NCBI RefSeq assembly: GCF_024345415.1
Contig: NZ_JAGQBB010000001.1
Span: forward strand, 186,001 to 250,000
Reading direction: 5' to 3'
From: Synechococcus sp. Tobar12-5m-g
GTDB taxonomy: Bacteria > Cyanobacteriota > Cyanobacteriia > PCC-6307 > Cyanobiaceae
Length of the DNA: 64,000 nucleotides
Shown here: positions 1 through 64,000 of the stretch, in pieces
How positions within the stretch are numbered: position 1 is the stretch's first letter
Layout: every line of letters starts with the position of its first letter
The notes under the pieces: generated by a model
Databases searched by the model: none
Told to the model about the DNA's origin: nothing
What the model saw: the letters and a program-made list of their open reading frames with translations, nothing else
Program-made: the position numbers and the translations under genes

Positions 1-462
1 GCGCAGCACGAAGAACTCGGTTTCGATCCCCAGGTTGAAGCGGTAACCCATGGCGGCGGCCTGGGCGCGGACGCGGTTCAAGATGTTGCGGCTGCAGGCC
101 TCGAACGGGGCGCCGTTGAGCTGGAGGTTGCTGGCCAGCCAGGCCACATCCGGCTTCCAGGGCAGCACCGTGGCGCTGGCGGGGTCGGGCACGGCGGCCA
201 CCTCGTCGTCGCTCACCTCCTGGGGGACGCCATCGAGGGCGGCGCCCGTGAACAACTCGGAGCCGCGCAGCATCTGGCCCAGGTGGGCGAGGGGTACGGC
301 CTTGGCCTTGCTGACGCCGTGCAGGTCGACGAAGGAGGCGAGGGCGTAGCGCACACCCTTGGCGGCCAGCTGGGCCTTGAGATCGGTCGCGCCGCTGCTG
401 CCCGTCACTGGAGTGCTGGCCGTTGGGTGGGCGGCCATGGGATCGGAGATGGACAAGCTCAT
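1..462 (-). CDS. glnT: Type III glutamine-synthetase-like ligase (GlnT family), N-terminal part, cut by window edge
   Basis: The 154 visible residues match the N-terminal beta-grasp domain and the start of the catalytic domain of type III glutamate-ammonia ligases. I see [15 protein letters not shown] near residue 40, [12 protein letters not shown] near 88, and the metal-binding start GIETEFF near 147, after which the window ends. The start ATG overlaps the TGA of the hypB-like gene as ATGA, so the two are probably translationally coupled. It is the fourth gene of the guanidine-riboswitch operon. It may assimilate ammonia released from guanidine, or glutamylate a related amine; GlnT-type enzymes include gamma-glutamylmethylamide synthetases. 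A paralogue lies at 40000-41265. Family is well supported; substrate is inference. Confidence 0.88.
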
Positions 463-1223
463 CGGGTCACCAGGGCGGGGAAGGGGATGTCGTTGATGGC
501 TTGCGTCGTTGGTTCAGTGGTTGGTTCAGAGGCTGGTTCGCTGGCGGTGCGCACTGCCGCCACCTGCTCCAGCAGCCACTGGTGCCAGGCGCCAAGGCCC
601 TCACCGCTGCTGGCGGAGAGCAGGAACACCTGGGCCCGGGGATTCACCTGTTGCACGTGCTCCACGAAGCGTTCCACCTGCACGGGAAGGTAAGGGAGCA
701 GATCGATCTTGGTGATCAGCACGCAGTCCGCCTCGCGAAACATCACCGGGTACTTGAGCGGCTTGTCCTCGCCCTCGGTGACGCTGAGCAGGGCCACCTT
801 GAGGTGCTCACCCACCTCGAACTCGGCCGGGCAGACCAGGTTGCCCACGTTTTCCACCCAGAGCAGATCCAGCGAGGCCGGATCGAGGCGCTGCTGGAGC
901 AGCTTGAGGCCACCGCTCACCATCGAGGCATCCAGGTGGCAGGCGCGGCCGGTGGTGATCGGCACCACCGGCACCCCCACCGCCTCCAAGCGCTGGGCGT
1001 CCAGATGGGTGGTCATGTCGCCCTCGAGCACGGCCATCTCCAACTGGGGGGCAAGGGCGGTGATCGTGCGCTCCAGCAGGGAGGTCTTGCCGGCGCCGGG
1101 GCTGCTCATCACGTTCAGGCAGAGCAGGCGCCAGGCATCGAAGTGCTCGCGGTTGTGCTCGGCCCGGTGCTGGTTGGCGGCCAGCAGGTTGATTCCGAGC
1201 GTGTCGCTGAGGGGCATGTGCAT
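459..1223 (-). CDS. hypB: HypB-like nickel-chaperone GTPase (GhaB-type)
   Basis: SIMIBI-class GTPase of the HypB/UreG family, about 254 residues. The P-loop is SSPGAGKTS, followed by [12 protein letters not shown] (switch region), [17 protein letters not shown] (the Walker B/metal-site region typical of HypB) and the guanine-specificity motif TKIDLLPYL. No histidine-rich or CxxCGC N-terminus is seen. The start is the ATG at 1223, five bases after the hypA stop; a second ATG two codons in (1217) is also possible. HypB proteins deliver Ni to hydrogenase, but no hydrogenase gene is in view. Placement beside the guanidine hydrolase fits the GhaA/GhaB chaperones known to activate Synechocystis GdmH. 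The C-terminal tail is rich in Ser/Glu/Pro/Thr and of unknown role. Confidence 0.9.
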
Positions 1224-1227
1224 GGGA

Positions 1228-1659
1228 TCAGGGCGCTGAGGACAGGGCTGGGGTAGGGACTGCGATGAGGGCCGCGGCCTGGGGCGCCTCAGGCGAGGTT
1301 GCGTCGTGGAGCTGGTAGTCGATCGAGCGGATCCGCAGCTCACGTCCGGAGACGATCTCCTCCATCGGGTGATCGCAGCAGGGGGAGCGGTAGGCGTTCC
1401 CCTGGTCGGGGTCGTAGATCGCTTCGCAGCGCAGGCAGCGGGCCCGCAGCGGGATCGATTCGATCCGCAGTTCCGACCCCTCCAGCCAGCTGCCCCGCAC
1501 TCCGGTGCCGTAGGTGAACACCAGCGCTTCGGGCTCCACACAAGTGAAGGTGCCCACTTGCAGGTGCACCACTCTCACCTCAGGTTCCTGGGGCCGATGC
1601 TGTCCTTTCCATTCATTGAGGGAGAGCAGCAGGCACCTGGTCATGTCGACTTCATGCAT
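1228..1659 (-). CDS. hypA: HypA-like nickel metallochaperone (GhaA-type)
   Basis: Small protein of 143 residues beginning [12 protein letters not shown]. The MHE start is the conserved Ni-binding N-terminus of HypA/HybF proteins. A zinc site is visible as CLRC near residue 75 and PCCDHP near 94, a variant of the usual two CxxC pairs. It sits between the guanidine hydrolase (3 bp upstream) and the hypB-like GTPase (4 bp downstream), so co-translation is likely. By analogy with Synechocystis Sll1077-1079 it should help load nickel into the hydrolase rather than a hydrogenase. The family call is strong. The client protein is inferred from position. Confidence 0.9.
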
Positions 1660-1662
1660 GGC

Positions 1663-2868
1663 TCACCGCCACTTCTGATCGACGGCCATGTTGCAAGCCT
1701 CATGGAGCCAGGGCGGTTTCGCCTTGCGGGGCAGCTGGCCGCTGACCACCAGATGGGCCATCACATCGCAGATCACCCGGGTCGCCATCAAGGAGGTCAT
1801 GTCGCTGACGTCGTAGGGGGGGGACACCTCCACCACCTCAAGGCCGCAAACCGGCACGTTGCGCACGATCAGCTCCAGCAGCTTGAGGGCTTCGCGGGGC
1901 AGCAGGCCGCCCGGTTCGGGCCAGCCGGTGCCGGGCACGAAGCCGGCGTCGATGCAGTCGATGTCGAAGGAGATGTACACACAATCGGTGCCGTCGGTGG
2001 CCCGCTCGATCGCGAACTTGGCGGCGGCCTCCAGGCCCATGTCGCAGATGTCGGTGACGGTGAGCACGTTGGTGCCCCGCTCCCGGCAGACCTTCACGCC
2101 TTCGCGGGGCACCTGCCAGCCGCCGATGCCCAGTTGGACCAGGTTTTCAGCCGGGGCGTTGGCCATGTTGGTGGCATGGAACCAGGGGCAGGTGTGCATG
2201 CGCTCGTCCAGGTCGATCTCCTGGGTGTCGACGTGGCGATCGAAGTGGATGATCCCCACCTTCTTGTCGCCTAGGTGGCGGCAGACGCCCCGCACGGTGG
2301 GGAAGCCGATCGAGTGGTCGCCCCCCAGCAGGATCGGGAAAGCGCCACTGGCGAACACATGGGCCACCCCCTTGGAAATCTGATCGAAGCTCTTCTCGTT
2401 GTTGGCCGGAATCGTGAAGATATCGCCCACATCGCAGAGCTTGATCGATTCGCGCAGGTCCACCCCCATCTCGTAGTTGTAGGGCGTGTAGAGGGCGGAA
2501 ATACGGCGGATGCCCTGGGGGCCGAAGCGGGTGCCGGGGCGGTAGGTGGTGCCGGAATCGTGGGGAATGCCCACGATCGCCACATCGAACTCGCCGACCC
2601 TGTTGACGTCCTCGATGTAGGGCGCCTTCATGAACGTGTTGATGCCCGCGTAGTGGGGCAGCTCGCCGCGGGAGAAGGTGGAGATGCGGCGGTCGACGAT
2701 GCTCTCGGCCGCTTCAAGGCCGTAGCGCAGGCCCTGTTCCACCTCCTGCTGCCAGCCGGTGAGGGGCAGGCGGGCTTCCTTTTCAAGGGCTTCGGCTCCC
2801 TGCTGGCCGACGCCCTTTCCGGGGGTGGGCTGCTCGAAGGTCCCGGCTGAGCCTAAAATCTCGCTCAT
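1663..2868 (-). CDS. gdmH: Nickel-dependent guanidine hydrolase (agmatinase/arginase fold)
   Basis: Ureohydrolase-superfamily enzyme of 401 residues, longer than classical agmatinases (about 300). Metal-binding motifs are LGGDHSIGFP, HFDRHVDTQE and SFDIDCIDAGFVPGTG. The extended N-terminus and the segment HTCPWFHATN resemble the guanidine hydrolase GdmH group (Synechocystis Sll1077) more than agmatinase. Expected reaction: guanidine plus water to urea plus ammonia, in the cytoplasm. I chose the ATG at 2868 (MSEILGSAG) because it lies just downstream of a guanidine-I riboswitch; an in-frame upstream ATG would lie inside the riboswitch. HypA/HypB-like genes follow at once. Automated annotation may call it agmatinase (speB); the riboswitch and chaperones argue against that. 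Confidence 0.9.
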   Translation of the reverse strand: MSEILGSAGTFEQPTPGKGVGQQGAEALEKEARLPLTGWQQEVEQGLRYGLEAAESIVDRRISTFSRGELPHYAGINTFMKAPYIEDVNRVGEFDVAIVGIPHDSGTTYRPGTRFGPQGIRRISALYTPYNYEMGVDLRESIKLCDVGDIFTIPANNEKSFDQISKGVAHVFASGAFPILLGGDHSIGFPTVRGVCRHLGDKKVGIIHFDRHVDTQEIDLDERMHTCPWFHATNMANAPAENLVQLGIGGWQVPREGVKVCRERGTNVLTVTDICDMGLEAAAKFAIERATDGTDCVYISFDIDCIDAGFVPGTGWPEPGGLLPREALKLLELIVRNVPVCGLEVVEVSPPYDVSDMTSLMATRVICDVMAHLVVSGQLPRKAKPPWLHEACNMAVDQKWR

Positions 2869-2887
2869 GGAGGGGCACGGATGGGGT

Positions 2888-3010
2888 GAAGCGGTCTCCC
2901 GGGCTTTTGTCCCTCCGTGCAACCAGGTGACCCTGGTGAGTTCCTCTCGGACCAGGCGTCCCGAACCTCACCGTGGCGAGATTGGAGACCGGAACCCTAG
3001 GAACTGCTTC
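2888..3010 (-). promoter_or_regulatory. Guanidine-I (ykkC class) riboswitch
   Basis: Read on the minus strand, the leader carries the highly conserved blocks of the guanidine-I aptamer: CTAGGGTTCCG near 3000, GGTCCGAGAG near 2950, and GGAGGGACAAAAGCCCGGG at about 2899-2917. Outer GAAGC (3006-3010) and GCTTC (2888-2892) can pair as the closing stem. It ends 19 bases before the ATG of the guanidine hydrolase gene, so guanidine binding should turn on the whole operon. I see no obvious intrinsic terminator between aptamer and start, so translational control is possible. The call rests on conserved motif order. Confidence 0.93.
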
Positions 3011-3116
3011 CGCTCGATGAGCTTGAAGCTGACACGGGCCGTGGTGTGTAGCACTCGCAACCGAAACAGCGGCTGGTCGGGGGAACAGTGCGCCCGAGGT
3101 GAAGGGCGAGGAAGCG

Positions 3117-3953
3117 ATGGCGACGCGGCTGTTCAAGAGCCTGTGGGGCTGGGGTGGCTCCCTGGAGGCGGCGATCGCGGCGGCTTTGGCCCATGGCTTT
3201 GATGGTCTTGAGCTCAACCTCCACCACCCTTGCCTGGTGGGCCTGGAGGCGATCGTGGTACGTCGGGCTCTGGCGGCAGCGGAGCTGGAGCTGATCGTGG
3301 AGGTGGTGACAGGTGGCGATTACGTGCCGGATCTGGATCGCGGGCCGGCCCAGCACCTCGACGACCTGGGGGGGCAACTGGCGGCCAGCCGGGCGCTGGC
3401 ACCGGTGAAGGTGACCGTGATCGGCGGCAATGACAGCTGGACCTGGGAGGTGGAGCAGGGCTACTGGGCGGGAGCCCTGGAGCGGGTGGAGCGCAGCAGG
3501 CTGGCGGTGAGCTTCGAGACCCACCGCTCCCGCTGCCTGGCGAGCCCCTGGGGCATCGCCCGCACCCTGGAGGCCTTCCCCACCCTGCGGCTCACGGCCG
3601 ATCTGAGCCACTGGTGTGTGGTGGCGGAGCGGCTGATGACGCCGGAGCTGGCGCCGATTCAGGCCATGGCGGACCGCGTCGATCACATCCATGCCCGGGT
3701 GGGCTGGGCCCAGGGGCCCCAGGTGTCCCATCCGCTTGCGCCGGAGCACCGGGAGGCGCTGGAGGCCCATGGGGGCTGCTGGGCGTTGTTCGCCGAGCGG
3801 CACCGCTTGCAGGGAGGAGGAGCGATCACGGTGACACCCGAATTCGGCCCCGATGGCTATCTGCCGACGCTGCCTTTCACCAATCAGCCGGTGGCCGATC
3901 TGAGCGAGATCAACCGGGCCATGGCGGCCTGGGTGCGGCAGCGGCTGGAGTGA
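3117..3953 (+). CDS. Sugar phosphate isomerase/epimerase-like TIM barrel protein
   Basis: Protein of 278 residues starting MATRLFKSLWGWGGS, in the xylose-isomerase-like TIM barrel superfamily. Typical elements are FDGLELNL near residue 27, VSFETHRSR near 128, LRLTADLSHW near 155, VDHIHARVG near 185 and the C-terminal VTPEFGPDGY near 238. Glu, Asp, His and Glu in these strands are likely metal ligands. The ATG at 3117 follows a GAGGAAG-like ribosome site; an in-frame GTG at 3099 is less likely. It is divergent from the guanidine operon, separated by the riboswitch leader. Substrate is unknown. Confidence 0.8.
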   Translation: MATRLFKSLWGWGGSLEAAIAAALAHGFDGLELNLHHPCLVGLEAIVVRRALAAAELELIVEVVTGGDYVPDLDRGPAQHLDDLGGQLAASRALAPVKVTVIGGNDSWTWEVEQGYWAGALERVERSRLAVSFETHRSRCLASPWGIARTLEAFPTLRLTADLSHWCVVAERLMTPELAPIQAMADRVDHIHARVGWAQGPQVSHPLAPEHREALEAHGGCWALFAERHRLQGGGAITVTPEFGPDGYLPTLPFTNQPVADLSEINRAMAAWVRQRLE

Positions 3954-4013
3954 GACGTGGGAACCGGCCAGCCGTTGACCTCGACAACCGAACCGGCGAC
4001 TTGTATCGTTCCA

Positions 4014-4057
4014 AACATGTGGTTCACTGGCCGCGAACCACATGTTCAAATTGAACA
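4014..4057. repeat. Two overlapping palindromes in a gene-free gap
   Basis: A perfect 12-base inverted repeat (AACATGTGGTTC at 4014-4025 and its complement at 4035-4046, 9-base loop) overlaps a second palindrome of 7+1+7 bases at 4043-4057 (TGTTCAA-A-TTGAACA). There is no T-tract, so it does not look like an intrinsic terminator. It could be an operator, an attachment site or a remnant of a small mobile element. The rest of the gap 3954-4200 shows nothing else I can support. Confidence 0.6.
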
Positions 4058-4200
4058 AGAATCAGGTGGATCGGCTGCGCTGGGGTGAAGATCGGGAGAA
4101 TGACGCTTCTCGCTGGGCGACTTAGACGGCTAATGATGGCGGGTCAAGAGTGGTTAGCGGAACCGCCGAAGTAGTTGTTCTACGTACGGGAGACATCGGA

Positions 4201-4590
4201 ATGCGCTCTAGACCCGCGCTCTTCACGACGACCGCGGTCCTTGAGTTCGGGACTGGGGCCGCCCTGTTTTTCGTGCCTGGAACTGTCATCCAATTGCTGC
4301 TCGGTGCCGCAGAGTCCGCAGCGGCAGCGATGCCAGTTGCACGGGCGGTTGGCCTTGGGCTCATAGCGCTCGGGACGGCCGCTTGGCTGAGGCGAGATGA
4401 CGGCGCCCTGGCCCGGTCTGATCTGCTGAGTGGGATGCTCGTTTACAACGTTGCGATCGGCATAACGCTGGCAGTGGCCGGGAAGTTGAGGGGTCAGTCG
4501 GGTGTCATGCTGTGGCCAGTTGTGGCACTGCATGGGGCTATGGCGATCTGGTGCGTGCTGTGCATTCGTGCACGAAATACCCGGGCGTGA
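4201..4590 (+). CDS. Small integral membrane protein, unknown function
   Basis: Protein of 129 residues beginning MRSRPALFTTTAVLEFGTG. Four hydrophobic segments are visible at about residues 8-35, 43-62, 75-95 and 100-122, with a charged RRDDGA loop after the second. The ATG at 4201 follows GGAGACATCGGA, a fair ribosome site; an in-frame GTG start at 4150 would add 17 unlikely residues. I do not recognise a named family. It stands alone with no coupled neighbour, and the surrounding sequence contains a palindrome on the left and a sigma-factor remnant on the right. Confidence 0.6.
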   Translation: MRSRPALFTTTAVLEFGTGAALFFVPGTVIQLLLGAAESAAAAMPVARAVGLGLIALGTAAWLRRDDGALARSDLLSGMLVYNVAIGITLAVAGKLRGQSGVMLWPVVALHGAMAIWCVLCIRARNTRA

Positions 4591-4708
4591 GCACATCGGC
4601 TGGTGGCGACGTCGAACATCCAGATGCAGCGGACGGAATCAGTCACTTATACTCTTCGATGTAAACTCCTACCCCCCGCTGATCTGGAGAGTTGCCAATA
4701 AAATGCCC

Positions 4709-4948
4709 TCAAGTTTCCAGAGGCAATGCCACAACCCGCACGCTGCAGGCGGCGCTGATCTCCTCCCACCGCTCCGGTGTCACTCCCAGGCGCTCTGGCA
4801 GCTCAGCTGGCGGGCAGCCCTGACGCAGCAACTTCTGGCCGCTGACGTAGAGATCCCGCCAGGAGGGCGGCACCTTGATCGCAAAGCCGTGGTCCCCCAG
4901 GTTGTGGGTGATCTCGCCGTTGGCGTGACAAACGCCCGCCGCATCCAT
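4709..4948 (-). pseudogene. Remnant of a group 3-like sigma factor (C-terminal half)
   Basis: About 79 codons from ATG 4948 encode a sequence closely matching the C-terminal half of the short sigma factor at 12095-12583. Shared segments are ANGEITH, DHGFAIKVPPSWRDLY, SGQKLLR and PERLG-T-ERW-EI--ACSV. The N-terminal part of region 2 found in the intact copy is missing and upstream sequence is unrelated. It ends at the same point as its paralogue, after region 3, without region 4. It may be a dead copy, or a short expressed ORF starting MDAAGVCH. Flanking 4591-4708 and 4949-5137 hold no other gene I can support. Confidence 0.7.
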
Positions 4949-5137
4949 CAAAGTGGGACGCCGCCTGGAGTTCCAGCAACTCTTGGTGCACCGGGCGCGA
5001 CAGAAGGGGATGGTTGAACCAGGCGGTAAGCCGGCAGGACTCTGGATCAGCGCCTGTGTCATCGCCTGCAGAGCGCTGCTCTCCCCTGAGGGTGGCTGGC
5101 GCATCATGGGCTTCGTCCAGTAGCACCAGTTCTTGGG

Positions 5138-6226
5138 ATGAGCATGAGCACGGTCCCGCCCGACGACGCCCGGCTCGACGCCCTGCGCAAGGAGTTCGAG
5201 CACGAGGCCAGCTTCAGCCAGGTGTTCGTGGTGCTCACGGTGGGGGCCACCCTGATTGCCACCCTGGGCCTGCTGGCCAACAGTCCTGGGGTGGTGATCG
5301 GCGCCATGGTGGTGGCCCCCTGGATCCTGCCCCTGCAGGCGATGGCCTTCGAGATCCTGCGGGGGCGGTTGCCGATGTTCCTGCGGGCCCTGCGCACCTT
5401 GATGCTGGGGGTGGTGATCTGCGTGCTGCTGGCGATGGGGGTGGCCCATCTGGTGGCCTTACCGAGCTTCGGGAGCGAGGTGATGGCCCGCACCAGCCCC
5501 AACCTGCTGGACCTGGGCGTGGCCCTGGTGGCCGGGGCGGTGGCGATGTACGCCAAGTTGCGCAAGGACGCGATCTCGGCCCTGGCCGGCCTGGCGATCG
5601 CCGTGGCCCTGGTGCCGCCGATGTGCGTGGTGGGAATCCTGCTGGCCTCCTCCCACTGGGCCCAGGCCTATGGGGCGCTGCTGCTGTTCGCCACCAACCT
5701 GCTGGGGATCATGGTGGGGGCGATGGCGGCCCTGGGGGTGCTCGAGCGGGCGTACCGGGGCCGCCTGTTCCACAGCCGGCTCGGCCTCACCAGCGTGGCC
5801 CTCACCGCCCTGCTGGTGATTCCCCTCGGCAGCAGCTTCTTTCGCCTGCTGAACCGATCCCAGCAGGAGACGAAAGCCCAGCAGGTGGAGGCCACCATCG
5901 AGCAGCGGCTGCGCAGCAGCACGATCACGCTCGGCGGCGATCCCGCCATTGATCTGGTGGGAATCTCCATCGACTGGCAGAAGAACCCACCGCTGATCCG
6001 GGCCCGGGTGCGGGTCACCGATCCGGAACTGCCCACGCCCAAGCAAGTGGCTGCTGTGCAGGCGTTCATCAATCAGCAGCAGGCGCCCCTGCGCTTCCGG
6101 TTGGTGCTGCAACGCACCGCCGTGGACCTGATCGGCCCGGACACCGCCCCCAACCCCCCCGAGCTGGAGGTGCTGCCACCCCCGCCGATCCCGCCGTTGC
6201 CGCAGGAGGAAGCCAAGGAGCCATAG
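5138..6226 (+). CDS. DUF389 family membrane protein
   Basis: Protein of 362 residues with a DUF389 (TIGR00341-like) core. After a short charged N-terminus come repeated hydrophobic segments from about residue 28 to 245, including the family-like stretch SPGVVIGAMVVAPWILPLQA near 49 and the KDAISALAGLAIAVALVPP segment near 145. A soluble C-terminal domain (about 250-335) and a proline/glutamate-rich tail follow. Role of the family is poorly known. ATG 5138 is followed by another ATG two codons later; either could serve. It is followed by three more small membrane-protein genes on the same strand. Confidence 0.85.
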   Translation: MSMSTVPPDDARLDALRKEFEHEASFSQVFVVLTVGATLIATLGLLANSPGVVIGAMVVAPWILPLQAMAFEILRGRLPMFLRALRTLMLGVVICVLLAMGVAHLVALPSFGSEVMARTSPNLLDLGVALVAGAVAMYAKLRKDAISALAGLAIAVALVPPMCVVGILLASSHWAQAYGALLLFATNLLGIMVGAMAALGVLERAYRGRLFHSRLGLTSVALTALLVIPLGSSFFRLLNRSQQETKAQQVEATIEQRLRSSTITLGGDPAIDLVGISIDWQKNPPLIRARVRVTDPELPTPKQVAAVQAFINQQQAPLRFRLVLQRTAVDLIGPDTAPNPPELEVLPPPPIPPLPQEEAKEP

Positions 6227-6251
6227 GGGCCCGCCCGACAAAGTGCCGTCC

Positions 6252-7073
6252 ATGCGCCTCGAAACAATGATTGTCGAACAACTGGAGACCGATACGCAAC
6301 GCAGGCCCTGGCTGCGGCGTGTCTGGTTTTTCGGCCGGGTGAGCCTGGTGCTGTTGACCATTTTGGCCGTCAAGGTCCTGGTGCACCGAATGCACTGGGA
6401 GCTGCTGGCCCCGAATCCCCTGTTCCCGGCGCTGGTGGCCTCCGAGGTATTCCTGCTGGGCTTCCTGCTGAATGGGGTGCTGCTGGATTACAAGGAAGGC
6501 GAAAAGATTCCAGGCGAATTGGCCGCTGCTCTGGAGTGCCTCGCCACGGAGGCAAGAAGCGTCAGGGAGCTTCATCCCGAAGCCGAGGTGATGGGGCCCT
6601 TGGCGCTGCTGGCTGGCTTCAGTGAAGATCTCCTGGCCTGGATGAACAATGGCGGTCTGGTCACCACGCTGCTGAACCGCCTCGATGAACTGCAGCATTC
6701 GATCGAGCGGCTGAGCATCTGGAATGCCGCCCCGCTGCAGGCCCGCCTGCTTCTCGAACTGGCCAACATCCGCCGAGTTGTGGTTCGCATCGAGGTGATT
6801 CGTGAAACCACGTTCGTGCCCACTGTTTACTGGATGGCCTACGCCGGAACGGGCTTTCTGACTGGAGGGCTCATTCTTACCGAAATCGAGCCATTCGGAG
6901 AATCCCTTTTCTTCATAGGCGTGATTTCTTTCCTGCTGATCAAGCTGCTGATGCTGATCGCTGATCTCGACAACCCGTTCGCACGAGGTGAAGCGATGGC
7001 CGTGGAGAACGTAACGCTGTTGCCTGTCGCTCTGACCGTCCATAGGCTCAAGCGGTTGGTGGAGGCTGGCTGA
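6252..7073 (+). CDS. Predicted four-TM membrane protein, bestrophin-like/DUF4239-like
   Basis: Protein of about 273 residues. Two hydrophobic segments near residues 25-45 and 55-75 precede a helical soluble middle (about 80-185) rich in Leu, Glu and Arg. Two more membrane segments follow near 195-215 and 220-240, then LIADLDNPFARG near 242. This layout and the DLDNPF motif resemble bestrophin-like DUF4239 proteins, but I am not certain. The ATG at 6252 (MRLETMIV) was preferred over the GTG at 6243. It follows the DUF389 gene by 25 bases and probably shares its transcript. Confidence 0.6.
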   Translation: MRLETMIVEQLETDTQRRPWLRRVWFFGRVSLVLLTILAVKVLVHRMHWELLAPNPLFPALVASEVFLLGFLLNGVLLDYKEGEKIPGELAAALECLATEARSVRELHPEAEVMGPLALLAGFSEDLLAWMNNGGLVTTLLNRLDELQHSIERLSIWNAAPLQARLLLELANIRRVVVRIEVIRETTFVPTVYWMAYAGTGFLTGGLILTEIEPFGESLFFIGVISFLLIKLLMLIADLDNPFARGEAMAVENVTLLPVALTVHRLKRLVEAG

Positions 7074-7180
7074 GTCTGCGAGATGATCGACCAAGACACG
7101 CCTGGATCACTGCGCCAAAAGACAATTCCCGAACTAACAGGAATGACAGCATTCTCAGGGCAAGAGAGGGAGAGCAGGCG

Positions 7181-7306
7181 ATGACAGAAAAAATATCGAA
7201 GTCGAAGACTCTCCTCGCTCGATTGGTGCTTGTGCTGATGGTCGCATTCGTCGTCCTTGGGGTGGCCATGCTCGGACACTCGGTGCCAGTCTTTGAGCGC
7301 ATCTGA
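7181..7306 (+). CDS. Small single-pass membrane protein, 41 residues
   Basis: An ATG at 7181 preceded by AGAGAGGGAGAG opens 41 codons ending TGA at 7306. The product begins with a basic stretch (MTEKISKSKTLLAR) and has one hydrophobic helix of about 20 residues, LVLVLMVAFVVLGVAMLG, then a short polar tail. The strong ribosome site and clean helix make it credible despite its size. It lies downstream of the 6252-7073 gene on the same strand. Confidence 0.5.
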   Translation: MTEKISKSKTLLARLVLVLMVAFVVLGVAMLGHSVPVFERI

Positions 7307-7391
7307 CAAAACCCGCTCGACCGGCCGAGCGGGCCGATGACCTTCCGTTTCGTTCTTCAACCCATCATGGCGTCAATTGCGGCGCTGGTTG

Positions 7392-7715
7392 ATGGCGTCA
7401 AGGACGCCCGGACCGGGCGCAAATCCCTACCTATGGACCCTTCTGAGCGACCCAAGGAAGCGCAGCAGTCGCCTACACGAGAGGCTGATCTCCACAGCGC
7501 GGGTCATCCTCCTCGGCCTGTGCATGGACCTGATCTACCAATTGATCGTGTTCGACACGTTCCATCCCGCCGAAGCGGTGATCATCGCGGGCCTGCTCAC
7601 CTTTGTGCCCTACCTGTTGCTGCGTGGCCCGATCACGCGGGTCGCCCGCTGGTGGCTCGACCGTGGATCTGCAAACGAAATCCGCTTCCGATCATCGAGC
7701 GACCGCAATCGCTAG
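7392..7715 (+). CDS. Small membrane protein, unknown function
   Basis: About 107 residues. A polar N-terminus is followed by two hydrophobic helices at roughly residues 38-58 (VILLGLCMDLIYQLIVF) and 64-82 (EAVIIAGLLTFVPYLLL), then an Arg-rich tail. ATG 7392 is my choice; an in-frame TTG at 7377 would add five residues. The stop overlaps that of the convergent aldehyde dehydrogenase gene by three bases (CTAG). I do not recognise a characterised family. It may belong to the same stress-type membrane cluster as the DUF389 gene. Confidence 0.55.
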   Translation: MASRTPGPGANPYLWTLLSDPRKRSSRLHERLISTARVILLGLCMDLIYQLIVFDTFHPAEAVIIAGLLTFVPYLLLRGPITRVARWWLDRGSANEIRFRSSSDRNR

Positions 7716-9130
7716 CCCCGCAGCCTGACCATCCAGTCCAAGACATTCTTTGCGCGCTTTCCGTAGGGCGGCTGCAGGAACGCCTGGATGGAAGAAACGC
7801 GCCCTTGGCAAAAGATGGGCCGTAGCTTTGAGAAGGTCAGAAATCCCTCAAAACCGTGGTAGTGCCCGATGCCGCTCGCGCCGACGCCACCGAACGGCAG
7901 GTCGTGCTGCCCCACCTGCACGATCGCCTCATTCACGCCAACGCTGCCTGAGAGAATCTCGGTGATGTAGCGCTGGGCGAGTCGCTTGTCGTTGGTGAAC
8001 GGATAGAACGCGAGCGGGCGATCGTGACCGTTGACGTAAGCGATGACCTCTTTCGCTTCTCGATACGGCTTGATCGGTAGGAACGGCCCAAAGATTTCCT
8101 CCTTCATGATCGTCATCTCGTCGGTCACCCCCAGAACGATGTGCGGGGCGAGCTTGCGGCGACGGGCATCGAGTTGCTGGTCGGGCGCCAGGTTGATCAC
8201 GGTCGCTCCGCGCACCTTCGCATCCTCGAGCGTCGCGACGAGCCGATCAAAGGCAGGCTGATCGATGATCGTGGTGTAATCCGGGCCGTTCAGATCGGGA
8301 TAGCGCTCGGCGACGAGCCGCTTGGCATGGGCGACGAACGCGTCGATACTCCCTTCGGGCAAGAGGAGGTAGTCGACATTGACGCACACCTGGCCGGCGT
8401 TCATGCACTTGGCCCAGAGGATGCGCTGGGCGGCCGTCGCCAGAGAAAAGTCGGGGGCGACCACTGCCGGGGCCTTGCCCCCGAGCTCGAGGGTCACCGG
8501 ACAAAGGTTCGCCGCCGCAGAAGCCATCACGGCGCGGCCGACGCCGCTTGAACCGGTGAACAGCATGTGGTCGAACGGAAGCTTCGAGAACTCCGGGCCT
8601 CGTCCGAGATCTTCAAAGAACGCGACCTTCTCGATCGGCAAGTAAAGCGGAAAGACCTCGATCAGCAGGCGCGCGAGGTGGCCGGATCGATCCGACATCT
8701 TCACCATGGCGTGGTTGCCGGCGGCAAGGATGTCGACGAGCGGTCCGAATGATAGAAAGATCGGGAAGTTCCAGGGAACGAGCACGCCCACCACCCCGAG
8801 AGGCTGGGGGACCACACGGTTGCTGGCGCCGGGAAAGATGAGTTGGTCGACCGAACGGCGCTGTGAACGCATCCACTTCGCGAGATGCCTAGTGGCGTCG
8901 CGGATGCCCTGACGCACCGGGAAGAGCTCGAGCAGGCGTGTCTCGGTCGCCGGCCTGACGCCGAAGTCGGCCTGGATGGCCTCGATGATCGCCGCCTCGT
9001 TCTCCTGGAGGAACCGGTGCAGCGCCGCGAGGTGGCCTCTGCGCCGTTCAAGGTCAGGGTACGGATCGGCTCGATGAGCCGCGCGCTGCAGCTTGAGGCA
9101 CTGGCCAAGGGTGAGGGCCGGCGACCCCAT
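7712..9130 (-). CDS. Aldehyde dehydrogenase, coniferyl-aldehyde-dehydrogenase-like
   Basis: NAD(P)-dependent aldehyde dehydrogenase of 472 residues. Signature elements are VPWNFPIFL near residue 118, FTGSSGVGRAVM near 191, the catalytic glutamate in ELGGKAP near 216, the nucleophile in NAGQVCVN near 249 and KEEIFGPFLP near 344. The C-terminal hydrophobic/basic tail resembles long-chain or coniferyl aldehyde dehydrogenases. It follows the iron-type alcohol dehydrogenase by 3 bases, so the pair probably oxidises an alcohol to the acid in two steps. True substrate is unknown. Confidence 0.9.
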   Translation of the reverse strand: MGSPALTLGQCLKLQRAAHRADPYPDLERRRGHLAALHRFLQENEAAIIEAIQADFGVRPATETRLLELFPVRQGIRDATRHLAKWMRSQRRSVDQLIFPGASNRVVPQPLGVVGVLVPWNFPIFLSFGPLVDILAAGNHAMVKMSDRSGHLARLLIEVFPLYLPIEKVAFFEDLGRGPEFSKLPFDHMLFTGSSGVGRAVMASAAANLCPVTLELGGKAPAVVAPDFSLATAAQRILWAKCMNAGQVCVNVDYLLLPEGSIDAFVAHAKRLVAERYPDLNGPDYTTIIDQPAFDRLVATLEDAKVRGATVINLAPDQQLDARRRKLAPHIVLGVTDEMTIMKEEIFGPFLPIKPYREAKEVIAYVNGHDRPLAFYPFTNDKRLAQRYITEILSGSVGVNEAIVQVGQHDLPFGGVGASGIGHYHGFEGFLTFSKLRPIFCQGRVSSIQAFLQPPYGKRAKNVLDWMVRLRG

Positions 9131-9133
9131 GGC

Positions 9134-10309
9134 TCAGACCTCCTCCTTCTCGGGCCTTGCTCCGGCCGCGCGCCGCACGACGGTCGCGCAGTCGGCGGCC
9201 GACATGTACGTCGGCACCGGGTAGGTCCCGTGCGCCTCCGCCAACGCACGCTGCACGATCTCCGGGATGTCGGCGTCGACGATCTGCTCAATCGTTTGAG
9301 GGATGGCGACGCTCGCGTTCAGCTGTCGGATCGCGGCGATCAGACTCTTCGCGAGGGATTGGGGATCGTCGCCGTCTTGGCCGAGCCCGCAGGCGCCCGC
9401 AAACTCAGCCATCCGCGGGGCGGCGCCATCCAAGTAGAAGTCGAGCACATACGGCAGCAGGGTCGCGTTCAGGTATCCGTGCGGGAGGTGGTAGAGCGGG
9501 CCGAGTTGGTGGGCGATCGCGTGGACGTAACCGACGCTCGCCCTGGTGAAAGCCAGGCCAGCGAGGCAGGACGCGACAGCAAGGCTTTGCCGGGCGTCGA
9601 TGTCGTGACCGTCTTGGCAAGCCCTGGGAAGATCGCGAAAGATTGCCCGCGCCGCCGCCACGGACTGGGCTCTCGATGCCGGTGTGGCGAGCGTCGAGAG
9701 GTCCGACTCAATCGCATGGGTGAGTGCATCCATGCCCGTGGCTGCGGTCACGTGCGGAGGCAGGCCGACCATGAGGTTCGGATCGAGCGCGATCGCCACT
9801 GGAACGAGCTGGTTGTCGACGATGGCGAATTTCCGCCCCGCCCCCGGATCAGAGACGACGGAAGCGATCGTCACCTCCGAACCACTGCCCGCGGTGGTCG
9901 GAACAGCAAAGAACGGCAAGACGAGGTCGCGGACCTTGAAGTAGCCATCCAGGTCCTCCGGAGGGCGGCCGCTCGCATGGCACGCGATCATCGCCTTCGC
10001 GGCATCGATCGGCGAGCCGCCGCCGACAGCAAGCACCGCTGTCGCCCCCGAAGCGCGGAGCATCTCGATCCCCGCCATGATCATGGCGATGGTCGGATCC
10101 GGCTCGACCTCCGAAAACACCGTCACCGCAAGGCCAGCCTGCTTCAAGGCGTTCAACAGCGGGGCGACGACCTCGAGCTCCAGGAGCACACGATCGGTCA
10201 CGACGAGGACGGACCGAGCGCCACGATCGGCGATCAATCGAGCGAGCTCAAGCGATGAACCCGGCCCTGTCAGCATGAACGGCGTCGGCGCAGGCACGAG
10301 GCGAGCCAC
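9134..10309 (-). CDS. Iron-containing alcohol dehydrogenase
   Basis: Protein of 391 residues of the group III iron-type alcohol dehydrogenase family. It shows the GGGSPIDAAKA nucleotide-binding motif near residue 96, VPTTAGSGSEVT near 137, and metal ligands in TGMDALTHAIES near 188 and GYVHAIAHQLG near 257. A further His lies in YHLPHGYLNA near 271. The start is taken as GTG 10309; ATG 10276 is an alternative. It is the first gene of a two-gene unit with the aldehyde dehydrogenase downstream. No regulator gene is adjacent. The preferred substrate cannot be read from sequence. Confidence 0.9.
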   Translation of the reverse strand: MARLVPAPTPFMLTGPGSSLELARLIADRGARSVLVVTDRVLLELEVVAPLLNALKQAGLAVTVFSEVEPDPTIAMIMAGIEMLRASGATAVLAVGGGSPIDAAKAMIACHASGRPPEDLDGYFKVRDLVLPFFAVPTTAGSGSEVTIASVVSDPGAGRKFAIVDNQLVPVAIALDPNLMVGLPPHVTAATGMDALTHAIESDLSTLATPASRAQSVAAARAIFRDLPRACQDGHDIDARQSLAVASCLAGLAFTRASVGYVHAIAHQLGPLYHLPHGYLNATLLPYVLDFYLDGAAPRMAEFAGACGLGQDGDDPQSLAKSLIAAIRQLNASVAIPQTIEQIVDADIPEIVQRALAEAHGTYPVPTYMSAADCATVVRRAAGARPEKEEV

Positions 10310-10782
10310 GACGCCGAGGGCGCGGAGCGGAGACGGGCGAGCAGATGCTTCATCTCATCAACCTACTCTTTCTGGATGGGTGTCACCAAACAGAACAAAA
10401 CAGTCCAATCTGCTTTCGTGGGCAATGGATGATACTTGCTGCAGCCTTCAATCACTGAATTTGGGCCAGCATGGTTCAAGGCTTGCACAAAGGTACACCG
10501 TAGAGAACCCCAAGCACTGCTTGTGGCTTGGTAAAGCGTTGGTCTGAGGCTGCATTGCTGTCAAGAGACTTTACTGGGTTATTTGAGGCTAGCAACAAAG
10601 CAATTCTGAGAGCTTTCCCCTATCTTCCCATCCTGCACTAAATCACGTCGATTCGTGGGTGCTTTCGATATTTGCATTTCGCGGCGCATGCCATTGGCTT
10701 ATTCGGGCTGATCTAACATGCTGCTCTCTAGAATGATGTTCGGACGGACTCGAATGAAGAAGCCCCATCATCCCAGGGAGAC
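10310..10782. other. Gene-free stretch
   Basis: About 470 bases, visibly less GC-rich than neighbouring genes, with no convincing coding frame. A 6-base inverted repeat CCAAGC/GCTTGG with a 10-base spacer lies near 10510-10535. It presumably holds promoters for the leftward alcohol dehydrogenase operon and the rightward broken gene. Confidence 0.5.
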
Positions 10783-11717
10783 ATGGCCTTCACCAGGCCA
10801 TTGATGCTGCTTTTGGCTTTGGCGCTCACGCCTGCAGCAAATGCCAGCCCCATCCCGGCAAACCTGAGCCAGTCCCTGACTCTCCCCAGGGCATCGCCCC
10901 CCCCCCCCCGCTCACGGCCCAGGCAGAACCGCAACGCGACCAAGCGATCCCAGCGTCGACTGACGGGCCGAGCGAGGTTGATGCCACGGCGGAACTGGCC
11001 AAGCAAGCACAGAACCCAATCGCGAATCTGATCAGCTTGCCCCTTCAGAACAACACCATTTTCGGCGCTGGTCCGCAGGGAGAGCGCACCTTGAATGTGC
11101 TCAACATCCAGCCTGTGATTCAGGTGCCTCTCAGCAAGGATTGATTGCTGATCACCCGCACCATCGTTCCCGTCATCAATCAACCCACCTCGCCTACTGG
11201 ACGTGAGAGCCTATTCGGCATGGGTGACATCAACCCCCAATTCTATTTCAGCCCGCGAACCAGAAGCCCGATCACCTGGGGCGTTGGCCCCACCTTTGTT
11301 CTACTGAAGGCAACTCTAGAGGTGTTGGGTCAGGGACAATGGAGTGCCGGGCCAGCAGCGGTGGTGGTTGTTACCACCAAGCACATGGTGTTCGGGGCGG
11401 TGGGGAACACTATCTGGTCCTTTGCCGGTTCAAGCGATAGGGAGAATGTCAACCAGATGCTCGTTCAACCATGCATCAATGACAACCTGTCCAAGGGCTG
11501 GTATCTGGTGAGTGCGCCGATCATCACTGCGAACTGGGAAGCGGCATCGGGGGATGAGCAATGGACGGTACCGATTGGAGGTGGCTTCGGCCGGGTGTTC
11601 GCGATCGGCGATGAAAAAGTGAACGCATCGGTGCAGGCCTTCTGGAATGTCGTCAGACCAGACAATGCCGGAGACTGGAGCCATAGGGCACAGTTTCAAT
11701 TCCTTTTCCCGAGATAG
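10783..11717 (+). pseudogene. Broken secreted/outer-membrane transporter-like gene
   Basis: The first reading frame begins MAFTRPLMLLLALAL, a good signal peptide ending near NASP. At a run of 13 C (10897-10909) the frame must shift to continue into an acidic segment ending TAELAKQAQNPIANLIS, then FGAGPQGERTLNVLNIQPVIQVPLSKD. That frame then meets TGA at 11142-11144, followed directly by LLITRTIVPVINQP. In family members a Trp is expected at the stop, so TGG to TGA is likely. The remainder (to 11717) is a beta-rich domain ending FQFLFPR, compatible with an outer-membrane beta-barrel end. Two lesions suggest a pseudogene. A phase-variable gene or sequencing error at the C-run cannot be excluded. 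Confidence 0.75.
10897..10909 (+). repeat. Homopolymer of 13 C inside a coding region
   Basis: An uninterrupted 13-base C tract lies at the point where the reading frame of the 10783-11717 gene must change. Such tracts are prone to slippage in replication and to sequencing error. Confidence 0.9.
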
Positions 11718-12094
11718 GCTCAGATTCAGTGTTGCTCCGAGAGTTGACAATGAAAGTGGATGACCCGCGCATGTCAACTCCTCAACGACGCCATCCACCT
11801 GAGCCGACCCGAGGGGATCTCTTTAACATCGTGACTTGCTTGAAGCCAGGTGATACCGATCCTTACCAGCCAATTCACATTTGGGCCGACAGCACTAAAT
11901 AGCCAATCCCACAACTTCAAGGATGTGGTGAAAGGCAACCGGAAAGGGGGTTTCTCAGCTGCCCCCCCCCTGATGATCGGTAGTGAGATCCAGTTGTTGC
12001 CGCTCTTGTCATTACCCACGGGATGACACATTGGGCCAAGCCTGCGTCTTTGGCCAGCACAGGCTGAGAGTGCTCTGCACTTTGGTACCACTGC
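11718..12094. other. Gene-free stretch with a second C-tract
   Basis: About 375 bases between the broken transporter gene and the short sigma factor. A 105-codon frame on the minus strand has no recognisable domain and I do not support it. A run of 9 C lies at 11962-11970. Nothing else stands out. Confidence 0.45.
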
Positions 12095-12583
12095 TCAGGA
12101 ATCTGGCTGCAGTGCGATCACCATGACCGAGCAGGCGTCCTGAATCTCCCGCCATCGCTCAGCTGTGATGCCCAGCCTCTCCGGCACCGCATGGGGCGGC
12201 AGCCTCTCCCGCAAGAGCTTCTGCCCACTGGGGTAGAGGTCCCTCCAAGAGGGTGGAACCTTGATCGCAAAGCCGTGGTCCCTCAGGTCGTGCGTGATCT
12301 CGCCGTTGGCGTAGGTGCGGGCGTAGGGGCGAAACGAGCGCCCGCCCGTGCCATTGAAGCGAGCCCCCGCCTTGAGCAGCCCGATCACCGCGAGCTGGCG
12401 CAGATCATCGAAGGGATGGGTGGTTCGCCGGGCGAAGTTGCCGGCGATCGTGTCCGCCAGATCCAGATGCGCCAGCGCCAAGGCATGGGCAGCGGCATGG
12501 GGATGGACGGGCCGCAGGGGCCCGGGGATGGTGGTGATACACCCCCGTTCCGCAGCCCACATCGAGGCCACGGTTGGCTTCAT
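12095..12583 (-). CDS. Short sigma-70 family factor, group 3-like, lacking region 4
   Basis: Protein of 162 residues. Region 2 is recognisable from about 55 to 115: DDLRQLAVIGLLKAGARF, then FRPYARTYANGEITHDLRD and GFAIKVPPSWRDLY, which matches the pattern of cyanobacterial SigF-type factors. Region 3 follows (PERLGITAERWREIQDACS). The protein ends there, with no region 4 for the -35 element. A partial paralogue at 4709-4948 ends at the same position, so the short form may be the normal form in this lineage. It starts 16 bases after the methyltransferase stop and may be co-transcribed. Function as a true sigma factor is uncertain. Confidence 0.7.
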   Translation of the reverse strand: MKPTVASMWAAERGCITTIPGPLRPVHPHAAAHALALAHLDLADTIAGNFARRTTHPFDDLRQLAVIGLLKAGARFNGTGGRSFRPYARTYANGEITHDLRDHGFAIKVPPSWRDLYPSGQKLLRERLPPHAVPERLGITAERWREIQDACSVMVIALQPDS

Positions 12584-12599
12584 GGCCGGCTGTGACCCC

Positions 12600-13385
12600 T
12601 CAAAGCTTGCGGCCCCAGCAGATCAGCATCAGCACGCCGGCATAGGCCTCACTGCGGCGGTAGGCCTCGAGCCAGGCGAGAGCCTCGGGATGCTCGGCCG
12701 CGAGCTTGCGGGCGTTGGCATCGATCTCGAACAGGAGGTCGGATTCGGCGAAGCCGTGGGTTGGCAACCACAACGCCTCGCGCTGGAGCTCGACAACCCC
12801 GGCCATGCTGAGCAGACTCGGCAGCTCGCGGCCGATCCAGGGGTTCTGGAAGGTGCGGATCCAGTCGTGCTGGATCCGCTCACTCAGGGGGGAGTGGCTG
12901 CCGCCCAGTAGGAAGGTGCCCCAGTCGGGCTCGGCGCAGAGCACCACCCCGCCACTGCGGCAGACCCGGGCCATCTCGCCGACGACCTTGCCAGGCCCGG
13001 CGATGTGCTGGAGGGCACGGTCGATCCGGACCGCAGCAAAACTGCCATCCGCGAACGGCAGGGCTGCGGCATCGGCCACCTGAAACGCGCAGCCGGTGCC
13101 TGCGTGGCGCTGCTGCGCAGCGGCGATCAGGGTGCGGCTGAGGTCGACACCGACGGCCCGGGCACCGCCCGCCTGGATCCGCCCCACATCATCGCCGAGG
13201 CCGCAGGCCACGTCGAGGACTGAGCTTCCTGGTTCAAGGCCGAGCGCGGCTTGGGCTCGGGCCTTGTAGGCCCGGCCGGCGGTCATCGCCTGGAGCGCGT
13301 CAAGACAACGCAGGATCTTGCCTGGGGCGGTTGTGTCGACATCCCGGAAGCCGACCGAGAGCAGGTCTGGGGGGCTCTCAGCCAT
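12600..13385 (-). CDS. Class I SAM-dependent methyltransferase
   Basis: Protein of 261 residues with a Rossmann-type methyltransferase core. Motif I is VLDVACGLGDD near residue 57, the acidic motif II is GVDLSRTL near 79, and a UbiE-like segment ADAAALPFADGSFAAVRIDR lies near 104-123. Motif IV-like VVLCAEPDWG is near 146. The C-terminal half (TFQNPWIGRELPSLL) is of the kind seen in small-molecule methyltransferases. Start ATG 13385. It lies upstream of the short sigma factor on the same strand. Substrate unknown. Confidence 0.8.
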   Translation of the reverse strand: MAESPPDLLSVGFRDVDTTAPGKILRCLDALQAMTAGRAYKARAQAALGLEPGSSVLDVACGLGDDVGRIQAGGARAVGVDLSRTLIAAAQQRHAGTGCAFQVADAAALPFADGSFAAVRIDRALQHIAGPGKVVGEMARVCRSGGVVLCAEPDWGTFLLGGSHSPLSERIQHDWIRTFQNPWIGRELPSLLSMAGVVELQREALWLPTHGFAESDLLFEIDANARKLAAEHPEALAWLEAYRRSEAYAGVLMLICWGRKL

Positions 13386-13410
13386 GGCTCATCCGCTGCT
13401 GGCCTTCACG

Positions 13411-13893
13411 CTAGCCAGCAGCCCCTGCGATCCCGACTGGAGGTTGGCTCATGCCAAGCATCACGTTGCCCTTGATCCTCACCTGCACCCAGCGCGCCAG
13501 GGGAACCAGCGACATCGTCAAGAGCTTCGAGAGGAAGCCGGGCAGCACCGTGGCCTGACGGCCCAGGGCATCGAGGATCGGCTGGGCGATGGCATCGGGC
13601 TGGAGCGCCGTCCCCAGCCGTTGTCCCGCCCGGGCCGCGAAGCCGCTGTGGGTCGGGCCCGGCGCTGCAGCCAGAACATCCACTCCGTCCTGTTGCAGTT
13701 CCAGCTGCAACGCCTCCGCCAGGCTCTGCACATGGGCCTTGGTGGCCGCGTCATGGGCCGCATAGGGCATCCCCTGAAAGGCAGCGATCGAACTGAGCAG
13801 CACCAGGCCGCCCCGGCCCCGCTGCCGGAAGCGGCGCCCGAAGTGAGAGCAGGCGCAGAGCATCGCCCGGCAGTTGACCATCAGCATCTCCAC
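13411..13893 (-). pseudogene. Truncated short-chain dehydrogenase remnant
   Basis: About 160 codons match the C-terminal two thirds of an SDR enzyme: MVNCRAMLCACSHFGRR, GLVLLSSIAAFQGMPYAA, DAATKAHVQSLAEALQLEL and AAAPGPTHSGF. The N-terminal Rossmann half with TGxxxGIG and NAG is absent; upstream sequence belongs to another frame and gene. At the active site, where YxxxK is expected, the text reads DAATK, so the catalytic Tyr appears replaced by Asp. The C-terminal end (FLSKLLTMSLVP) is preserved. Truncation plus loss of the catalytic residue indicates a dead gene. Confidence 0.75.
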
Positions 13894-14129
13894 CTCGACG
13901 GGCCCGGCACGCCGAGGATGCGCACCTGGGAGAGGCGAAAACTGCCGGCCACGGGCTGGGTGTCCTCAGTCGTGGCGGGGCTGGGCGATTCCGCCGCCAG
14001 GCCCGGCTCGGCCAGCACCAGCACCAGCACCAGCACGGCCAGGGCACCTGGAACGGCTCTGGCACGGCTGGGTGCGGAGTGCTCCACGCTGGCTGGCCCG
14101 GAAACGGCCAGCCTGGCCAACGGGGCCAT
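13881..14129 (-). pseudogene. Signal-peptide fragment fused to the SDR remnant
   Basis: An 82-codon frame begins MAPLARLAVSG and contains a hydrophobic export segment (GALAVLVLVLVLAEPGLAAE), then about 30 polar residues reading RLSQVRILGVPGP. There the sequence runs into the SDR remnant in another frame. It looks like the N-terminus of an exported protein whose remainder was deleted when the two were joined. The (CCAGCA)x4 tandem near 14014-14040 encodes the Leu-Val repeat. It lies just downstream of the TauE-like gene. Confidence 0.45.
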
Positions 14130-14190
14130 CGCTCTCTGGGATGCTCAGCCCGTTCGGTTCATCCAGGCAGCCCGCCGTGGGGCACCGCCC

Positions 14191-14973
14191 TCATGTCCTG
14201 AAGAAATACACCAAAGCCACCGCCACCCCAACCACCACGACGATGGCCCGCAGGGTGGCAGCGGGGACCCGGCCCGCCACCTTGCCCCCCAGGACGCCGC
14301 CGACGATGGCGCCGATCGCCATCACCGCCGCCAGGCCCCAGGCCACCTGACCGGAGAACAGGAAGAAGGCGGCGGCGGTGAGGTTGGCGGCGAACGACAC
14401 GGCCTGCTTGAGGCCGTTGAGACGGGTGAGGGTGTCATCGAGGCTGAGGGCCAGCACCGCCAGCACGATCACGCTCAGCCCGCCGCCGAAGAAGCCCCCG
14501 TACACGGCCGCCAGGAACACCGGCCCCACGGCCCATCGCTCCGATGGCTTGCGTCCGTGCCGCTCAGACCGGCGCTGAAGCCAGCGGCGCACGGGCTCCT
14601 GCACCGCCAGCAGCGCCGAGGCGAACAGGATCAGGAACGGCACCAGCTGCGTGAACAACCCCTCGCCGGTCTTCAGCAGCAGCCAGCCGCCCACCAGGCC
14701 ACCCAGGGCGGCGGCTGGCAGCAGCAGCAGCAACCGCTGCCGCTGCCGCTGGCCCAGGAGTTCCCGGCTCTGGGCCCTGGTTGCCCCCAGATAGCCCGGC
14801 ACCAGGGCCACGGTGTTGGTCACGTTGGCCATCACCGCCGGCAGGCCGATGGCTGTGAGGGCAGGAAAGCTCAGCAGCGAACCGCCCCCGGCAAGGGCAT
14901 TGATCCCTCCGGCGGCGATGGCCGCCAGGCCCGCCCAGGCGGCCTGGATCTCGAAGGGCAGGGGGCCGCTCAT
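14191..14973 (-). CDS. TauE/SafE family sulfite/organic-anion exporter
   Basis: Integral membrane protein of 260 residues with the typical duplicated family pattern. The first half carries [19 protein letters not shown] near residue 20 and [14 protein letters not shown] near 49. The second half carries [16 protein letters not shown] near 157 and [17 protein letters not shown] near 184. About eight hydrophobic helices are visible. Family members export sulfite, sulfoacetate or related anions, but the substrate here is unknown. Two arylsulfatases lie about 10 kb to the right; a link through released sulfur compounds is only speculation. Confidence 0.88.
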
Positions 14974-15067
14974 CGACCGATGGGGGCGCTCAAGAACCGG
15001 TGCGCTGGGGTGCGTTCACCATCCCAGGACGCTGCTTGCGCTGTCGATCCGTGCCGCTACAGACTGT

Positions 15068-15787
15068 TCAGCGGGGTTCACTGGGGTTCACTGGAGAGTC
15101 CGCTTCAGCGGGGGTCAGCCCGTAGGGCTCCGCGTCCGCCGGCAAGGTCACCCCAAGCCGCTCACGCCAGGCAGCCACCGGCAGCTCCCAGCCCTCCTCC
15201 CAGCGGGCGGTGGCGAAGGGGAACGCGGTGAAGCCGATGGTGACGCCGTGGCTGATGGCTCGGCTCAGGGTTGCGTAGCCGTCCAGCCGGAGGCGGAATC
15301 CGGCGATCTGCGCCGCATGGGTCAGGCTCACGTAGGCGGGAAAGCCGATCTGGGTGGCGGTGATCGCCAGCACCCCGTTCTCCCCGGCCGCTGAGGTGCC
15401 GAAGCCGCTGACCACATGGTGCAGGTCATGGGTGGTGGCGATCCGCTGGGTGAGCCAGCGGCCTTCGGTATCGATCGGCCGTGGGCGGAAGAAGGCGGGG
15501 TCGTAGTTGAGGCGCCGGATCAGGGCGGCGTAGGTGTGGCCCAGGCTCCCCTCCGGCAGCGCCGAGAGCCGATCCAGGTCGGGTTGGAGTGGGGGATAGC
15601 GGCTGTCCAGCAGCTCCGCCCCGCCCGGCAGGGCCCTGAAGCGGGCGAGGCAGGCGTCCATCTGGGGTGTGTCCAGGAAGCTGTCCACCAGATCGGCGAT
15701 CCTGGTGAGATCCCCCTGGCTGCGCCCCACCGCGATCAGCTGGCGGGCCTGCCCCAGGGCCTGCAGGGACTGCTGGAAGCGGGTCAT
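15068..15787 (-). CDS. Coq4-like protein (first copy)
   Basis: Protein of 239 residues of the Coq4 family. The family zinc-site pattern HDxxHx11E is exact: HDLHHVVSG near residue 118 with the Glu of AAGENG eleven residues on. The preceding PEGSLGHTY motif near 78 is also typical. A C-terminal RWEEGWELPVAAWRERLG segment is shared with the second copy at 27984-28682. In mitochondria and some bacteria Coq4 acts in ubiquinone synthesis (C1 decarboxylation/hydroxylation). Cyanobacteria make plastoquinone, so the role here is open. Neighbouring genes do not suggest a pathway. Confidence 0.85.
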   Translation of the reverse strand: MTRFQQSLQALGQARQLIAVGRSQGDLTRIADLVDSFLDTPQMDACLARFRALPGGAELLDSRYPPLQPDLDRLSALPEGSLGHTYAALIRRLNYDPAFFRPRPIDTEGRWLTQRIATTHDLHHVVSGFGTSAAGENGVLAITATQIGFPAYVSLTHAAQIAGFRLRLDGYATLSRAISHGVTIGFTAFPFATARWEEGWELPVAAWRERLGVTLPADAEPYGLTPAEADSPVNPSEPR

Positions 15788-15850
15788 GGCAGACGTTGAG
15801 GCGGTGGAGGGAACTTAGGTCTGCTGGCTCCAGCTGCCCGTCGGATGTTG

Positions 15851-16273
15851 TCACCTGTGTCTTGAGACATCGAGGGGCCTGATGTCGCCTGCGCCGGTGT
15901 ATCGACGCACCACCTGGTGAAGTCCGGCGTCCGATCCGCAACGCCTGGCCTTCCCAGCCCCGTTGACCAGGATCCGCGCCCACTCCGCGATCACCATCGG
16001 CGCGCCTGCGGCCCGACCCCTCCGCTCCAGAACGCGCAGCGAGAGCAGGCCGCTGCCGAGCCGGGAGCCCAGCCAACCGGCGATCGACACCCTGATCAGC
16101 AGGGGCACGATTTCCGCTGGCAGTGGACGCCGACTCATCGGCACACCGCCCAGGGAGCTGAACAGGATGAAGGTCACGCTGGTGCCGCCCGCCCGCCCGG
16201 CGGCGGAATGGAGAAAGCCAATCACCCCCACCAAGGGCTGGAGGCCGAAGGCACTGGGATCCATGCCGCTCAT
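15851..16273 (-). CDS. Hypothetical protein, weak support
   Basis: A frame of 140 codons starting MSGMDPSAFGLQPLVG. Two mildly hydrophobic segments are seen (PLVGVIGFLHSAAG and PLLIRVSIAGWLGSRLG), followed by a basic middle and a polar end. No domain is recognised and no ribosome site stands out. It lies between a Coq4-like gene and a frameshifted gene, in a region with several dead genes, so it may be a remnant. Confidence 0.35.
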   Translation of the reverse strand: MSGMDPSAFGLQPLVGVIGFLHSAAGRAGGTSVTFILFSSLGGVPMSRRPLPAEIVPLLIRVSIAGWLGSRLGSGLLSLRVLERRGRAAGAPMVIAEWARILVNGAGKARRCGSDAGLHQVVRRYTGAGDIRPLDVSRHR

Positions 16274-16296
16274 CTGAACGCCCCCTCAGGCGGCCC

Positions 16297-17654
16297 TCAC
16301 TCCTGGCTGACCAGGCTCCAGAACCCATACTTGCGGCCGTGGTTTTGCTGCAGCCTTGTCAGGTAGGCCGTGTGCTCCTGGACGTCGCCCCAATCGTCGA
16401 TGCCGGCAGCCAGGCCCCGGCAGGTTTCGAGGTGGCGGGCGGCATGGCGGTAGCGGCTGGTGCGGGCCCGCTCCAGGCTGAACTCGATCATGGCCCGCAG
16501 GCACAGCATCGCCGCCAGGGACTGCTGGGCCTCCAACGCCTCGGCGACGGGGCCGAGCAGTTCGTAGCTGTCGCCATCGAGTTCGCCCTGGCGCTCCAGG
16601 ATCAGCCGGGCGGCCCGGCGGCGATCCGGCCACTGGTGCAGGAACCGCAGCGCCTGAGAAAAGATGGGGTAGTGAAGCGCCAGCTCCAGGGCCCGCTCCT
16701 CCTCGGCGGCGTCCTCGAAATCGGGCAGCCGCTTCAGGTAATCGCGCAGGTGGCGGATCGATAGGGACTGCTCCACGACCCCCCAGCGCAACGCCTGGGC
16801 CTCCTCGCCGCGCTCCAGCGCCTCCAGCGCGGCGATCCGGGCATCGAGCCACTCCACGAGGCCGGCCAAGCGCTTCGTCTGGCGAGGGTCGGCCCCGTCA
16901 AGGAGGTTCAGCGCCTCGTTGGCTCGCCCGGCGGCGGTGAGCCGCTCCGCCACCTCGGCGGCGATCACCGGCACGGTCAGGGCAGCGGGTTCGTGGTCGC
17001 GGTATTCGGCCAAATAGGCCTCGCCATCGCCAGCCGCACGGTGCTCCGGCGGTGTTCATTCAACCCCGGCCGGCTGCGCAGCACCTCCAGCCGCTGGCGC
17101 AGATGGCCAAGCCCCACGGGGCCCAGCGCCTCCTGGAGATGGTCGATCAGGTGATCGAACTGTCCATAGCCGTTGTCGATCAGCGCCCCATACACCTGAT
17201 CAGCCAGGGGCTCGGGATTGGCCTTGCCCCGGGCCGCCACGGCGCCCAGATCGGCCGTGGACTGGTGGAACAGGGGCATCACAGCCCCGTCGCTGTCGTC
17301 GCAGCGCTCCAGCACCGGCTCCACCAGCTCCAGCAGCGTCCAGAGCAGGTCCACCGCCAGGGCGGGGTCGTGCTCGGCGATCGGCCCCACGATCGCCTGG
17401 CGTTGCTGGTCGAGGTCCTTGAGCAGGGCATCACGCTGGCGCCAATCCAGGAAACTGCCAGAGCGGGCGACGGTGGCCAACCGCTTGCGCACCTCCTTGG
17501 CGATCTCGTTGGGCCCGCCCTGTTCCGCCAGCGCCAGCCGCAGCACCCGCTTGGCGGCGGCGTTCCCCTGGGTAAGGATCAGCAGCAGTTCCGCCAATCG
17601 CGGTGCGCCGAGGGCCTCCAGATTCCTGGCGTTGAGGGTGGATTTTGCCGCCAT
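16297..17654 (-). pseudogene. Frameshifted DUF6880-like gene
   Basis: Two frames read as one protein split by a shift near 17015-17025. The first (from ATG 17654) runs about 210 codons, MAAKSTLNARNLEALG to RRSTVRLAM. The second continues in a different frame with GEAYLAEYRDHEPAAL and runs to the stop at 16297. The joined product of about 450 residues is helical and resembles DUF6880 proteins of unknown function. Near the break the text after LAMA turns into ARPIWPN, out of register. A single-base indel explains it. Sequencing error is possible, but the region has other dead genes. Confidence 0.7.
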
Positions 17655-17713
17655 GATCCAGCCTTCAATCAGGGCACCTACGGTGGCGCGCCAGACCCCA
17701 AGGGAGCAACGCC

Positions 17714-18223
17714 ATGGGCGCCCGCGTCAGGACAAACCGGCGCAACGCGGTGGCGCCAGCCAGCGCTGAAGAGCAACTCGTTCAGAAGCTGCAGCGCATC
17801 GAAGCGCTCTTCTCCCGGGCCGGCAGCGTCGGCGAAAAGGTGGCGGCCGCCCGGGCTCGCGAGCGCATTCAAGAGAGGCTCAAGCAGCTCGCCGCCGAGG
17901 AGCCGCCGATCGAGTTCCGCTTCACCCTCTCGGACCAGTGGTCGCGCCACCTCTTCGTGGCCCTGCTGCGGCGCTATGAGATCCAGCCTTACCGCTACCG
18001 CGGCCAACGGCGCACCACGGTGATGGCACGCCTCAGCCGCAGCTTCGTGAACGACACCCTCTGGCCGGAATTCCAGGAACTGCAGCAGACGCTGTCGGCC
18101 TACTTCGACGCCCTCACCGACCGTGTGATCGAGCAGGCCCTTGAGGTGAAGGCTGGCGAGGCGGAAGAGCGGCCGCCGGCGCCCCGGCTCAATCCGGTGG
18201 ATCACCAGACCTCGCTGCTGTAG
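17714..18223 (+). CDS. Conserved-looking hypothetical protein
   Basis: Protein of 169 residues starting MGARVRTNRRNAVAPAS. The first 70 residues are predicted helical and highly charged (QKLQRIEALF, RARERIQERLKQLAAEE), followed by FRFTLSDQWSRHLFVALLRRY near 68 and QRRTTVMARLSRSFVNDTLW near 98. I do not recognise a named domain. Codon pattern and length support a real gene. It is divergent from the frameshifted DUF6880-like gene, 59 bases apart, and 81 bases upstream of corA. Confidence 0.7.
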   Translation: MGARVRTNRRNAVAPASAEEQLVQKLQRIEALFSRAGSVGEKVAAARARERIQERLKQLAAEEPPIEFRFTLSDQWSRHLFVALLRRYEIQPYRYRGQRRTTVMARLSRSFVNDTLWPEFQELQQTLSAYFDALTDRVIEQALEVKAGEAEERPPAPRLNPVDHQTSLL

Positions 18224-18304
18224 GGGGGCTTCGGGTGCCGGTGAAGGCCTGGGAGCGGATCTGGGCCCAGTGGGGCCGGACTCCCCCAGCAGCGGCCTTG
18301 AAAG

Positions 18305-19375
18305 ATGGTGAGCAGCAGCATGGGCAACAGCGCCCGTGACACCGCCTTCCAGGCGCCAGGCACCACGGTGTTCGTGGGCCGTCAGAGGCGCGAGCGGGCC
18401 AGCATCGACATCATCGACTACAGCGCCGAGGCGATCCAGGAGTGGCACCAGGCCGATGTGGCCACCTGCCTCACCTGCCTGGCAGGCCCCACGGTCAGCT
18501 GGATCAACGTGAACGGCGTTCACGACACCGGGCTGATCGAAGAGCTGGGCGATGCCTTCGATCTACACCCCCTGACCCGCGAGGACATCGCCAACACCTC
18601 CCAGCGGCCGAAATGGGAGGAGTTCGCCGCCTATGCCTTCCTGGCGATGAAGATGCTGGACGACGGCGGGCCCGCGCGGGGCGTGACGATCGAGCACGTG
18701 AGCCTGATCTTGGGCCCCACCTGGGTGCTCTCGTTCCTGGAGGACGAGGGCGATGTGTTCGAGAGCGTACGCAAGCGACTGCGCACAGCCAGCGGTCGTG
18801 TGCGCACGATGCCGGCCGACTACCTGGCCTTCAGCCTGATGGACGCCGTGGTCGACCACTACTTCCTGGCCGTGGAGCGAATCGGCGAGGGGGTGGAGCT
18901 GATCGACGAGCAGGTGATCAGCAATCCCAGTCCGGGCGACATCCACAGGATCCACCGTTTCAAGCGGCAGATGCTGATTCTGCGCCGGGCCGTGTGGCCC
19001 CTTCGGGAGGTAGTGGGGGCGATCGTGCGTAGCGAATCCGATCTGCTGGGCGAGCACACCAAGGTGTTCTGGCGGGATCTCTACGACCACACCGTGCAGG
19101 TCATCGACATGGTGGAAACCTCCCGGGACTCCCTGGCCAGCCTGCATGACACCTACCTCTCCAGCCTCAGCAACCGCATGAATGAGGTAATGAAGGTGCT
19201 CACCGTGATCTCCACGATCTTCATCCCCCTCACCTTCCTCGCCGGTGTGTACGGCATGAACTTCGAGCACATGCCCGAGCTCAAGTGGAAAGAGGGCTAT
19301 TACATCGTCTGGGCGGTGATGGTGGCGATCGGGGTGCTGCTGATTCTGTACTTCCGCAAGCGTCGTTGGATCTGA
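18305..19375 (+). CDS. corA: CorA-type magnesium/cobalt transporter
   Basis: Protein of 356 residues. The long soluble N-terminal domain includes FDLHPLTREDIANTSQRPKW near residue 80 and the helical bundle segment HRIHRFKRQMLILRRAVWP near 214-232. Two C-terminal membrane helices follow, with the family signature GMN in LAGVYGMNFEHMPEL near 310. The short C-terminus RKRRW is cytoplasmic. CorA pentamers carry Mg2+ (or Co2+) into the cytoplasm. ATG 18305 is taken; an internal ATG five codons later is possible. It is a monocistronic gene convergent with valS. Confidence 0.93.
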   Translation: MVSSSMGNSARDTAFQAPGTTVFVGRQRRERASIDIIDYSAEAIQEWHQADVATCLTCLAGPTVSWINVNGVHDTGLIEELGDAFDLHPLTREDIANTSQRPKWEEFAAYAFLAMKMLDDGGPARGVTIEHVSLILGPTWVLSFLEDEGDVFESVRKRLRTASGRVRTMPADYLAFSLMDAVVDHYFLAVERIGEGVELIDEQVISNPSPGDIHRIHRFKRQMLILRRAVWPLREVVGAIVRSESDLLGEHTKVFWRDLYDHTVQVIDMVETSRDSLASLHDTYLSSLSNRMNEVMKVLTVISTIFIPLTFLAGVYGMNFEHMPELKWKEGYYIVWAVMVAIGVLLILYFRKRRWI

Positions 19376-19400
19376 GCGAAGCCGAGCCGCGCCCCGGAGC

Positions 19401-22340
19401 TCAACCCGCCAGATCCGCCAGTCGTTTCTGCGCCAGCTGCGCCTGGGCTTCGGCTTCGGCCAGGTTGGCCTGGCACTCGGCCACCACTTCCGGCGGCGCC
19501 TTGCCGGCGAAGTTGGGGTTGGCCAGACGGCCGGCCAGGCCCTTGATCTCCTTCTCGGCCTTGGCGATGTCTTTCTCCAGCCGGCCGCGCAGGGCGTCTA
19601 GATCCACCAGGCCCTCGATCGGAAGCAGCACCTGCAGCTCCCCGCTCACCGCCGCCAGGCAGCGGGCACCCCCGGGCGTGCTGCCGGATCCGTCGGCACC
19701 ACCGCTGGCATCGGCGCTGGTTTCACGCACCTCCACCGACGCCGCCCGGGTGAGGGCGGTGATGTCGCAGCTGCCGGCGCGCAGCACGGCGGCCAGCTCC
19801 GGCCGGCCGGTCACGAACACCACCGGCGCGGCCTGCGAGGGCTTGAGCCCGGCCACGGCGCGCAGGTTGCGCACCACCCGGATCGCCTCGATCAGTTCGG
19901 CGAACTGGGCTTCCAGGGCGGCGTCGAGGGCGGCGGCGTCCACCGCCGGCCAGGCCTGCAGCGCCAGGAAGGTGCCTTCAGGGGCGCCGGTGAGCCCATG
20001 CCAAAGCTCCTCGCTCAGGTGCGGCATGAGCGGATGCAGCAGCACCAGCAGCTCGTTCAGCACCTTGGCCAGCACCTGGCGGGCCACGCGCTGATCCGCC
20101 AGCACCTCAGCGCTGAGCCCCTCGCCTTCAACGGCAGGGCGGGGGTTGAGGCGCCGCTTGAGCAGTTCGATCGTCCAGTCGCACACCCCGTTCCAGGCGA
20201 ACTCGTAGAGCCCCTTGGCGGCCTCGCCCAGGGCGTAGCTGCCGTAGCGCTCCGCCGTTTCGCCGTTCACCCGCGCCAGCCGCGTCAGGATCCAGCGGTC
20301 GGCCAGGGTCAACGCCTCCGGATCCGGCTCCCCCAGGCTGGCGGGCGTTTCGCCGCCCAGGTTGATCAGGGCGAAGCGGGTGGCGTTCCAGAGCTTGTTG
20401 GCGAAGTTGCGCGCCCCTTCCACCGTGGCCGAATTGCCGCTGGCGCGGTCGTAGTCGAGGCGGATGTCCTGGCCGGCGCCGGCCACTTCGCGCACCAGGG
20501 CGAAGCGCAGGGCATCGGCGCCGTAGCGCTCGATCAACGGCAGCGGATCGATGCCGTTGCCGGCGCTCTTGCTCATCTTGCGGTTGTTCTCATCCCGCAC
20601 CAGGCCGTGGATCATCACGTCGCGGAAGGGGATCCAGGTGTCGCGGCCGCCCACCGGCACGCCGTCCTCCTGCAGGAAGGCGCCGGCCAGCATCGTCATG
20701 CGCGCCACCCAGAAAAAGATGATGTCGAAGCCGGTGACCAGCACGCTGGTGGGGTACCAGGTGGCCAGATCGGCGGCGTTCGCATCGGGCCAGCCGAGGG
20801 TGGAGAAGGGCCAGAGACCGCTGGAGAACCAGGTGTCGAGCACGTCGGGGTCTTGCTCCAGCTGCAGCGGGCGCCCTGCCGCGCGGCTGGCGGCGCCGAA
20901 CTGCGCCTCGGCCTTGGCCTTGGCCTCCTCGGTGTCACGGGCCACCACGTAGGGGGTGGCGTCGCTGATCACACCGCCGGTTTCACTCACCACGAACCAG
21001 GCGGGGATGCGGTGGCCCCACCAGAGCTGGCGGCTGATGCACCAGTCGCGGATGTCAGTGAGCCAGTCGCGGTAGACCTTCTCCCAGCGCTGCGGCACGA
21101 AGCGGGGCTCGCCCTGATCGAGCGCTGCGCGGCAGCGGGCGGCCAGCGGCTCAGCCCGCGCGAACCACTGGGTGGAGAGCAGCGGCTCCACCGGCACCTT
21201 GCCGCGATCCGAAAACGGCACGCTGTGGCGGTGCGGCTCCACCTTCACCAGGAACCCTTCCGCCTCCATCGCCGCCACCACCGCCGCGCGCGCCTCGAAG
21301 CGATCGAGCCCGGCGAAGCGGCCGGCGGCGGCGTTCATCGAGCCGTCCTTGGCCATTACGGTGATCAGCGGCAGACCGTGGCGGGCGCCGATCGCGAAGT
21401 CGTTGGGGTCGTGGGCCGGGGTCACCTTGACGCAGCCGGTGCCGAAGGCCGGATCCACGTGCTCATCGGCCACGATCGGGATCTGGCGGCCCACCAGGGG
21501 CAGGGTGATGGTGCGGCCCACCAGGGCGGCGTAGCGGGGGTCGCCCGGGTGCACGGCCACACCGGTGTCGCCCAGCAGGGTTTCGGGGCGGGTAGTGGCC
21601 ACCACCAGATGATCCAGGCCGGTGGCGTCACCTGCCGCGCCAGCGGTGAGCGGGTAACGGAAGTGCCAGAGGTGCCCGTCGAGCTCCTTCATCTCCACCT
21701 CCAGATCGCTCACCGCCGATCCCGAGGCCGGGCACCAGTTCACCAGGTACTCGCCCCGGTAGATCAGCCCCTGCTCGTGCAGGCGCACGAAGGCTTCCAC
21801 CACCGCTTTGTTGAGGCCGGGATCGAGCGTGAAGCGCTCGCGCCGCCAATCCACCGAATAGCCGAGCCGGCGCAGCTGGCCCACGATCGTGCCGCCGCTC
21901 TCGGCCTTCCAGGCCCAGGCGCGCTCGAGGAAGGCGTCGCGGCCCAGGTCGTCCTTGCTGCCGCCTTCCGCCTTGATCTGCTTCTCCAGGATCGACTGCA
22001 CCGCGATCGAGGCGTGGTCGGTACCGGGCAGGCACAGCACGTTGCGGCCGCGCAGGCGCTGGAAGCGCACGATCGTATCGATCAGGGCCGTCTCGAAGCC
22101 GTGACCCATGTGCAGGCTGCCGGTCACGTTCGGCGGCGGGATCACCACAGAAAACGGCTCGCCGGGAGCGTTGGGGTCGGGGTGAAAGGCGCCCGCCGCC
22201 TCCCAGGCCGCTTGCCAGCGGGCTTCCGTGCCGCTCGGGTCGTAGGTCTTGGACAGGGCCTCGTCGGCTGTGGCAGCTTCAGGGCTGGGGGCGGCGGCGG
22301 CCTCGATCACAGGTGGAGCCGGGAAGATAGATCTGCCCAT
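19401..22340 (-). CDS. valS: Valyl-tRNA synthetase
   Basis: Class I aminoacyl-tRNA synthetase of 979 residues. The HIGH motif is GSLHMGHG near residue 75, the KMSKS motif is [10 protein letters not shown] near 590, and the zinc-less editing domain is seen between. [10 protein letters not shown] and [14 protein letters not shown] are typical of ValRS. The C-terminal coiled coil ([19 protein letters not shown]) that contacts tRNA is present. It charges tRNA-Val in the cytoplasm. The first 25 residues vary in this family; I kept ATG 22340. It lies downstream of the arylsulfatase group. Confidence 0.97.
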
Positions 22341-22411
22341 GCTCTCAAAACGGCGCAGCTGGGGTGGCCGTGCGCCGCGGCCGCTCGGGGGCGATCGTCA
22401 TGGCCTTGATC

Positions 22412-23080
22412 TCAACTGCCGAGGATGTTGATGGCCCGGGCCGCGATCACGGCGATGGTCAGCAGAGAGATGGTGCTTTCGAGCATCATCAGCAGCATCG
22501 CCCGGGCGCTGAGCGGGATGGCCCCGGTGGGGCTGAAGGCCGTCGCCGTCGAAAAGCCCAGGAACAGGTAATCGATGAAGGTGGGGCGCCAGTCAGGGCT
22601 CACGGCATCGGGCACCCCCTCCTGGGGGAAGAACCAGTCGGCCCGGATGGGCAGACGATTGAGCCTCGCCTCGGGGCCGCCGCGATCGAGATGCCAGAAC
22701 GCCAGAGAGAAGGTGACCACATTGGAGACCCAGATCGCGATGCCCGAGGCGAGCAGCTCGATGGCATTGAGCTGTCCTCCGCCGAACAGCATCTCCCGAA
22801 TCAGAACGGCCAGATTCGCCAGGGTGAGGCTGCCGGTGACCGCAACGAAGAGCCAGGTAGTGGCGCGCTCGATGCGCAACCAGCTCCGGCGGCCGGTCGT
22901 CAGTCCGACGGCCAGCATCGGGATCAGAGCCGTCGCGAAGAGGATGAAGTCGAAGCCGTAGGGAAGGATCCGGAACCGGTTGGGCAGCCCCCTCTCCAGC
23001 GCCCAGAGGACGACCACGGCGAGAACGGCGGACCAGCGCAGTTCGATGCGCAGGGATTTTGCTGGCTTGCCCTGGATCAC
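22412..23080 (-). CDS. Predicted membrane protein with a two-TM channel-like end
   Basis: Protein of 222 residues starting at GTG 23080. Hydrophobic helices appear near residues 15-30, 42-62, 75-95, 108-130 and 190-215. The C-terminal YLFLGFSTATAFSPTGAIPLSARAM near 168-192 resembles the pore region of two-helix ion channels and DUF1345-like proteins. It starts five bases after the arylsulfatase stop at 23086, suggesting one transcript. Why a channel-like protein travels with arylsulfatases is unclear. Confidence 0.65.
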   Translation of the reverse strand: MIQGKPAKSLRIELRWSAVLAVVVLWALERGLPNRFRILPYGFDFILFATALIPMLAVGLTTGRRSWLRIERATTWLFVAVTGSLTLANLAVLIREMLFGGGQLNAIELLASGIAIWVSNVVTFSLAFWHLDRGGPEARLNRLPIRADWFFPQEGVPDAVSPDWRPTFIDYLFLGFSTATAFSPTGAIPLSARAMLLMMLESTISLLTIAVIAARAINILGS

Positions 23081-23085
23081 GCGCT

Positions 23086-25461
23086 CTACTGCAGTGCCAT
23101 GGCCACCCGCAGCCGTTCCTCCGGTCTGATCAGATGGTCGAGATCCTCGGCGTCCTTGTCGACGGCGATCTCCACCCAGTTCACCTCGCCGCTGAACATC
23201 CCGCCTGCTGTCGGGTAGTCGTCGGTCACCGGTGAGCCGGCCTCGAAACCGACGTCGCAGGTCTCGTCGGCGGAGAACACCATCGGTTCGGTCTGCTCCA
23301 CCCGGCCTTCGCCTGCCTTCTGTCCATCCACATAGAGCGTCACCGTGCCCCCCTTGGCCAGGCCGCCGCCGTCGTAGGCGAACTCCATCCGCACCTGATG
23401 GGTTCCTGCCGGAATCGCCGCTGTGCCCGCGATCGTGTAGCGGTTCACGCCATAGAAGTTGTAGCAGTACTTCGGCTTGCCTTCTTTGGCGTAAAGGCTC
23501 CAGCCACCGGTGAGGCCCCCCTGGGCGACAATCACGCCCTCGGCACCGGCTTCGGGCACGATCACCTCGGCGGTGATGGCGTGCGACTTGTTCTTGAAGT
23601 TGACGATCGAGCTTTCGCTCAGCCGCCCCATGCCGCCGAACACCACTTGCCGTGTTCCTTTGATCAGCTGGGGCCGGCCGGCGATCTCAGGATTGGCCCG
23701 CTCGGCGAAGCGATCATCCAGCGGCAGCACGTTGTACCTGGTGGCTTCGATTAGCCACAGCCGCTGCAGTTCATGGAGCTTCTGGGGTTGTTCCCTGGCG
23801 AGATCCCGCGCCTGGGTCCAGTCGGAGCTGGTGTCGTAGAGCTCCCAGACATCGTCGTCGAAGGCGGCCAGTTGCACCTGGCCGGTTACCCAGGGCGTCC
23901 GGTGCCTGGTCACGGCGGTCCAGCCCTTGTGGTAAATGCCGCGGTTGCCCATCATCTCGAAGTACTGGGTCTGGCGCCGTTCGGCCGCCTTGGGGTCGTT
24001 GAAGGAATAGGCCATGCTCACCCCTTCGATCGGACGCTGCTGCACGCCATTCACGAAGGTGGGCTGGGGCAGGCCCGCTGCTTCCAGAATCGTGGGGGCC
24101 ACGTCGATCACATGATGGAACTGGCTGCGGATTTCTCCCCTGGCCTGGATTCCCTTGGGCCAATGAACGATGGTGCCGTTGCGGGTGCCGCCGAAATGGG
24201 AGGCCACCTGCTTGGTCCACTGGTAGGGCGTGTCCATGGCGTGGGCCCAGCCCACCGCGTAGTGGTTGTAGGCCTCAACTCCGCCCAGCTGATCCAGCCG
24301 CTCGGTTAGGAACTCGGCGGTTTCGAGGTGGGCAAAGCCCGTGAGCGGAGCCATTTCGTTGAAGCAGCCCTGCAGGGAGCCCTCCGCTGAGGCGCCGTTG
24401 TCGCCGATGATCACGTAAATCAGCGTGTCCTCGAGAATCTCAAGCTCCTGAAGCGCATCAATCAAGCGGCCGATGTGATGATCGGTGTGCTCAAGGAAGC
24501 CCGCATACACCTCCATCTGTCGGGCGAGAATGGGCTTCATCTCGGCCGTGATCGTGTCCCAGGCGGGAATGTCGGCATGGCGCCCCGTGAGCTGACAGTC
24601 GGCAGGAATCACCCCCAGCTGCTTCTGACGGGCGAAGGTTTCTTCCCTCAGAGCGTCCCAGCCCTGGTCGAACTGGCCTTTGTACTTGTCGGCCCATTCC
24701 TTCGGCACATGGTGCGGGGCATGGGTGGCGCCAGGGGCGAAATAGGTGAAGTACGGCTTGTCGGCCATCAGCGCCTTCTGCTGGCGGATCCATTGGATCG
24801 CCTTGGTGGTCAGATCCTCGCTGAGGTGATAGCCCTGTTCGGGTGTCTTGTGGGGTTCCACCGGCGTGGTGCCTTCGTAGAGCGCCGGATACCACTGGTT
24901 GGTTTCACCGCCGATGAAGCCGTAGAAGTATTCGAAGCCGCCGCCGCCGGTGGGCCAGGCATCAAAGGGCCCCATCGGACTCGTCTGCCAGACGGGCACC
25001 TCATGGCACTTGCCGAACTGCGCAGTCGAGTAGCCGTTGAGCTTCAGGGTGCGGGCAAGTGGGGAGCAGCTGTTCGGCAGGATCGAGTTGTAGCCGGGCG
25101 CTCCCGTGGCCATCTCGGTGATGCCGCCCATGCCCACCGAATGGTGGTTGCGCCCGGTAAGCAGGGCCTGCCGCGTCGGAGAACAGAGGGCGGTGGTGTG
25201 GAAGCGGTTGTACTTGAGGCCGCCTGCGGCCAGCTTCTCGATGTTGGGCGTCTGGCAGGGGCCACCGAAGGCGCTGGAGGCACCGAAACCCACATCATCC
25301 AGCAGGATGACCAGCACATTCGGTGCTCCCGCCGGCGGCCGCAGATCCCTGATCGGCGGGTACGACGTATCGGGATCCCTGGCGTCGTAGGTGGTCAGGC
25401 CCCCATGGGGTTGATCGGGGATCGGCAGGATCTGGCGTTGCACGGGATCGGAAGAGGTCAT
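23086..25461 (-). CDS. Arylsulfatase (formylglycine type), second of a tandem pair
   Basis: Sulfatase of 791 residues. The formylglycine site is LCSPTRQALLTGRNHH near residue 105, of the CxPxR type, preceded by the metal site VLILLDDVGFG near 50. A further metal-site segment is YVIIGDNGASAEG near 353. After about residue 560 a C-terminal beta-sandwich domain of lectin-like type is visible (GLTGGWSLYAKEGK, VTLYVDGQKAGEG). No signal peptide is seen at the chosen ATG 25461. It should release sulfate from sulfate esters, after Cys conversion by a formylglycine-generating enzyme not seen in this window. It is related to, and downstream of, the next entry. Confidence 0.92.
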   Translation of the reverse strand: MTSSDPVQRQILPIPDQPHGGLTTYDARDPDTSYPPIRDLRPPAGAPNVLVILLDDVGFGASSAFGGPCQTPNIEKLAAGGLKYNRFHTTALCSPTRQALLTGRNHHSVGMGGITEMATGAPGYNSILPNSCSPLARTLKLNGYSTAQFGKCHEVPVWQTSPMGPFDAWPTGGGGFEYFYGFIGGETNQWYPALYEGTTPVEPHKTPEQGYHLSEDLTTKAIQWIRQQKALMADKPYFTYFAPGATHAPHHVPKEWADKYKGQFDQGWDALREETFARQKQLGVIPADCQLTGRHADIPAWDTITAEMKPILARQMEVYAGFLEHTDHHIGRLIDALQELEILEDTLIYVIIGDNGASAEGSLQGCFNEMAPLTGFAHLETAEFLTERLDQLGGVEAYNHYAVGWAHAMDTPYQWTKQVASHFGGTRNGTIVHWPKGIQARGEIRSQFHHVIDVAPTILEAAGLPQPTFVNGVQQRPIEGVSMAYSFNDPKAAERRQTQYFEMMGNRGIYHKGWTAVTRHRTPWVTGQVQLAAFDDDVWELYDTSSDWTQARDLAREQPQKLHELQRLWLIEATRYNVLPLDDRFAERANPEIAGRPQLIKGTRQVVFGGMGRLSESSIVNFKNKSHAITAEVIVPEAGAEGVIVAQGGLTGGWSLYAKEGKPKYCYNFYGVNRYTIAGTAAIPAGTHQVRMEFAYDGGGLAKGGTVTLYVDGQKAGEGRVEQTEPMVFSADETCDVGFEAGSPVTDDYPTAGGMFSGEVNWVEIAVDKDAEDLDHLIRPEERLRVAMALQ

Positions 25462-25548
25462 CGGTGTAGGCCTGTTCGGGATTGAACAACTGGGAACGGA
25501 TGGGTGGATCGCAGCGACGCGTTCCGCTGAGATCTGCGCGAAACGCAA

Positions 25549-27903
25549 CTACTGCCGCGCCAGGATCATCCGCATCTTGTCGTCCTGCGATTCCACCGCT
25601 GTGCCGGTCACATCCACCAGCGCCCGCTTCACCGTTCCGCTGAAGGCGAAGGGTGGCTTGTAATCGGGCATGGTGGGGGAGCCGGGATCGGCGCCCACCG
25701 CCGCCCCCGCCGCCAGGCCCAGGCTCAGGGGAATCGTGACCGGAAGTTGGCCCTCACCCACGGGCTCGCCATCCACGAACAGCTTGATCGCCGCTGGGGT
25801 GCCCTTGCCGTTGGCGATGTCGGCCGGACCGGTGGGGGTGAACTCCACGCTGAAGATGTGATGGCCGCTGGGAACCGGCGCTGTGGAGGTGATGCGGAAG
25901 TGGCTCTCCGCCACATAGTTGTAGCCGTAGGTGAGGAGTCCGTTCTGCACGTAGAACGCAAAACCACCGTCGTTGCCCCCCATGCTGAACAACACCCCAT
26001 CGGCTCCGTCTTCGGGCACCAGGGCCTCCACGGAAATCGAGTGAGGCCGGTTCATCACCCTGGGGGCCGCGTTGGTGGGCACCACCTGGGTGCCGGGGTA
26101 ATAGACGTAACGCTGTCGATCGGCGGCGATCTGAGGGCGCTCGACCCCGAATCGCTGGGTGCCGCGGCTGTCGATCGGCAGCACGTTGTACTTGCCGGCC
26201 TCCACGTACCACATCCCGATCATGGCGATCAGCCGATCCCGTTCGGACGCCGCCAAATCATTGGTTTCGGCGAAATCCTCCTCGAGGTTGTAGAGCTCCC
26301 AGCCATGGGCATCGAGCTGGATCAGCTGGTCGTAGGAGATCGGATCGCCGAACCTGCGGCCCGATTCGCTGAAAGAAGTGCCCGGCCAGGGGCAAACGGC
26401 CCGCCAGCCATCGTGATACAGGGAGCGGTGGCCGAACATCTCGAAGTACTGGGTGAGGTGCAGACTCGGTGCAGCCGGGTTGTCGAAGCTGGAGGCCAGC
26501 GAGAAGCCCTCGATCGGGCTCTGGGTCACCCCCCGGATGGTGGTGGGAGCCTCAATCCCCAGGGCATCGAGCACGGTGGGCACCATGTCGATCGCATGGG
26601 CGTACTGGCTGCGGATCTCCCCCCTGGCGTTGATGCCTTTCGGCCAGCTCAGGATGAAGGGATCGCTGGTACCACCCCGGTAGGTCTCCCGCTTCCAGCG
26701 CCGGAACGGGGTGTTGCCGGCATGGGTCCAGCCCCAGGGGTAATGGTTGAAATACTTCGGTCCGCCGATGTCGTCGATGGCGGCCAGGTTCTGCTCCAGG
26801 TTTTCCGGCACGTTGTTGAAGAACTTGCCCTCGTTCACCGACCCGGTGGGCCCGCCCTCGGAGCTGGCGCCGTTGTCGGAGATCACCATGATCAGGGTGT
26901 TGTCGTATTCGCCCAGTTCCTTGAGGAATGCGATCAGCTCGCCGATGTGGTGGTCGGTGTGCTCCAGGAAGCCGGCGAACACCTCCATCATGCGGGCATA
27001 CAACCGGCGTTCATCGTCCGAGAGAGAGGCCCAGTCCTGCACGTCGGGATCGTGGCGCGACAGGGTGGTGTTCGGGGGAATGATGCCCAGCTCCTTCTGG
27101 CGGGCGAACGTCTTCTCGCGGTAGGCATCCCAGCCGTCGTCGAATTGGCCCTTGTATTTGTCGGCCCATTCCTTCGGCACATGGTGGGGCGCATGCATGG
27201 CGCCGGTGCAGAAGTACATGAAGAAGGGCTTGTTCGGCGCCACCTGCTTGGCATCGGCGATCATCGCCTTCGCCTTCTCCACCAGATCCGGCGTGAGGTG
27301 ATAGCCCTGCTCAGGAGTTTTCTCAGGTTCCACCTGGGTGTTGTCGCGCACCAGCTCGGGGTAGTACTGGTGCGTGTCGCCGCCGAGGAAGCCGTAGAAA
27401 CGCTCAAAACCCCTTCCCAGGGGCCAGCGGTCGTAGGGGCCGGCGGCGGAGGTGGCCTCCGCCGGGGTGAGGTGCCACTTGCCCACGGCGTAGGTGTTGT
27501 AGCCCTGCTGCAGCAGGATTTCGGAAAGGAAGCCATTCTCGAACGGGATGTAGCCGTTGGAGCCGGGATAGCCCATCGAGCCTTCCGTGATGCAGGCCAG
27601 CCCGTTGGAATGGTGGTTGCGCCCCGTGAGCATGCAGGAGCGTGACGGCGAGCAGAGCGCCGTGGTGTGCATGTTGCTGTAGCGCAGCCCATCGGCCGCC
27701 AGGGCATCGAGGTTGGGCGTGGCGATCGGACTGCCATAGCAACCGAGCTGCCCGAATCCCGTGTCGTCCAGAACGATGTAGAGCACGTTCGGCGCCCCCT
27801 CCTTCGCCCGGTTGGGCTCGGGCCAGGCCGGGGTCGACACGTCGGCGGTGCGGCCGATCACGCCAGGGAAGGCGGTGCCGGGCTTGTACTCGTTGAGCGG
27901 CAT
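25549..27903 (-). CDS. Arylsulfatase (formylglycine type), first of a tandem pair
   Basis: Sulfatase of 784 residues with the same architecture as its neighbour. The metal site is VLYIVLDDTGFGQLG near residue 40, the formylglycine site LCSPSRSCMLTGRNHH near 80, and a further metal site MVISDNGASSEG near 340. The C-terminal lectin-like domain is recognisable (GGFAFYVQNGLLTYGYNY, IKLFVDGEPVGEG). The ATG at 27903 (MPLNEYKPG) is chosen; no export signal is seen. The two sulfatases differ widely in sequence, so this is an old duplication rather than a recent copy. The gap to the next gene is 87 bases. Confidence 0.92.
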   Translation of the reverse strand: MPLNEYKPGTAFPGVIGRTADVSTPAWPEPNRAKEGAPNVLYIVLDDTGFGQLGCYGSPIATPNLDALAADGLRYSNMHTTALCSPSRSCMLTGRNHHSNGLACITEGSMGYPGSNGYIPFENGFLSEILLQQGYNTYAVGKWHLTPAEATSAAGPYDRWPLGRGFERFYGFLGGDTHQYYPELVRDNTQVEPEKTPEQGYHLTPDLVEKAKAMIADAKQVAPNKPFFMYFCTGAMHAPHHVPKEWADKYKGQFDDGWDAYREKTFARQKELGIIPPNTTLSRHDPDVQDWASLSDDERRLYARMMEVFAGFLEHTDHHIGELIAFLKELGEYDNTLIMVISDNGASSEGGPTGSVNEGKFFNNVPENLEQNLAAIDDIGGPKYFNHYPWGWTHAGNTPFRRWKRETYRGGTSDPFILSWPKGINARGEIRSQYAHAIDMVPTVLDALGIEAPTTIRGVTQSPIEGFSLASSFDNPAAPSLHLTQYFEMFGHRSLYHDGWRAVCPWPGTSFSESGRRFGDPISYDQLIQLDAHGWELYNLEEDFAETNDLAASERDRLIAMIGMWYVEAGKYNVLPIDSRGTQRFGVERPQIAADRQRYVYYPGTQVVPTNAAPRVMNRPHSISVEALVPEDGADGVLFSMGGNDGGFAFYVQNGLLTYGYNYVAESHFRITSTAPVPSGHHIFSVEFTPTGPADIANGKGTPAAIKLFVDGEPVGEGQLPVTIPLSLGLAAGAAVGADPGSPTMPDYKPPFAFSGTVKRALVDVTGTAVESQDDKMRMILARQ

Positions 27904-27983
27904 CGGTCCGGGGAGGAGGGCTGCCCGAAAGATAATCAGACAGGCCAAGGTGAGTTTTTCACCTGTGTCTTTCGACACAGCGC

Positions 27984-28682
27984 TCAGCTGAGCAGCGCCA
28001 GCTCCTCCTGGAAGGGGCTTTGCAGCAGAAGATCTGTCAGTCCCAGCCGCTGACGCCAGGCGGCGATCGGCAGCGCCCAGCCTTCTTCCCAGCGCATCGC
28101 CAGCAGGGTGGGCCCCAGCCGGGCCACCTCCAGACCGAAGCGGATGCCATTCCAGAGGCGCTCGTTCTCCTGAGGAACTTCAAAGCCGTGGAAGATCCAG
28201 GCCGTCAACACGGCGGCAGAAGCTGGCTGGCGCAGGGCCGAGGCGTAGTAGGCCGAACCTGCGGCCTCTCCGGGCACGTCCACGGGAATGGCCAGCACGG
28301 TGTGATGGAGGTCATGGGTGAAACGCAGCCGTTGCTGCAGGTAGGCGCCGGGGCCGTCCATGCCGGAGGTGTCCGGTGGTGGTGGCGCATGCAGCCCAAG
28401 CCGATCGAACCGCGCCTGATAGAGCTGGCCGAGGCTGCCGTTCGGCAGGGCCCGCAACTCCGGTGCCGAGGGCCAGGGACCCCAGTACCGCTCAGCGGCG
28501 AGGGCCCTGAGGGCGGGATCCTCGAGCAACTGGGCCCGGCCCAGATCCCCCAGAGCCGAGCTGCCGAGGGCATCCAGCAGGGGCACGGCATGGGGAAACA
28601 CATGCTCCGGATCATGGGCCGTTTCGAGCAGGGCGATGGCGGCCCGCAGGGTGCGGCGGCGGAGGTCGGGATCGATCTTCAT
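27984..28682 (-). CDS. Coq4-like protein (second copy)
   Basis: Protein of 232 residues. The Coq4 zinc pattern HDxxHx11E is exact: HDLHHTVLAI near residue 121, with the Glu of PGEAAG eleven residues on. LPNGSLGQLY near 79 and RWEEGWALPIAAWRQRLG near the C-terminus match the copy at 15068-15787, though the rest has diverged. It lies 80 bases upstream of the arylsulfatase pair on the same strand. About 100 bases encoding its middle are copied at 28779-28878. Role in a plastoquinone organism is unknown. Confidence 0.82.
   Translation of the reverse strand: MKIDPDLRRRTLRAAIALLETAHDPEHVFPHAVPLLDALGSSALGDLGRAQLLEDPALRALAAERYWGPWPSAPELRALPNGSLGQLYQARFDRLGLHAPPPPDTSGMDGPGAYLQQRLRFTHDLHHTVLAIPVDVPGEAAGSAYYASALRQPASAAVLTAWIFHGFEVPQENERLWNGIRFGLEVARLGPTLLAMRWEEGWALPIAAWRQRLGLTDLLLQSPFQEELALLS
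28375..28477 (-). repeat. Direct repeat unit A1 (inside Coq4-like gene)
   Basis: About 100 bases inside the Coq4-like gene recur at 28779-28878 in the same orientation, with a handful of mismatches and one missing GGT. The copy encodes PSAPEL-ALPNGSLG and RFDRLGLHAPPP. Confidence 0.85.
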
Positions 28683-28730
28683 GGTGTGGATGGGGCAGGG
28701 GCAGGAGACGACGCCAGCCGCCCCAGGTCA

Positions 28731-28780
28731 TCCTCCTGGCTGCCGGCGTTGATCCAGCCGGTGGAGAAGGTTTTGTGTGG
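28731..28780 (-). repeat. Direct repeat unit B1 (left of the MFS gene)
   Basis: About 50 bases recur at 30426-30476, with an identical 29-base core. They encode the ATGWINAGSQ tail of an oxygenase. The two copies lie on either side of the MFS gene in the same orientation. Confidence 0.85.
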
Positions 28781-28878
28781 TGGTGGCGCGTGCAGCCCAA
28801 GCCGATCGAACCGCGCCTGATCGAGCTTGCCGAGGCTGCCGTTCGGCAGGGCCGCCAACTCCGGTGCCGAGGGCCAGG
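28779..28878 (-). repeat. Direct repeat unit A2 (copy of A1)
   Basis: Near-identical copy of 28375-28477, now joined to repeat B1. Similarity stops sharply at GGGCCAGG on the right. Confidence 0.85.
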
Positions 28879-28932
28879 CTTGGCTGACTTTGGCCTTACC
28901 AGTTGAATTGGAATGCGACTCAGGATCCACGG

Positions 28933-30447
28933 ATGAAGCCTGAACCCAGCCTCCTCCGTCGGACCCTGCATGGCCCCTCCCACCGCTGGTGGGCGCTGGT
29001 AGCCGTGGAGTTCGGAAACTTCGTCGTCTACATGGACGGGTTCATCGTCACCCTGGCCCTGCCGGCGATGGCCAGGCAGTTCGGTGTCGGTCTGTCCACC
29101 CTGAAATGGGTGATCGTCGCCTACATGCTCAGCGTGACGATCACCCTGCTGCCAGCCGGGCGCATGGCTGATCTCTGGGGCCGCCGCCGCATCGTGGCCG
29201 GGGGAATGGGGGGGCTGGCCATCAGCTCGTTGATGTGTTTCCTGGCCACCAGCTTCCCGGTGCTTCTGTTCTGGCGCGTGCTGCAGGGCATCGGCGGTGG
29301 GTTGGTGCTGGCCAATGTGATGGCGGAGATCACCTCGGTGTTCCCCCTGCGGGAACGGCGGACCGCCATGGCCGTGAACGCCTCTGTGCTGGCCCTGGCC
29401 CAGGTCACAGGGCTGGTGCTGGGGGGCCTTGTGATCGGTACGTATGGCTGGCCGTCCCTATTCCTGATCATCCTGGCCATCAGCCTGGCGGGTCTGGTCC
29501 TCTGCCTCCTGGTGCTGGAGCCCTCGAGTGCCGCAGGCGGCGGGCCCCCCTTCGACGCGGTCGGTGCCCTGCTCTGGAGTGCCACGGTGGCGGCGCCCTT
29601 CCTGCTGATCGAACACCTCTCAGGGGCCTGGCCGTGGCCCCTTGGAGTGGCACTGGCAGCCGCGACCCTGCTCCTGTTGGTGGGCTTCCTGGCCGTGGAG
29701 CGGCGAACGGCCCAGCCCCTGCTCCGCCTCGGCCTGCTGCGCTCGCGGGCCTTCAGCTGCGGCTCATTCGCCGCCGCTTTTTACTTCGTGGCGGCTGTCT
29801 CGGCCTACTTCCTCCTTCCCCTCTACGCCCAGTTCGTGCTCGGTCTCACCCCGCTGCGGGCCGGATTTCTGCTGGTGCCGCTGTCGGTGATGCTGGTGAT
29901 CACCAGCCTGTCCGTCACCTTCCTGGGCGGCAGATTCGGAGCTCGCAGCCTCAGCACCCTGGGACTTCTTGCCGTCAGCGGCGCCGTGTTGTTGCTCTCA
30001 GGGCTTCAGGCCGGCGCCTCGGAGGTTCAGATCGTGCCCCCTCTGCTGCTGCTCGGCGCCGGTGGCGGCCTGTTTCAACCTCCCAACAACAGTGCCACCC
30101 TCAATCCGGTGCCGGCCCAGAACCTGAGCGTGGCCAACGGCTTCCTCTCCACCTCCCGGAATTTCGGCCAGGCCCTCGGGGCCTCGCTGGCCGGCTCGAT
30201 CCTGTCGATCGGGCTGGGGCCAGGCGGCGCCCAGGTGTTGGCCGGACGGCCCGGAAGCGTGGTGACGGGCACCCCGTTGATCCACTACATGACCGCCCAG
30301 CACCACGCCTTTCAGCTGGCAGCGGCCCTGGGCCTGGTGGGAGCGGCCGTGTCCCTGCTGCGGGGGCGCGAGTCGCCCCAACGGAACTCCGCAACGCTCA
30401 GCCCTCCGCCAGCCTCCGGAGGTAATCCTGCTGGCTGCCGGCGTTGA
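28933..30447 (+). CDS. MFS efflux transporter, DHA2 (14-TM) family
   Basis: Membrane protein of 504 residues. The first helix shows VVYMDGFIVTLALPAMA near residue 31 (DHA2 motif D1-like), followed by AGRMADLWGRRR near 76 (MFS motif A) and WRVLQGIGGGLV near 115. About 14 hydrophobic helices can be counted. DHA2 members export drugs or metabolites using the proton gradient. ATG 28933 is preferred over an in-frame TTG at 28903. Its last 50 bases overlap the convergent oxygenase gene, and its end reads through repeat B2. Repeats B1 and B2 flank the gene, hinting that it was inserted here. Confidence 0.88.
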   Translation: MKPEPSLLRRTLHGPSHRWWALVAVEFGNFVVYMDGFIVTLALPAMARQFGVGLSTLKWVIVAYMLSVTITLLPAGRMADLWGRRRIVAGGMGGLAISSLMCFLATSFPVLLFWRVLQGIGGGLVLANVMAEITSVFPLRERRTAMAVNASVLALAQVTGLVLGGLVIGTYGWPSLFLIILAISLAGLVLCLLVLEPSSAAGGGPPFDAVGALLWSATVAAPFLLIEHLSGAWPWPLGVALAAATLLLLVGFLAVERRTAQPLLRLGLLRSRAFSCGSFAAAFYFVAAVSAYFLLPLYAQFVLGLTPLRAGFLLVPLSVMLVITSLSVTFLGGRFGARSLSTLGLLAVSGAVLLLSGLQAGASEVQIVPPLLLLGAGGGLFQPPNNSATLNPVPAQNLSVANGFLSTSRNFGQALGASLAGSILSIGLGPGGAQVLAGRPGSVVTGTPLIHYMTAQHHAFQLAAALGLVGAAVSLLRGRESPQRNSATLSPPPASGGNPAGCRR

Positions 30448-31042
30448 TCCAGCCGGTGGCAATCGTTTTCGTGTGGCTGTGGCTCACCCGGCCCCGGTGG
30501 ATGTGGGAGGGCCCCGCCGGGAAGATCGCCAGCTTGCCCTGCTCGGCCTCCTCGTGGTGGCCCTGCCAGTGGAACTCGGTGCCGGCCTCGGGCACGGTGT
30601 CCAGGTACAGGATCCAGGCCAGCACCCGCCTGATCGGTTCGGTGGCCTCTTCGGTGGTGGTCCAGTCGCAGTGCCAGCTCCTGAAGCCCTCGCCGGGGGC
30701 GTAGCGCTGCAGGTTGAAGATCGGCAGCACGAACAGACTCTGCTCCGGGCACACCTGCCGGAACAGGGGCCGCTCCGCCAGGTAGCGCTCCAGGCCGGCG
30801 CTCACCCCGCGCAGGATCAGCTGGGCCAGGCCATGGGCCTCCGGGTCGCTGCGGTCGATTGCCACCAGAGAGATGTCGGTGGAGACCTTGGCGGGCTCCG
30901 GATCCGGCCCCTGATCAGGCCCCGCATCGGGCCCGAAGGCCACACCGGGTCGCTGCAGGTCGACCCGGCGCTCGAAGAAGGCCAGGGCCGCCTCGGCGAC
31001 GGCGACATAGCCAGGGTTGCGGAAGCGGGCAATCAGGTTCAT
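30398..31042 (-). CDS. 2OG-Fe(II) oxygenase family protein
   Basis: Protein of 214 residues. The double-stranded beta-helix shows the iron ligand pair in SWHCDWTTTEE near residue 125 (HxD), the strand FHWQGHHEEAE near 160, and the distal His within PSHIHRGRVSHSHTK near 184. Such enzymes hydroxylate a substrate with 2-oxoglutarate and O2, or act as prolyl hydroxylase-like proteins. Start ATG 31042 overlaps the TGA of the upstream gene (ATGA). Its C-terminal 20 codons are copied at 28731-28780. Substrate unknown. Confidence 0.8.
   Translation of the reverse strand: MNLIARFRNPGYVAVAEAALAFFERRVDLQRPGVAFGPDAGPDQGPDPEPAKVSTDISLVAIDRSDPEAHGLAQLILRGVSAGLERYLAERPLFRQVCPEQSLFVLPIFNLQRYAPGEGFRSWHCDWTTTEEATEPIRRVLAWILYLDTVPEAGTEFHWQGHHEEAEQGKLAIFPAGPSHIHRGRVSHSHTKTIATGWINAGSQQDYLRRLAEG
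30426..30476 (-). repeat. Direct repeat unit B2 (oxygenase C-terminal end)
   Basis: Source copy of unit B1 at 28731-28780. It lies in the overlap between the end of the MFS gene and the end of the oxygenase gene. Confidence 0.85.
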
Positions 31043-31494
31043 GGGTTCTGCCGCCACGGCACCGCCACCAGATCCTCCAGCAGCTGCCAGCTCCCTTGCT
31101 CCACCATCCGATCCGCAAGCCCAACAGCCTCCAGCGCCGCGGCCACCCGCTCCAGACCGACCGGATCACCCCCCGGCTCCAGGGGCCACACCAGCACCTG
31201 GGCCTCGGCAGGATCCGCCATCAGCTTGAGGTTCAGATCAGCCAGCTCTCGCTCGAAGAACAGCCGCCGCATCCGGCCCGTAACCACCGGCCCCAGGGAG
31301 GCCGCGAACGCTTCCAGCGCCTCCCGATCGCCGGAGCATCCGCTGTTCAGCGCCAGCCAGATCATCAACTTGGCCCAGCCCTCAGGGGTCCACAGCGGCG
31401 AAAAGCTCTCCCGGTGCTGCCGCACCAGCTCACCGAGGGCGAAATCGAACAGGCCCGCCTGGAGCGCAGAGGCTTCGGCGGCCGGCGGGCTCAT
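31039..31494 (-). CDS. Hypothetical protein between Pit transporter and oxygenase
   Basis: Protein of 151 residues starting MSPPAAEASALQAGLFDF. It is helical and acidic, with GWAKLMIWLALNSGCSGDREAL near residue 40 and RRLFFERELADLNLKLMADP near 74. No known domain is recognised. Both ends are coupled: its ATG overlaps the Pit transporter stop (ATGA), and its TGA overlaps the oxygenase start (ATGA). That tight coupling supports it as real and suggests joint expression with phosphate uptake genes. Confidence 0.75.
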   Translation of the reverse strand: MSPPAAEASALQAGLFDFALGELVRQHRESFSPLWTPEGWAKLMIWLALNSGCSGDREALEAFAASLGPVVTGRMRRLFFERELADLNLKLMADPAEAQVLVWPLEPGGDPVGLERVAAALEAVGLADRMVEQGSWQLLEDLVAVPWRQNP

Positions 31495-32564
31495 GGATGC
31501 ACCGCCCGAAACACCTCCTGCCCGAACACGTTCTGCACAACAAACAGCAGAACGAACCCCATCACCGCTGCGATCAGCGGGGTGGTGATCCAGCCTGAGG
31601 CGATCCCCCCCAGCACGCCCCAGCGGATCTGGCGCACCCCCTTGAGGCCCTGCAGCAGGCCGATGCCCAGCACCGAGCCGATCACCGCCTGGGACCCCGA
31701 CACCGGCAGCAGCGGAATCGTGGGCAGGCCCCAGCCCGCCAGCAGGCTCTCCAGCGCCGTGGAGGAAAAGATGAACAGCACCAGCGAATGGGACACCACC
31801 ACCACGAAGGCGCCCAGTGGCGAAAGGGTCATCAGGCTGTCGCCCACGGTCATCATCACCCGCCGGGAATAGGTGTAGACACCGACGGCCACGGCGATCC
31901 CACCGATCAGGAACAGCTGCTCCACCGACGAGACGCTGAAACGCCCCAGGCTCAGATCGCGGAAGGGCGAGGCCTCCACAAAGAAGCCCATCACATTGCC
32001 GATGCCGTTGGCGCCGATGGCATAGGAGCCGAAGACGCCCGCCAGGATCAATCCGGTGCGGGTGTTGCGATCGAGCGAGAGCAGGTGGGGCCGGGTGAGG
32101 CGGATCCACTCCACCAGCAGCTTGTAGAGCAGCATCGCGAAGATCGCCCCGAGCACCGGTGACACCACCCAGGTGGCGGCAATGCGGCCCAGGGTGCCCA
32201 GGTCGGTGGGGGAGCCGCTGAACAGGTTCCAGCCGATGATCGAGCCCACCACCGCCTGGCTGGTGGAGGCCGGCAGGCCCAGCTTGCTCATCCAGGCCAC
32301 CGTGAGGGCGGCCGCCAGGGCGGCGGTGAAGGCCCCCGGCAGGGTGTTGATCGCCCCCAGTTGACCCAGGCCCTCGGCGGCGCCGGCGCCGCTGGTGACG
32401 GCACCGATGATCACGAACGCGCTGCAGAGGAAGGCCGCCGTGGAGAAGCGGATCATGCGGGTGGCCACCGCGGTGCGGAAGGCGTTGGAGGCGTCGTTGG
32501 CCCCCATCGACCAGCCGAGGAACAGGCCGCTGGAGAGGAAGATCAGCGTGACGATCAGGCTCAT
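31491..32564 (-). CDS. pitA: PiT family inorganic phosphate transporter
   Basis: Integral membrane protein of 357 residues with the duplicated PiT signature. The first copy is GWSMGANDASNAFRTAVATRM near residue 17. The second is SYAIGANGIGNVMGFF near 182. LGLPASTSQAVVGSIIGW and LPVSGSQAVIGSVLG are the matching substrate-site repeats. It takes up phosphate with H+ or Na+ symport. It starts 15 bases after the stop of a DUF47 protein, the usual partner of PiT transporters. The downstream hypothetical gene overlaps by four bases. Confidence 0.92.
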   Translation of the reverse strand: MSLIVTLIFLSSGLFLGWSMGANDASNAFRTAVATRMIRFSTAAFLCSAFVIIGAVTSGAGAAEGLGQLGAINTLPGAFTAALAAALTVAWMSKLGLPASTSQAVVGSIIGWNLFSGSPTDLGTLGRIAATWVVSPVLGAIFAMLLYKLLVEWIRLTRPHLLSLDRNTRTGLILAGVFGSYAIGANGIGNVMGFFVEASPFRDLSLGRFSVSSVEQLFLIGGIAVAVGVYTYSRRVMMTVGDSLMTLSPLGAFVVVVSHSLVLFIFSSTALESLLAGWGLPTIPLLPVSGSQAVIGSVLGIGLLQGLKGVRQIRWGVLGGIASGWITTPLIAAVMGFVLLFVVQNVFGQEVFRAVHP

Positions 32565-32579
32565 GGGCTGGGCTCCGGC

Positions 32580-33242
32580 TCAGAGAGCGCGCTTGATCGC
32601 GTAGATCGAGAGGTCATCACTGATGTTCTCGGCCATGTCGGCCAGACCATCCAGCATGGCCACCTCCTGGCGCAGCTGGCTCCGCTGCTCAAAATCGAGG
32701 CCGGAGGCGACGATTTTGCGCCTGATCCGCAGGGCAATCCTGTCGGTTTCATCCTCGAAGGTCCGCACCTCGTTGATGTGATCGCGCACGGCCTCCGGGT
32801 TGCGGAAGAAGGTGCGGGCGGCCAGCACCACGGCCTGCACGCAACGGATCGCCAAGGTGGAGAGTTCCTCGAACTCCTGGGTAAAATCCGGACGGGAGCG
32901 GGGCTGCACGATCATCAACTCCTGAAAGTCGTCGCCCATCTGGTCGAGCAGCTCAAACAGATCGCCCAGTAGCCGCAACACATCGCCCCGGGCATCAGGC
33001 AGCAACATCTCGGTGTAGAGCATCGTCACGATCGTGCGGCGCAGTTCACTGCAGCGCCGCTTGATCTCGATCGCCTGCTCCAGTTTCTCCTCGCAGATCG
33101 CCAGGTTCTCCGCGGGGGAGAGATAGGCGCGAAGGCCGAGTTCCACGATGAGCACGCCCTCGGAGATCTTGTCAAGGAACTCCTCGATCAAGCCCTGAAG
33201 AAAACGGGTTTTGCCGAAAAGCGGAGGGGTTTCACTGGACAC
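32580..33242 (-). CDS. DUF47 family (PhoU-like) putative phosphate transport regulator
   Basis: Helical protein of about 220 residues with PhoU-like repeats. Acidic helices are seen around EDETDRIALRIRRKIV near residue 160 and MLDGLADMAENISDDLS near 194. DUF47 proteins commonly sit next to PiT transporters and probably modulate them. The start is uncertain: GTG at 33242 (VSSETPPLFG) fits the family best, but frames extend further upstream. Divergent from the small gene at 33405. Confidence 0.85.
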   Translation of the reverse strand: MSSETPPLFGKTRFLQGLIEEFLDKISEGVLIVELGLRAYLSPAENLAICEEKLEQAIEIKRRCSELRRTIVTMLYTEMLLPDARGDVLRLLGDLFELLDQMGDDFQELMIVQPRSRPDFTQEFEELSTLAIRCVQAVVLAARTFFRNPEAVRDHINEVRTFEDETDRIALRIRRKIVASGLDFEQRSQLRQEVAMLDGLADMAENISDDLSIYAIKRAL

Positions 33243-33404
33243 CGGGTTTGCTTGCCTGGCTTCGTTCCTGTCAGGCAAAGGTAACGGCACGAAGGGGGCG
33301 GCAGACCGTGGCCGCATCCGTCATCCCGCCGCCACCTCAGCAGCAACGGTGCTCCTTCGTCCCCCTCGGGGGTCAAACTACGGAGGCCTGAACGTGACAG
33401 ACCC

Positions 33405-33662
33405 ATGGCCCTCGACCTCAACGACCCGGATCTGGAGTTCGCGGACCTCGTCTACGCCTACCAGAGCTGGGTGATGGCGGTGATCAACGACGAGAAGCTC
33501 GGCGGAGAGGAGAAGCTGCTCACCGACGACATCGCCGAGGATGCCCTCAACGCCATGCGCTTCCTGCCCGGCGAAGTGACCTCCGCGATCGAAACCAGCC
33601 TCGCCCGGGTCTACGACGTCGATCCCGACGAGCTGGCCGACCTGTTGTTCCCGGAAGACTGA
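33405..33662 (+). CDS. Small acidic conserved protein
   Basis: Protein of 85 residues starting MALDLNDPDLEFADLVYAYQ. It is rich in Asp, Glu and Leu, with predicted helices and an end reading ELADLLFPED. It has no Cys and no membrane segment. It looks like a small cytoplasmic protein conserved in picocyanobacteria, but I cannot name a function. It starts the rightward run that extends to 41265, ten bases before the methyltransferase gene. Confidence 0.75.
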   Translation: MALDLNDPDLEFADLVYAYQSWVMAVINDEKLGGEEKLLTDDIAEDALNAMRFLPGEVTSAIETSLARVYDVDPDELADLLFPED

Positions 33663-33672
33663 TCCCTCCACG

Positions 33673-34515
33673 ATGGCCGCTCCCCGCGCCCTTCGGTTCG
33701 GTGGCGACACCTACGTGCTCGGCACCACGGCGCTCGAGCGGGAACGGCTGCGGCTGCAGCATGAGCTGTGGTTGCCCCTGGCACGCCAGGCCTGGGGCCG
33801 TGCCCACCTGCAGCCAGGCCACAGGGTGCTCGATCTGGGGGCCGGGCCCGGCTTTGTCAGCCTGGTACTGGCCCGGGCCGTGGGCCCCACGGGGCGGGTG
33901 CTGGGGCTTGAGCTCAGCGCCGACTATGTCGAGGTGGCCCGGGCGGCGGCCGCGAGCGCCGGACTGGAGCAGCTGGAATTTCGCCGACACGATCTGTGCC
34001 GCGATCCCCTGCCGGACGAGCCCTTTGATCGGGCCTGGTGCCGCTGGGTGGCCATGTTCCTGCCTGGGCTGGAACCGCTCGTGGAGCAGCTGGGCCAGGC
34101 CCTGCGCCCCGGTGGTCAGGTGGTGTTCCACGAGTACGTGCACTGGAGCAGCTTTGCGCTCCATCCCCATGGCGCCGCCATCGAACGGTTCGCTGCCGCC
34201 ACCCTGGAGAGCTTCGAGGCGGCCGGCGGCCATCCGAACCCCAACCGGGAACTTCCGGCCCTGCTGGCGGCGCGGGGGTTTCATATCGAGGAGCTTCGCC
34301 CCCTGGCCCTGGTGGGCCAACCCGGCGATGCGGTGGCCGACTGGCTGGAGTGGTTCGTGCGGGTCTACGGCGCAACGCTGCAGCAGCAGGGCCGCTGGAG
34401 CCTGGAGGAGGCGGCCGCCGCCGAGAGGGAGATGGCCCGGGCCCACGGGCGGGCTGGAAGTTACTGGGTCGCTCCCACGGTGCTGGAGCTGCGGGCGACA
34501 CGATGGCATCCATGA
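33673..34515 (+). CDS. Class I SAM-dependent methyltransferase
   Basis: Protein of 280 residues. Motif I is HRVLDLGAGPGFVSL near residue 51, the acidic motif is VLGLELSADYV near 76, and motif IV lies near DEPFDRAWCRWVAMFL at 115. The ending GSYWVAPTVLELRATRW suggests a small-molecule methyltransferase. Start ATG 33673. Its last 13 bases overlap the SDR gene. Substrate is unknown; the adjacent SDR may act on the same compound. Confidence 0.8.
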   Translation: MAAPRALRFGGDTYVLGTTALERERLRLQHELWLPLARQAWGRAHLQPGHRVLDLGAGPGFVSLVLARAVGPTGRVLGLELSADYVEVARAAAASAGLEQLEFRRHDLCRDPLPDEPFDRAWCRWVAMFLPGLEPLVEQLGQALRPGGQVVFHEYVHWSSFALHPHGAAIERFAAATLESFEAAGGHPNPNRELPALLAARGFHIEELRPLALVGQPGDAVADWLEWFVRVYGATLQQQGRWSLEEAAAAEREMARAHGRAGSYWVAPTVLELRATRWHP

Positions 34516-35423
34516 CCTGGACCATCGCCGACATCCCCGACCAGAGCGGCCGCATCGCCCTGATCACCGGCGCCAACAGTGGCCTGGGCCTCGAATCGGC
34601 CCGCGCCCTCGCCGGCCACGGCGCCACGGTGGTGCTGGCCTGCCGCTCCCGGCGCAAGGGGGAAGCGGCCCGCGACGAGCTGCTGCCCGCGGCCACCGGC
34701 GGGCTGGAGGTGCTGGAGCTCAACCTCGCCGATCTGGCCAGTGTGCGAACGGCGGCCCGCTGGATGGCCGACCAGTACGGCCGCCTCGACATCCTGCTCA
34801 ACAACGCCGGGGTGATGGGCACGCCGCGGCGCCTCACCCACGATGGCTTCGAGCTGCAGTTCGGCACCAACCACCTGGGCCACTTCGCCCTCACCCAGGC
34901 CCTGTTGCCCCTGCTGGAAGGGCGGCCGGGCGCCCGTGTGGTGACGGTGACCTCCGGGGCCCAGTACTTCGGCCGCATCGCCTTCGATGATCTGCAGGGC
35001 GAAGTCCGCTACGACCGCTGGGCGGCCTACAGCCAGAGCAAGCTGGCCAACGTGATGTTCGCCCTGGAACTCCAGGAGCGGCTGGCGACCGCCGGCCGGC
35101 CGGCCATCTCCCTCGCAGCTCACCCCGGCCTGGCCCGCCCGAACCTGCAGCCGGCCTCGGTGGCGGCCCCCAGCTCGAAGCTGGAAGGGCTGGCCTACCG
35201 GTTGATGGACCCCCTGTTCCAGAGCGCCGCCATGGGAGCCCTGCCCCAGCTCTACGCCGCCACGGCCCCCGAGGCCAAGGGCGGCGAGCAGTATGGTCCT
35301 GATCAGTGGGGGGGGATGCGGGGCTGGCCGACCCAGGTGCGGATCGCCCCAGCGGCCCTCGATCCCATCCAGCGGCGCCGGCTCTGGGAGGTGAGTGAGG
35401 CCCTCACGGAGGACAGGGCTTGA
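34503..35423 (+). CDS. Short-chain dehydrogenase/reductase, retinol-dehydrogenase-like
   Basis: SDR enzyme of 306 residues. Cofactor motif TGANSGLGLE near residue 22, structural NNAGVMGTP near 100 and active-site YSQSK near 176 are intact. FELQFGTNHLGHFALTQ near 117 is typical of the RDH/WWOX and protochlorophyllide-reductase-like branch. The NADP-preferring RSRRK follows strand 2. ATG 34503 overlaps the methyltransferase by 13 bases. It is not the light-dependent protochlorophyllide reductase, which is larger and has its own motifs. Substrate not known. Confidence 0.85.
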   Translation: MASMTWTIADIPDQSGRIALITGANSGLGLESARALAGHGATVVLACRSRRKGEAARDELLPAATGGLEVLELNLADLASVRTAARWMADQYGRLDILLNNAGVMGTPRRLTHDGFELQFGTNHLGHFALTQALLPLLEGRPGARVVTVTSGAQYFGRIAFDDLQGEVRYDRWAAYSQSKLANVMFALELQERLATAGRPAISLAAHPGLARPNLQPASVAAPSSKLEGLAYRLMDPLFQSAAMGALPQLYAATAPEAKGGEQYGPDQWGGMRGWPTQVRIAPAALDPIQRRRLWEVSEALTEDRA

Positions 35424-36712
35424 GGAGATTGCCCGGTCGGCGGCTCCCGAAAGGGCGACTGATTCTGGGCATGGGCGGTGCCCTGACCCTGTTCCTCGGC
35501 CTCGGTGGCTGCAGCAGCGGCTTCCTCCCCGACACCCTGTTCATCTACGTCGAGAACGAATCCAGCCAGAGCCGCCAGGCGGAGATCGGCGATTCCCGCA
35601 GGGTTGTTCAGCAGCTGCTCGAGGACTTTGAGCAGGCCAATCCGGGCGTGCGCATCCGGGTGCGGCACTTCTCCAGCGGGGCGATCGTGCCGGCCACCGC
35701 CTACCGCACCTCCCGCGCCCTCGGTCCGGATCTGCTGGTGACCCGGGTGGTGACGGCGCTGCGGCTGAACCAGCAGCACCTGTCCACCCCGGTGCGGTTT
35801 CGCGGCAAGGGCCTCGAGGAGATCCATCCCCGCTTTCTCGCCGAGTTCCGGCTGGCAGACAACCGGTTTCTGGCGGTACCGCTGCTGGCTGAACCGCAAC
35901 TCGCCTGCTTCAACAGACGACGGGTCCCCGATCCGCCCACCAGCCTGGACCAGCTGATCGCCCTCAGCGCCAAGGGGATGCGGGTGGGCCTTCCCCTGGC
36001 TGCCACCGACCTATACTGGACCGCCAGCGGCAGCGACGCTGAAGACAGCCTCCAGGCGCTGCTCGAATCCGCTGACGACAGCGCCGCCGCTGCCCCAAGC
36101 TTCAAGGCCACAGACCAGCGCAGGCTGCTGGGGTGGCTCAACTGGCTGGACAACGCGAACCAGCAGCAGAACGTGGAATTCGCCGAGGAATCGATCGATC
36201 TGGTGGAACGGCTCGGCCGGGGCGAGCGGGACTGGATCAGTTGCAACAGCCTCTGGCTGGGACGGCTGGGCCGCCAGATGAAAGGATCCCTCGGGGTGTC
36301 GGAATTGCCTGGGGCGGATGGTCAGCCCGCCACCACACTCACCCGGCTGAAAGTTTGGAGCTTCGGGACCCACTCCAGCCCCCGCCAGCGTCAATTGGCG
36401 CAAGCCTTCGTGCTGTTCACCCTCAACCCGGTGAATCAACGCCGGATGATGTTGGCCGGCCCCGGTAATGTGCCGGTCAACAAAGAGGTGCTGATCCCCA
36501 CCAAGAGTTCCCAGCGCTATGCGGCCATGGCCGCCAGCCTCGACCACTCCCGCATGCTGAGCTTCCGCCATCCCGAGCGGGTGGAGCAACGGGTTGGCCA
36601 ACTTCATGACCTCCTGCGCCAGTTGATGGCGGGAAGCCTCGATCCCAATGGGGTGATTCAGGGCCTGACCGATCAGGCGGGAGGCGCACCCCCCGACCAG
36701 GACACCCCCTGA
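35420..36712 (+). CDS. Solute-binding lipoprotein (family 1-like)
   Basis: Protein of 430 residues. A basic N-terminus (RRLPGRRLPKGRLIL), a hydrophobic stretch and the lipobox LGLGGC near residue 30 indicate a lipoprotein. The mature part resembles ABC-type family 1 solute-binding proteins: RRVVQQLLEDFEQANPGVRI near 61, GPDLLVTRV near 102, and a late KVWSFGTHSSPRQRQLAQAF segment. No permease or ATPase gene is adjacent. The start is TTG 35420, overlapping the SDR stop (TTGA). Ligand unknown. Confidence 0.75.
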   Translation: MRRLPGRRLPKGRLILGMGGALTLFLGLGGCSSGFLPDTLFIYVENESSQSRQAEIGDSRRVVQQLLEDFEQANPGVRIRVRHFSSGAIVPATAYRTSRALGPDLLVTRVVTALRLNQQHLSTPVRFRGKGLEEIHPRFLAEFRLADNRFLAVPLLAEPQLACFNRRRVPDPPTSLDQLIALSAKGMRVGLPLAATDLYWTASGSDAEDSLQALLESADDSAAAAPSFKATDQRRLLGWLNWLDNANQQQNVEFAEESIDLVERLGRGERDWISCNSLWLGRLGRQMKGSLGVSELPGADGQPATTLTRLKVWSFGTHSSPRQRQLAQAFVLFTLNPVNQRRMMLAGPGNVPVNKEVLIPTKSSQRYAAMAASLDHSRMLSFRHPERVEQRVGQLHDLLRQLMAGSLDPNGVIQGLTDQAGGAPPDQDTP

Positions 36713-36722
36713 GGCCCGGGCG

Positions 36723-37988
36723 ATGGACATGCTTCTCCTCGAGATCTCCGGCTGGCTGGGCTACCTCAGCCGCCCCCTGGTGCTGCTGCAGGGATTCACG
36801 GTGGCGGCGCTGATGCTCGGCTACCACTGGGGGGTGCAACCCCGGCTGGCCGCACGCCCCCCCATCGTTCGCTTGCTTGGCACCCTGGGCCTGCTGCTGG
36901 CCCTTCGGCTGGGTGCCGAACTCCTCCAGGCCCTCGGACAACCGAGCGGCCTGGTGGAGTACTCCGTGCGGCTTTACGCCATCTGGCAAGGGTTGATCGT
37001 TGCCCGGGTCCTTCTCGCACGGCGCTTTGGCGCCGCCCCGATCGACCGGCTTTATGGCCGCATCATCAAGCCCCTGTTTCTCCTGTCCCTGGCGGGGTCC
37101 CTGGTCAACCAGGTCGATTCGCTGGAGGACTTTGCCGACATCCCCCTCTTCCCCCTCTTCAACGAACCGCTCACCACTGGCGGCCTCGTGCTGCTGTTCA
37201 CCATTCCCTATTTCCTGGTGGTGCTGTCGGAGTTTCCGGTGGCCTGGCTGGGGGCCCTGATGCAGCGGCTGCTGGGATTCAACAAGGGGACCCGGGTGGC
37301 GATCCAGCTGGTCTGCCGCTATGTGCTGATCGGTGGCGGTTTCCTCTGGGTGTTGCACCGGATCGGGCTCAATGCCAATGCGATTGCCGCCGTGGCCGGG
37401 GGCCTCTCGGTGGGCCTGGGCTTCGGGGTCAAGGAGGTGTTCTCCAACTTCATCAGCGGGCTTTGGCTGCTGTTCGAGGGATCCGTGGGTCCAGGCGAAA
37501 TCCTCTTCATCGATGGGGATCCCTGCGAAGTGCGCAGCCTCGGGCTGCGGGCGGCCGTGCTCTGGCGCGACCGCGACAACGCTGAGCTGGTGGTCCCGAA
37601 CCAGGACTTCTTCACAAAGACCACCACCACCTACACCGGCTCTGACCGGATGCGCCGCAGCCAGGTGGACGTGTCCGCCGCCTACCGCCACGACCCCGAA
37701 ACGGTGATCCGCCTGCTGGAGCAGGTGGCTCTGGCCTCGCCGCGGGTGCTCCCCCAACCGGCGCCGAAGGCGTTGCTGCTCAGCTACGGCGATTCGGCGA
37801 TCAACTACGCCCTGCGCTTCTGGATTGAAAATCCGATGAACAACGCTGGCATCAAGAGCGAAGTGTCCACTGCCGTCTGGCATGCCTTCAATGCCGAAGG
37901 CATTGAGATCCCCTTCCCGCAGCGGGTGCTTCAACAGCCAGGACACCGCGAAGGGACGATCGTCGCGATGCCGGGCGAAACGGGCTGA
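36723..37988 (+). CDS. MscS family mechanosensitive channel
   Basis: Protein of 421 residues. Several N-terminal hydrophobic helices precede the MscS pore and cytoplasmic domain. IAAVAGGLSVGLGFGVKEVFSNFISGLWLLFEGS from about residue 222 to 255 is the TM3 pore helix and following segment of MscS channels. The beta domain (GEILFIDGDPCEVRSLGLRAAVLW) and VVPNQDFFTKTTTTY follow. It should release osmolytes on hypo-osmotic shock. Its stop is one base from the desaturase start, implying coupled expression. Confidence 0.9.
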   Translation: MDMLLLEISGWLGYLSRPLVLLQGFTVAALMLGYHWGVQPRLAARPPIVRLLGTLGLLLALRLGAELLQALGQPSGLVEYSVRLYAIWQGLIVARVLLARRFGAAPIDRLYGRIIKPLFLLSLAGSLVNQVDSLEDFADIPLFPLFNEPLTTGGLVLLFTIPYFLVVLSEFPVAWLGALMQRLLGFNKGTRVAIQLVCRYVLIGGGFLWVLHRIGLNANAIAAVAGGLSVGLGFGVKEVFSNFISGLWLLFEGSVGPGEILFIDGDPCEVRSLGLRAAVLWRDRDNAELVVPNQDFFTKTTTTYTGSDRMRRSQVDVSAAYRHDPETVIRLLEQVALASPRVLPQPAPKALLLSYGDSAINYALRFWIENPMNNAGIKSEVSTAVWHAFNAEGIEIPFPQRVLQQPGHREGTIVAMPGETG

Positions 37989-37989
37989 A

Positions 37990-38946
37990 ATGGAGCCACC
38001 GACCCAGCACCAGCCTTCCGTGGACACCAGCGACATGACCACCCACGACCTCATCCCCGCTCCGGCCCTGCGCGAGCTGAATGGTCGCTCCGACCGGGCG
38101 GGCTGGAGCCAGACCCTCGGCCACGGCGCCCTGATCCTGGCCAGCGGCTGGGTGTGGGGCCACGGCGCCTTCCCCTGGGTGGTGCGGCTGCCGGCCCTGC
38201 TGCTGCTGGGCTGGGGCCTGGCCTTCGCCTTCTGCGCCATGCACGAATGCGGTCACCGCACCGCATTCGCCAGCCGCGCCGTCAACGACGCGGTTGCCTG
38301 GTGGGCGGGCGTGCTGAGTTTCTACAACGCCGACTTCTACCGCCGCTACCACCAGTGGCACCACCGGTACACCAACCAACCGGGCCTCGATCCGGAACTG
38401 GAGGATGCGCCGCCCACCAGCCGGGCGGGCTACCTGCTCCAGCTCAGCGGCTTGCCCTGGTGGACCGGGAAGTTGCGGGGCCATTGGCGGGGGCTGCGAG
38501 GCGAGTTCAGCGCCAACCCCTACATCCCCGCTGACGCGGCCCCGTCGGTGCGTTCCTCGCTCTGGAAGCAGGCGGCCGTGTACGGCGTCGTGCTGGGGCT
38601 GTCAGTGCCAGGGGGGAACGGGTTCCTGCTCTGGTTCTGGCTGCTGCCGCTGGCCCTGGGCCAGCCCCTGCTGCGCTTCGTGCTGCTGGCCGAGCACGGC
38701 GGCTGCAGCAACAGTGGTGACGGCCTGGCCAACACCCGCACCACCCACACCCTGGCGCCGCTGCGCTGGCTGATGTGGAACATGCCCTATCACGTGGAGC
38801 ACCACCTGTTCGCCTCGGTGCCGTTTCATGCCCTGGCGACAGCCCACCAGCACATCGCCCCCCGCCTGGTGCACAACGCCCCAGGCTACCTGGCGGTGCA
38901 CCGTCGCTTCCTGGCCGATCCCTCCGTTCTGGCCCTGCCCGCGTGA
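37990..38946 (+). CDS. Fatty acid desaturase-like membrane enzyme
   Basis: Membrane protein of 318 residues with three histidine boxes: MHECGH near residue 82, HQWHH near 122 and HVEHH near 268, the pattern of the membrane fatty acid desaturase/carotenoid ketolase superfamily. Hydrophobic pairs flank the boxes. A fatty acid or hydrocarbon substrate is likely; a carotenoid enzyme cannot be excluded. ATG 37990 begins one base after the MscS stop. The stop overlaps the next gene start (GTGA). Confidence 0.82.
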   Translation: MEPPTQHQPSVDTSDMTTHDLIPAPALRELNGRSDRAGWSQTLGHGALILASGWVWGHGAFPWVVRLPALLLLGWGLAFAFCAMHECGHRTAFASRAVNDAVAWWAGVLSFYNADFYRRYHQWHHRYTNQPGLDPELEDAPPTSRAGYLLQLSGLPWWTGKLRGHWRGLRGEFSANPYIPADAAPSVRSSLWKQAAVYGVVLGLSVPGGNGFLLWFWLLPLALGQPLLRFVLLAEHGGCSNSGDGLANTRTTHTLAPLRWLMWNMPYHVEHHLFASVPFHALATAHQHIAPRLVHNAPGYLAVHRRFLADPSVLALPA

Positions 38947-39995
38947 CCCAGGCCGCTGGGTCCGTCGCCGACGGGGGATGGGATCAGCTCTTCGAGCTGG
39001 GGCCCTTTCGCTTCGCCTGTGGCCAGCAGCTGGGGAATGCCCGCCTCAACTACCGGGTGTACGGCCGCCTCAACGCCGATCGCTCCAACCTGGTGCTCTA
39101 CCCCAGCTCCTACGGCGCCTGGCCAGAAGACATCGCGTGGGTGGTGGGCCCGATCCTCGATCCGCAGCGCTGGTGCGTGGTGCTGGTGAGCCAGTTCGGC
39201 AACGGCCGCTCCAGCAGCCCCAGCAACAGCGCCCTGGGCCTGACCGAGGACGGCTGGGTGGTGAGCCATGTCGACAATGTGCGGGCGCAGCGGCGCTTGC
39301 TGAAGGAGCGGTTCGGCGTGGAGCGGATCGCCCTGATCTACGGCTGGTCCATGGGGGCCCAGCAGGCCTACCACTGGGGCTCCCTGGCCCCCGAGGCGGT
39401 GGAGCGGCTCTGCTGTCTGTGCGGCACGGCCCGGACCACCCCCCACAACCGCCTGTTCCTGCTCAGCCTGCGCCAGGCGCTCACGGCCGACCCGGCCTGG
39501 AATGGCCAGCGATTCACAGCCAGCCCGGACCAGGGACTGCGCACCTTCGCCCTGATCTACGCCAGCTGGGCCGCCAGCCAGCCCTACTACCGAGAACGGC
39601 ACCATGAGGCCCTGGGCTACGGATCGGTGGAGGACTACGTGGAGCGCGTCTGGCTGCCCGCCTACCGCCGCCACGATCCCCACAACCTGCTGGCCATGCT
39701 CGACACCTGGTTGGGCAACGATCTGGCGGTCGCGATGGCGACCGCCACCGGCTCGGGAAAGCCCGACGATCTGGCAGCCGCCCTGGGAGCGATCAAGGCC
39801 CGCACCACCGTGATCGCCGGACGCCACGACCTCTACTTCCCCCCGGACGATTGCGCGGCTGAGGCGGCCCTCATCCCCGGATGCCGCTTCGAGGTGATCG
39901 AATCGGTGCTGGGCCACCGGGCCGGCAATCCCCGCGACGCCCCCCAGGAGCAGGCCCAGATCCGCGCTGCCATCGATCGCCTCTGCCACGCTTGA
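38943..39995 (+). CDS. Alpha/beta hydrolase, homoserine O-acetyltransferase-like
   Basis: Protein of 350 residues. The catalytic nucleophile elbow is YGWSMGAQQAYHW near residue 136, with the acid in IAGRHDLYFPPDD near 296 and the His in LGHRAGNP near 325. Sequence LNYRVYGRLNADRSNLVLYPSSYG near 38 resembles MetX-like proteins, but key MetX segments differ and it may be an acyltransferase or amidase-like hydrolase. GTG 38943 overlaps the desaturase stop. The glutamine-synthetase-like gene follows by 4 bases, so the two probably act together. Confidence 0.8.
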   Translation: MTQAAGSVADGGWDQLFELGPFRFACGQQLGNARLNYRVYGRLNADRSNLVLYPSSYGAWPEDIAWVVGPILDPQRWCVVLVSQFGNGRSSSPSNSALGLTEDGWVVSHVDNVRAQRRLLKERFGVERIALIYGWSMGAQQAYHWGSLAPEAVERLCCLCGTARTTPHNRLFLLSLRQALTADPAWNGQRFTASPDQGLRTFALIYASWAASQPYYRERHHEALGYGSVEDYVERVWLPAYRRHDPHNLLAMLDTWLGNDLAVAMATATGSGKPDDLAAALGAIKARTTVIAGRHDLYFPPDDCAAEAALIPGCRFEVIESVLGHRAGNPRDAPQEQAQIRAAIDRLCHA

Positions 39996-39999
39996 ACCC

Positions 40000-41265
40000 A
40001 TGACCGACCTGGCCCGTTACGCCGCCGACCACGGCATCCGCCATTTCCTGTTCTCCTTTTCTGATCTGTTCGGCGTGCAGCGGGCCAAGCTGGTGCCCGC
40101 CTGCGCCGTGGAGGGTGTTGCCCGGGATGGGGCGGGCTTCGCCGGCTTTGCGGCCTGGCTCGCCATGACCCCGGCCGACCCCGACGTGCTGGGGCTGCCC
40201 GATCCGGCCAGCCTGATGGTGCTGCCCTGGCAGCGGCAGGTGGCCTGGGTGGCCACCGACCTGCAGGTGGAGGGCCAGCCCCTGGAGCAGTCGCCCCGCT
40301 GGGTGCTCAAACGACAGCTGGAGCGTGCCGGCGCCCTCGGCTACCGGTTCCGCACCGGCGTCGAGGCGGAGTTCTTCCTGCTGACCCAGGATGGCGGGGC
40401 GATCGCCGATGCCGGGGACACCCAGACCAAGCCCTGCTACGACCAGCTGGCCCTGATGAGCCAGCTCCCCCTGATCGGCGGGCTGCTGGAGGCAATGGAG
40501 GAGCTGGGCTGGGGCCCCTACCAGGCCGATCACGAGGATGCCAATGGCCAGTTCGAGATCAACTGGACCTTCGCCGATGCCCTGGTGACGGCTGACCGCC
40601 ACGCCTTCTTCCGGGTGATGGCCAGCGGCATGGCCGAGCAGCAGGGCTTGGGAGTGAGCTTCGCGCCTAAACCATTCGCCGACCTCACCGGCAACGGCGC
40701 CCACCTGCACCATTCGCTCTGGAACGCGGAGGGCCGCAACCTGTTCCACGATCCCCTCGGCGAGAAAGGGCTCTCAGCCCTGGCCTATGCCTTCCTCGCA
40801 GGGGTGCTGGAGCACGCCGCCGCCCTCTGCGCCCTCACCAACCCCACACCGGAAAGCTACAGGCGCCTGGCAGGGCGGCCCACCAGCTCCGGCGCCACCT
40901 GGTCGCCGGGCTGGATCAGCTATGGCGGCAACAACCGCACCCACATGGTCCGCATCCCCGACGCTCAACGCCTCGAGCTTCGCCTGGCCGACGGGGCCGC
41001 CAACCCCTACCTGCTGCCGGCGGCCGTGCTGGCCGCCGGACTCGACGGCATCGAGCGGGGCCTGGACCCCGGCCCCCGCAGCGACGCCAACACCTACACC
41101 GATCCCCCCACCGGTGATGCGGCGAAACCCCTCCCGGCCAGTCCAGCCGAGGCCCTGGCGGCATTCGCCGCCGACCGAATCCTGCGGGAGGCCCTGGGGG
41201 AGCCCTTCTGCCAGGCCTACGAAAGCCTGCGCCGGCAGGACCTTGCAGGCAGTGCCGGGGGTTGA
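40000..41265 (+). CDS. glnT: Type III glutamine-synthetase-like ligase (GlnT family)
   Basis: Protein of 421 residues. The N-terminal beta-grasp has FSFSDLFGVQRAKLVP near residue 18 and LPDPASLMVLPW near 65. Catalytic motifs are GVEAEFFLL near 119, the His site LTGNGAHLHHSLW near 230, and the substrate-binding GGNNRTHMVRIP near 308. It should ligate an amine or ammonia to glutamate with ATP. It is a diverged paralogue of the gene at 1-462. Being last in the rightward run, right after a hydrolase, it may fix ammonia or an amine released by that enzyme. Substrate is inference. Confidence 0.87.
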   Translation: MTDLARYAADHGIRHFLFSFSDLFGVQRAKLVPACAVEGVARDGAGFAGFAAWLAMTPADPDVLGLPDPASLMVLPWQRQVAWVATDLQVEGQPLEQSPRWVLKRQLERAGALGYRFRTGVEAEFFLLTQDGGAIADAGDTQTKPCYDQLALMSQLPLIGGLLEAMEELGWGPYQADHEDANGQFEINWTFADALVTADRHAFFRVMASGMAEQQGLGVSFAPKPFADLTGNGAHLHHSLWNAEGRNLFHDPLGEKGLSALAYAFLAGVLEHAAALCALTNPTPESYRRLAGRPTSSGATWSPGWISYGGNNRTHMVRIPDAQRLELRLADGAANPYLLPAAVLAAGLDGIERGLDPGPRSDANTYTDPPTGDAAKPLPASPAEALAAFAADRILREALGEPFCQAYESLRRQDLAGSAGG

Positions 41266-41286
41266 GTCTCCCCAGGCCCAAGGCCA

Positions 41287-41808
41287 TCAACCCCTGGCTG
41301 CCATGCCGATGCCGTCCCCCTCGCCGCGGAAGAAACCGGCCAGGCTGATTCCCGCCTCGTGGGCGGCCACAGTCACTCTCAACTTCTGATCCTCATCGAG
41401 GCCATCCCAGAAGGCATGGAAGAGGTCGATTGAGGCCTTGCCCGCGCCCACCACCCCCAGCACCGAAAGGGGGAAGGCCAGCCAGGGGAACACCAGCAGC
41501 AGCACCGAGAGCACCGCCCCCACGGCGACACCGGTCTTGGCTGTTTCCAGGCTGGTGCTCAGGATCAGTTTCAGCTGGGTACCGCGGTTGATCTCACCCC
41601 GTTTGCGCAGGGCCTCGGTGCGCAGGGCCGTCAGCAGGGCCTGGTAGATGGCATAGGTGAGCACGCCGCCAACGGTGCGCTCCGAGATGAACTCACCGCC
41701 GCTGAACGCTCCGCCGTTCGCATTGAGATCCACGGAGGCGAAACCGGCCATGGGGGCCACTTCCCAACCGGCGCGGGGGATCCGGAAGGGGTCGTTCTCG
41801 CGGGTCAT
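41287..41808 (-). CDS. Hypothetical membrane protein
   Basis: Protein of 173 residues from ATG 41808 (MTRENDPFRIP). A hydrophobic stretch VAVGAVLSVLLLVFPWLAFPLSVLGVVGAG spans about residues 95-125, enough for one or two helices. The rest is polar, with GGEFISERTVGGVLTY near 40 and a C-terminal Asp/Glu-rich helix. No known domain recognised. Longer upstream frames exist but the sequence before the ATG looks noncoding. It converges on the glutamine-synthetase-like gene, 21 bases away. Confidence 0.65.
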   Translation of the reverse strand: MTRENDPFRIPRAGWEVAPMAGFASVDLNANGGAFSGGEFISERTVGGVLTYAIYQALLTALRTEALRKRGEINRGTQLKLILSTSLETAKTGVAVGAVLSVLLLVFPWLAFPLSVLGVVGAGKASIDLFHAFWDGLDEDQKLRVTVAAHEAGISLAGFFRGEGDGIGMAARG

Positions 41809-41943
41809 GGCATCGCAGCGGAGGCGACCAGCCTGGCCGAAAACCAACCCATCTGCCTGACACGTCATCCGTGGGTGTTTGACAAAACGGAACCGTCGCC
41901 CTAGATCCCTGCACAACGGTCATTGACAGCGATCCCCAGCTCA

Positions 41944-42747
41944 ATGGCTGACGCCAACGCGGCTTCCCGCAGCCAATTCTCCTCCCAGATCAGCGGCACC
42001 CTGCCTGAACGGCCCGAGCTGGTGCTGGTCATGGATCTCGACGGCACCCTGTTGGGCGGCACCTTGGCCCAGCGCCGTCAGTTTTACAGCTGGCTGGAGG
42101 ATCGCCGGGACGGGGTGCTGCAGATTTTCAGCACCGGCCGCGACCTGGCCGCCGTTCGCAGCCTTCTGGGGGGTGACAACGGGCTGCCGCCACCGACCCC
42201 CCACCTGGTGATCGGGGATGTGGGCAGCACGGTGGCCTGCGGCCTCAGCCTGGAAACGGTGCCAATCGCCGTGGACCCGATCGAGGCCCAGTGGCAGGCC
42301 GTCCAACCCCTGCTCGACGGCCACCTGGAGGGGGTGGCCGGGCTGAGTCCGCAGCTTCGCAACGTGGAGCGCCGCTATGCCTTCAATTACGAGCCCCAGG
42401 TCTTCGATACCGCCATCCTCAGCCGGCTGGAGCTGCTCGGGGTGGATTGCCTGCTTTCCGACGAGCGGTTCCTCGATGTGCTCCCCGCCGGGGTGAACAA
42501 GGGCACCACCCTGCTCCGCCTGCTCGACCTGCTCGATCTCCCCCATGGCCAGGTGGTCACAGCCGGCGACACCCTCAACGACCTCGCCATGTTCCGCACC
42601 GGGCTGAACGGCGTGATGGTTGGCAACGCCGAACCCAAGTTGAGGGCCCTGCACCCCGAACTGGAGAACATCTACCTGGCCGAGGCCCACGGCTGCGGCG
42701 GCATCGCCGAGGGCCTGCGCCACTTCGGCCTGGATTGCCCCGTCTGA
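41944..42747 (+). CDS. HAD hydrolase, sucrose-phosphate-phosphatase-like
   Basis: Protein of 267 residues of HAD subfamily IIB. Motif I is LVMDLDGTLLGG near residue 28, motif II FSTGRDL near 62, motif III includes the Lys of VNKGTTLL near 185, and motif IV is AGDTLNDLAMF near 208. This set matches sucrose-phosphate and other sugar-phosphate phosphatases used to make compatible solutes. The ATG at 41944 is preferred over a TTG at 41923. No partner synthase is adjacent. Exact substrate is open: sucrose phosphate or another sugar phosphate. Confidence 0.82.
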   Translation: MADANAASRSQFSSQISGTLPERPELVLVMDLDGTLLGGTLAQRRQFYSWLEDRRDGVLQIFSTGRDLAAVRSLLGGDNGLPPPTPHLVIGDVGSTVACGLSLETVPIAVDPIEAQWQAVQPLLDGHLEGVAGLSPQLRNVERRYAFNYEPQVFDTAILSRLELLGVDCLLSDERFLDVLPAGVNKGTTLLRLLDLLDLPHGQVVTAGDTLNDLAMFRTGLNGVMVGNAEPKLRALHPELENIYLAEAHGCGGIAEGLRHFGLDCPV

Positions 42748-42780
42748 GCAAGGCCCCCCACGGCTCTGGCCCGGGCCGGC

Positions 42781-43059
42781 TCAGGGGTCGATCGGTCCGC
42801 CGGGATCCCGGGTGACCTCGACGCCAAAGGGAGCGAACAGGAACACCAGCTCCCCCAGGCGCTCCTGATGGCCATCGAGGGCAAACACCCCGCCGGCCAC
42901 GAAATCAGCGGAGCGCTGGGCCTCCTCCGGGGGCATGGAACTCAGGTTGAGCAGCACCGTCTTGCGTTCCCGGACGGCATGCACGGCGGCCATCACATCT
43001 TCGAACCGCAGCGGTTCCATCAGAACCACCTCAGGAGGCAAGTCAGGGAACCGGCTCAT
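42781..43059 (-). CDS. Short SepF-like protein
   Basis: Protein of 92 residues covering the SepF (DUF552) domain: [33 protein letters not shown] near residues 9-42 and [16 protein letters not shown] near 46. Cyanobacterial SepF (Cdv2) is roughly twice as long with an N-terminal membrane-binding helix, which is missing here. It may be a stand-alone SepF-domain paralogue. SepF tethers FtsZ to the membrane. ATG 43059 ([11 protein letters not shown]) is chosen over an upstream one at 43098. It follows the fibrillin gene by 42 bases on the same strand. Confidence 0.8.
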
Positions 43060-43101
43060 CGCCACAGGGTGCCATGCACGGGCCAGGGGGTCCAGCAAGG
43101 C

Positions 43102-43644
43102 TCATCCCCCCGCCAGGAAGTCATCGGGGCTGAGGTCCTCCCGCCGCTTGAGGGCAAACAGGGTGCCGGCGTTGCCGCGGCAGACGCGCAGGTCCTGGTC
43201 GAGAACGGTGATGTCGAGCCAGGCGGGATAGGGCTGGTGAACCGTCCGGAACAACCTCAGCCGCTGGCCGCCGCCGATCGAGGGCCCCAGCCAGCCGCCC
43301 CGCTGGAAGGCAACGGTGACCCGCTGGGGCCCCACGATCGCAAGGCTGGCCTCAATACTGATGCCGGCCAGGGCGCCGAGGGGGCCAGCCGACCGGAGCA
43401 GGTTCATGCCGCGCCCCTGCTCCGGCTGAAGAATCTGCAGGTTTTCCAACCAGGGCGCCACCAGGAGATAGGGAAGGCGGCTGCTGCTCCAGCACAACTC
43501 CCACACCCCCGTGAGCAGGGAGCGCTGCCGTCCGAGATCGGCCGGCAGCTCCCGCTCAAGGGCCTGGATCAGGGCTTCAACCTGGCGATCGCCGAGCTGG
43601 CCCGGCCGGTCCAGGGCCCGCAGCAGTTGATCACGATTTGACAT
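43102..43644 (-). CDS. PAP/fibrillin (plastid-lipid-associated) family protein
   Basis: Protein of 180 residues with the fibrillin core: LLTGVWELCWSSSRLP near residue 45 and an RVTVAFQRGGWLGP segment near 107. The ending DLRVCRGNAGTLFALKRR is typical of cyanobacterial PAP proteins. They associate with thylakoid lipids and are linked to light stress. ATG 43644 (MSNRDQLLRAL) was chosen. The gene is divergent from the RNA-binding protein gene. Confidence 0.82.
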   Translation of the reverse strand: MSNRDQLLRALDRPGQLGDRQVEALIQALERELPADLGRQRSLLTGVWELCWSSSRLPYLLVAPWLENLQILQPEQGRGMNLLRSAGPLGALAGISIEASLAIVGPQRVTVAFQRGGWLGPSIGGGQRLRLFRTVHQPYPAWLDITVLDQDLRVCRGNAGTLFALKRREDLSPDDFLAGG

Positions 43645-43755
43645 GGAGGCCAGGGTGATCGGTAAAGGTCGGGTGAAGATTGGGTTCGCTGGGACCCGGG
43701 GCCCCGAATCGGCCACCCGTGGGATGTAAGGTGACTTTGGTTCATAGATCTCTGG

Positions 43756-43775
43756 CTAGCTCACAAGTGGGCTAG
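43756..43775 (+). promoter_or_regulatory. Possible hairpin in the rbp leader
   Basis: CTAGCTCAC and GTGGGCTAG can pair (one G-U) 38 bases before the rbp start codon. Cold-induced rbp mRNAs of cyanobacteria often have regulated leaders. I see no proof of function. Confidence 0.3.
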
Positions 43776-43813
43776 AGCCCTCGACGGATCAGTTCAAGTT
43801 TTTTCCCAGTTAC

Positions 43814-44182
43814 ATGACAATCTACGTAGGCAACCTTTCGTTCGACGCCGAACAGGAGGATCTCCGTGACCTTTTCAGTCAATACGGAGAAGTTCGCCAG
43901 TGCAGCCTGCCCCTCGACCGGGAAACCGGCCGTAAGCGCGGTTTTGCCTTTGTCGAACTGGCCAATGATGCCGAAGAACAGAAGGCCATCGACGATCTCC
44001 AGAACGTCGAATGGATGAACAGGATGATTCGCGTCAACAAAGCCGAGCCCCGTGGCGGCGGCGGTGGCGGCGGTAATCGCGGCGGTGGCGGTGGCTACGG
44101 CGGTGGCGGCGGTGGTTACGGCGGCGGTGGTGGTGGTGGCTACGGCGGTGGTGGCGGTGGCGGTGGCCGCAGCCGTTACTGA
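43814..44182 (+). CDS. rbp: Glycine-rich single-RRM RNA-binding protein
   Basis: Protein of 122 residues. One RRM fills residues 1-78: RNP2 is IYVGNLSF at 3-10 and RNP1 is RKRGFAFVEL near 41-50. A glycine-rich tail with scattered Tyr and Arg, ending GGRSRY, follows. Cyanobacterial Rbp proteins of this form are often cold-induced; some bind mRNA for thylakoid targeting. ATG 43814 is clear. An intrinsic terminator follows at 44224-44245. It is monocistronic. Confidence 0.93.
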   Translation: MTIYVGNLSFDAEQEDLRDLFSQYGEVRQCSLPLDRETGRKRGFAFVELANDAEEQKAIDDLQNVEWMNRMIRVNKAEPRGGGGGGGNRGGGGGYGGGGGGYGGGGGGGYGGGGGGGGRSRY

Positions 44183-44223
44183 ACCAACGCGCTCCAACCC
44201 CCAACGGGTGTTGACTTTCTTCA

Positions 44224-44245
44224 CCCCGCTTCGGCGGGGTTTTTT
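44224..44245 (+). terminator. Intrinsic terminator after rbp
   Basis: CCCCGC-TTCG-GCGGGG stem-loop followed by six T, 41 bases after the rbp stop. It also lies just past the 3' end of the convergent lnt gene. Confidence 0.9.
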
Positions 44246-44262
44246 CATGGCCCGGCCGCCCC

Positions 44263-45780
44263 TCAGCCCGCCCGCTTGGCCGATCGCCACACCGGAGCAA
44301 GGGCAGCTGCCGCGCCGATCAGGATCAGCAGCAGCAGGGGCAGCTCCCGCCAGCGGGCGTAGGGGGTGATCCCTCCCAGGGCTTCGAGTTCGATGCGGGC
44401 CGTGGCCGGCCGGCCCCCGGGCAGCCGCTCGATCACCACCCCCTGGCTGTTGAGCACCAGGCTGGGTCCAGTGTTGGCGGCGCTCACCAGCCAGCGGCCC
44501 GTTTCGATCGACCGCAACTGACTGAGCGCTACGAACTGATCCTGAAGCAGGGCTGGGTAGGGATCGAGATTGGCGACCGCCAGCAGCCAACGGGCCCCGT
44601 CGCGGCTGGCGGCGGCCAGGGCCTGGCCATCGGAGATCTCGTAGCAGATCGCCACGCCGATCGCCCCAGCCGGCCGCCCCAGCAATCGGCTGGGAGTTCC
44701 AGGCTCCACACCACCGACGGCGGAGAGCCCACTCCAGCGCCAGAACCTCGCCAGGGGCACCCATTCCCCCAGTGGCACCAGCCGGTGCTTGTCGATCCAG
44801 CCGGAGGGGAGCACCCGGTCGGGAGCAAAGCGCAACACGCTGCTGCGCAGCTCCTCTCCCTCGACGCGGAAGCCACCACTGAGCACCTCCACCGGCTCCC
44901 GGCTGGGCAGCTCCTGGCCCCGGACGAGGGATCCTTCCGGCAGCAGCAAGCTCTGAACCCCCTGCAGCGCCGCCTCCCGCCTGGCGGCCGCCAGCCGCTG
45001 CAGCAGGCGCCGCTGCTGGGCGGGCTCGAACTTCTGGCGGGTGGGCACCGCTGGCTGCAGCACCATCACTGCCACACGCTCTCCGCGCTCGGCGCCGCTG
45101 GATTGCAGCAGGCTCCAGCCCAGCAGGTGCAGGGCCGCCACCAGGGCGGCAAATCCGAACCACCACCAGCGCCGCCCCGTCGCTCCGGCGCCGAGGGCCC
45201 GCCAGAGCAGCCAGGCGATCAGCAGCTGGGCGGCCGCCACCAGCCCGGCGCCGCCCAGGGCCGCCAGCCCCGCCAAGGCCCGATCGCCCGGCAAGGGCGC
45301 GGCGCCCAGGCCCATCCAGAACAGAGGGCTGCGGGCCAGCAGCACCTCCGCCAGCCCCCAAAGGCCCGCCATCAGCAGCGCCGTGCTCCAGCGGAGCGGC
45401 CCCAGCCAGCCCAGCAGGGCGCACCAGAGTGCCACCAGCAGCCCAGCCGCCAGGCCGCAGGCCAGCCAAAGGGCAACGCACACCGGCAGGCTGAGCGGCA
45501 GGGGCACCCCCACCCAGTCGAGCGGGTGCAGCCACAACAGCCAGCGATGGCTGACCAGAACGGCAACGCCCCCCCACAGGCCCGCAGCCCAGACGCCAGA
45601 GCCGATCCCCGAGGCTTTGCGGCGTCCGGATTCGCGCAGGCCCTGGCCCCAGAGCGGCACCAGGCTCAGCCACAGCAGAGGTGGGCAACCGAGCGGGGGG
45701 AGACTCAGGCCGGCGATCAGACCGGCAAGGGCCGTGGCGGGTGTGGAGACCACCCAGCCAAGGTGCCGGTCATCGCCCAT
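44263..45780 (-). CDS. lnt: Apolipoprotein N-acyltransferase
   Basis: Protein of 505 residues. Several N-terminal membrane helices are followed by a nitrilase-like catalytic domain. The catalytic triad is visible: Glu in LLPEGSLVRG near residue 278, Lys in WIDKHRLVPLGEWVPL near 329, and Cys in VAICYEIS near 380. It adds the third acyl chain to lipoproteins in the inner membrane. Start ATG 45780. It is divergent from the next gene, with a short shared upstream region. Confidence 0.92.
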   Translation of the reverse strand: MGDDRHLGWVVSTPATALAGLIAGLSLPPLGCPPLLWLSLVPLWGQGLRESGRRKASGIGSGVWAAGLWGGVAVLVSHRWLLWLHPLDWVGVPLPLSLPVCVALWLACGLAAGLLVALWCALLGWLGPLRWSTALLMAGLWGLAEVLLARSPLFWMGLGAAPLPGDRALAGLAALGGAGLVAAAQLLIAWLLWRALGAGATGRRWWWFGFAALVAALHLLGWSLLQSSGAERGERVAVMVLQPAVPTRQKFEPAQQRRLLQRLAAARREAALQGVQSLLLPEGSLVRGQELPSREPVEVLSGGFRVEGEELRSSVLRFAPDRVLPSGWIDKHRLVPLGEWVPLARFWRWSGLSAVGGVEPGTPSRLLGRPAGAIGVAICYEISDGQALAAASRDGARWLLAVANLDPYPALLQDQFVALSQLRSIETGRWLVSAANTGPSLVLNSQGVVIERLPGGRPATARIELEALGGITPYARWRELPLLLLILIGAAAALAPVWRSAKRAG

Positions 45781-45830
45781 GGCCCTGTGCCGATGCGAAG
45801 AACATGATCAACACAACCAGCCACGCCGCC

Positions 45831-46172
45831 ATGGACCGGGACAACCTGCTGCAACAGCTTCTGCTTCGTGGACTTGGCACCAGTTCCCTGGTGGCCGATC
45901 GTCTGCGTAGTGTGACCCAGGATTGGGTCCGGAGTGGCCAGCTCGATCCCGGCCAGGCCACCGCCTTGGTCGACGACGTGATGAGGGCCCTGCGGGGCGA
46001 CAACCCTGAACTGGAGAAGCAGGCGGGGCGTCAGATGGAGCGCAACATCGACCACTTCCTCCAGGACGTGGGCCTGGCGCGGCAGAAAGAGATCGACGAG
46101 CTGCGGGGACGGATCGATCGGCTCGAGCAACTCCTGCGCTCCAGGCGGGAGCAGGAGGAGACCCCGGACTGA
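45831..46172 (+). CDS. Phasin-like coiled-coil small protein
   Basis: Protein of 113 residues from ATG 45831 ([11 protein letters not shown]). It is helical throughout, with a C-terminal coiled coil ([16 protein letters not shown]) and an acidic tail. It resembles small phasin-like proteins of cyanobacteria, but PHA binding is not shown. An earlier in-frame ATG at 45804 (MINTTSH) would add nine residues; neither site has a strong ribosome signal. Confidence 0.7.
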
Positions 46173-46249
46173 TCCGCTCCCCTCGCCAGGCCAGGAGGGG
46201 GCAACTGGCAGAATCCGATTCAATTCCCCCCTGTGGTGGTTTCAGCGCC

Positions 46250-46939
46250 ATGCGCGACATCCTGATCAGTGCGTCCGTCTGCGTGGCCTGTCTGCTGGTG
46301 GCCCTGGCCAGCCAACTGATCGCCCCCAGCAGCGTGGTTGCCGCCAGCTCGATCGTGGTTGGTGCCCCGATCGCAACGGTCCCCGTCAGCAGGGTCCCCG
46401 TCAGCACGATTCGGCCGGCCGTTGCCCAGGCTGGCGACCGCTTCGAGCTCGATCCCGACGATCCCAACCCCACACTGTTCGCGATGGCTCCCGAGCCGGT
46501 TACTTCCGATCCAAAGGTTTCCGACTCGATGGTTTCCGATCCCCATGACCTCGCCCAGGCCGGTGCCGCAGCCCTTGGCGGCGAACTCAACGCCGCCCCG
46601 GAACGCACCACAGCCAGCGGCCTGCGCATCACCGACCTGGTGCTGGGAGATGGCCCCGAAGCCGTTGCCGGGCAGACCGTTCAGGTCAACTACACCGGCA
46701 CCCTGACCAACGGCAAGCAGTTCGACAGCAGCATCGGCCGCGGCCCCTTCAGCTTCCCCCTCGGCGCCGGCCGGGTGATCAAGGGCTGGGATGAGGGCGT
46801 GGCCGGCATGAAGGTGGGAGGCAAGCGCAAACTGGTCATCCCCCCCGATCTGGCCTATGGCGAGCGCGGGGCCGGCGGGGTGATTCCCGCCAACGCCACC
46901 TTGATCTTCGAAGTGGAGCTGCTGGGCGCCGGCAGCTGA
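46250..46939 (+). CDS. FKBP-type peptidyl-prolyl isomerase, exported
   Basis: Protein of 229 residues. A signal peptide or anchor ([20 protein letters not shown]) begins the protein. A low-complexity linker follows with VPVSRVPVS and repeated Ser/Asp/Pro. The C-terminal FKBP domain (about 120-227) has [38 protein letters not shown] and [14 protein letters not shown]. It should catalyse proline isomerisation in the periplasm or lumen. Start ATG 46250. Confidence 0.92.
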
Positions 46940-46965
46940 AGCGATACGCGCACCGCGTCCTGGAT

Positions 46966-46995
46966 GCCCGCGGCCTTGAAGCCCGCAGCCTGGAA
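46966..46995 (+). repeat. Tandem 15-base repeat upstream of sodB
   Basis: GCCCGCGGCCTTGAA is followed directly by GCCCGCAGCCTGGAA, two mismatches in 15. It lies between the FKBP gene and sodB, just before a -10-like box. No meaning is known. Confidence 0.55.
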
Positions 46996-47003
46996 GCCGT
47001 TGT

Positions 47004-47009
47004 TACAAT
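47004..47009 (+). promoter_or_regulatory. Possible -10 element of sodB
   Basis: TACAAT lies 53 bases before the sodB start. No well-spaced TTGACA-like -35 box is seen, so this is a weak call. Confidence 0.3.
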
Positions 47010-47062
47010 TTGCCCAGGGCTGAGCGGCCTGCCTGCCGATCCAAAACCATTCCTGATTTGCC

Positions 47063-47662
47063 ATGACCCATCAGCTGCCTGCGCTTCCCTACGACCTCGA
47101 CGCCCTTGAGCCCCACATCTCCAGGCAGACCCTGGAGTTCCACCACGGCAAGCACCACGCCGGCTATGTGACCAACCTCAACAAACTGGTGGAAGGCACC
47201 GATCTCGACGGCAAGGGCCTTGAAGAGGTGATCCAGGCGGTGGCGGGCGACCCCAGCAAGGCCGGCATCTTCAACAACGCCGCCCAGGTCTGGAACCACA
47301 CCTTCTACTGGCAGGGCATGAAAGCCGGTGGCGGCGGTGCCCCCACCGGTGCCCTGGCCGAGAAGATCGCCGCCGATTTCGGCAGCTACGACGCCTTCGT
47401 GGAACAGTTCAAGGCGGCGGGCGCCACCCAGTTCGGCAGCGGCTGGGCCTGGCTGGTGCTCGATGGCGGCACCCTCAAGATCACCAAGACCGCCAACGCC
47501 GATCTTCCCCTCGCCCATGGCCAGACCGCCCTGCTCACCATGGACGTGTGGGAGCACGCCTACTACCTGGATTACCAGAACCGCCGTCCCGACTACATGA
47601 CCACCTTCCTCGACAAGCTGGTCAACTGGGACTTCGTCGCCGCCAACCTGGCCGCGGCCTAG
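47063..47662 (+). CDS. sodB: Superoxide dismutase, Fe type
   Basis: Protein of 199 residues. Metal ligands are seen in [13 protein letters not shown] near residue 26, [10 protein letters not shown] near 75 and [12 protein letters not shown] near 160. [15 protein letters not shown] near 116 marks the Fe/Mn family, and its pattern suits the Fe form. No signal peptide, so it is cytoplasmic. It converts superoxide to H2O2 and O2. Start ATG 47063. Its stop overlaps the convergent queA stop (CTAG). Confidence 0.95.
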
Positions 47663-48780
47663 GCCGGCCGGGCACTTTCCAGCACCGCCGACGGCGCGAT
47701 CCACATCGCATCGCCGTAGGAAAAGAAGCGAAAACCCGCCGCGATTGCCTCGCCGTAGAGCTCCAGCAGCCGCTGCCGTCCGACCAGGGCACTGACCAGC
47801 AGCAGCAAGGAACTGCGCGGCAGGTGGAAGTTGGTGAGCAGGCCCTGCACCACCTGAAAGCGGAAGCCTGGCTGGATCACCAGATCCACCGGCCCTTGAT
47901 AGGGCACCAGCACACCGCCGTGAAGTGCGGCGACCCCTTCGAGCGACCGCACACTGGTGGTGCCGATGGCGAGAACCCGGCCGCCCCGCCGCCGGCAGGC
48001 CGCCACGGCCTCCACGGCTTCCGGGCTCACCTCCACCCACTCGCTGTGAAGTTCAAGGCCCGATAGATCCTCACTTTCGACGGGCCTGAAGGTGCCCAGG
48101 CCCACGTGCAGGGTGATGCGGGCCATCGCCACGCCCCTCTCCGCCAGGGCCCCCAGCAGGGCATCACTGAAATGCAGGCCGGCGGTGGGTGCCGCCACCG
48201 CCCCCGGCCGCGCGGCATAGCGGGTCTGGTAGCGCTCGTCGTCGCACGGATCGTGCTGGTGGATGTAGGGAGGCAGGGGGATCTCCCCATAGAGCTCCAG
48301 CAGACCCTCGATCGCCGCCGCCGTGTCCCGCTCGGCGGGAAAGCGGATCACCCGTGTCCCACTTTCCGCCTCCAGTCCCACCACCTCCACGGCCAGGGGC
48401 GGCTGGCCGGGCGCTTGAAGCTCCAGCCGTTCGCCCAGCTTCAGCCGCTTGGCGGGTCTGGCCAGGGCGCGCCAGCAGCCAGCGCCGAGGGGGTCGAGCA
48501 GCAGCAGTTCCACCTCCCCGCCACTGGCGCGACGGGCACGCAGCCGCGCCTTGAGCACGCGGGTGTCGTTGACCACCAGGAGATCCCCGGCGGCGAGTTC
48601 GTCCTGCAGGTCCCAGACGGTCCGATGGCGGCTGACGTTTCCAGGGTCAACCACCAGCAGCCGGGCGGCGTGGCGGGGTTCGACCGGCCGCTGGGCGATG
48701 CAGGCGTCGGGCAGCTCGAACTGATAACTCGAGAGCAGCAGGTCTGGATGGATCCCGCTGCCTTGATCGGCTCCGCTCAC
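47659..48780 (-). CDS. queA: S-adenosylmethionine:tRNA ribosyltransferase-isomerase
   Basis: Protein of 373 residues. Family marks are [18 protein letters not shown] near residue 19, [12 protein letters not shown] near 69, [14 protein letters not shown] near 193, [10 protein letters not shown] near 223 and [19 protein letters not shown] near 313. It transfers a ribosyl group from SAM to preQ1-tRNA in queuosine synthesis. GTG 48780 begins one base after the E2 stop, so translation is probably coupled to the E2 gene. Confidence 0.96.
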
Positions 48781-48781
48781 C

Positions 48782-50137
48782 TCAGAGGGCCAGGCTTTCC
48801 GGGTTGGTTTCGATCAGGTTGGCCAGATCCTTGAGGAAGGCCGCCCCATGGGCGCCATAGATCACCCGGTGGTCGGCGGTGAGGTTCACCTGCATCTGCC
48901 GCTTGACGGCAATGGAGCCGTCGTTGCCGGCCATCACGGTGGGCCGGGAAGCGGCCACCGCCAGGATGGCGCCGGTGCCCGGCGGCAGGATCGCATCGAA
49001 GCGATCCACCCCGAACATGCCGAGGTTGGAGAGGGTGAAGGTGCCGGTGCTGTATTCGTCGGGCTTGAGTTGCTTGGTGCGGGAGCGGGCGACCAGATCC
49101 GCCCAGGTGCGGGAGAGGGAATACAAATCGATGGTGTTTGCGTCCTTGAGCACGGGGGTGAGCAGGCCGCCGTCGTCCATCGCCACCGCCACCGCCACAT
49201 TCACCGTGGCCGGGTAGGCCATGCCGGCGTCGGTGTAGGCCCCGTTCACCTGGGGGTGGCGGGCCAGCACCACCCCGACCGCCTTGGCCAGCAGGGCGGT
49301 CATCGTGACGCCCTTGCCCTTGACCTGTTTGTAGAAAGCGTCGAGCCGGTCGGTGGTGATCGTGTAGCCGACGTGAAAGCAGGGAACGGTCAGGCTGGCC
49401 AGCATGTTGCGGTTGACGGCCTGCTGCAGGGTGTTGAAGGCCACGGTGTCGCCCGGGCGTCCGAAGGCCTGGCCCATGGCAGCGCTGGGGGCCGGGCTGG
49501 CCCCGTTGCCGCCACCGGGAGCTCCGGCAGCCGAACCAGCGGCGGCCGGGGCGTAGGCGGCGCTTCCCTCGGCCACCCGGGGCACGCTCACCGGCTGGCC
49601 GCTCGCCAGCTCGACGTCCTCGGCCTGGATGCGGCCATGGGGACCCGTCCCCCGCAGGGTTTCCAGGGCCACCCCCAGCTGCTTGGCCAGCTTGCGGGCC
49701 CGGGGTGTGGCCACCAGCCGTCCGTTGGCTGGTGGTGCAGGGGGCGCCACGGCAACGGGCTGAGGCGCCGGGGCTGCCGCAGCGGCGGGAGCTGGTGGGG
49801 CGGCCGCGGGAACTGGGGACGAGACAATGGCCGGGGCAGCAGCGGCAGCCACTGGAGCGCTGGGGGCGCTGGCCTGGGCCGCGGCAATCTCCGCTTCGGT
49901 TTCGACGATCAGACCGATCGTTTCGCCCACCGGCGCCGTTTCCCCCGCCGGCATCAGCACGGCGGCGAGGAAGCCTTCCTGGAAGGCCTCCACATCCATG
50001 TCGGCCTTGTCCGACTCGACCACCAGTACCGATTCACCGCGGGCGACCGGATCGCCGGGCTTCTTGAGCCACTCGACGATCTTCCCCTCCGTCATCGTGG
50101 AGCTGAGGGCGGGCATGAAGATGTCGTGGGTCGCCAA
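48782..50137 (-). CDS. Pyruvate dehydrogenase E2, dihydrolipoyl acetyltransferase
   Basis: Protein of about 451 residues. Lipoyl domain at the start ([18 protein letters not shown], lipoyl Lys in [12 protein letters not shown] near 44), an Ala/Pro-rich linker, the E1/E3-binding domain ([28 protein letters not shown]), then the catalytic domain ending [14 protein letters not shown]. It is the acetyltransferase core of the pyruvate dehydrogenase complex. The start is TTG 50137 ([12 protein letters not shown]), matching cyanobacterial homologues; ATG 50170 would add 11 residues. queA follows by one base. Confidence 0.92.
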
Positions 50138-50214
50138 AATCTTGTTCCCGGGAGCGGCAAGCGCCCGCATTTTAAGGGTGGCCGAAGCGACCCCAGCGCC
50201 GCGCCCGCCAAGAC

Positions 50215-50658
50215 TCAGCCCCCCTCGATCGCTTCGATCACGCCGTCACGCACCAGCACGGCCACCTGAAGCTTCTGCACCAGGTTGTCGCCCACCTTGA
50301 TCTTGCAGGCGCCCTCGATCTGGCCCTGCTCGACGATCTGCTCGAAATCCAGTTCCCGCACCTGGCGCTGCTGCTCCAGCAGGGTGCGTTTCTGCTCCTC
50401 CAGCTCGGCTCGCTTGCCGGCCACCTGCTGCTGCACCGACCCCACCTGCTCCTGCACGCGCGGATCGAGCGGATTGAGGCTCTGCCGGCGGATCTCATCG
50501 ACCAGTTGCTGCCCCTCCTGCTCGAGCTGGGCGAGCTGCTGGTCGGAGTTGCTCACCGCCGCGCTGAGTTCACGCTCGGCATCCTCCTTCCAGCCTGGAG
50601 TCACCACGGCCCGCACGGTGATCGTGCGTTTGATCGTCAGCGTTTGACCCTCGGACAT
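50215..50658 (-). CDS. YlqD family protein
   Basis: Protein of 147 residues from ATG 50658. Begins LTIKRTITVRAVVTPGW, then a long coiled coil (QQLAQLEQEGQQLVDEI, QQQVAGKRAELEEQKRTLLEQQRQV), then a small beta region IKVGDNLVQKLQVAVLVRDG. This matches the YlqD family of cyanobacteria and Bacillus. Function not known. It precedes the E2 gene on the same strand, about 80 bases upstream. Confidence 0.8.
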   Translation of the reverse strand: MSEGQTLTIKRTITVRAVVTPGWKEDAERELSAAVSNSDQQLAQLEQEGQQLVDEIRRQSLNPLDPRVQEQVGSVQQQVAGKRAELEEQKRTLLEQQRQVRELDFEQIVEQGQIEGACKIKVGDNLVQKLQVAVLVRDGVIEAIEGG

Positions 50659-50704
50659 GACATGGCAATAACAACGTTCAGGCTGTCAGCCTGGCGACCA
50701 GGGG

Positions 50705-52645
50705 TCAACTGCTGTAGATCGCCTCGATCGCCAAGGCGTCACGGCTGCTGATCCGATCGCGGCGCTGCTTGAGCGTCTGGGTGAGCAGGCCGTTCTCGAT
50801 CGTGAACGGCTCCACCAGGCCCACCCCGGCCAGCCGCTCATCGGGGCGGGAGCCGGGACGGGCCGCCAGCAGCCGGTTGAACTCTCCCTTGAGAGTCCGA
50901 AGCTCCTCGGGGTCGGGGCTGTCCCCCCTGGGCACCACCAGGGCCGCCAGCTGGCGGCGGTCCTGGCCAACCAGCATCACCTGCTCCACCCGAGGATGGG
51001 CGACCAGGGCCTCCTCAAGGGGGCCGGGCTCGATGTTCTCCCCACTGCTGAGCACGATGGTGTCCTTGGCCCGGCCCGTGAGCACCAGGGTGCCGTCGGC
51101 CATCAGGTGGCCCAGGTCGCCGGTGTCGAACCAACCCTCGCCATCCAGCACGGCGGCGGTGGCTTCGGGCTTGCCGAAGTAGCCCGCCATCACCTGGGGG
51201 CCCCGGCCCAGCACCCGCCCCCGTTCACCCAGGGCCAACGACGCCCCGGTCTCGGCATCGACGACCCGCAGGGCCGTGCCCGGCAGGGGCTGGCCGGCAC
51301 TGCCGCGGCGGTTGTGCCAGCGGCGGCGGCAGGTGAGCACGGGGCTGGTCTCGGTGAGGCCGTAGCCCACCAGCAGCTCGATGCCGATCGCCTCGAAAAA
51401 GCCATCCACGTGCAGGGCCAAGGCCCCGCCGCCACTGATCGCCGTGCGCATCACCCCCCCCACCAGCTGCTGCCGAACCTTGGGCCAGAGCAACCGTGCA
51501 GCGAGGCCATGCAGGGGCCAGCTGGCCAGCGCCAGGCCGGCCGCCAGCAGCCGTTGGGCCAGCGGCTCGCTGCGGAGGGTGAGATCCAGGGCCCTGCGGC
51601 GTTGCAGGGCATGGAAACGGCTCACAGCCAGGGCCCGCTCGATCAGCCGGCGGCGCGGGGCGGCCATGGCGGCAAGGGCATCCTCGAAGCCTGCCAGCAG
51701 CGCCTCCCAGAGCCGGGGCACGCTGATCATGTACTGGGGCTTCACCCGCTGGAGATCGCCGCGCAGGTGCTTGAGGGTGGTGTAGGTCTGCTGGCAGCCG
51801 CAGGAGAGCAGGAAGTACTCGGCGGTGCGCTCGTAGGCGTGCCAAATCGGCAGCACGCTCAGGGCCCGATCGCCGGGCCGGGGCGACACCGCGACGCCGA
51901 GGCTGGTGAGCTGGTGGAGAAGATTGGCGTGGCTGAGCGGCACCCCCTTGGGGCGCCCGGTGGTGCCGGAGGTGTAAAGCAGGGTGGCCAGACGCTGGGC
52001 CCCTCCGCCTGGTGCCGGCGGCAGGGGGGCCGCCGCTCCCCGCTGAAGGAATGCGGCCCAGTCCAGACAGGCGACGGCAAGGTCCGCCGCCAGGGTGCCA
52101 GCCGCAGCCTCGGCCGGGCCGTCGTCGAGCAGCAGCACGAAGCGCAGCCGGCTCAGCAGCTCCTCGCCCAGGTCCAGCCGCTGGAGCAGGGCACCCGACT
52201 CCAGCACCAGACCGATCGCGCCGGAATCTTCGAGGATGTACCGCAATTCATCGAGCGGGGCGTTGCTTCCCCGCACCGCATCGGCGGCACCGCAGCGCAT
52301 CAGGCCCTGGTCGGCCACGAGCCAGCGGGGGGAATTTTCGGCAAAGAGAGCCACCACATCGCCCGGGTGCACCCCAAGGTCCGCGAAGGCGGCGGCTGCG
52401 GTGGCGATGGCCCCATGCAGCTCCCGGAAGCTGAGGGCCTGCGGTGGATTGGCGTGGGGTGCATCCAGGGCCGGTGCTTCGCCGAAGCGCGCCGCCAGGG
52501 ATGGCCAGAGCTGCTCGAGCCCCGCCAGGCCGCTCCAGTCGATCCGCTCGGCAAGAGCCTGCCGGTCGCGCGGATCGGCTTGCCAATGAATCTCCGCGTC
52601 GCCGGTCACGGCAGCTTCAGCATGGAATGGGCCCAGCCTTATCAC
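50705..52645 (-). CDS. Long-chain acyl-CoA/acyl-ACP synthetase
   Basis: AMP-forming ligase of about 646 residues. ATP-binding motif [18 protein letters not shown] near residue 215, [11 protein letters not shown] near 420 and FDTGDLG near 515 are intact. Cyanobacteria usually recycle free fatty acids with an acyl-ACP synthetase (Aas) of this type. GTG 52645 overlaps the lipB stop as GTGA, supporting translation coupling; GTG 52609 is an alternative. The product is probably membrane-associated. Confidence 0.88.
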
Positions 52646-53319
52646 CCCCGGAGCCGCTCGGAGTCCTTCGGTGGCCGGAGCGTCAAGCCGAACCGCTCGG
52701 CGATCGCGTCCCGCAGCAGCGGCTGCACCTGGTCGGGGCGGAGGCCCGGCAGCCAGTCGCAGAGCCTGCCGACCCCGTGGTCGGCAAGGCCGCAGGGAAC
52801 GATGGCGGCGAAACCATCGAGGTCACAGTTCACGTTGAGGGCCAGGCCGTGCTGGCTGATCCAACGGCGGGCTCCCACGCCGATCGCCGCCAGCTTGCGG
52901 CCCTCCAGCCAGACGCCGGTCAAGCCCTCCAGGCGCTGCCCGGCCAGGCCGAGCTGGCCCAACACATCGAGCACCACCCCCTCCAGTTGCCGCAGGTAGA
53001 GGTGGAGGTCAGCGCCATGGCGTTGCAGATTGAGCACCGGATAGGCCACCAGCTGGCCCGGCAGGTGATGGGTGACCTCCCCACCCCGGTCGATCCGGAA
53101 CAGGGGTGCGGGCGGCGCGGCGGGATCGAAGCCGAGGTGGTCCAGGCTGGCTCCGCGGCCGAGGGTGTAACAGCCAGGGTGCTCAAGGATCAGCAGCGTT
53201 TCAGGGCCCCGGGGGTCCGCCAACAGGCGCTGCTGCAGGGTCCGCTGCCACCGCCAGGCCCGCTCGAAGGGCACCGGTCCGGGGGGATCGAAAAGGATTG
53301 CGTCGAGCCCCGGTTTCAT
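52642..53319 (-). CDS. lipB: Lipoyl(octanoyl) transferase
   Basis: Protein of 225 residues from ATG 53319 ([10 protein letters not shown]). Signature elements are [15 protein letters not shown] near residue 45, [19 protein letters not shown] near 77, the conserved Lys in GRKLAAIGV near 142, and [16 protein letters not shown] near 163 with the catalytic Cys in VPCG. It transfers octanoyl from ACP to lipoyl domains such as E2. It lies near the E2 gene and is coupled to the acyl-ACP synthetase gene; the hibernation factor gene is divergent, 42 bases away. Confidence 0.94.
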
Positions 53320-53361
53320 CCGGAGGCGTCCGTACCATGGAATGGAACGCAGAGGTGTTCG

Positions 53362-53985
53362 ATGAAGCTCTTGATCCACGGACGCAATCTCGATGTCACC
53401 CAAGCCATCCGCGATTACACCGAAGCCAAGTTAAGCCGGGCGATCAACCATTTCGAAGGCCTGGTCAAGGAGGCCGACGTCCATCTCTCCGTGGCCCGCA
53501 ATCCCCGGGTGCCCCAGCAGACCGCCGAAGTGACCGTGTTTGCCAACGGCGTGGTGATCCGTGCCCAGGAACGGAGTGAAAATCTCTACGCCAGCATCGA
53601 CCTGGTGGCGGGCAAGCTCAGCCGCCAGCTGCAGCGGTACAAGGAACGCATCACCGATCACCACGGCGAGCCCCACGGCACCGGTCACAACGGCACCGGG
53701 CACCTCGACGAGGAGCTGGTGGCCGATGCCAGCTCCGAGGCCACTCCGGAAGCAGCGATGGCCCCCACTGACTTGATCGGCGACCGGGAGCCGGCCCTGC
53801 CGGCACCGGGCGTGCGCCGCAAGTATTTCGCCATGCCGGAGATGTCCCTGGAGGAAGCCCTCGATCAGCTCGAGTTGATCGACCATGATTTCTATGTCTT
53901 CCGGGACCGGAAGAAGGGCGACATTCAGGTGGTCTATCACCGCAACCATGGTGGTTACGGCGTGATCCAATCCCGGGAGTCCTGA
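53362..53985 (+). CDS. hpf: Long ribosome hibernation promoting factor (LrtA type)
   Basis: Protein of 207 residues. The N-terminal HPF/YfiA domain (about 1-105) starts [19 protein letters not shown]; a variable Gly/His/Glu-rich linker follows. The C-terminal domain (about 150-205, [22 protein letters not shown]) dimerises ribosomes. This long form is the LrtA type known in cyanobacteria as light-repressed. It would pair 70S into 100S ribosomes in darkness or stress. The start is close to the divergent lipB gene, so promoter and leader overlap it. Confidence 0.93.
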
Positions 53986-53989
53986 GCCG

Positions 53990-54685
53990 TTGGCCCGCGA
54001 TCGCCCCGACCTTGCCCCCCTGATCGATCACGCCCTGCTCGACCCTCACCAGGGACGCGAAGTGATCGAGCGCTGCTGCGACCAGGCCAGGCACTTCGGC
54101 TTTGCCGGGGTCTGCCTTGCCTCCCGCTGGGTGGCGGTGGCCCGGGAGCGCCTCGGACGGGACACCAAGGTGAAGCTGATCGGCGTGGTGGCCTTCCCCT
54201 TCGGCGCCGTGCCCAGCCGGATCAAGCAGGCCGAGGCCGAAGCAGCCGCCGAGGCCGGCGCCGATGAGCTCGACATCGTGCCGGATTTCGGTGCCCTGGC
54301 CGATGGCAACGGCGGCTCCGTCTACGACGAGATCGGCTCGATCGTGGCGCTGGGCCTGCCGGTGAAGGTCATCCTGGAGGTGGGCCGGCTCGGACCGGAG
54401 GAGCTCCAACTTCTGGTGGAGGCCTCGATCGATGCCGGGGCCGCCTTCCTCAAGACCGGCAGTGGCTTCGGACCAGCCGCCACCGTGGAGCAGGTGAGCC
54501 TGCTGCGGGAGCTGGCCAGGGGCCGGGCCGGAATCAAGGCCTCCGGTGGAATCGCCAACCTGGAGCAGGCTTTCGCCCTTGTGGAGGCAGGCGCCAGCCG
54601 GCTTGGAACCAGCCGGGGGGTGGCCCTGATTGAGGCCCTGCGCCGGCCTCCCGTCAGCCCAGGGGCCGGGGGTGTGCCGGCGTGA
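53990..54685 (+). CDS. deoC: Deoxyribose-phosphate aldolase
   Basis: TIM-barrel aldolase of 231 residues. Motifs: IDHALLDP near residue 12, GVCLASRWVAVA near 39, KLIGVVAFPFGA near 62, ADELDIVPDFG near 89. The Schiff-base Lys is in FLKTGSGFG near 154, and IKASGGI near 182 carries the second Lys. It splits deoxyribose 5-phosphate to acetaldehyde and glyceraldehyde 3-phosphate. Start TTG 53990, four bases after hpf. The stop overlaps recO (GTGA). Confidence 0.95.
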   Translation: MARDRPDLAPLIDHALLDPHQGREVIERCCDQARHFGFAGVCLASRWVAVARERLGRDTKVKLIGVVAFPFGAVPSRIKQAEAEAAAEAGADELDIVPDFGALADGNGGSVYDEIGSIVALGLPVKVILEVGRLGPEELQLLVEASIDAGAAFLKTGSGFGPAATVEQVSLLRELARGRAGIKASGGIANLEQAFALVEAGASRLGTSRGVALIEALRRPPVSPGAGGVPA

Positions 54686-55512
54686 GCCCGGATGGGCGGC
54701 TCGAAGGGCTCTCACTCAAGTGCGGCGCCCTGGGGGAAAATGACCGGCTGCTGACCCTGCTGAGCGATGCCGAGGGGCTCAGCCGGCTGGCCGTGCCGGG
54801 AGCCCGGCGCCCCCGCAGCAGCCTTGCGGCGGCGGTGCCACTCTCCCTGTTGCAGCTGCAGGTGAGTGGGGGCAGCGGCCTGCGGCGGGTCCGGCAGCTC
54901 AAGGTGCTGCGCAGCTTCAGTCAGCTGGCCCAGCGGCTGGAAACCCTCGCGGCGGCGCAGGCCCTGAGCGAGCTCTGCCTCCAGCTGGTGCCCAGCGGCG
55001 ACGGGGTGGCCGGAGTCCTCGACGATCTGTTGATGCAGCTGGGCCGACTGGAGCTGGTGGTGAAGGACCGGCAAGACAACCTGGAGGCCCTGGCGATCAC
55101 GGTGCAGGGCAGCGTCCACCTGCTCGCCCTCGGTGGCTACGGCCTGCCCCTGCAGAGCTGTGCCCGCAGCGGCCAGGCCCTGGAGCCCCCCCTCGGCAAC
55201 GGGGACTGGCGCTGCAGCTTTCTGCCCAGCTGTGGGTTGGTGATCGGGGCCGAGGCGGGAGCCGTGCTGGTGCTCAATGCCTCGGAGCTGGCCCTGCTCC
55301 AACGGCTGCCGCGGCCCGGTCTGCCGCGCCGCCAGGATGGAACCCTGATCGGGCCCGTGCTGGTGTGGCTGCGGCTGCTGCAACTCGTGGAGGTCTGGTG
55401 GGGGGAGCATCTGGGCCGCCGCTGCCGCTCCCTAAGCCTTCTGAGCGGCTGTTTCGAGCCGGCCACCCGGTTGACGCTCGGCTCTGGGCCATCATTGCCG
55501 CGGAAGGGTTGA
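54682..55512 (+). CDS. recO: DNA repair protein RecO
   Basis: Protein of 276 residues. The N-terminal OB fold shows GENDRLLTLLSDAEGLSRLAV near residue 18 and GARRPRSSL near 40. The helical middle runs from SELCLQLVPSGDGVAGVLDDLL. Zinc-site cysteines of some RecO proteins are only partly kept. It helps RecR load RecA at gaps. GTG 54682 overlaps the deoC stop. The next gene begins four bases after the stop. Confidence 0.9.
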   Translation: MSPDGRLEGLSLKCGALGENDRLLTLLSDAEGLSRLAVPGARRPRSSLAAAVPLSLLQLQVSGGSGLRRVRQLKVLRSFSQLAQRLETLAAAQALSELCLQLVPSGDGVAGVLDDLLMQLGRLELVVKDRQDNLEALAITVQGSVHLLALGGYGLPLQSCARSGQALEPPLGNGDWRCSFLPSCGLVIGAEAGAVLVLNASELALLQRLPRPGLPRRQDGTLIGPVLVWLRLLQLVEVWWGEHLGRRCRSLSLLSGCFEPATRLTLGSGPSLPRKG

Positions 55513-55516
55513 CACC

Positions 55517-56896
55517 TTGAGCGGATTCTCCAGACCCACACCCCCGCCAGGTTCAGCCGAGGTGGTGCCGCCAAAACAGGAGGGCCTCGAGGCCGTGCTG
55601 GCCCTGCCGGCTTTCCGGCGGTTGTGGCTGGGGCAGATCTTTTCCCAGCTGGCCGACAAGTTCTACATCGTGCTGATGGTGTTCCTGATCGCCCAGTACT
55701 GGGTGACGGACACCCCCCAGGACAACGGGGCCCTGGCGGAAGCCGCCGCCTCCCTGCGGCTGGACCTGGAGACTCGGACCCAGATGATCACGCTGCTGGC
55801 CACAGGGATCTATGTGGCCAACACCCTGCCGGCCATGTTCCTCGGCACCGTGGCCGGGGTCTGGGCCGACCGCTGGCCCAAGCGCGAGGTGATGGTGGCC
55901 TCCAACGCCCTGCGGGCCGGCCTGGTGTTGCTGGCTCCCCTCGCCCTGGTGCCCGGGCCCTACCTGCTCGGCCTGAGCTGGGGCTACTGGGGACTGGTGG
56001 TGATGACCTTTCTGGAATCGGTGCTCACCCAGTTCTTCGCCCCGGCCGAGCAGGCGGCCATCCCCCTGCTGGTGCCCAGGCCGCGGCTACTGGCGGCGAT
56101 CTCGCTCTATCAGGCCACCAGCATGGGGGCCACGATCGTGGGCTTCGCCCTGGGGGATCCGGTGCTGCGGATGTTGCGCAACGGGCTCGCCAGCCTTGGT
56201 TTCAAGGGCGGAGAGTTCGTGCTGCTGCCCCTGTGCTACGGCCTGGCGGCCTTCATCATCAGCACGATCCCCATGCAGGAAACGCCGCGCCAGGAGAGCG
56301 GGACCAGCGTGTGGAGCGAAATCGCCGAAGGAATCCAGGTGCTGCGCGAACGCACCAGCGTCCGCAGCGCCATGGTGCACCTGGTGCTGCTCTACAGCAT
56401 TCTGGCGGCGCTCTATGTGCTGGCGATCAGCCTGGCGTCGGCGATCGAGGGGCTTGGGCCCACCCAGTTCGGCACCCTGCTGGCAATGAGCGGTGTGGGC
56501 ATGGCCGCCGGAGCCCTGGCCGTGGCTCAACTCGGACAAGGTGTCAGCCGCCGGGTGATGGCAACGGCTGGCCTGACCACCATCGCCTTCAGCCTGGTGC
56601 TGCTGGGGCAGTCGCGCGGCAATCTGATCTTCACCCTGGGCCTCTGCGCCCTGCTGGGCGTGGGGGCCTCGTTGCTGGCGATTCCGGCCCAGACCACCAT
56701 CCAGGAAGACACGCCGGAGCCACTGCGCGGCAAGGTGTTCGGACTGCAGAACAACCTGATCAACATCGCCTTGAGCCTGCCGCTGGTGCTGGCCGGAACC
56801 GTGGTGAGCCGCTATGGATTGCTGCCTGTGCTCTGGATCCTGGCGGCGATAGCCTTCCTGGCTGCCCTGCTGGAGCGGCCCTGGCGCCGCTGCTAG
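55517..56896 (+). CDS. MFS transporter, DHA3-like
   Basis: Membrane protein of 459 residues with about 12 helices. LPAFRRLWLGQIFSQLADKFY near residue 31 and GVWADRWPKREVMVASNALRAG near 115 are the MFS motif A region. GLQNNLINIALSLPLVLAG near 412 is in the second half. The start is TTG 55517, four bases after recO. An N-terminal Pro-rich polar tail of about 25 residues precedes the first helix. Substrate unknown. Confidence 0.85.
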   Translation: MSGFSRPTPPPGSAEVVPPKQEGLEAVLALPAFRRLWLGQIFSQLADKFYIVLMVFLIAQYWVTDTPQDNGALAEAAASLRLDLETRTQMITLLATGIYVANTLPAMFLGTVAGVWADRWPKREVMVASNALRAGLVLLAPLALVPGPYLLGLSWGYWGLVVMTFLESVLTQFFAPAEQAAIPLLVPRPRLLAAISLYQATSMGATIVGFALGDPVLRMLRNGLASLGFKGGEFVLLPLCYGLAAFIISTIPMQETPRQESGTSVWSEIAEGIQVLRERTSVRSAMVHLVLLYSILAALYVLAISLASAIEGLGPTQFGTLLAMSGVGMAAGALAVAQLGQGVSRRVMATAGLTTIAFSLVLLGQSRGNLIFTLGLCALLGVGASLLAIPAQTTIQEDTPEPLRGKVFGLQNNLINIALSLPLVLAGTVVSRYGLLPVLWILAAIAFLAALLERPWRRC

Positions 56897-56923
56897 CATT
56901 GGTTATCGGCAGAACGGCGGCGG

Positions 56924-58162
56924 GTGGCCCATATCGCCTGGCTGGGCAAGAAATCTCCGTTCTGCGGCAACGTTTCCTACGGCCTGGCCACCACCGATCG
57001 GCTCAGGGAGCGGGGCCATCGGATCAGCTTCATCCACTTCGACACGCCTTCACCAGGCCTGGGCATCGGTTGGGATGCCCTCAACCTCGATGGCGGCCAT
57101 GGCTCAGCGGCAGCCCTGAAGGCCTCCAGCAGGGGTCGCGCGGTGGCTGAAGACGACAGCCGGGAAGTGGCCTTGCCCTATCTGGTCAAATCGCAGGTGT
57201 ACACCATCCCGTCGCCTGGGGCGCAACGGGAATTTCGAGAATCCCTGGAGCGACTGAAGCCCGATCTGGTTCATGCCAGCCTCACCCTCTCGCCACTGGA
57301 TTTCCGTCTGCCGGACCTCTGCCAGCACCTGGGGGTGCCTCTGGTGGCCACCTTCCATCCTGCCTTCGACGCCAGCCTGCGCAATCTGACTGCCGGCACC
57401 CAGCAGCTCACCTACCAGCTCTACGCTCCAGCCCTCGCCCGTTTCGACCGGGTGATCGTGTTCTCCGACCTGCAGGCAGAGGTACTCGCGAGGCTGGGGG
57501 TGAGGGAGGAACGGCTGGCGGTGATCCCGAACGGTGTGGACACCGACTGCTGGCAGCCGGCTCCACACCAGGGGGGTTCGAAAGAACTGGCCCAAGTTCG
57601 CCTGCGGTTCCAGGCTCGGCGGATGTTCCTCTACATGGGCCGTCTGGCCACGGAAAAAAATGTCGAGGCACTGCTCAAGGCCTGGCGGCTGGTGCGCCCG
57701 AAGGGCTGTGTGCTTGTGATCGTGGGCGACGGCCCTTTGCGCAACGCGCTCCAGGCCAGTGGCGAGGAGGGTGACGTGATCTGGTGGGGCTATGAAGCCG
57801 ATCTGGGTATGCGGGTGGCCTTGCTGCAGGTCGCAGAGGTGTTTCTGCTTCCCTCCCTGGTGGAGGGGCTTTCCCTCGCACTGCTCGAAGCGATGTCCTG
57901 CGGCACGGCCTGCGTGGCCACGGACGCCGGCGCCGACGGCGAGGTGCTCGAGGGCGGTGCAGGGGTCGTGATCACCACGCAGGGGGTCACCACCCAGCTG
58001 CGCACCCTCCTGCCTGTGCTGCGGGATCAGCCTGTGCTCACTGCCGAACTCGGCCAGCGCGCCCGAGAGCGGGTGCTTGAACGCTACACACTCACCAGCA
58101 ACATCGAGCAGCTGGAGCGGCTCTACTCTGAGCTGTTGCAGCGGAAATCAGTGGCCGTGTAA
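56924..58162 (+). CDS. Glycosyltransferase, GT4 family
   Basis: Protein of 412 residues. N-terminal GT-B half begins HIAWLGKKSPFCGNVSYGLA; the donor half shows VIPNGVDTDCW near 201, LYMGRLATEKNVEALLKAW near 236, and PSLVEGLSLALLEAMSCGTACVATDAG near 311 (the EX7E nucleotide-sugar site). It transfers a sugar from a nucleotide donor, probably to a lipid or polysaccharide. Start GTG 56924 follows the MFS gene by 27 bases. It is the last gene before the AT-rich region to the right. Confidence 0.88.
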   Translation: MAHIAWLGKKSPFCGNVSYGLATTDRLRERGHRISFIHFDTPSPGLGIGWDALNLDGGHGSAAALKASSRGRAVAEDDSREVALPYLVKSQVYTIPSPGAQREFRESLERLKPDLVHASLTLSPLDFRLPDLCQHLGVPLVATFHPAFDASLRNLTAGTQQLTYQLYAPALARFDRVIVFSDLQAEVLARLGVREERLAVIPNGVDTDCWQPAPHQGGSKELAQVRLRFQARRMFLYMGRLATEKNVEALLKAWRLVRPKGCVLVIVGDGPLRNALQASGEEGDVIWWGYEADLGMRVALLQVAEVFLLPSLVEGLSLALLEAMSCGTACVATDAGADGEVLEGGAGVVITTQGVTTQLRTLLPVLRDQPVLTAELGQRARERVLERYTLTSNIEQLERLYSELLQRKSVAV

Positions 58163-58530
58163 GGCGTGTTGCCCGCAGGCTCAGGCTCCAGAGGTTGAAC
58201 AACAAAGGGATGGGATCTGCGAGCGAATCTCTTCCTTCTGATGCCAATGCCGAAGACCATGCCACTCCGGCGCTGATGCTGAGCCTTACGCCTAAGGACC
58301 CTCCCCTGAGGACGCTGAGTGTGGGACTCAGGAACCATGAGAATCGTCCCATCAGAACGTCAGCCTTGCAGGGTCCAATCGGCAGCCTGATGGTCCTCCC
58401 GCATCCAAAAGCCCTATCGTTCGACGGGATGGCAGGCGTCCCCAATGGTGCCATATCCAGCCAACCAAACATCCGGAGTTCATCAGATCTGAATGAGTGT
58501 TCGTTGCTCTTGTGAAGGGGAGACTGGAAA
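58163..58530. other. Gene-free stretch between convergent glycosyltransferase genes
   Basis: About 370 bases separate the convergent 56924-58162 gene and the giant glycosyltransferase gene. A 106-codon frame on the plus strand and a longer one on the minus strand lack any recognisable domain. Base composition shifts to AT-richer here. Confidence 0.5.
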
Positions 58531-61500
58531 CTAGCTTGCCTCCATTGCGGCATGTTCATCGCAGTCAGATTGTATGATTTGAACATACTTGCCAGCGATT
58601 ACGTCGAGCCTAAAGCGCTCGACAACATCCTGAACCACACATGAGGCACGTTGATAATGTTCAGGGTCCGACACAAACCTGGCAACCGCCTGAGCGGCCA
58701 CTTCGATGGGAACTTCCCAATCATCCAGTGAGACGACATGACCCGCAACGTCTTCACCCAATGTGAGCATGTTTTTAATCTCACCTACATCAGTAGAGAT
58801 GTAAGGCTTGCCAGCGAAGAGACAGTCCACGATCGTGAGAGGGAAACTTTCAGACTTAAACTTTGTGAGCATGATCCCCATGTCAGACGCTGCATAGTGC
58901 CCAACCGAGTTTTCGCTGAACCCAGCAAGAAAGACGTATTCGGGAATTTCAGCCTGGCAGTATTCTTCATAGACAGGGCCGTTACCGACAAGAATGAGCC
59001 GAATATCACAGCCAGTGAGAACACGCGCTCGATCAACAACACGAATCGCTTCAGACCATCCCTTGTCTGGGATCGCTCGGCTCACGCAACACAGCACGAA
59101 GGCGCTACCAGGAAAGCCAAGATCGACCCGAGAAACGGGTGCGACAGTGGGACGCTCTATGCCATTGGGCAGCTTAATGAAGCGTGCAGCCGAACTGCCA
59201 AGCACTCCCAGTTGCGCAAAGGGACCAAGATTCTTGTCTGCGGTATAAACCCAGGTGGTGACATTCTGATCAGCCTTCCGTAACTGCTGATGCGTCACTC
59301 CAAAAGCATCTCCATGCTCAATCATCCCGTGAAGCGATGCAACATGGGCTCGCAACTGGGTAAAAACATCCGGCACGTTCAAGGGGTACTTCTGAACATG
59401 CCACTGATGGGAGTTTAATGCTTCAATACCAAAGTCATCAATGATCATCTTCATGTCATCAATACTATAGGTCTCGACAAGTGGCACCTCATTAAGAAGC
59501 AGCCGTCGACACCCATCTTCACGCGGGTTCAGACCTGTATTCAACAACAACACGGAAAGGCCCTGTCGCTTGAACTCATTCGCCAGACGGATCGGCAGTA
59601 TTTCAGCTCCGCCGGGAAAGAAGCCCATGGTTGAAACCATGACATTGGGCAGGCGTCTCTGCCGAGCGCTGAGCACGGAAGCATAGTCGTACCATTGCTC
59701 AAATTCCTCCTCACTGCGATGCAGATGATGGTCGTAGAGGAATTTGAATCCCTGGCGGCACTGCTCAAGAACATCGATTGGGACAGCGTAGAGAGCAGCC
59801 ACATTACGGCTTGCAAAGCCAACTTCACGATAAAATACATCCTTTTTGTATGTTGCTTCGGCCGCACTGCCCTGATACCGCCGGAAGTAACTTAGCGCCT
59901 CATGGCAATAGGCAATCTTGCCTCCGCGGATGAGATGCAAATAGAAGACCCAATCTCCGGCTACCTTCATGGAAAGCCACTCTTCCTCCTCCAGCAGTTT
60001 CAAAACGGTCGGCCGTCTGAAAACAGCTGCACTAGCATTAGGGATGGTGTTCTTGATACCCAGCGCACTTGCAACTTCCTTGTGGGCGGTTTCCACATAG
60101 GAGCAATCCCATCTGTAGGCAGAAGCTAGATCCTTAATGTGATGCGCAAAACCAGCCTGGAGAGGGTGTTCCTGTTGATCCACAAACACGCATTGGCCAC
60201 AAGCCAAAAGAACAGTCTCGTCAAGAAAACAACGAACGAGGGCTTCAAGGAAATTGTCCTCACAGAAGTCATCACTTTCAGCAATCCACACGAGATCCCC
60301 TGTCGCCGCCTTAATCCCTTTGGCCCACTGGCGAAAAACTCCACCAGAATTAGTCGTATTATAGATGGTTCGAGTGATCTCCGGATAAGCATGCGCATAT
60401 CGATCCAAGACGACATGGCTCTCATCGGTGGAGCAGTCGTCCAGCAAGATGACCTCTAGGTTCTGATAGGTTTGATTATAAATACTATCCAAGCGACGAA
60501 CCAGATAGGATTGATGGTTGTAGTTCGGGACAATGACCGAGATCTTCGGGAAAATCTTGCCTTGTTCAATATCAAGCAAAGCCCGTGAGGTTTCATTCAG
60601 TCGGCCGTAGCCACCAATTCTATCCGGCTCTAGGATGAGTCCTTCCTGCCAATTGTTCCAAGCATCCAAAAAGACCAGTCGACGCTCTTCAGGGTGAGCT
60701 TTGCGAGCACAGGCAATGGCAGCATTGAGCCACTGACGGTAATCTTTTATGCTGAAGCGGCTATAGACCAATGGCTTACCCTGGTGGCCGACACTGTAGT
60801 AGCGACCAACAGTGACAGAGTGGAAGGTGGGCTGAGAAGACTCTGCCGCCATTGCGGCTCGGGCAATGCCCTGGAAAGCAACAATGCTGTAGGGAACAAC
60901 GGCAACACCACTTCTGTCCATTGGGACGAAATCGCCAGTTTCGCCCGGCACGGGCTCAGGAGGTTGGTCGAGTAAGGCATCCAGCAATCCACTGCTGATC
61001 TCCAGTGGATGGTTGCAATCAAAGCTTGTCCAACGGATGATCAGGAAGGGAGCAGGGATGCCATGACTGGACAGCTGCTGCCGAAAACCCAAAAGAGTGT
61101 CTACAGCTTGCTCATTGGCTTGTAGTCCGACAACGATGACGGGCCTACAGTTGATGCAGAGAAAACGCCGATCCGAAATCGCTCTTCCTAGCGCCCTTAC
61201 CAACACAGCCGTGCAATCGGATGCAGAAATCGTTATGTGTACGCAAAAGCTAAAGTCAATATCTCCATGGGTTAGAAAAAGATTCAGTGGCGACTGGGAA
61301 TCACGCTCGTCCGTAAGGACATCCAGCGAAAAACAGAAGCCCCTGAGGCCATGGCGCTTGGCAAGCATGGACTGCCGGCGCAGAACTTCTTGATCAAGAG
61401 GATCATAGAATTTCAGATCATTGCAAGGCAGCGGCTGCTTTGAATCCTGAACGGGGATTGGGCGGCGATTCCGTAGTTGCGCCCAATCCGGAGTACAGAA

Positions 61501-63021
61501 AAAAGCGAAGAGCTTAATGTCGGGATCCAGCTTGCCAAAGCAGACATCATCCTCATAGCGTGGAGTCATATCTGGACGGGGATGCCGCAGTTCAGAAGCC
61601 CCTGCCACCACGTAATGCCAGAAAGGGTTGAGCCCGGCATCGCGAATTTCGGTGTAGGTAGAAAGATAGAAGTTGGTATCGAAATCTGTCGATGGATTTC
61701 TACCTTGACGCCAACCCACCTCACAGTAATGTTGGATTGGATCCATGGTTGCTGTCTGGTGATCAGTCAGGATGCTGCAATAGAAAGCCTCATCAAACAA
61801 GCCAGACTGACGGATGGCTGCCACTTCTGCAGCGATCAGCTCTGGACTCACGGTCAGTGGAACCATGGAAGACGATGAGGCTCCTGGTACCTGTTGAGAT
61901 TCAAGGAGCTGATTAGGAATTGATGCGTGAAACAAACGCGCTTTGGACTTGATCCTGTCAAGCACCGTTCGCACAGGGGAGAGCAGCCGCCAACTCCGCG
62001 ATTGCAAGACGTCGGTTAAAGACTCCTTGACAGACGACATCTCAGCAATTATCTGGAGCTGATCATCGTTCGCCTTATCCTGTAATTCTGCCAATTGTTG
62101 CTTATTCCTGATGGCCAGAGCTTCGAGACGGCCGATTTCCCTGTTGCGCTGAATCAGCTCACGACGAAGCGCATCAACCCTCAGGCTGCTTTGTTCAACG
62201 GAGAAACTCTGATTGGTTTGGATTGTCATTTCCTCAAGAGAATACGCTTCCAAAAGATCCCCATGACCCTTCAACGGCACCTGCCCGTTCTGGTTGTCAA
62301 GTGCATCTCCCATTGCGGCGAATGCTTTACGTAGAGTGTCCACACCCTGTTGATCAAGACGGCAAAGCTGTTCGCCGGGCTCTGGGAGAGTGGCAGCAGG
62401 AAACAAAACGCCAAGACCATGCCCATGAAGAAAGCTGAATGTTCTGCCTGGATAACGCAGGCATAGTGAGTCCCAGAACGAGGAATGGTAACATTTAGTC
62501 CCAAGTGGGTTGATACCACAAATCAGGACTGTGGAAGAAGAGCTTAACTTTGGTAACCATGATTCGAAGAGATGCGGAAGATCTAAAGATGAATTGGTGT
62601 CATTGAAGTGGATCAGATCAATGCTGCCATCCTCAAAAGATCCAAGAGCTGCATCGAAACTGGGGCAAGTCAAGCGTGAAGAGCCCTCGAGCTGCCTCGC
62701 CCGCGAGTCCGATGGGTGTTCCCACCCCGTATTGGACCATGCATTGGTCTGACCTTCCACATCGCAGCAATCGATTCCGAAGCACACCGTCCGCGCCCCA
62801 GCGGCATTCTTCACGGCCAGACACAACGCGGTGTAAGAACCATCATCCCGAACTCCAAGCTGTACAAACGTTGTAGGTGATAACGTCTGAACCAGCCAGT
62901 AAGCGAAGGCAACATGTTCCCGCCAAAGCAAAGCATCAGTGGGACGCGAATAAGCCGTCATCAAGAACTGACGTGAGGCTGCGATGATGTTGATTGCGAT
63001 GTTATCGGGGTGACCATCCAT
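58531..63021 (-). CDS. Giant four-module surface-polysaccharide protein (methyltransferase-like, WbsX, GT2, GT4)
   Basis: Protein of about 1496 residues. Residues 30-230: class I methyltransferase-like fold (FVQLGVRDDGSYTAL). 275-325: coiled coil. 410-480: paired FYxxxY/HY motifs seen in glycosyltransferase linkers (FYLSTYTEIRDAGLNPFWHY). 502-815: WbsX domain, with AWNNWQEGLILEPD near its end. 824-1060: GT2 domain (KISVIVPNYNHQ, WIAESDDF). 1122-1470: GT4 domain (STMGFFPGGAE, SESFPLTIVDCLFAGKP). It probably builds a capsule or O-antigen-like glycan. ATG 63021 (MDGHPDN) is preferred over a TTG at 63039. Base use is AT-richer than the genes to the left, suggesting transfer. Confidence 0.88.
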   Translation of the reverse strand: MDGHPDNIAINIIAASRQFLMTAYSRPTDALLWREHVAFAYWLVQTLSPTTFVQLGVRDDGSYTALCLAVKNAAGARTVCFGIDCCDVEGQTNAWSNTGWEHPSDSRARQLEGSSRLTCPSFDAALGSFEDGSIDLIHFNDTNSSLDLPHLFESWLPKLSSSSTVLICGINPLGTKCYHSSFWDSLCLRYPGRTFSFLHGHGLGVLFPAATLPEPGEQLCRLDQQGVDTLRKAFAAMGDALDNQNGQVPLKGHGDLLEAYSLEEMTIQTNQSFSVEQSSLRVDALRRELIQRNREIGRLEALAIRNKQQLAELQDKANDDQLQIIAEMSSVKESLTDVLQSRSWRLLSPVRTVLDRIKSKARLFHASIPNQLLESQQVPGASSSSMVPLTVSPELIAAEVAAIRQSGLFDEAFYCSILTDHQTATMDPIQHYCEVGWRQGRNPSTDFDTNFYLSTYTEIRDAGLNPFWHYVVAGASELRHPRPDMTPRYEDDVCFGKLDPDIKLFAFFCTPDWAQLRNRRPIPVQDSKQPLPCNDLKFYDPLDQEVLRRQSMLAKRHGLRGFCFSLDVLTDERDSQSPLNLFLTHGDIDFSFCVHITISASDCTAVLVRALGRAISDRRFLCINCRPVIVVGLQANEQAVDTLLGFRQQLSSHGIPAPFLIIRWTSFDCNHPLEISSGLLDALLDQPPEPVPGETGDFVPMDRSGVAVVPYSIVAFQGIARAAMAAESSQPTFHSVTVGRYYSVGHQGKPLVYSRFSIKDYRQWLNAAIACARKAHPEERRLVFLDAWNNWQEGLILEPDRIGGYGRLNETSRALLDIEQGKIFPKISVIVPNYNHQSYLVRRLDSIYNQTYQNLEVILLDDCSTDESHVVLDRYAHAYPEITRTIYNTTNSGGVFRQWAKGIKAATGDLVWIAESDDFCEDNFLEALVRCFLDETVLLACGQCVFVDQQEHPLQAGFAHHIKDLASAYRWDCSYVETAHKEVASALGIKNTIPNASAAVFRRPTVLKLLEEEEWLSMKVAGDWVFYLHLIRGGKIAYCHEALSYFRRYQGSAAEATYKKDVFYREVGFASRNVAALYAVPIDVLEQCRQGFKFLYDHHLHRSEEEFEQWYDYASVLSARQRRLPNVMVSTMGFFPGGAEILPIRLANEFKRQGLSVLLLNTGLNPREDGCRRLLLNEVPLVETYSIDDMKMIIDDFGIEALNSHQWHVQKYPLNVPDVFTQLRAHVASLHGMIEHGDAFGVTHQQLRKADQNVTTWVYTADKNLGPFAQLGVLGSSAARFIKLPNGIERPTVAPVSRVDLGFPGSAFVLCCVSRAIPDKGWSEAIRVVDRARVLTGCDIRLILVGNGPVYEEYCQAEIPEYVFLAGFSENSVGHYAASDMGIMLTKFKSESFPLTIVDCLFAGKPYISTDVGEIKNMLTLGEDVAGHVVSLDDWEVPIEVAAQAVARFVSDPEHYQRASCVVQDVVERFRLDVIAGKYVQIIQSDCDEHAAMEAS

Positions 63022-63367
63022 CGAAAAAAACAAGATCAAGCCGTATCCTGGTGAGTGTACCCCAGCGAGTCCTTCCAGGCAAAGAACCGCACTGATGGAA
63101 AGCTCTAATCTCGAGGGCTTGAGTTCTTGAGTTGTCTAAGACAGGAACCATCGCTCCTCTGAGAGGGGGCGCATCGACCGTTAGAGGGGCAGGGGCAGGC
63201 CATGGATCGCCACATTGCAAGGCCGCTACGAAGAAGTTGCGGAGCGACCACAGCTCCGAGCTCAATGCCCACGTGACCGTATGGGCCGCTGAGGAAAGCC
63301 CACAGGAAGGCACACCCCCATCTTCATCGTGATGCATTTCAAGGAAGAATCTTCCTGCTGGGGGCTG
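63022..63367. other. Gene-free stretch with a short palindrome
   Basis: About 345 bases between the giant gene and the epimerase. A 111-codon minus-strand frame has no recognisable features. A perfect palindrome AGGAAGA-A-TCTTCCT lies at 63342-63356, just past the epimerase stop; it has no T-tract. The giant gene promoter is presumably here. Confidence 0.5.
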
Positions 63368-64000
63368 CTAAAGCACCGTGAGGGTTCGTCGCATTCGTGC
63401 CAGTCCTTCAGAAAAGGCAACAAGAGGCCTCCACGAAAGCTCTGATGCAGCCATCTGAATGTCGAGAATATTACACGGAACGTCGAATGATCTTCTAGGT
63501 CTATAGACGACCTCTATTGGCCTGCCAAGCTCAAAGGAGATGGCAGAAACAAGCTCATTCAGGCTCAGTCCTTGACCCGATCCAATGTTGAAGACGGAAG
63601 TATTTCCTACATACATTGCCGCCGCCAATAGAGAGTTCACAGCATCACTCACATGCAAATAGTCACGCACTACACTTCCATCTCCCCAGATCTCAATGAG
63701 TTCCCCACGCAAGGCCTTGGAGAGGAAAACAGCTGCAGCCCCCTGGGCAGCCTTAATGCGTTGGCGATCACCATACGGATTGGCGAATCGAAGAGCCACA
63801 GAGTCGAGCCCGTACATAAATCTGTACATTGCAAGGTACTTTTCAATGGCTAGCTTTACAATTCCATACGAGCATGTTGGATTCGTCGGATGACTTTCAG
63901 GAATTGGAGTTTGCTGAGGTGGCCCATAAACAGTCCCCCCGGAGGATGCAAATACAATCCGTCTAATTCCCACTCGAACAGCAACCTCGAGTAGCTTTAA
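63368..64000 (-). CDS. NAD-dependent epimerase/dehydratase, cut by window edge
   Basis: The visible 210 codons are the C-terminal two thirds of an extended SDR sugar-nucleotide epimerase. They include FASSGGTVYG, the active-site YGIVK (YxxxK) and ALRFANPYGDRQR, then DYLHVSDAVNSLLAA and VFNIGSGQGLSLNEL. This is the UDP-glucose 4-epimerase-like (GalE/WbpP) group. The frame is open to the window edge at 64000, so the N-terminus is outside. It likely supplies a sugar nucleotide for the polysaccharide genes. It is upstream of the giant gene on the same strand. Confidence 0.9.
   Translation of the reverse strand, partial: LKLLEVAVRVGIRRIVFASSGGTVYGPPQQTPIPESHPTNPTCSYGIVKLAIEKYLAMYRFMYGLDSVALRFANPYGDRQRIKAAQGAAAVFLSKALRGELIEIWGDGSVVRDYLHVSDAVNSLLAAAMYVGNTSVFNIGSGQGLSLNELVSAISFELGRPIEVVYRPRRSFDVPCNILDIQMAASELSWRPLVAFSEGLARMRRTLTVL

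What the first reader, a model, noticed from the sequence alone, without database searches (positions are those of the whole stretch)
1..3010. Riboswitch-controlled guanidine-degradation operon with its own nickel chaperones
The conserved guanidine-I aptamer blocks precede a GdmH-like hydrolase, then HypA- and HypB-like chaperones. No hydrogenase is in view, so the chaperones most likely serve the hydrolase. A cyanobacterial version of this system is described (Synechocystis GdmH with GhaA/GhaB); the added ligase gene and the arrangement here may be new.
Basis: partly seen in the sequence, partly recalled or inferred. Interest (0 to 1): 0.7.

Follow-up and report, generated by a model that had tools for sequence, protein, structure and literature searches.

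The report
Guanidine-degrading operon with extra enzymes
This picocyanobacterium carries a guanidine-sensing RNA switch in front of a guanidine-breaking nickel enzyme and its helper proteins, a system already known from other cyanobacteria, but here joined by three further enzymes of unknown purpose that, in the related genomes searched, turn up only alongside it.

Summary
Window 2894-3011 (-) is a guanidine-I riboswitch (RF00442, 80.7 bits, cut-off 63) before a guanidinase orthologue (770 bits to Synechocystis GdmH, next family 170) and HypA- and HypB-like genes. A hydrogenase lies elsewhere in the genome with another HypA beside it, which supports dedicated chaperones. This core is known, and the picocyanobacterial version with its Rieske gene is in print (Dore 2023, passages). 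In 121 family genomes the ligase (22), Rieske (26) and TIM barrel (26) occur only with gdmH (42); Rieske and TIM barrel share 25. In 24 loci of other cyanobacterial families, ligase and TIM barrel were found in none, Rieske in two. The ligase lacks both ammonia-site hallmarks of glutamine synthetase, so it probably joins glutamate to an amine. I infer, untested, that the extras widen the diet to substituted guanidines or amines. New variant of a known kind.

The parts
2894..3011 (-). Guanidine-I (ykkC class 1) riboswitch aptamer
   Evidence: Rfam RF00442, 80.7 bits, cut-off 63, positions 1-107 of 107
2914..2920 (-). 5' arm (GCACGGA, inside the conserved aptamer core) of a candidate off-state hairpin
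   Evidence: Seven-base perfect complement of 2875-2881; local fold -22.1 kcal/mol, z -2.54, 1 of 200 shuffles as good. Candidate expression platform, inferred
2875..2881 (-). 3' arm (UCCGUGC) of the candidate off-state hairpin; six bases separate it from the gdmH start codon
   Evidence: no terminator-like site in 2850-3140
1663..2868 (-). gdmH, nickel-dependent guanidinase (guanidine hydrolase), 401 aa
   Evidence: 770 bits to 7esr/7oi1, 584 bits to 9fek, next family 170 bits; Arginase PF00491
1228..1659 (-). hypA-like nickel chaperone (ghaA-type), 143 aa
   Evidence: PF01155 84.3 bits, cut-off 28.9; TIGR00100 79.4 bits, under its cut-off of 88.1
459..1223 (-). hypB-like GTPase (ghaB-type)
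   Evidence: TIGR00073 282 bits, cut-off 121.2 (searched as 459-1220)
1..462 (-). N-terminal part of glnT, a gamma-glutamyl-amide ligase of the GmaS/type III GS family; continues to genome C1:185056 (468 aa in all)
   Evidence: whole protein: TIGR03105 557 bits, cut-off 469.6; nearest solved structures 9qur and 7cql are methylamine ligases
3117..3953 (+). Divergent gene for a sugar-isomerase/epimerase-type metal TIM barrel (alternative GTG start at 3099)
   Evidence: AlphaFold model pLDDT 90.4; best Z 20.3, isomerase Art22 and SCO6571; in 121 family genomes found only with gdmH

Best explanation
A guanidine-induced nitrogen-scavenging operon. Guanidine binds the aptamer and switches on gdmH-hypA-hypB-glnT-(ABC importer of three genes)-Rieske. 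The importer brings guanidine in, GdmH hydrolyses it to urea and ammonia with nickel loaded by the dedicated HypA/HypB pair, and urease finishes the job. Without ligand, the conserved aptamer stretch probably pairs with the bases just before the start codon, so control is more likely at translation start than by a terminator (inferred). The family-specific extras probably widen the substrate range (inferred, about 0.35 for this part): the Rieske oxygenase, with the TIM barrel encoded opposite the riboswitch, would oxidatively release free guanidine from N-substituted guanidines, and the ligase would glutamylate the amine partner or a related amine. Shown here: the genes, the riboswitch match, the order, the co-occurrence in the genomes searched, the kept catalytic residues. 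Not shown: any activity, or that the genes form one transcript.
For: Riboswitch over threshold. GdmH orthologue. HypA and HypB families; a second HypA beside the hydrogenase large subunit on C10 and a second HypB on C12. Urease alpha domain present. Gene order in the genome. hypA, hypB and the three ABC genes follow gdmH on the same strand in 48 of 48 non-Prochlorococcus-type loci with at least 6.5 kb downstream; Rieske in 35 of 48; operon-type ligase in 34 of 48, one of them a fragment in L012. Co-occurrence in 121 genomes. Published Synechocystis work: guanidinase activity, growth with guanidine as nitrogen source, operons with hypA, hypB and the ABC genes (PMC8390497, passages; review PMC12186494, passages). 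Off-state hairpin.
Against: No experiment in this organism. The off-state pairing is not seen in every relative: 21 of 58 distinct leaders reach p 0.05 against shuffles by energy and 11 of 58 by length of match; the window's own leader does so by energy (0.025) but not by length (0.205), and leaders share descent. The fold of the whole leader is only z -1.58. Rieske and ligase are only loosely coupled (p 0.055 within gdmH genomes), which argues against one obligatory joint pathway. The best Rieske match in the PDB is weak (carnitine monooxygenase, 71 bits), so its substrate is open. The TIM barrel is on the opposite strand in 25 of the 25 genomes that have it on the gdmH contig, hence outside this riboswitch's transcript; in Prochlorococcus-type loci the Rieske gene stands without it (16 of 16).
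Confidence: 0.87

Rival explanations
1. The ligase is an ordinary glutamine synthetase that fixes the ammonia released by guanidinase and urease; Rieske and TIM barrel are unrelated passengers.
For: The annotation model is type III glutamate-ammonia ligase; three of the residues that differ from GmaS (Asp188, Phe189, Asn237 in RhGmaS numbering) are the letters of the two glutamine synthetases shown in the alignment output.
Against: The two ammonia-site hallmarks are gone: the Asp50' position is Thr in 38 of 38 rows with data, the Glu-flap glutamate is Trp in 37 of 37 (hallmarks from PMC7948447, passages). Solved methylamine ligases score 379 and 338 bits, glutamine synthetases 267 or less. Rieske and TIM barrel were not found without gdmH (0 of 79 genomes without it).
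Confidence: 0.2
2. Aniline-pathway logic: the ligase first glutamylates a guanidine or amine compound and the Rieske oxygenase then attacks the glutamylated form.
For: A glutamine-synthetase-like ligase followed by a Rieske dioxygenase is an established pair for aniline and 1-naphthylamine (PMC11335346, passages); both enzyme types lie in one same-strand gene run here with the key residues kept.
Against: Ligase and Rieske occur without each other in 14 of 42 gdmH genomes (5 ligase only, 9 Rieske only). No GAT-like partner, small oxygenase subunit or reductase gene is among the ORFs of 150 aa or more that I listed in L003; shorter genes were not looked for.
Confidence: 0.12
3. HypA and HypB of the operon serve the hydrogenase or urease and are only neighbours of gdmH.
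For: Family membership alone does not name the client. Comammox guanidinases are reported without nearby nickel chaperones (PMC11410670, passages).
Against: Another HypA lies beside the hydrogenase gene and a second HypB exists; the operon copies are next to gdmH in 48 of 48 loci and in 22 of 24 loci of other families; a review states that the Ni-delivery proteins of the Synechocystis operon are required for the enzyme's activity (PMC12186494, passages).
Confidence: 0.05
4. The hydrolase is an agmatinase or another ureohydrolase that happens to sit behind a guanidine riboswitch.
For: NCBI's agmatinase model TIGR01230 scores 180.5, just over its cut-off of 174.3; the solved guanidinases are deposited as 'agmatinase 2'.
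Against: 770 and 584 bits to the solved guanidinases against 170 to the next family; GTGWP motif in 52 of 52 rows.
Confidence: 0.03
5. The operon detoxifies guanidine made inside the cell rather than feeding the cell.
For: Guanidine is toxic to cyanobacteria and the Synechocystis enzyme protects (PMC8390497, passages).
Against: Importer genes behind gdmH (48 of 48 loci) and urease in the genome point to feeding. The two are not exclusive.
Confidence: 0.12

Closest known systems
Synechocystis PCC 6803 sll1077-sll1082 guanidine operon (GdmH, GhaA/GhaB, ABC importer; Wang 2021, Funck 2022)
   Same: Guanidine-I riboswitch, guanidinase, HypA/HypB-like chaperones and a three-gene ABC importer (PMC8390497, passages). 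In my sample 22 of 24 gdmH loci from other cyanobacterial families have hypA and hypB matches (HypB only a 66-aa match in L116) and 19 of 24 all three ABC genes.
   Different: Operon-type ligase and TIM barrel found in 0 of those 24 loci, Rieske in 2 of 24 at 30-31% identity. The names GhaA/GhaB are recalled and in the finding; Funck 2022 is not held.
Marine picocyanobacterial guanidinase cluster (Pro-eCAG_004, Syn-eCAG_001; Dore 2023, PMC10119275)
   Same: speB2 (gdmH), hypA, hypB, ABC importer, downstream Rieske gene, ykkC riboswitch in Synechococcus reference genomes (passages).
   Different: The terms 'glutamine synthetase', 'isomerase' and 'xylose' have no match in its main text (figures and supplements not seen). 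The ligase is absent from 16 of 16 Prochlorococcus-type loci with enough flank and from Synechococcus RCC307.
GmaS, gamma-glutamylmethylamide synthetase (RhGmaS 7cql; 9qur)
   Same: Loss of the GS ammonia site (no Asp50', Trp in place of the Glu flap); catalytic Asp177, Glu186, Arg312 kept in 37 of 37 rows with data.
   Different: Pocket residues Gln175 is Ser and Asn188 is Asp in 37 of 37 rows with data; the genome has a separate, much closer GmaS (window 40000-41265, 507 bits to 7cql).
Aniline / 1-naphthylamine dioxygenase systems (AtdA, NpaA)
   Same: A glutamine-synthetase-like ligase and a Rieske oxygenase in one gene cluster (PMC11335346, passages).
   Different: Guanidine-riboswitch setting; no GAT-like enzyme, small subunit or reductase gene among the ORFs of 150 aa or more listed.

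Membership tests
Guanidine-I riboswitch (RF00442) | Covariance model score at or above the curated threshold, full-length match | tested here: met
   80.7 v 63 bits, 1-107 of 107
Guanidine-I riboswitch (RF00442) | Binds guanidine and turns expression on | not testable with these tools
   needs in-line probing or a reporter
GdmH guanidinase | Closer to solved guanidinases than to any other solved ureohydrolase | tested here: met
   770 and 584 bits v 170
GdmH guanidinase | Active-site tryptophan (Trp305 in Synechocystis, Trp313 in N. inopinata; PMC11410670, passages) | tested here: met
   Trp in the GTGWP motif here and in 52 of 52 GdmH rows, Thr in the agmatinase-like paralogue; this Trp is aligned with both solved guanidinases, but that it is the Trp305/Trp313 of the paper I did not check by numbering
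GdmH guanidinase | Nickel-dependent hydrolysis of guanidine to urea and ammonium | not testable with these tools
   no assay
HypA/HypB nickel chaperones | Family match; His-Glu start of HypA | tested here: met
   PF01155, TIGR00073; HE at positions 2-3 in 51 of 51 HypA rows, the hydrogenase-side one included; that this binds nickel is recalled
HypA of hydrogenase (TIGR00100 equivalog) | Curated cut-off for hydrogenase HypA | tested here: not met
   79.4 v 88.1 bits, so it is not filed as a hydrogenase HypA
Glutamine synthetase (ammonia) | Asp50' and Glu-flap glutamate of the ammonia site (PMC7948447, passages) | tested here: not met
   Thr in 38 of 38, Trp in 37 of 37 rows with data
GmaS (methylamine ligase) | Catalytic Asp177, Glu186, Arg312 | tested here: met
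   37 of 37 rows with data
GmaS (methylamine ligase) | Methylamine pocket Tyr147, Gln175, Asp177, Glu179, Glu186, Asn188, Lys30' | tested here: not met
   five kept, Gln175Ser and Asn188Asp in 37 of 37 rows with data; so it works like a gamma-glutamyl-amide ligase but is not filed as a methylamine ligase
Rieske non-haem iron oxygenase | Rieske CxH-CxxH and the two-His-one-carboxylate iron site | tested here: met
   C79, H81, C101, H104, H220, H225, D330 invariant in 27 aligned rows (the roles are recalled); PF00355 and PF00848 over cut-off
Xylose-isomerase-like TIM barrel (AP_endonuc_2) | Fold | tested here: met
   model pLDDT 90.4, Z up to 20.3 to sugar isomerases and epimerases
Xylose-isomerase-like TIM barrel (AP_endonuc_2) | Pfam curated cut-off | tested here: not met
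   PF01261 21.8 v 31.1 bits
Xylose-isomerase-like TIM barrel (AP_endonuc_2) | Metal ligands | tested here: inconclusive
   E134, D162, H165, H192, E242 invariant in 35 rows; that these are the ligands is recalled, not checked on the model

The most novel reading that the evidence does not exclude
Picocyanobacteria have turned the guanidine operon into a pathway for larger guanidino compounds: the Rieske oxygenase and its TIM-barrel partner liberate guanidine from N-substituted guanidines, and a new subclass of gamma-glutamyl ligase, neither glutamine synthetase nor methylamine ligase, glutamylates a guanidine-derived amine or guanidine itself. That would give a natural source for the free guanidine that these riboswitches sense.
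Probability: 0.3. Interest if true: 0.68.

Novelty: new variant of a known kind. Interest (0 to 1): 0.42.

Why it matters
Where free guanidine comes from in nature is an open question behind the guanidine riboswitches. An oxygenase, a metal TIM barrel and an amine ligase that, in the genomes searched, occur only with guanidinase are concrete candidates for enzymes that feed guanidine into the known pathway. The core of the finding itself is a confirmation of known biology in a further genome.

Tried and rejected
Agmatinase reading of the hydrolase: rejected. Chaperones for hydrogenase or urease: rejected as main client. Gamma-glutamylamine cyclotransferase gene (L003:2969-3826) as a partner of the ligase: a match in 4 of 48 loci only, dropped. 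MgtA and the ABCD-type exporter downstream of the Rieske gene: 4 of 48 and 1 of 48, dropped. An acidic residue in the ligase pocket (Asp188) as a sign of a guanidinium substrate: dropped, because the two glutamine synthetases shown carry Asp there too. An intrinsic terminator as the switch: none found in 2850-3140. No sequence match of the TIM barrel in the PDB at E 0.1; the fold search gives only the broad superfamily, no substrate.

Paper searches (ten in all; open-licence PMC papers only): methylguanidine + riboswitch + Rieske gave 0 papers; guanidine hydrolase + riboswitch + glutamine synthetase gave two papers that I did not read further (PMC11018352, PMC12930504, listing); guanidine + Rieske + cyanobacteri + guanidinase (three of four) led to the Dore paper and, in the listing only, a Nitrospirales paper PMC12342949 that I did not read; gmaS + Synechococcus + methylamine + Cyanobium gave nothing on point in the listing. 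So 'not found in print' for the ligase and TIM barrel means these searches and the main text of Dore 2023.

Trees: the outgroups were one or two very long branches from the same genome, so the trees show that the operon copies cluster and little more. A HypA set was made but no HypA tree.

Rows left out: of 39 TIM-barrel ORFs found, 34 plus the window's own were aligned; of 55 Rieske ORFs, 26 plus the genome's own; the HypB, HypA and GdmH sets took every third of the 80 loci plus the own locus and 24 others, with a length filter. Of 40 operon-type ligase matches two were fragments (L012; L031 on a short contig) and were not put into the pocket count. In the 80-locus tally, 15 of 63 non-Prochlorococcus-type and 1 of 17 Prochlorococcus-type loci had under 6.5 kb downstream and were not counted.

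Mended on checking: an automatic count of 35 of 48 ligases took in L021, whose match is a 43% paralogue; the operon-type count is 34 of 48. The strand count for the TIM barrel took in G188, where the two genes are on different contigs; it is left out above.
Full report
What is there. The window is positions 186001-250000 of contig C1 of a 2.95 Mb genome; the closest GdmH matches in other records are from Cyanobium and Synechococcus. On the minus strand, reading down from position 3011, stand a guanidine-I riboswitch aptamer (2894-3011, 80.7 bits against a cut-off of 63), gdmH (1663-2868), a hypA-like gene (1228-1659), a hypB-like gene (459-1223) and the start of a ligase (462 and on), which the window edge cuts.

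The operon goes on. In the genome (L003, C1:172001-191000) the same strand continues with the whole ligase (468 aa), an SsuA-type binding protein, a permease, an ATPase and a Rieske oxygenase, ending at C1:181147. Beyond it lie a magnesium P-type ATPase and an exporter-like ABC gene, found in only 4 and 1 of 48 related loci. On the other side of the riboswitch, on the plus strand, window 3117-3953 encodes a small TIM barrel. That the minus-strand genes form one transcript is inferred from spacing and strand.

Is the hydrolase a guanidinase? Yes by homology. It scores 770 bits to the Synechocystis guanidinase structures (7esr, 7oi1) and 584 to that of Nitrospira inopinata (9fek); the other ureohydrolases among the 60 of 71 matches shown are at 170 bits or less. 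The GTGWP tryptophan is in 52 of 52 GdmH rows and replaced by threonine in the genome's own agmatinase-like paralogue. In a tree of 53 rows the 52 gdmH-locus proteins stand apart from that paralogue, but the paralogue is a single very long branch, so this adds little. A result on the other side: NCBI's agmatinase model scores just over its cut-off (180.5 v 174.3), as expected from the old annotation of this family.

Do the chaperones belong to it? Probably. The genome has one NiFe hydrogenase large subunit, on C10, with a HypA gene about 0.5 kb away on the same strand, and a second HypB on C12. The operon HypA is 28% identical (over 90 aa) to that HypA and the operon HypB 48% to that HypB, while operon HypBs of other cyanobacterial families are 58-66% identical to it, leaving aside one short match of 45% over 66 aa in L116. 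hypA and hypB follow gdmH in 48 of 48 non-Prochlorococcus-type loci with at least 6.5 kb downstream, in 16 of 16 Prochlorococcus-type loci, and are matched in 22 of 24 loci of other families (missing in L094 and L095). Comammox guanidinases are reported to lack such neighbours (PMC11410670, passages), so chaperones are not universal. Urease is present (alpha domain on C43), so urea can be used.

How far is this known? The Synechocystis guanidinase, its nitrogen function and operons with hypA, hypB and the ABC genes are published (Wang 2021, PMC8390497, passages; review PMC12186494, passages). The marine picocyanobacterial cluster with speB2, hypA, hypB, the importer, a Rieske gene and the riboswitch is published too (Dore 2023, PMC10119275, passages). 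I found no mention of the ligase or the TIM barrel in its main text (term search); its figures and supplements I did not see. Funck 2022 and Nelson 2017 are not held; what I say of GhaA/GhaB is recalled.

The accessory genes. In four searches of 121 genomes of the family each (same draw, by the handles), gdmH is in 42, the Rieske gene in 26, the TIM barrel in 26 and the operon-type ligase (74% identity or more) in 22; none of the three is found without gdmH (0 of 79). Fisher tests give 9e-16 to 7e-13, but the genomes are related, so these are not true probabilities. Rieske and TIM barrel share 25 genomes; the exceptions are G176 (broken TIM barrel, no Rieske match) and G195 (Rieske, no TIM barrel match). 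Among 40 non-Prochlorococcus-type loci of the other collection with enough flank on both sides, Rieske and TIM barrel are both present in 30 and both absent in 10, whereas the ligase is in 23 of the 30 and 5 of the 10, one of those five a fragment. In the 121-genome set the ligase is within 7 kb of gdmH and on its strand in 22 of 22 genomes; the TIM barrel is within 7 kb in 24 of 26 (G252 12 kb away, G188 on another contig), and on the opposite strand in 25 of the 25 on one contig, upstream of gdmH in 7 of these, as in this window. In a phylum sample of 146 genomes the TIM barrel was in 2, the window's own and one of the same family. In 24 gdmH loci from other families the ligase and TIM barrel were found in 0 and Rieske in 2 (L114, L116, one genus, 30-31%), within stretches of about 2.5 kb upstream and 9.5 kb downstream (4.4 kb downstream in L110). 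Prochlorococcus-type loci keep a Rieske gene (33-34% identity, 16 of 16) but have neither ligase nor TIM barrel in view.

What the ligase is. It passes NCBI's type III glutamate-ammonia ligase model (557 v 469.6 bits), but its nearest solved relatives are methylamine ligases (379 and 338 bits) ahead of glutamine synthetases (267 or less). Using the residue roles given for RhGmaS (PMC7948447, passages) and an alignment of 39 operon-type ligases with the genome's own GmaS, 37 of 37 rows with data keep the catalytic Asp177, Glu186 and Arg312 and have Trp where glutamine synthetase has its Glu-flap glutamate; 38 of 38 have Thr at the Asp50' position. Two of the seven methylamine-pocket residues are changed in all 37: Gln175 to Ser and Asn188 to Asp. 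Asp188, Phe189 and Asn237 are the letters of the two glutamine synthetases shown, so the enzyme is a mosaic that fits neither class. The same genome carries a much closer GmaS at window 40000-41265 (507 bits to 7cql), so the operon ligase is unlikely to be there for plain methylamine.

What the Rieske protein and TIM barrel are. The Rieske protein has both the cluster and the iron-site residues invariant in 27 aligned rows (roles recalled); its best solved relative is carnitine monooxygenase at only 71 bits (that this enzyme cleaves a C-N bond is recalled). The TIM barrel model is good (pLDDT 90.4, 35 rows), matches sugar epimerases and isomerases (Z up to 20.3) and has invariant acidic and histidine residues where, by recall, that superfamily binds metal. 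Neither result names a substrate.

Mechanism of the switch. Seven bases of the conserved aptamer core (2914-2920) are a perfect complement of 2875-2881, six bases before the start codon; the local hairpin folds at -22.1 kcal/mol (z -2.54), while the whole leader is not remarkable (z -1.58). There is no terminator-like site. Across 58 distinct leaders, 21 pair with the core at p 0.05 or less against their shuffles by energy and 11 of 58 by match length; the window's own gives 0.025 by energy and 0.205 by length, and six leaders that I class as marine-type (L057, L061, L063, L064, L066, L067) show nothing. I take this as suggestive for the clade of the window, not as a general rule. By motif, 61 of 80 related loci and the window's own have the aptamer; the 19 without are L049, L054 and the 17 Prochlorococcus-type loci. 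Rfam agreed in 7 of 7 motif-positive loci scanned and 7 of 7 motif-negative loci scanned (L082 has only 120 bases upstream). In other families 10 of 11 scanned loci have it; the eleventh, L094, has its importer genes upstream of gdmH, so the switch may lie outside the stretch.

Verdict. The core claim stands and is known biology in a further genome. The part worth following is the family-specific set of ligase, Rieske oxygenase and TIM barrel. A glutamine-synthetase-like ligase and a Rieske oxygenase are an established pair in aniline and 1-naphthylamine breakdown (PMC11335346, passages), but here they occur apart in 14 of 42 gdmH genomes, so I prefer the looser reading that each widens the range of guanidino or amine substrates. 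That reading is an inference, about 0.35.

Noticed in passing
window 40000-41265 (+): A second ligase, a clear GmaS (gamma-glutamylmethylamide synthetase) orthologue, 507 bits to RhGmaS. Paralogues at 43-49% to the operon ligase lie within roughly 2-6 kb of the operon or its TIM barrel in several relatives, e.g. G212, G230, G150, G166.
   Followed up: partly
L069-L085, L049, L054: Prochlorococcus-type loci and Synechococcus RCC307 (L054) keep the guanidinase gene run without a recognisable guanidine-I riboswitch: 19 of 19 by motif, 7 of 7 of those scanned with Rfam.
   Followed up: partly
L119 (G176) and L012: Possible coupled decay: in L119 the ligase match is partial, the TIM barrel is broken and no Rieske match is seen; L012 has only a ligase fragment and no Rieske or TIM barrel.
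   Followed up: no
L066: A record labelled Acidiferrobacteraceae carries a picocyanobacterial guanidine operon that groups with Synechococcus rows; probably a binning error.
   Followed up: no
L094, L095: In one genus the ABC importer genes lie upstream of gdmH and no hypA/hypB was found in the stretch fetched; the riboswitch may sit before the importer.
   Followed up: no
L003:2969-3826 (+): A gamma-glutamylamine cyclotransferase-like gene (PF06094) lies about 5 kb beyond the Rieske gene; a match in only 4 of 48 loci.
   Followed up: yes
L106:8400-8475 (-): A glutamine riboswitch (RF01739) lies within a few kb of gdmH in one relative.
   Followed up: no

Follow-up and report, generated by a model that had tools for sequence, protein, structure and literature searches.

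What could a sigma-like gene be for if it stops after region 3, and why does a second copy nearby stop at the same place? The window, by which we mean the whole stretch of 64,000 nucleotides analysed from Synechococcus sp. Tobar12-5m-g (contig NZ_JAGQBB010000001.1, positions 186,001 to 250,000), carries on its minus strand, at 12095-12583, an open reading frame whose 162-residue product comprises sigma region 2 and region 3, without region 4. Pfam Sigma70_r2 (PF04542) spans residues 38-104, passing its gathering cut-off with an E value of 7e-9, and the profile search matched the product to no model of region 4. The best family match over regions 2-3 is SigB/SigF/SigG (NCBIfam PRK07408 and TIGR02980), the region 4 of those proteins being absent here: NCBIfam SigF alignments reach about residue 151 and then stop, and the whole-protein scores, 45-71 bits, lie below the curated cut-offs of 234 and 261.

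The second copy, at 4709-4948 on the minus strand, is a shorter remnant that derives from a different copy of the gene and comprises the end of region 2 and region 3, with an identical end point. Its product shares 73% identity over 70 residues with residues 90-159 of the 162-residue protein, and its DNA homology to relatives spans about 4745-4926; the long open frame listed for it, running to 5449, is spurious. The best DNA matches among relatives are L017/L018 for the remnant versus L013/L014 for the gene. Since these best matches differ, the two appear to be remnants of separate prophage copies, and an origin by local duplication is disfavoured. The source genome holds just these two copies, in addition to other, longer sigma factors.

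To learn whether the short form is inherited, relatives were sought in one genome per species across 84,980 species. The scan returned 34 related loci in about 23 assemblies of the Synechococcus/Cyanobium group, nearly all of them in Synechococcus, Cyanobium or Vulcanococcus and often several per genome, and further relatives were retrieved from viral contigs. All 34 loci stop at one and the same point behind region 3, and region 4 is absent from every one of them as well as from every viral-contig relative read. Chance is excluded as the cause because 34 homologous loci have an identical end. The first-pass annotation, which had described a sigma-like factor lacking region 4 and a paralogous remnant sharing its end, and had read that end as an inherited short form, is thus borne out on each of these points, and the full-length relative with region 4 that would have spoken against it was sought and did not appear in the loci or the viral contigs. 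PF04542 also scores above its cut-off in intact members, which places their region 2 in the sigma-70 superfamily in agreement with the fold matches; they do not belong to the full-length sigma-70 type with a C-terminal region 4, as every member stops after region 3. One contig binned as a Sphingomonadales metagenome (L031) carries a cyanobacterial TerL-sigma pair and was probably mis-binned.

Intact short sigmas are 190-240 residues long. In an alignment of 32 sequences (A1), almost all invariant columns lie within regions 2 and 3, region 2 residues being largely invariant among intact members. The structure model predicted from A1 has disordered residues 1-60, region-2 helices at 75-146 and three region-3 helices at 155-196, after which the chain ends; its fold matches are sigma factors, over model residues 63-198.

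The gene order around these relatives points to a phage. A gene for the terminase large subunit, TerL (PHROGs phrog_38, E values down to 2e-73), lies directly upstream on the same strand in 33 of the 34 genome loci, preceded in most of them by a small TerS-like gene. Viral contigs run from helicase, primase and nuclease through TerS, TerL and the short sigma to a variable stretch of about 1-4 kb, behind which come portal and scaffold, a reverse lysis cassette, the major head protein and further genes. Most prophage-bearing viral contigs gave no integrase match, and three gave weak or edge matches. No close relatives of the short sigma were found among 50,697 phage records; the cyanosiphophages S-CBS2, S-CRES1-3 and PSS2 encode homologues at 30-38% identity. 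These genes, annotated "SigF/rpoS", resemble the prophage sigma in having regions 2-3 and no recognisable region 4, and the TerS-TerL-sigma order recurs in S-CBS2, PSS2 and S-CRES1. In a sigma tree, phage groups 1 and 2 join apart from the host sigmas, on long branches and with modest support (89/96), so a common origin of both phage sigma groups appears likely; the fold model of the sister-group sigma, built on four sequences, is of low confidence (pLDDT 57). In L044, L045, L049 and L051 the stretch between sigma and portal either holds genes that vary, among them a methyltransferase in L051, or has few called genes, and in several prophages it ends in a conserved hairpin-like block.

The identity as a host gene was dropped once this synteny was found. 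By homology and gene order, the window gene is a decayed copy derived from a TerS-TerL-sigma operon of a temperate cyanophage or prophage family, in which the sigma is the last gene. Homology in DNA to intact prophage copies is confined to 430 bp (12093-12522, minus strand; blastn, up to 89% identity) and stops abruptly on both sides, starting at about codon 21 and finishing at the stop codon. The first 20 or so codons of the frame (12523-12583, minus strand; MKPTVASMWAAERGC...) are not homologous to intact members in A1 and stand in place of a tail of about 60 residues that bears a QLxLPL motif; blastn with the N-terminal DNA of four relatives (L014, L013, L018 and L008) gave no match there. 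Both the intact N-terminus, with its clamp-binding-like motif, and TerL have been lost. An aromatic residue in region 2.4 kept in every other member is D in the window copy, and a small residue, its class kept in every other member, is R. At comparable dS, the window copy has a dN two to four times as high as that separating intact relatives, and its dN/dS to relatives is still low, at 0.10-0.21. The window copy has lost the tail of the prophage sigma and probably its function too, and it is probably a dying relic. The unstated premise of the earlier annotation, a working host gene, gives way to a decayed fragment of a prophage gene, and its suggestion of an anti-sigma decoy finds no support. 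The linkage to TerL, the phage origin and the clamp-binding-like motif missing from this copy had escaped that annotation. Other pieces of the same prophage family are present in the source genome (L117, L005 and L053): on C25 (G000:C25:5552-6442, L117) a major head protein gene (72%) near holin and sig24-like genes, and on C13 (L053, C13:27634-28056) a TerS/TerL fragment. A portal gene gave no match elsewhere in the source genome.

If the window copy is a relic, the role of the gene has to be read from its intact relatives. A recurring word, GGCAWACTA, was first noticed in S-CRES1 upstream of terS, the portal, the scaffold and another late gene. S-CRES3 and S-CBS2 together have 13 sites for it, and 11 of these precede genes by 20-85 bp, versus a mean of 1.9 sites and 0.1 just upstream for 300 permuted words. 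It presumably resembles SigF/SigG -10 elements; nothing turned up in the literature on CATACTA, the -10 word of sigma-G. Only once this word was known was an element recognised in the prophages, where AT-rich stretches upstream of portal and head protein genes had given no common word. It reads CTGGCAAnrGC and lies about 20-46 bp upstream of the portal, head protein, lysis, scaffold and p165 genes, having been derived from the portal and head protein sites with the lysis, scaffold and p165 sites left out. TGGCAANRGCW has 30 sites in 271 kb of prophage sequence, and 21 of these lie 15-60 bp ahead of a called start, versus 1.7 sites and 0.0 just upstream for permuted words; these counts overstate independence, because part of the word's derivation used these very sequences and the prophages are relatives of one another. 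At -35 distance nothing is common to the seven classes of prophage site, and likewise in the sister group. The source genome's own head protein gene keeps CTGGCAATAG about 44 bp upstream.

The other recurring feature is found in the tails. Intact prophage members start, mostly right behind the start codon, with QLxL[PF][LFI] or a near variant (QLSLF in three, QLCLPL, QLVLPL, QLSLPI and others). Of 31 members, 30 have QLx[LM], even though the rest of the N-terminus is unalignable in A1; shuffling the N-termini produces a motif of this kind at a rate of 0.01-1% per lineage, its codons vary synonymously between members, and none of 295 other proteins called from these loci has it in its first 30 residues. 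Nine members fetched later provide a partial test, a relative from their clade (L070) being already in the alignment: seven have the motif, and L086 and L090 show no clear one. A second copy 30-40 residues downstream is common (QLVFAF, QLSLSL, QLEINL, QLVIAF). In the sister group (S-CRES1-3, S-CBS2 and L098-L102) such an N-terminus is missing and is replaced by a C-terminus of Q(G/P)SLF behind a poorly conserved linker, in all members whose end was read; among 106 S-CRES1 proteins checked, the sigma is the only one with this end. In S-CBS2 it falls beyond a frameshift: the annotated 206-residue sigma (L095:5953-6573) halts at an apparent frameshift, and another frame in the next 120 bases runs on to ...LQGSLF, like its relatives. 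No clear clamp motif was seen in sigmas of the PSS2 type. The bacterial clamp consensus is QL(S/D)LF or QLxLF (PMC9690074, PMC4549789), and, judged from the sequence, both groups have a clamp-binding-like motif on a flexible tail, N-terminal in one and C-terminal in the other. The host encodes an ordinary DnaN; no clean QLxLF was seen in its UmuC, which would have served as a positive control for the clamp motif of the host. The annotation of S-CRES1, S-CRES3 and S-CBS2, which is incomplete, lists neither a phage clamp nor gp33.

We propose that region 2 of the intact short sigma would bind core RNA polymerase and read a -10-type element before late operons, CTGGCAAnrGC in prophages and GGCAWACTA in the S-CBS2/S-CRES sister group. 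With region 4 absent no -35 element would be read and the holoenzyme would be weak alone, and the flexible tail, with its one or two beta-clamp-binding motifs, may tie it to sliding clamps left on newly replicated phage DNA. Late genes would thereby fire where phage DNA replicates, as with gp55 and gp45 of T4, with the host clamp serving instead. The make-up of the regions, the link to TerL, the conservation of the motif, the positions of the promoter-like words and the lack of a -35 were observed; core binding, reading of these words by this sigma, clamp binding and coupling to replication are inferred. Two functions put forward in the first-pass annotation, binding to core polymerase and recognition of -10 elements only, would fit the largely invariant region 2 of intact members and, for the second, the candidate late promoters that show no -35. 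We judge it fairly probable that the window gene is the relic of a late sigma of temperate cyanophages, one that read -10 elements only and was clamp-tethered when intact.

The standard textbook example of a sliding clamp that serves as a mobile activator of transcription is late transcription in T4, and the T4 late promoter consensus is TATAAATA, a sequence that the words recurring here do not match. The T4 gp55 protein, which works with gp45 and gp33 (PMC2988020, PMC7892883), resembles the short sigma in several ways: it has region 2 and lacks region 4, helices follow region 2, a clamp-binding motif sits on a flexible tail (predicted in our case), and the late promoters (candidates in our case) have a -10-like element alone. 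There are also differences: in the searches made the short sigma comes nearer to SigF than to any gp55, the motif is N-terminal in one cyanophage group, and the phages are temperate, with other head genes and no phage-encoded clamp or gp33 seen. The matches listed for the PDB profile and fold searches do not include gp55, which does not rule out a relationship. We do not place the short sigma in the gp55 family, as neither a phage clamp nor gp33 was seen, its candidate promoter words are different and homology to gp55 is unproven. In T4 the contact between gp33 and the clamp is essential (PMC7892883). Geiduschek and Kassavetis (2010) wrote that no other natural instances of clamp-activated late transcription had been found and considered the restriction of the device to T4-related phages puzzling (PMC2988020), so the present case addresses a stated open question. 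We lean slightly towards replication-coupled late transcription outside T4 phages: a TerL-linked sigma without region 4 would serve -10-only promoters while tethered to the host beta clamp through a motif that lies at opposite ends in the two groups and often occurs twice in one of them, and this single protein could stand in for both gp55 and gp33. In the literature searched, most subscription journals lying outside it, we found no description of the missing region 4 or of the clamp motif.

Other explanations have to be weighed. A late sigma might read -10 elements alone with no coupling to the clamp, its QLxL and Q(G/P)SLF tails binding something else, such as TerL or another part of the polymerase. 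In favour of this, region 2-3 and the linkage to TerL persist in L086, L090 and the PSS2 type with the motif missing, and clamp binding itself is a prediction. Against it stands the position of the motif, at the N-terminus of one group and the C-terminus of the other and each time within a tail of poor conservation, together with its fit to the published clamp consensus; we regard this explanation as unlikely. The packaging machinery could also have reused a sigma-like fold together with TerL for DNA recognition, with no role in transcription, as the near-constant position right after TerL might suggest. Region 2 nevertheless retains typical sigma residues and scores as SigB/SigF/SigG, and promoter-like words precede the late operons, so that such a role seems highly improbable. 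Nor is it at all probable that the host has domesticated the window copy as a core-binding competitor or regulator. The frame, open across 162 codons, and the low dN/dS would agree with domestication, but the confinement of homology to 12093-12522, the change of the aromatic to D and of the small residue to R, the raised dN at similar dS and the second, shorter relic 7 kb away all point the other way.

The short protein could instead be half of a two-part sigma, supplying regions 2-3 to a separate region-4 protein in the manner of SigO/RsoA or gp55/gp33. SigO/RsoA of Bacillus subtilis is a two-subunit sigma in which one protein has region 2 and lacks region 4. The first-pass annotation had asked whether region 4 is encoded elsewhere, and the answer is mixed: some of the same prophages do encode a second sigma with region 4, sig24, of about 200 residues (L063:5731-6315, plus strand; L065:15413-16018, minus strand; L067:15252-15815, minus strand), located in reverse orientation at their far end, and S-CBS2 and S-CRES1 likewise encode a second sigma; yet sig24 comes with a region 2 of its own, and in two prophages with a retained short sigma (L073 and L071) it is broken. 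No partner carrying region 4 alone was found, unlike in SigO/RsoA, and the candidate late promoters have no conserved -35, making this arrangement very improbable. The second sigma of both phage groups, rather than the short one, could read the late words; sig24 had no match in the 50,697 phage records.

Should the clamp-tethered late sigma that we favour be real, a second case, in unrelated cyanophages and with the host's bacterial clamp, would mean that the principle arose more than once. A single protein of 190-240 residues, with a single motif and a defined set of candidate promoters, would also make a compact system for experiments; late promoters would be indicated for cyanophages and prophages of fresh and estuarine waters, and the cyanophage "SigF/rpoS" genes would need a corrected name. 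Additionally, a perfect palindrome, CAACAGCTGCTGTTG, coincides in part with the promoter-like CTGGCAACAGC at all five head-protein sites read (e.g. L072:12834-12860), and this palindrome upstream of the major head protein gene could be an operator.
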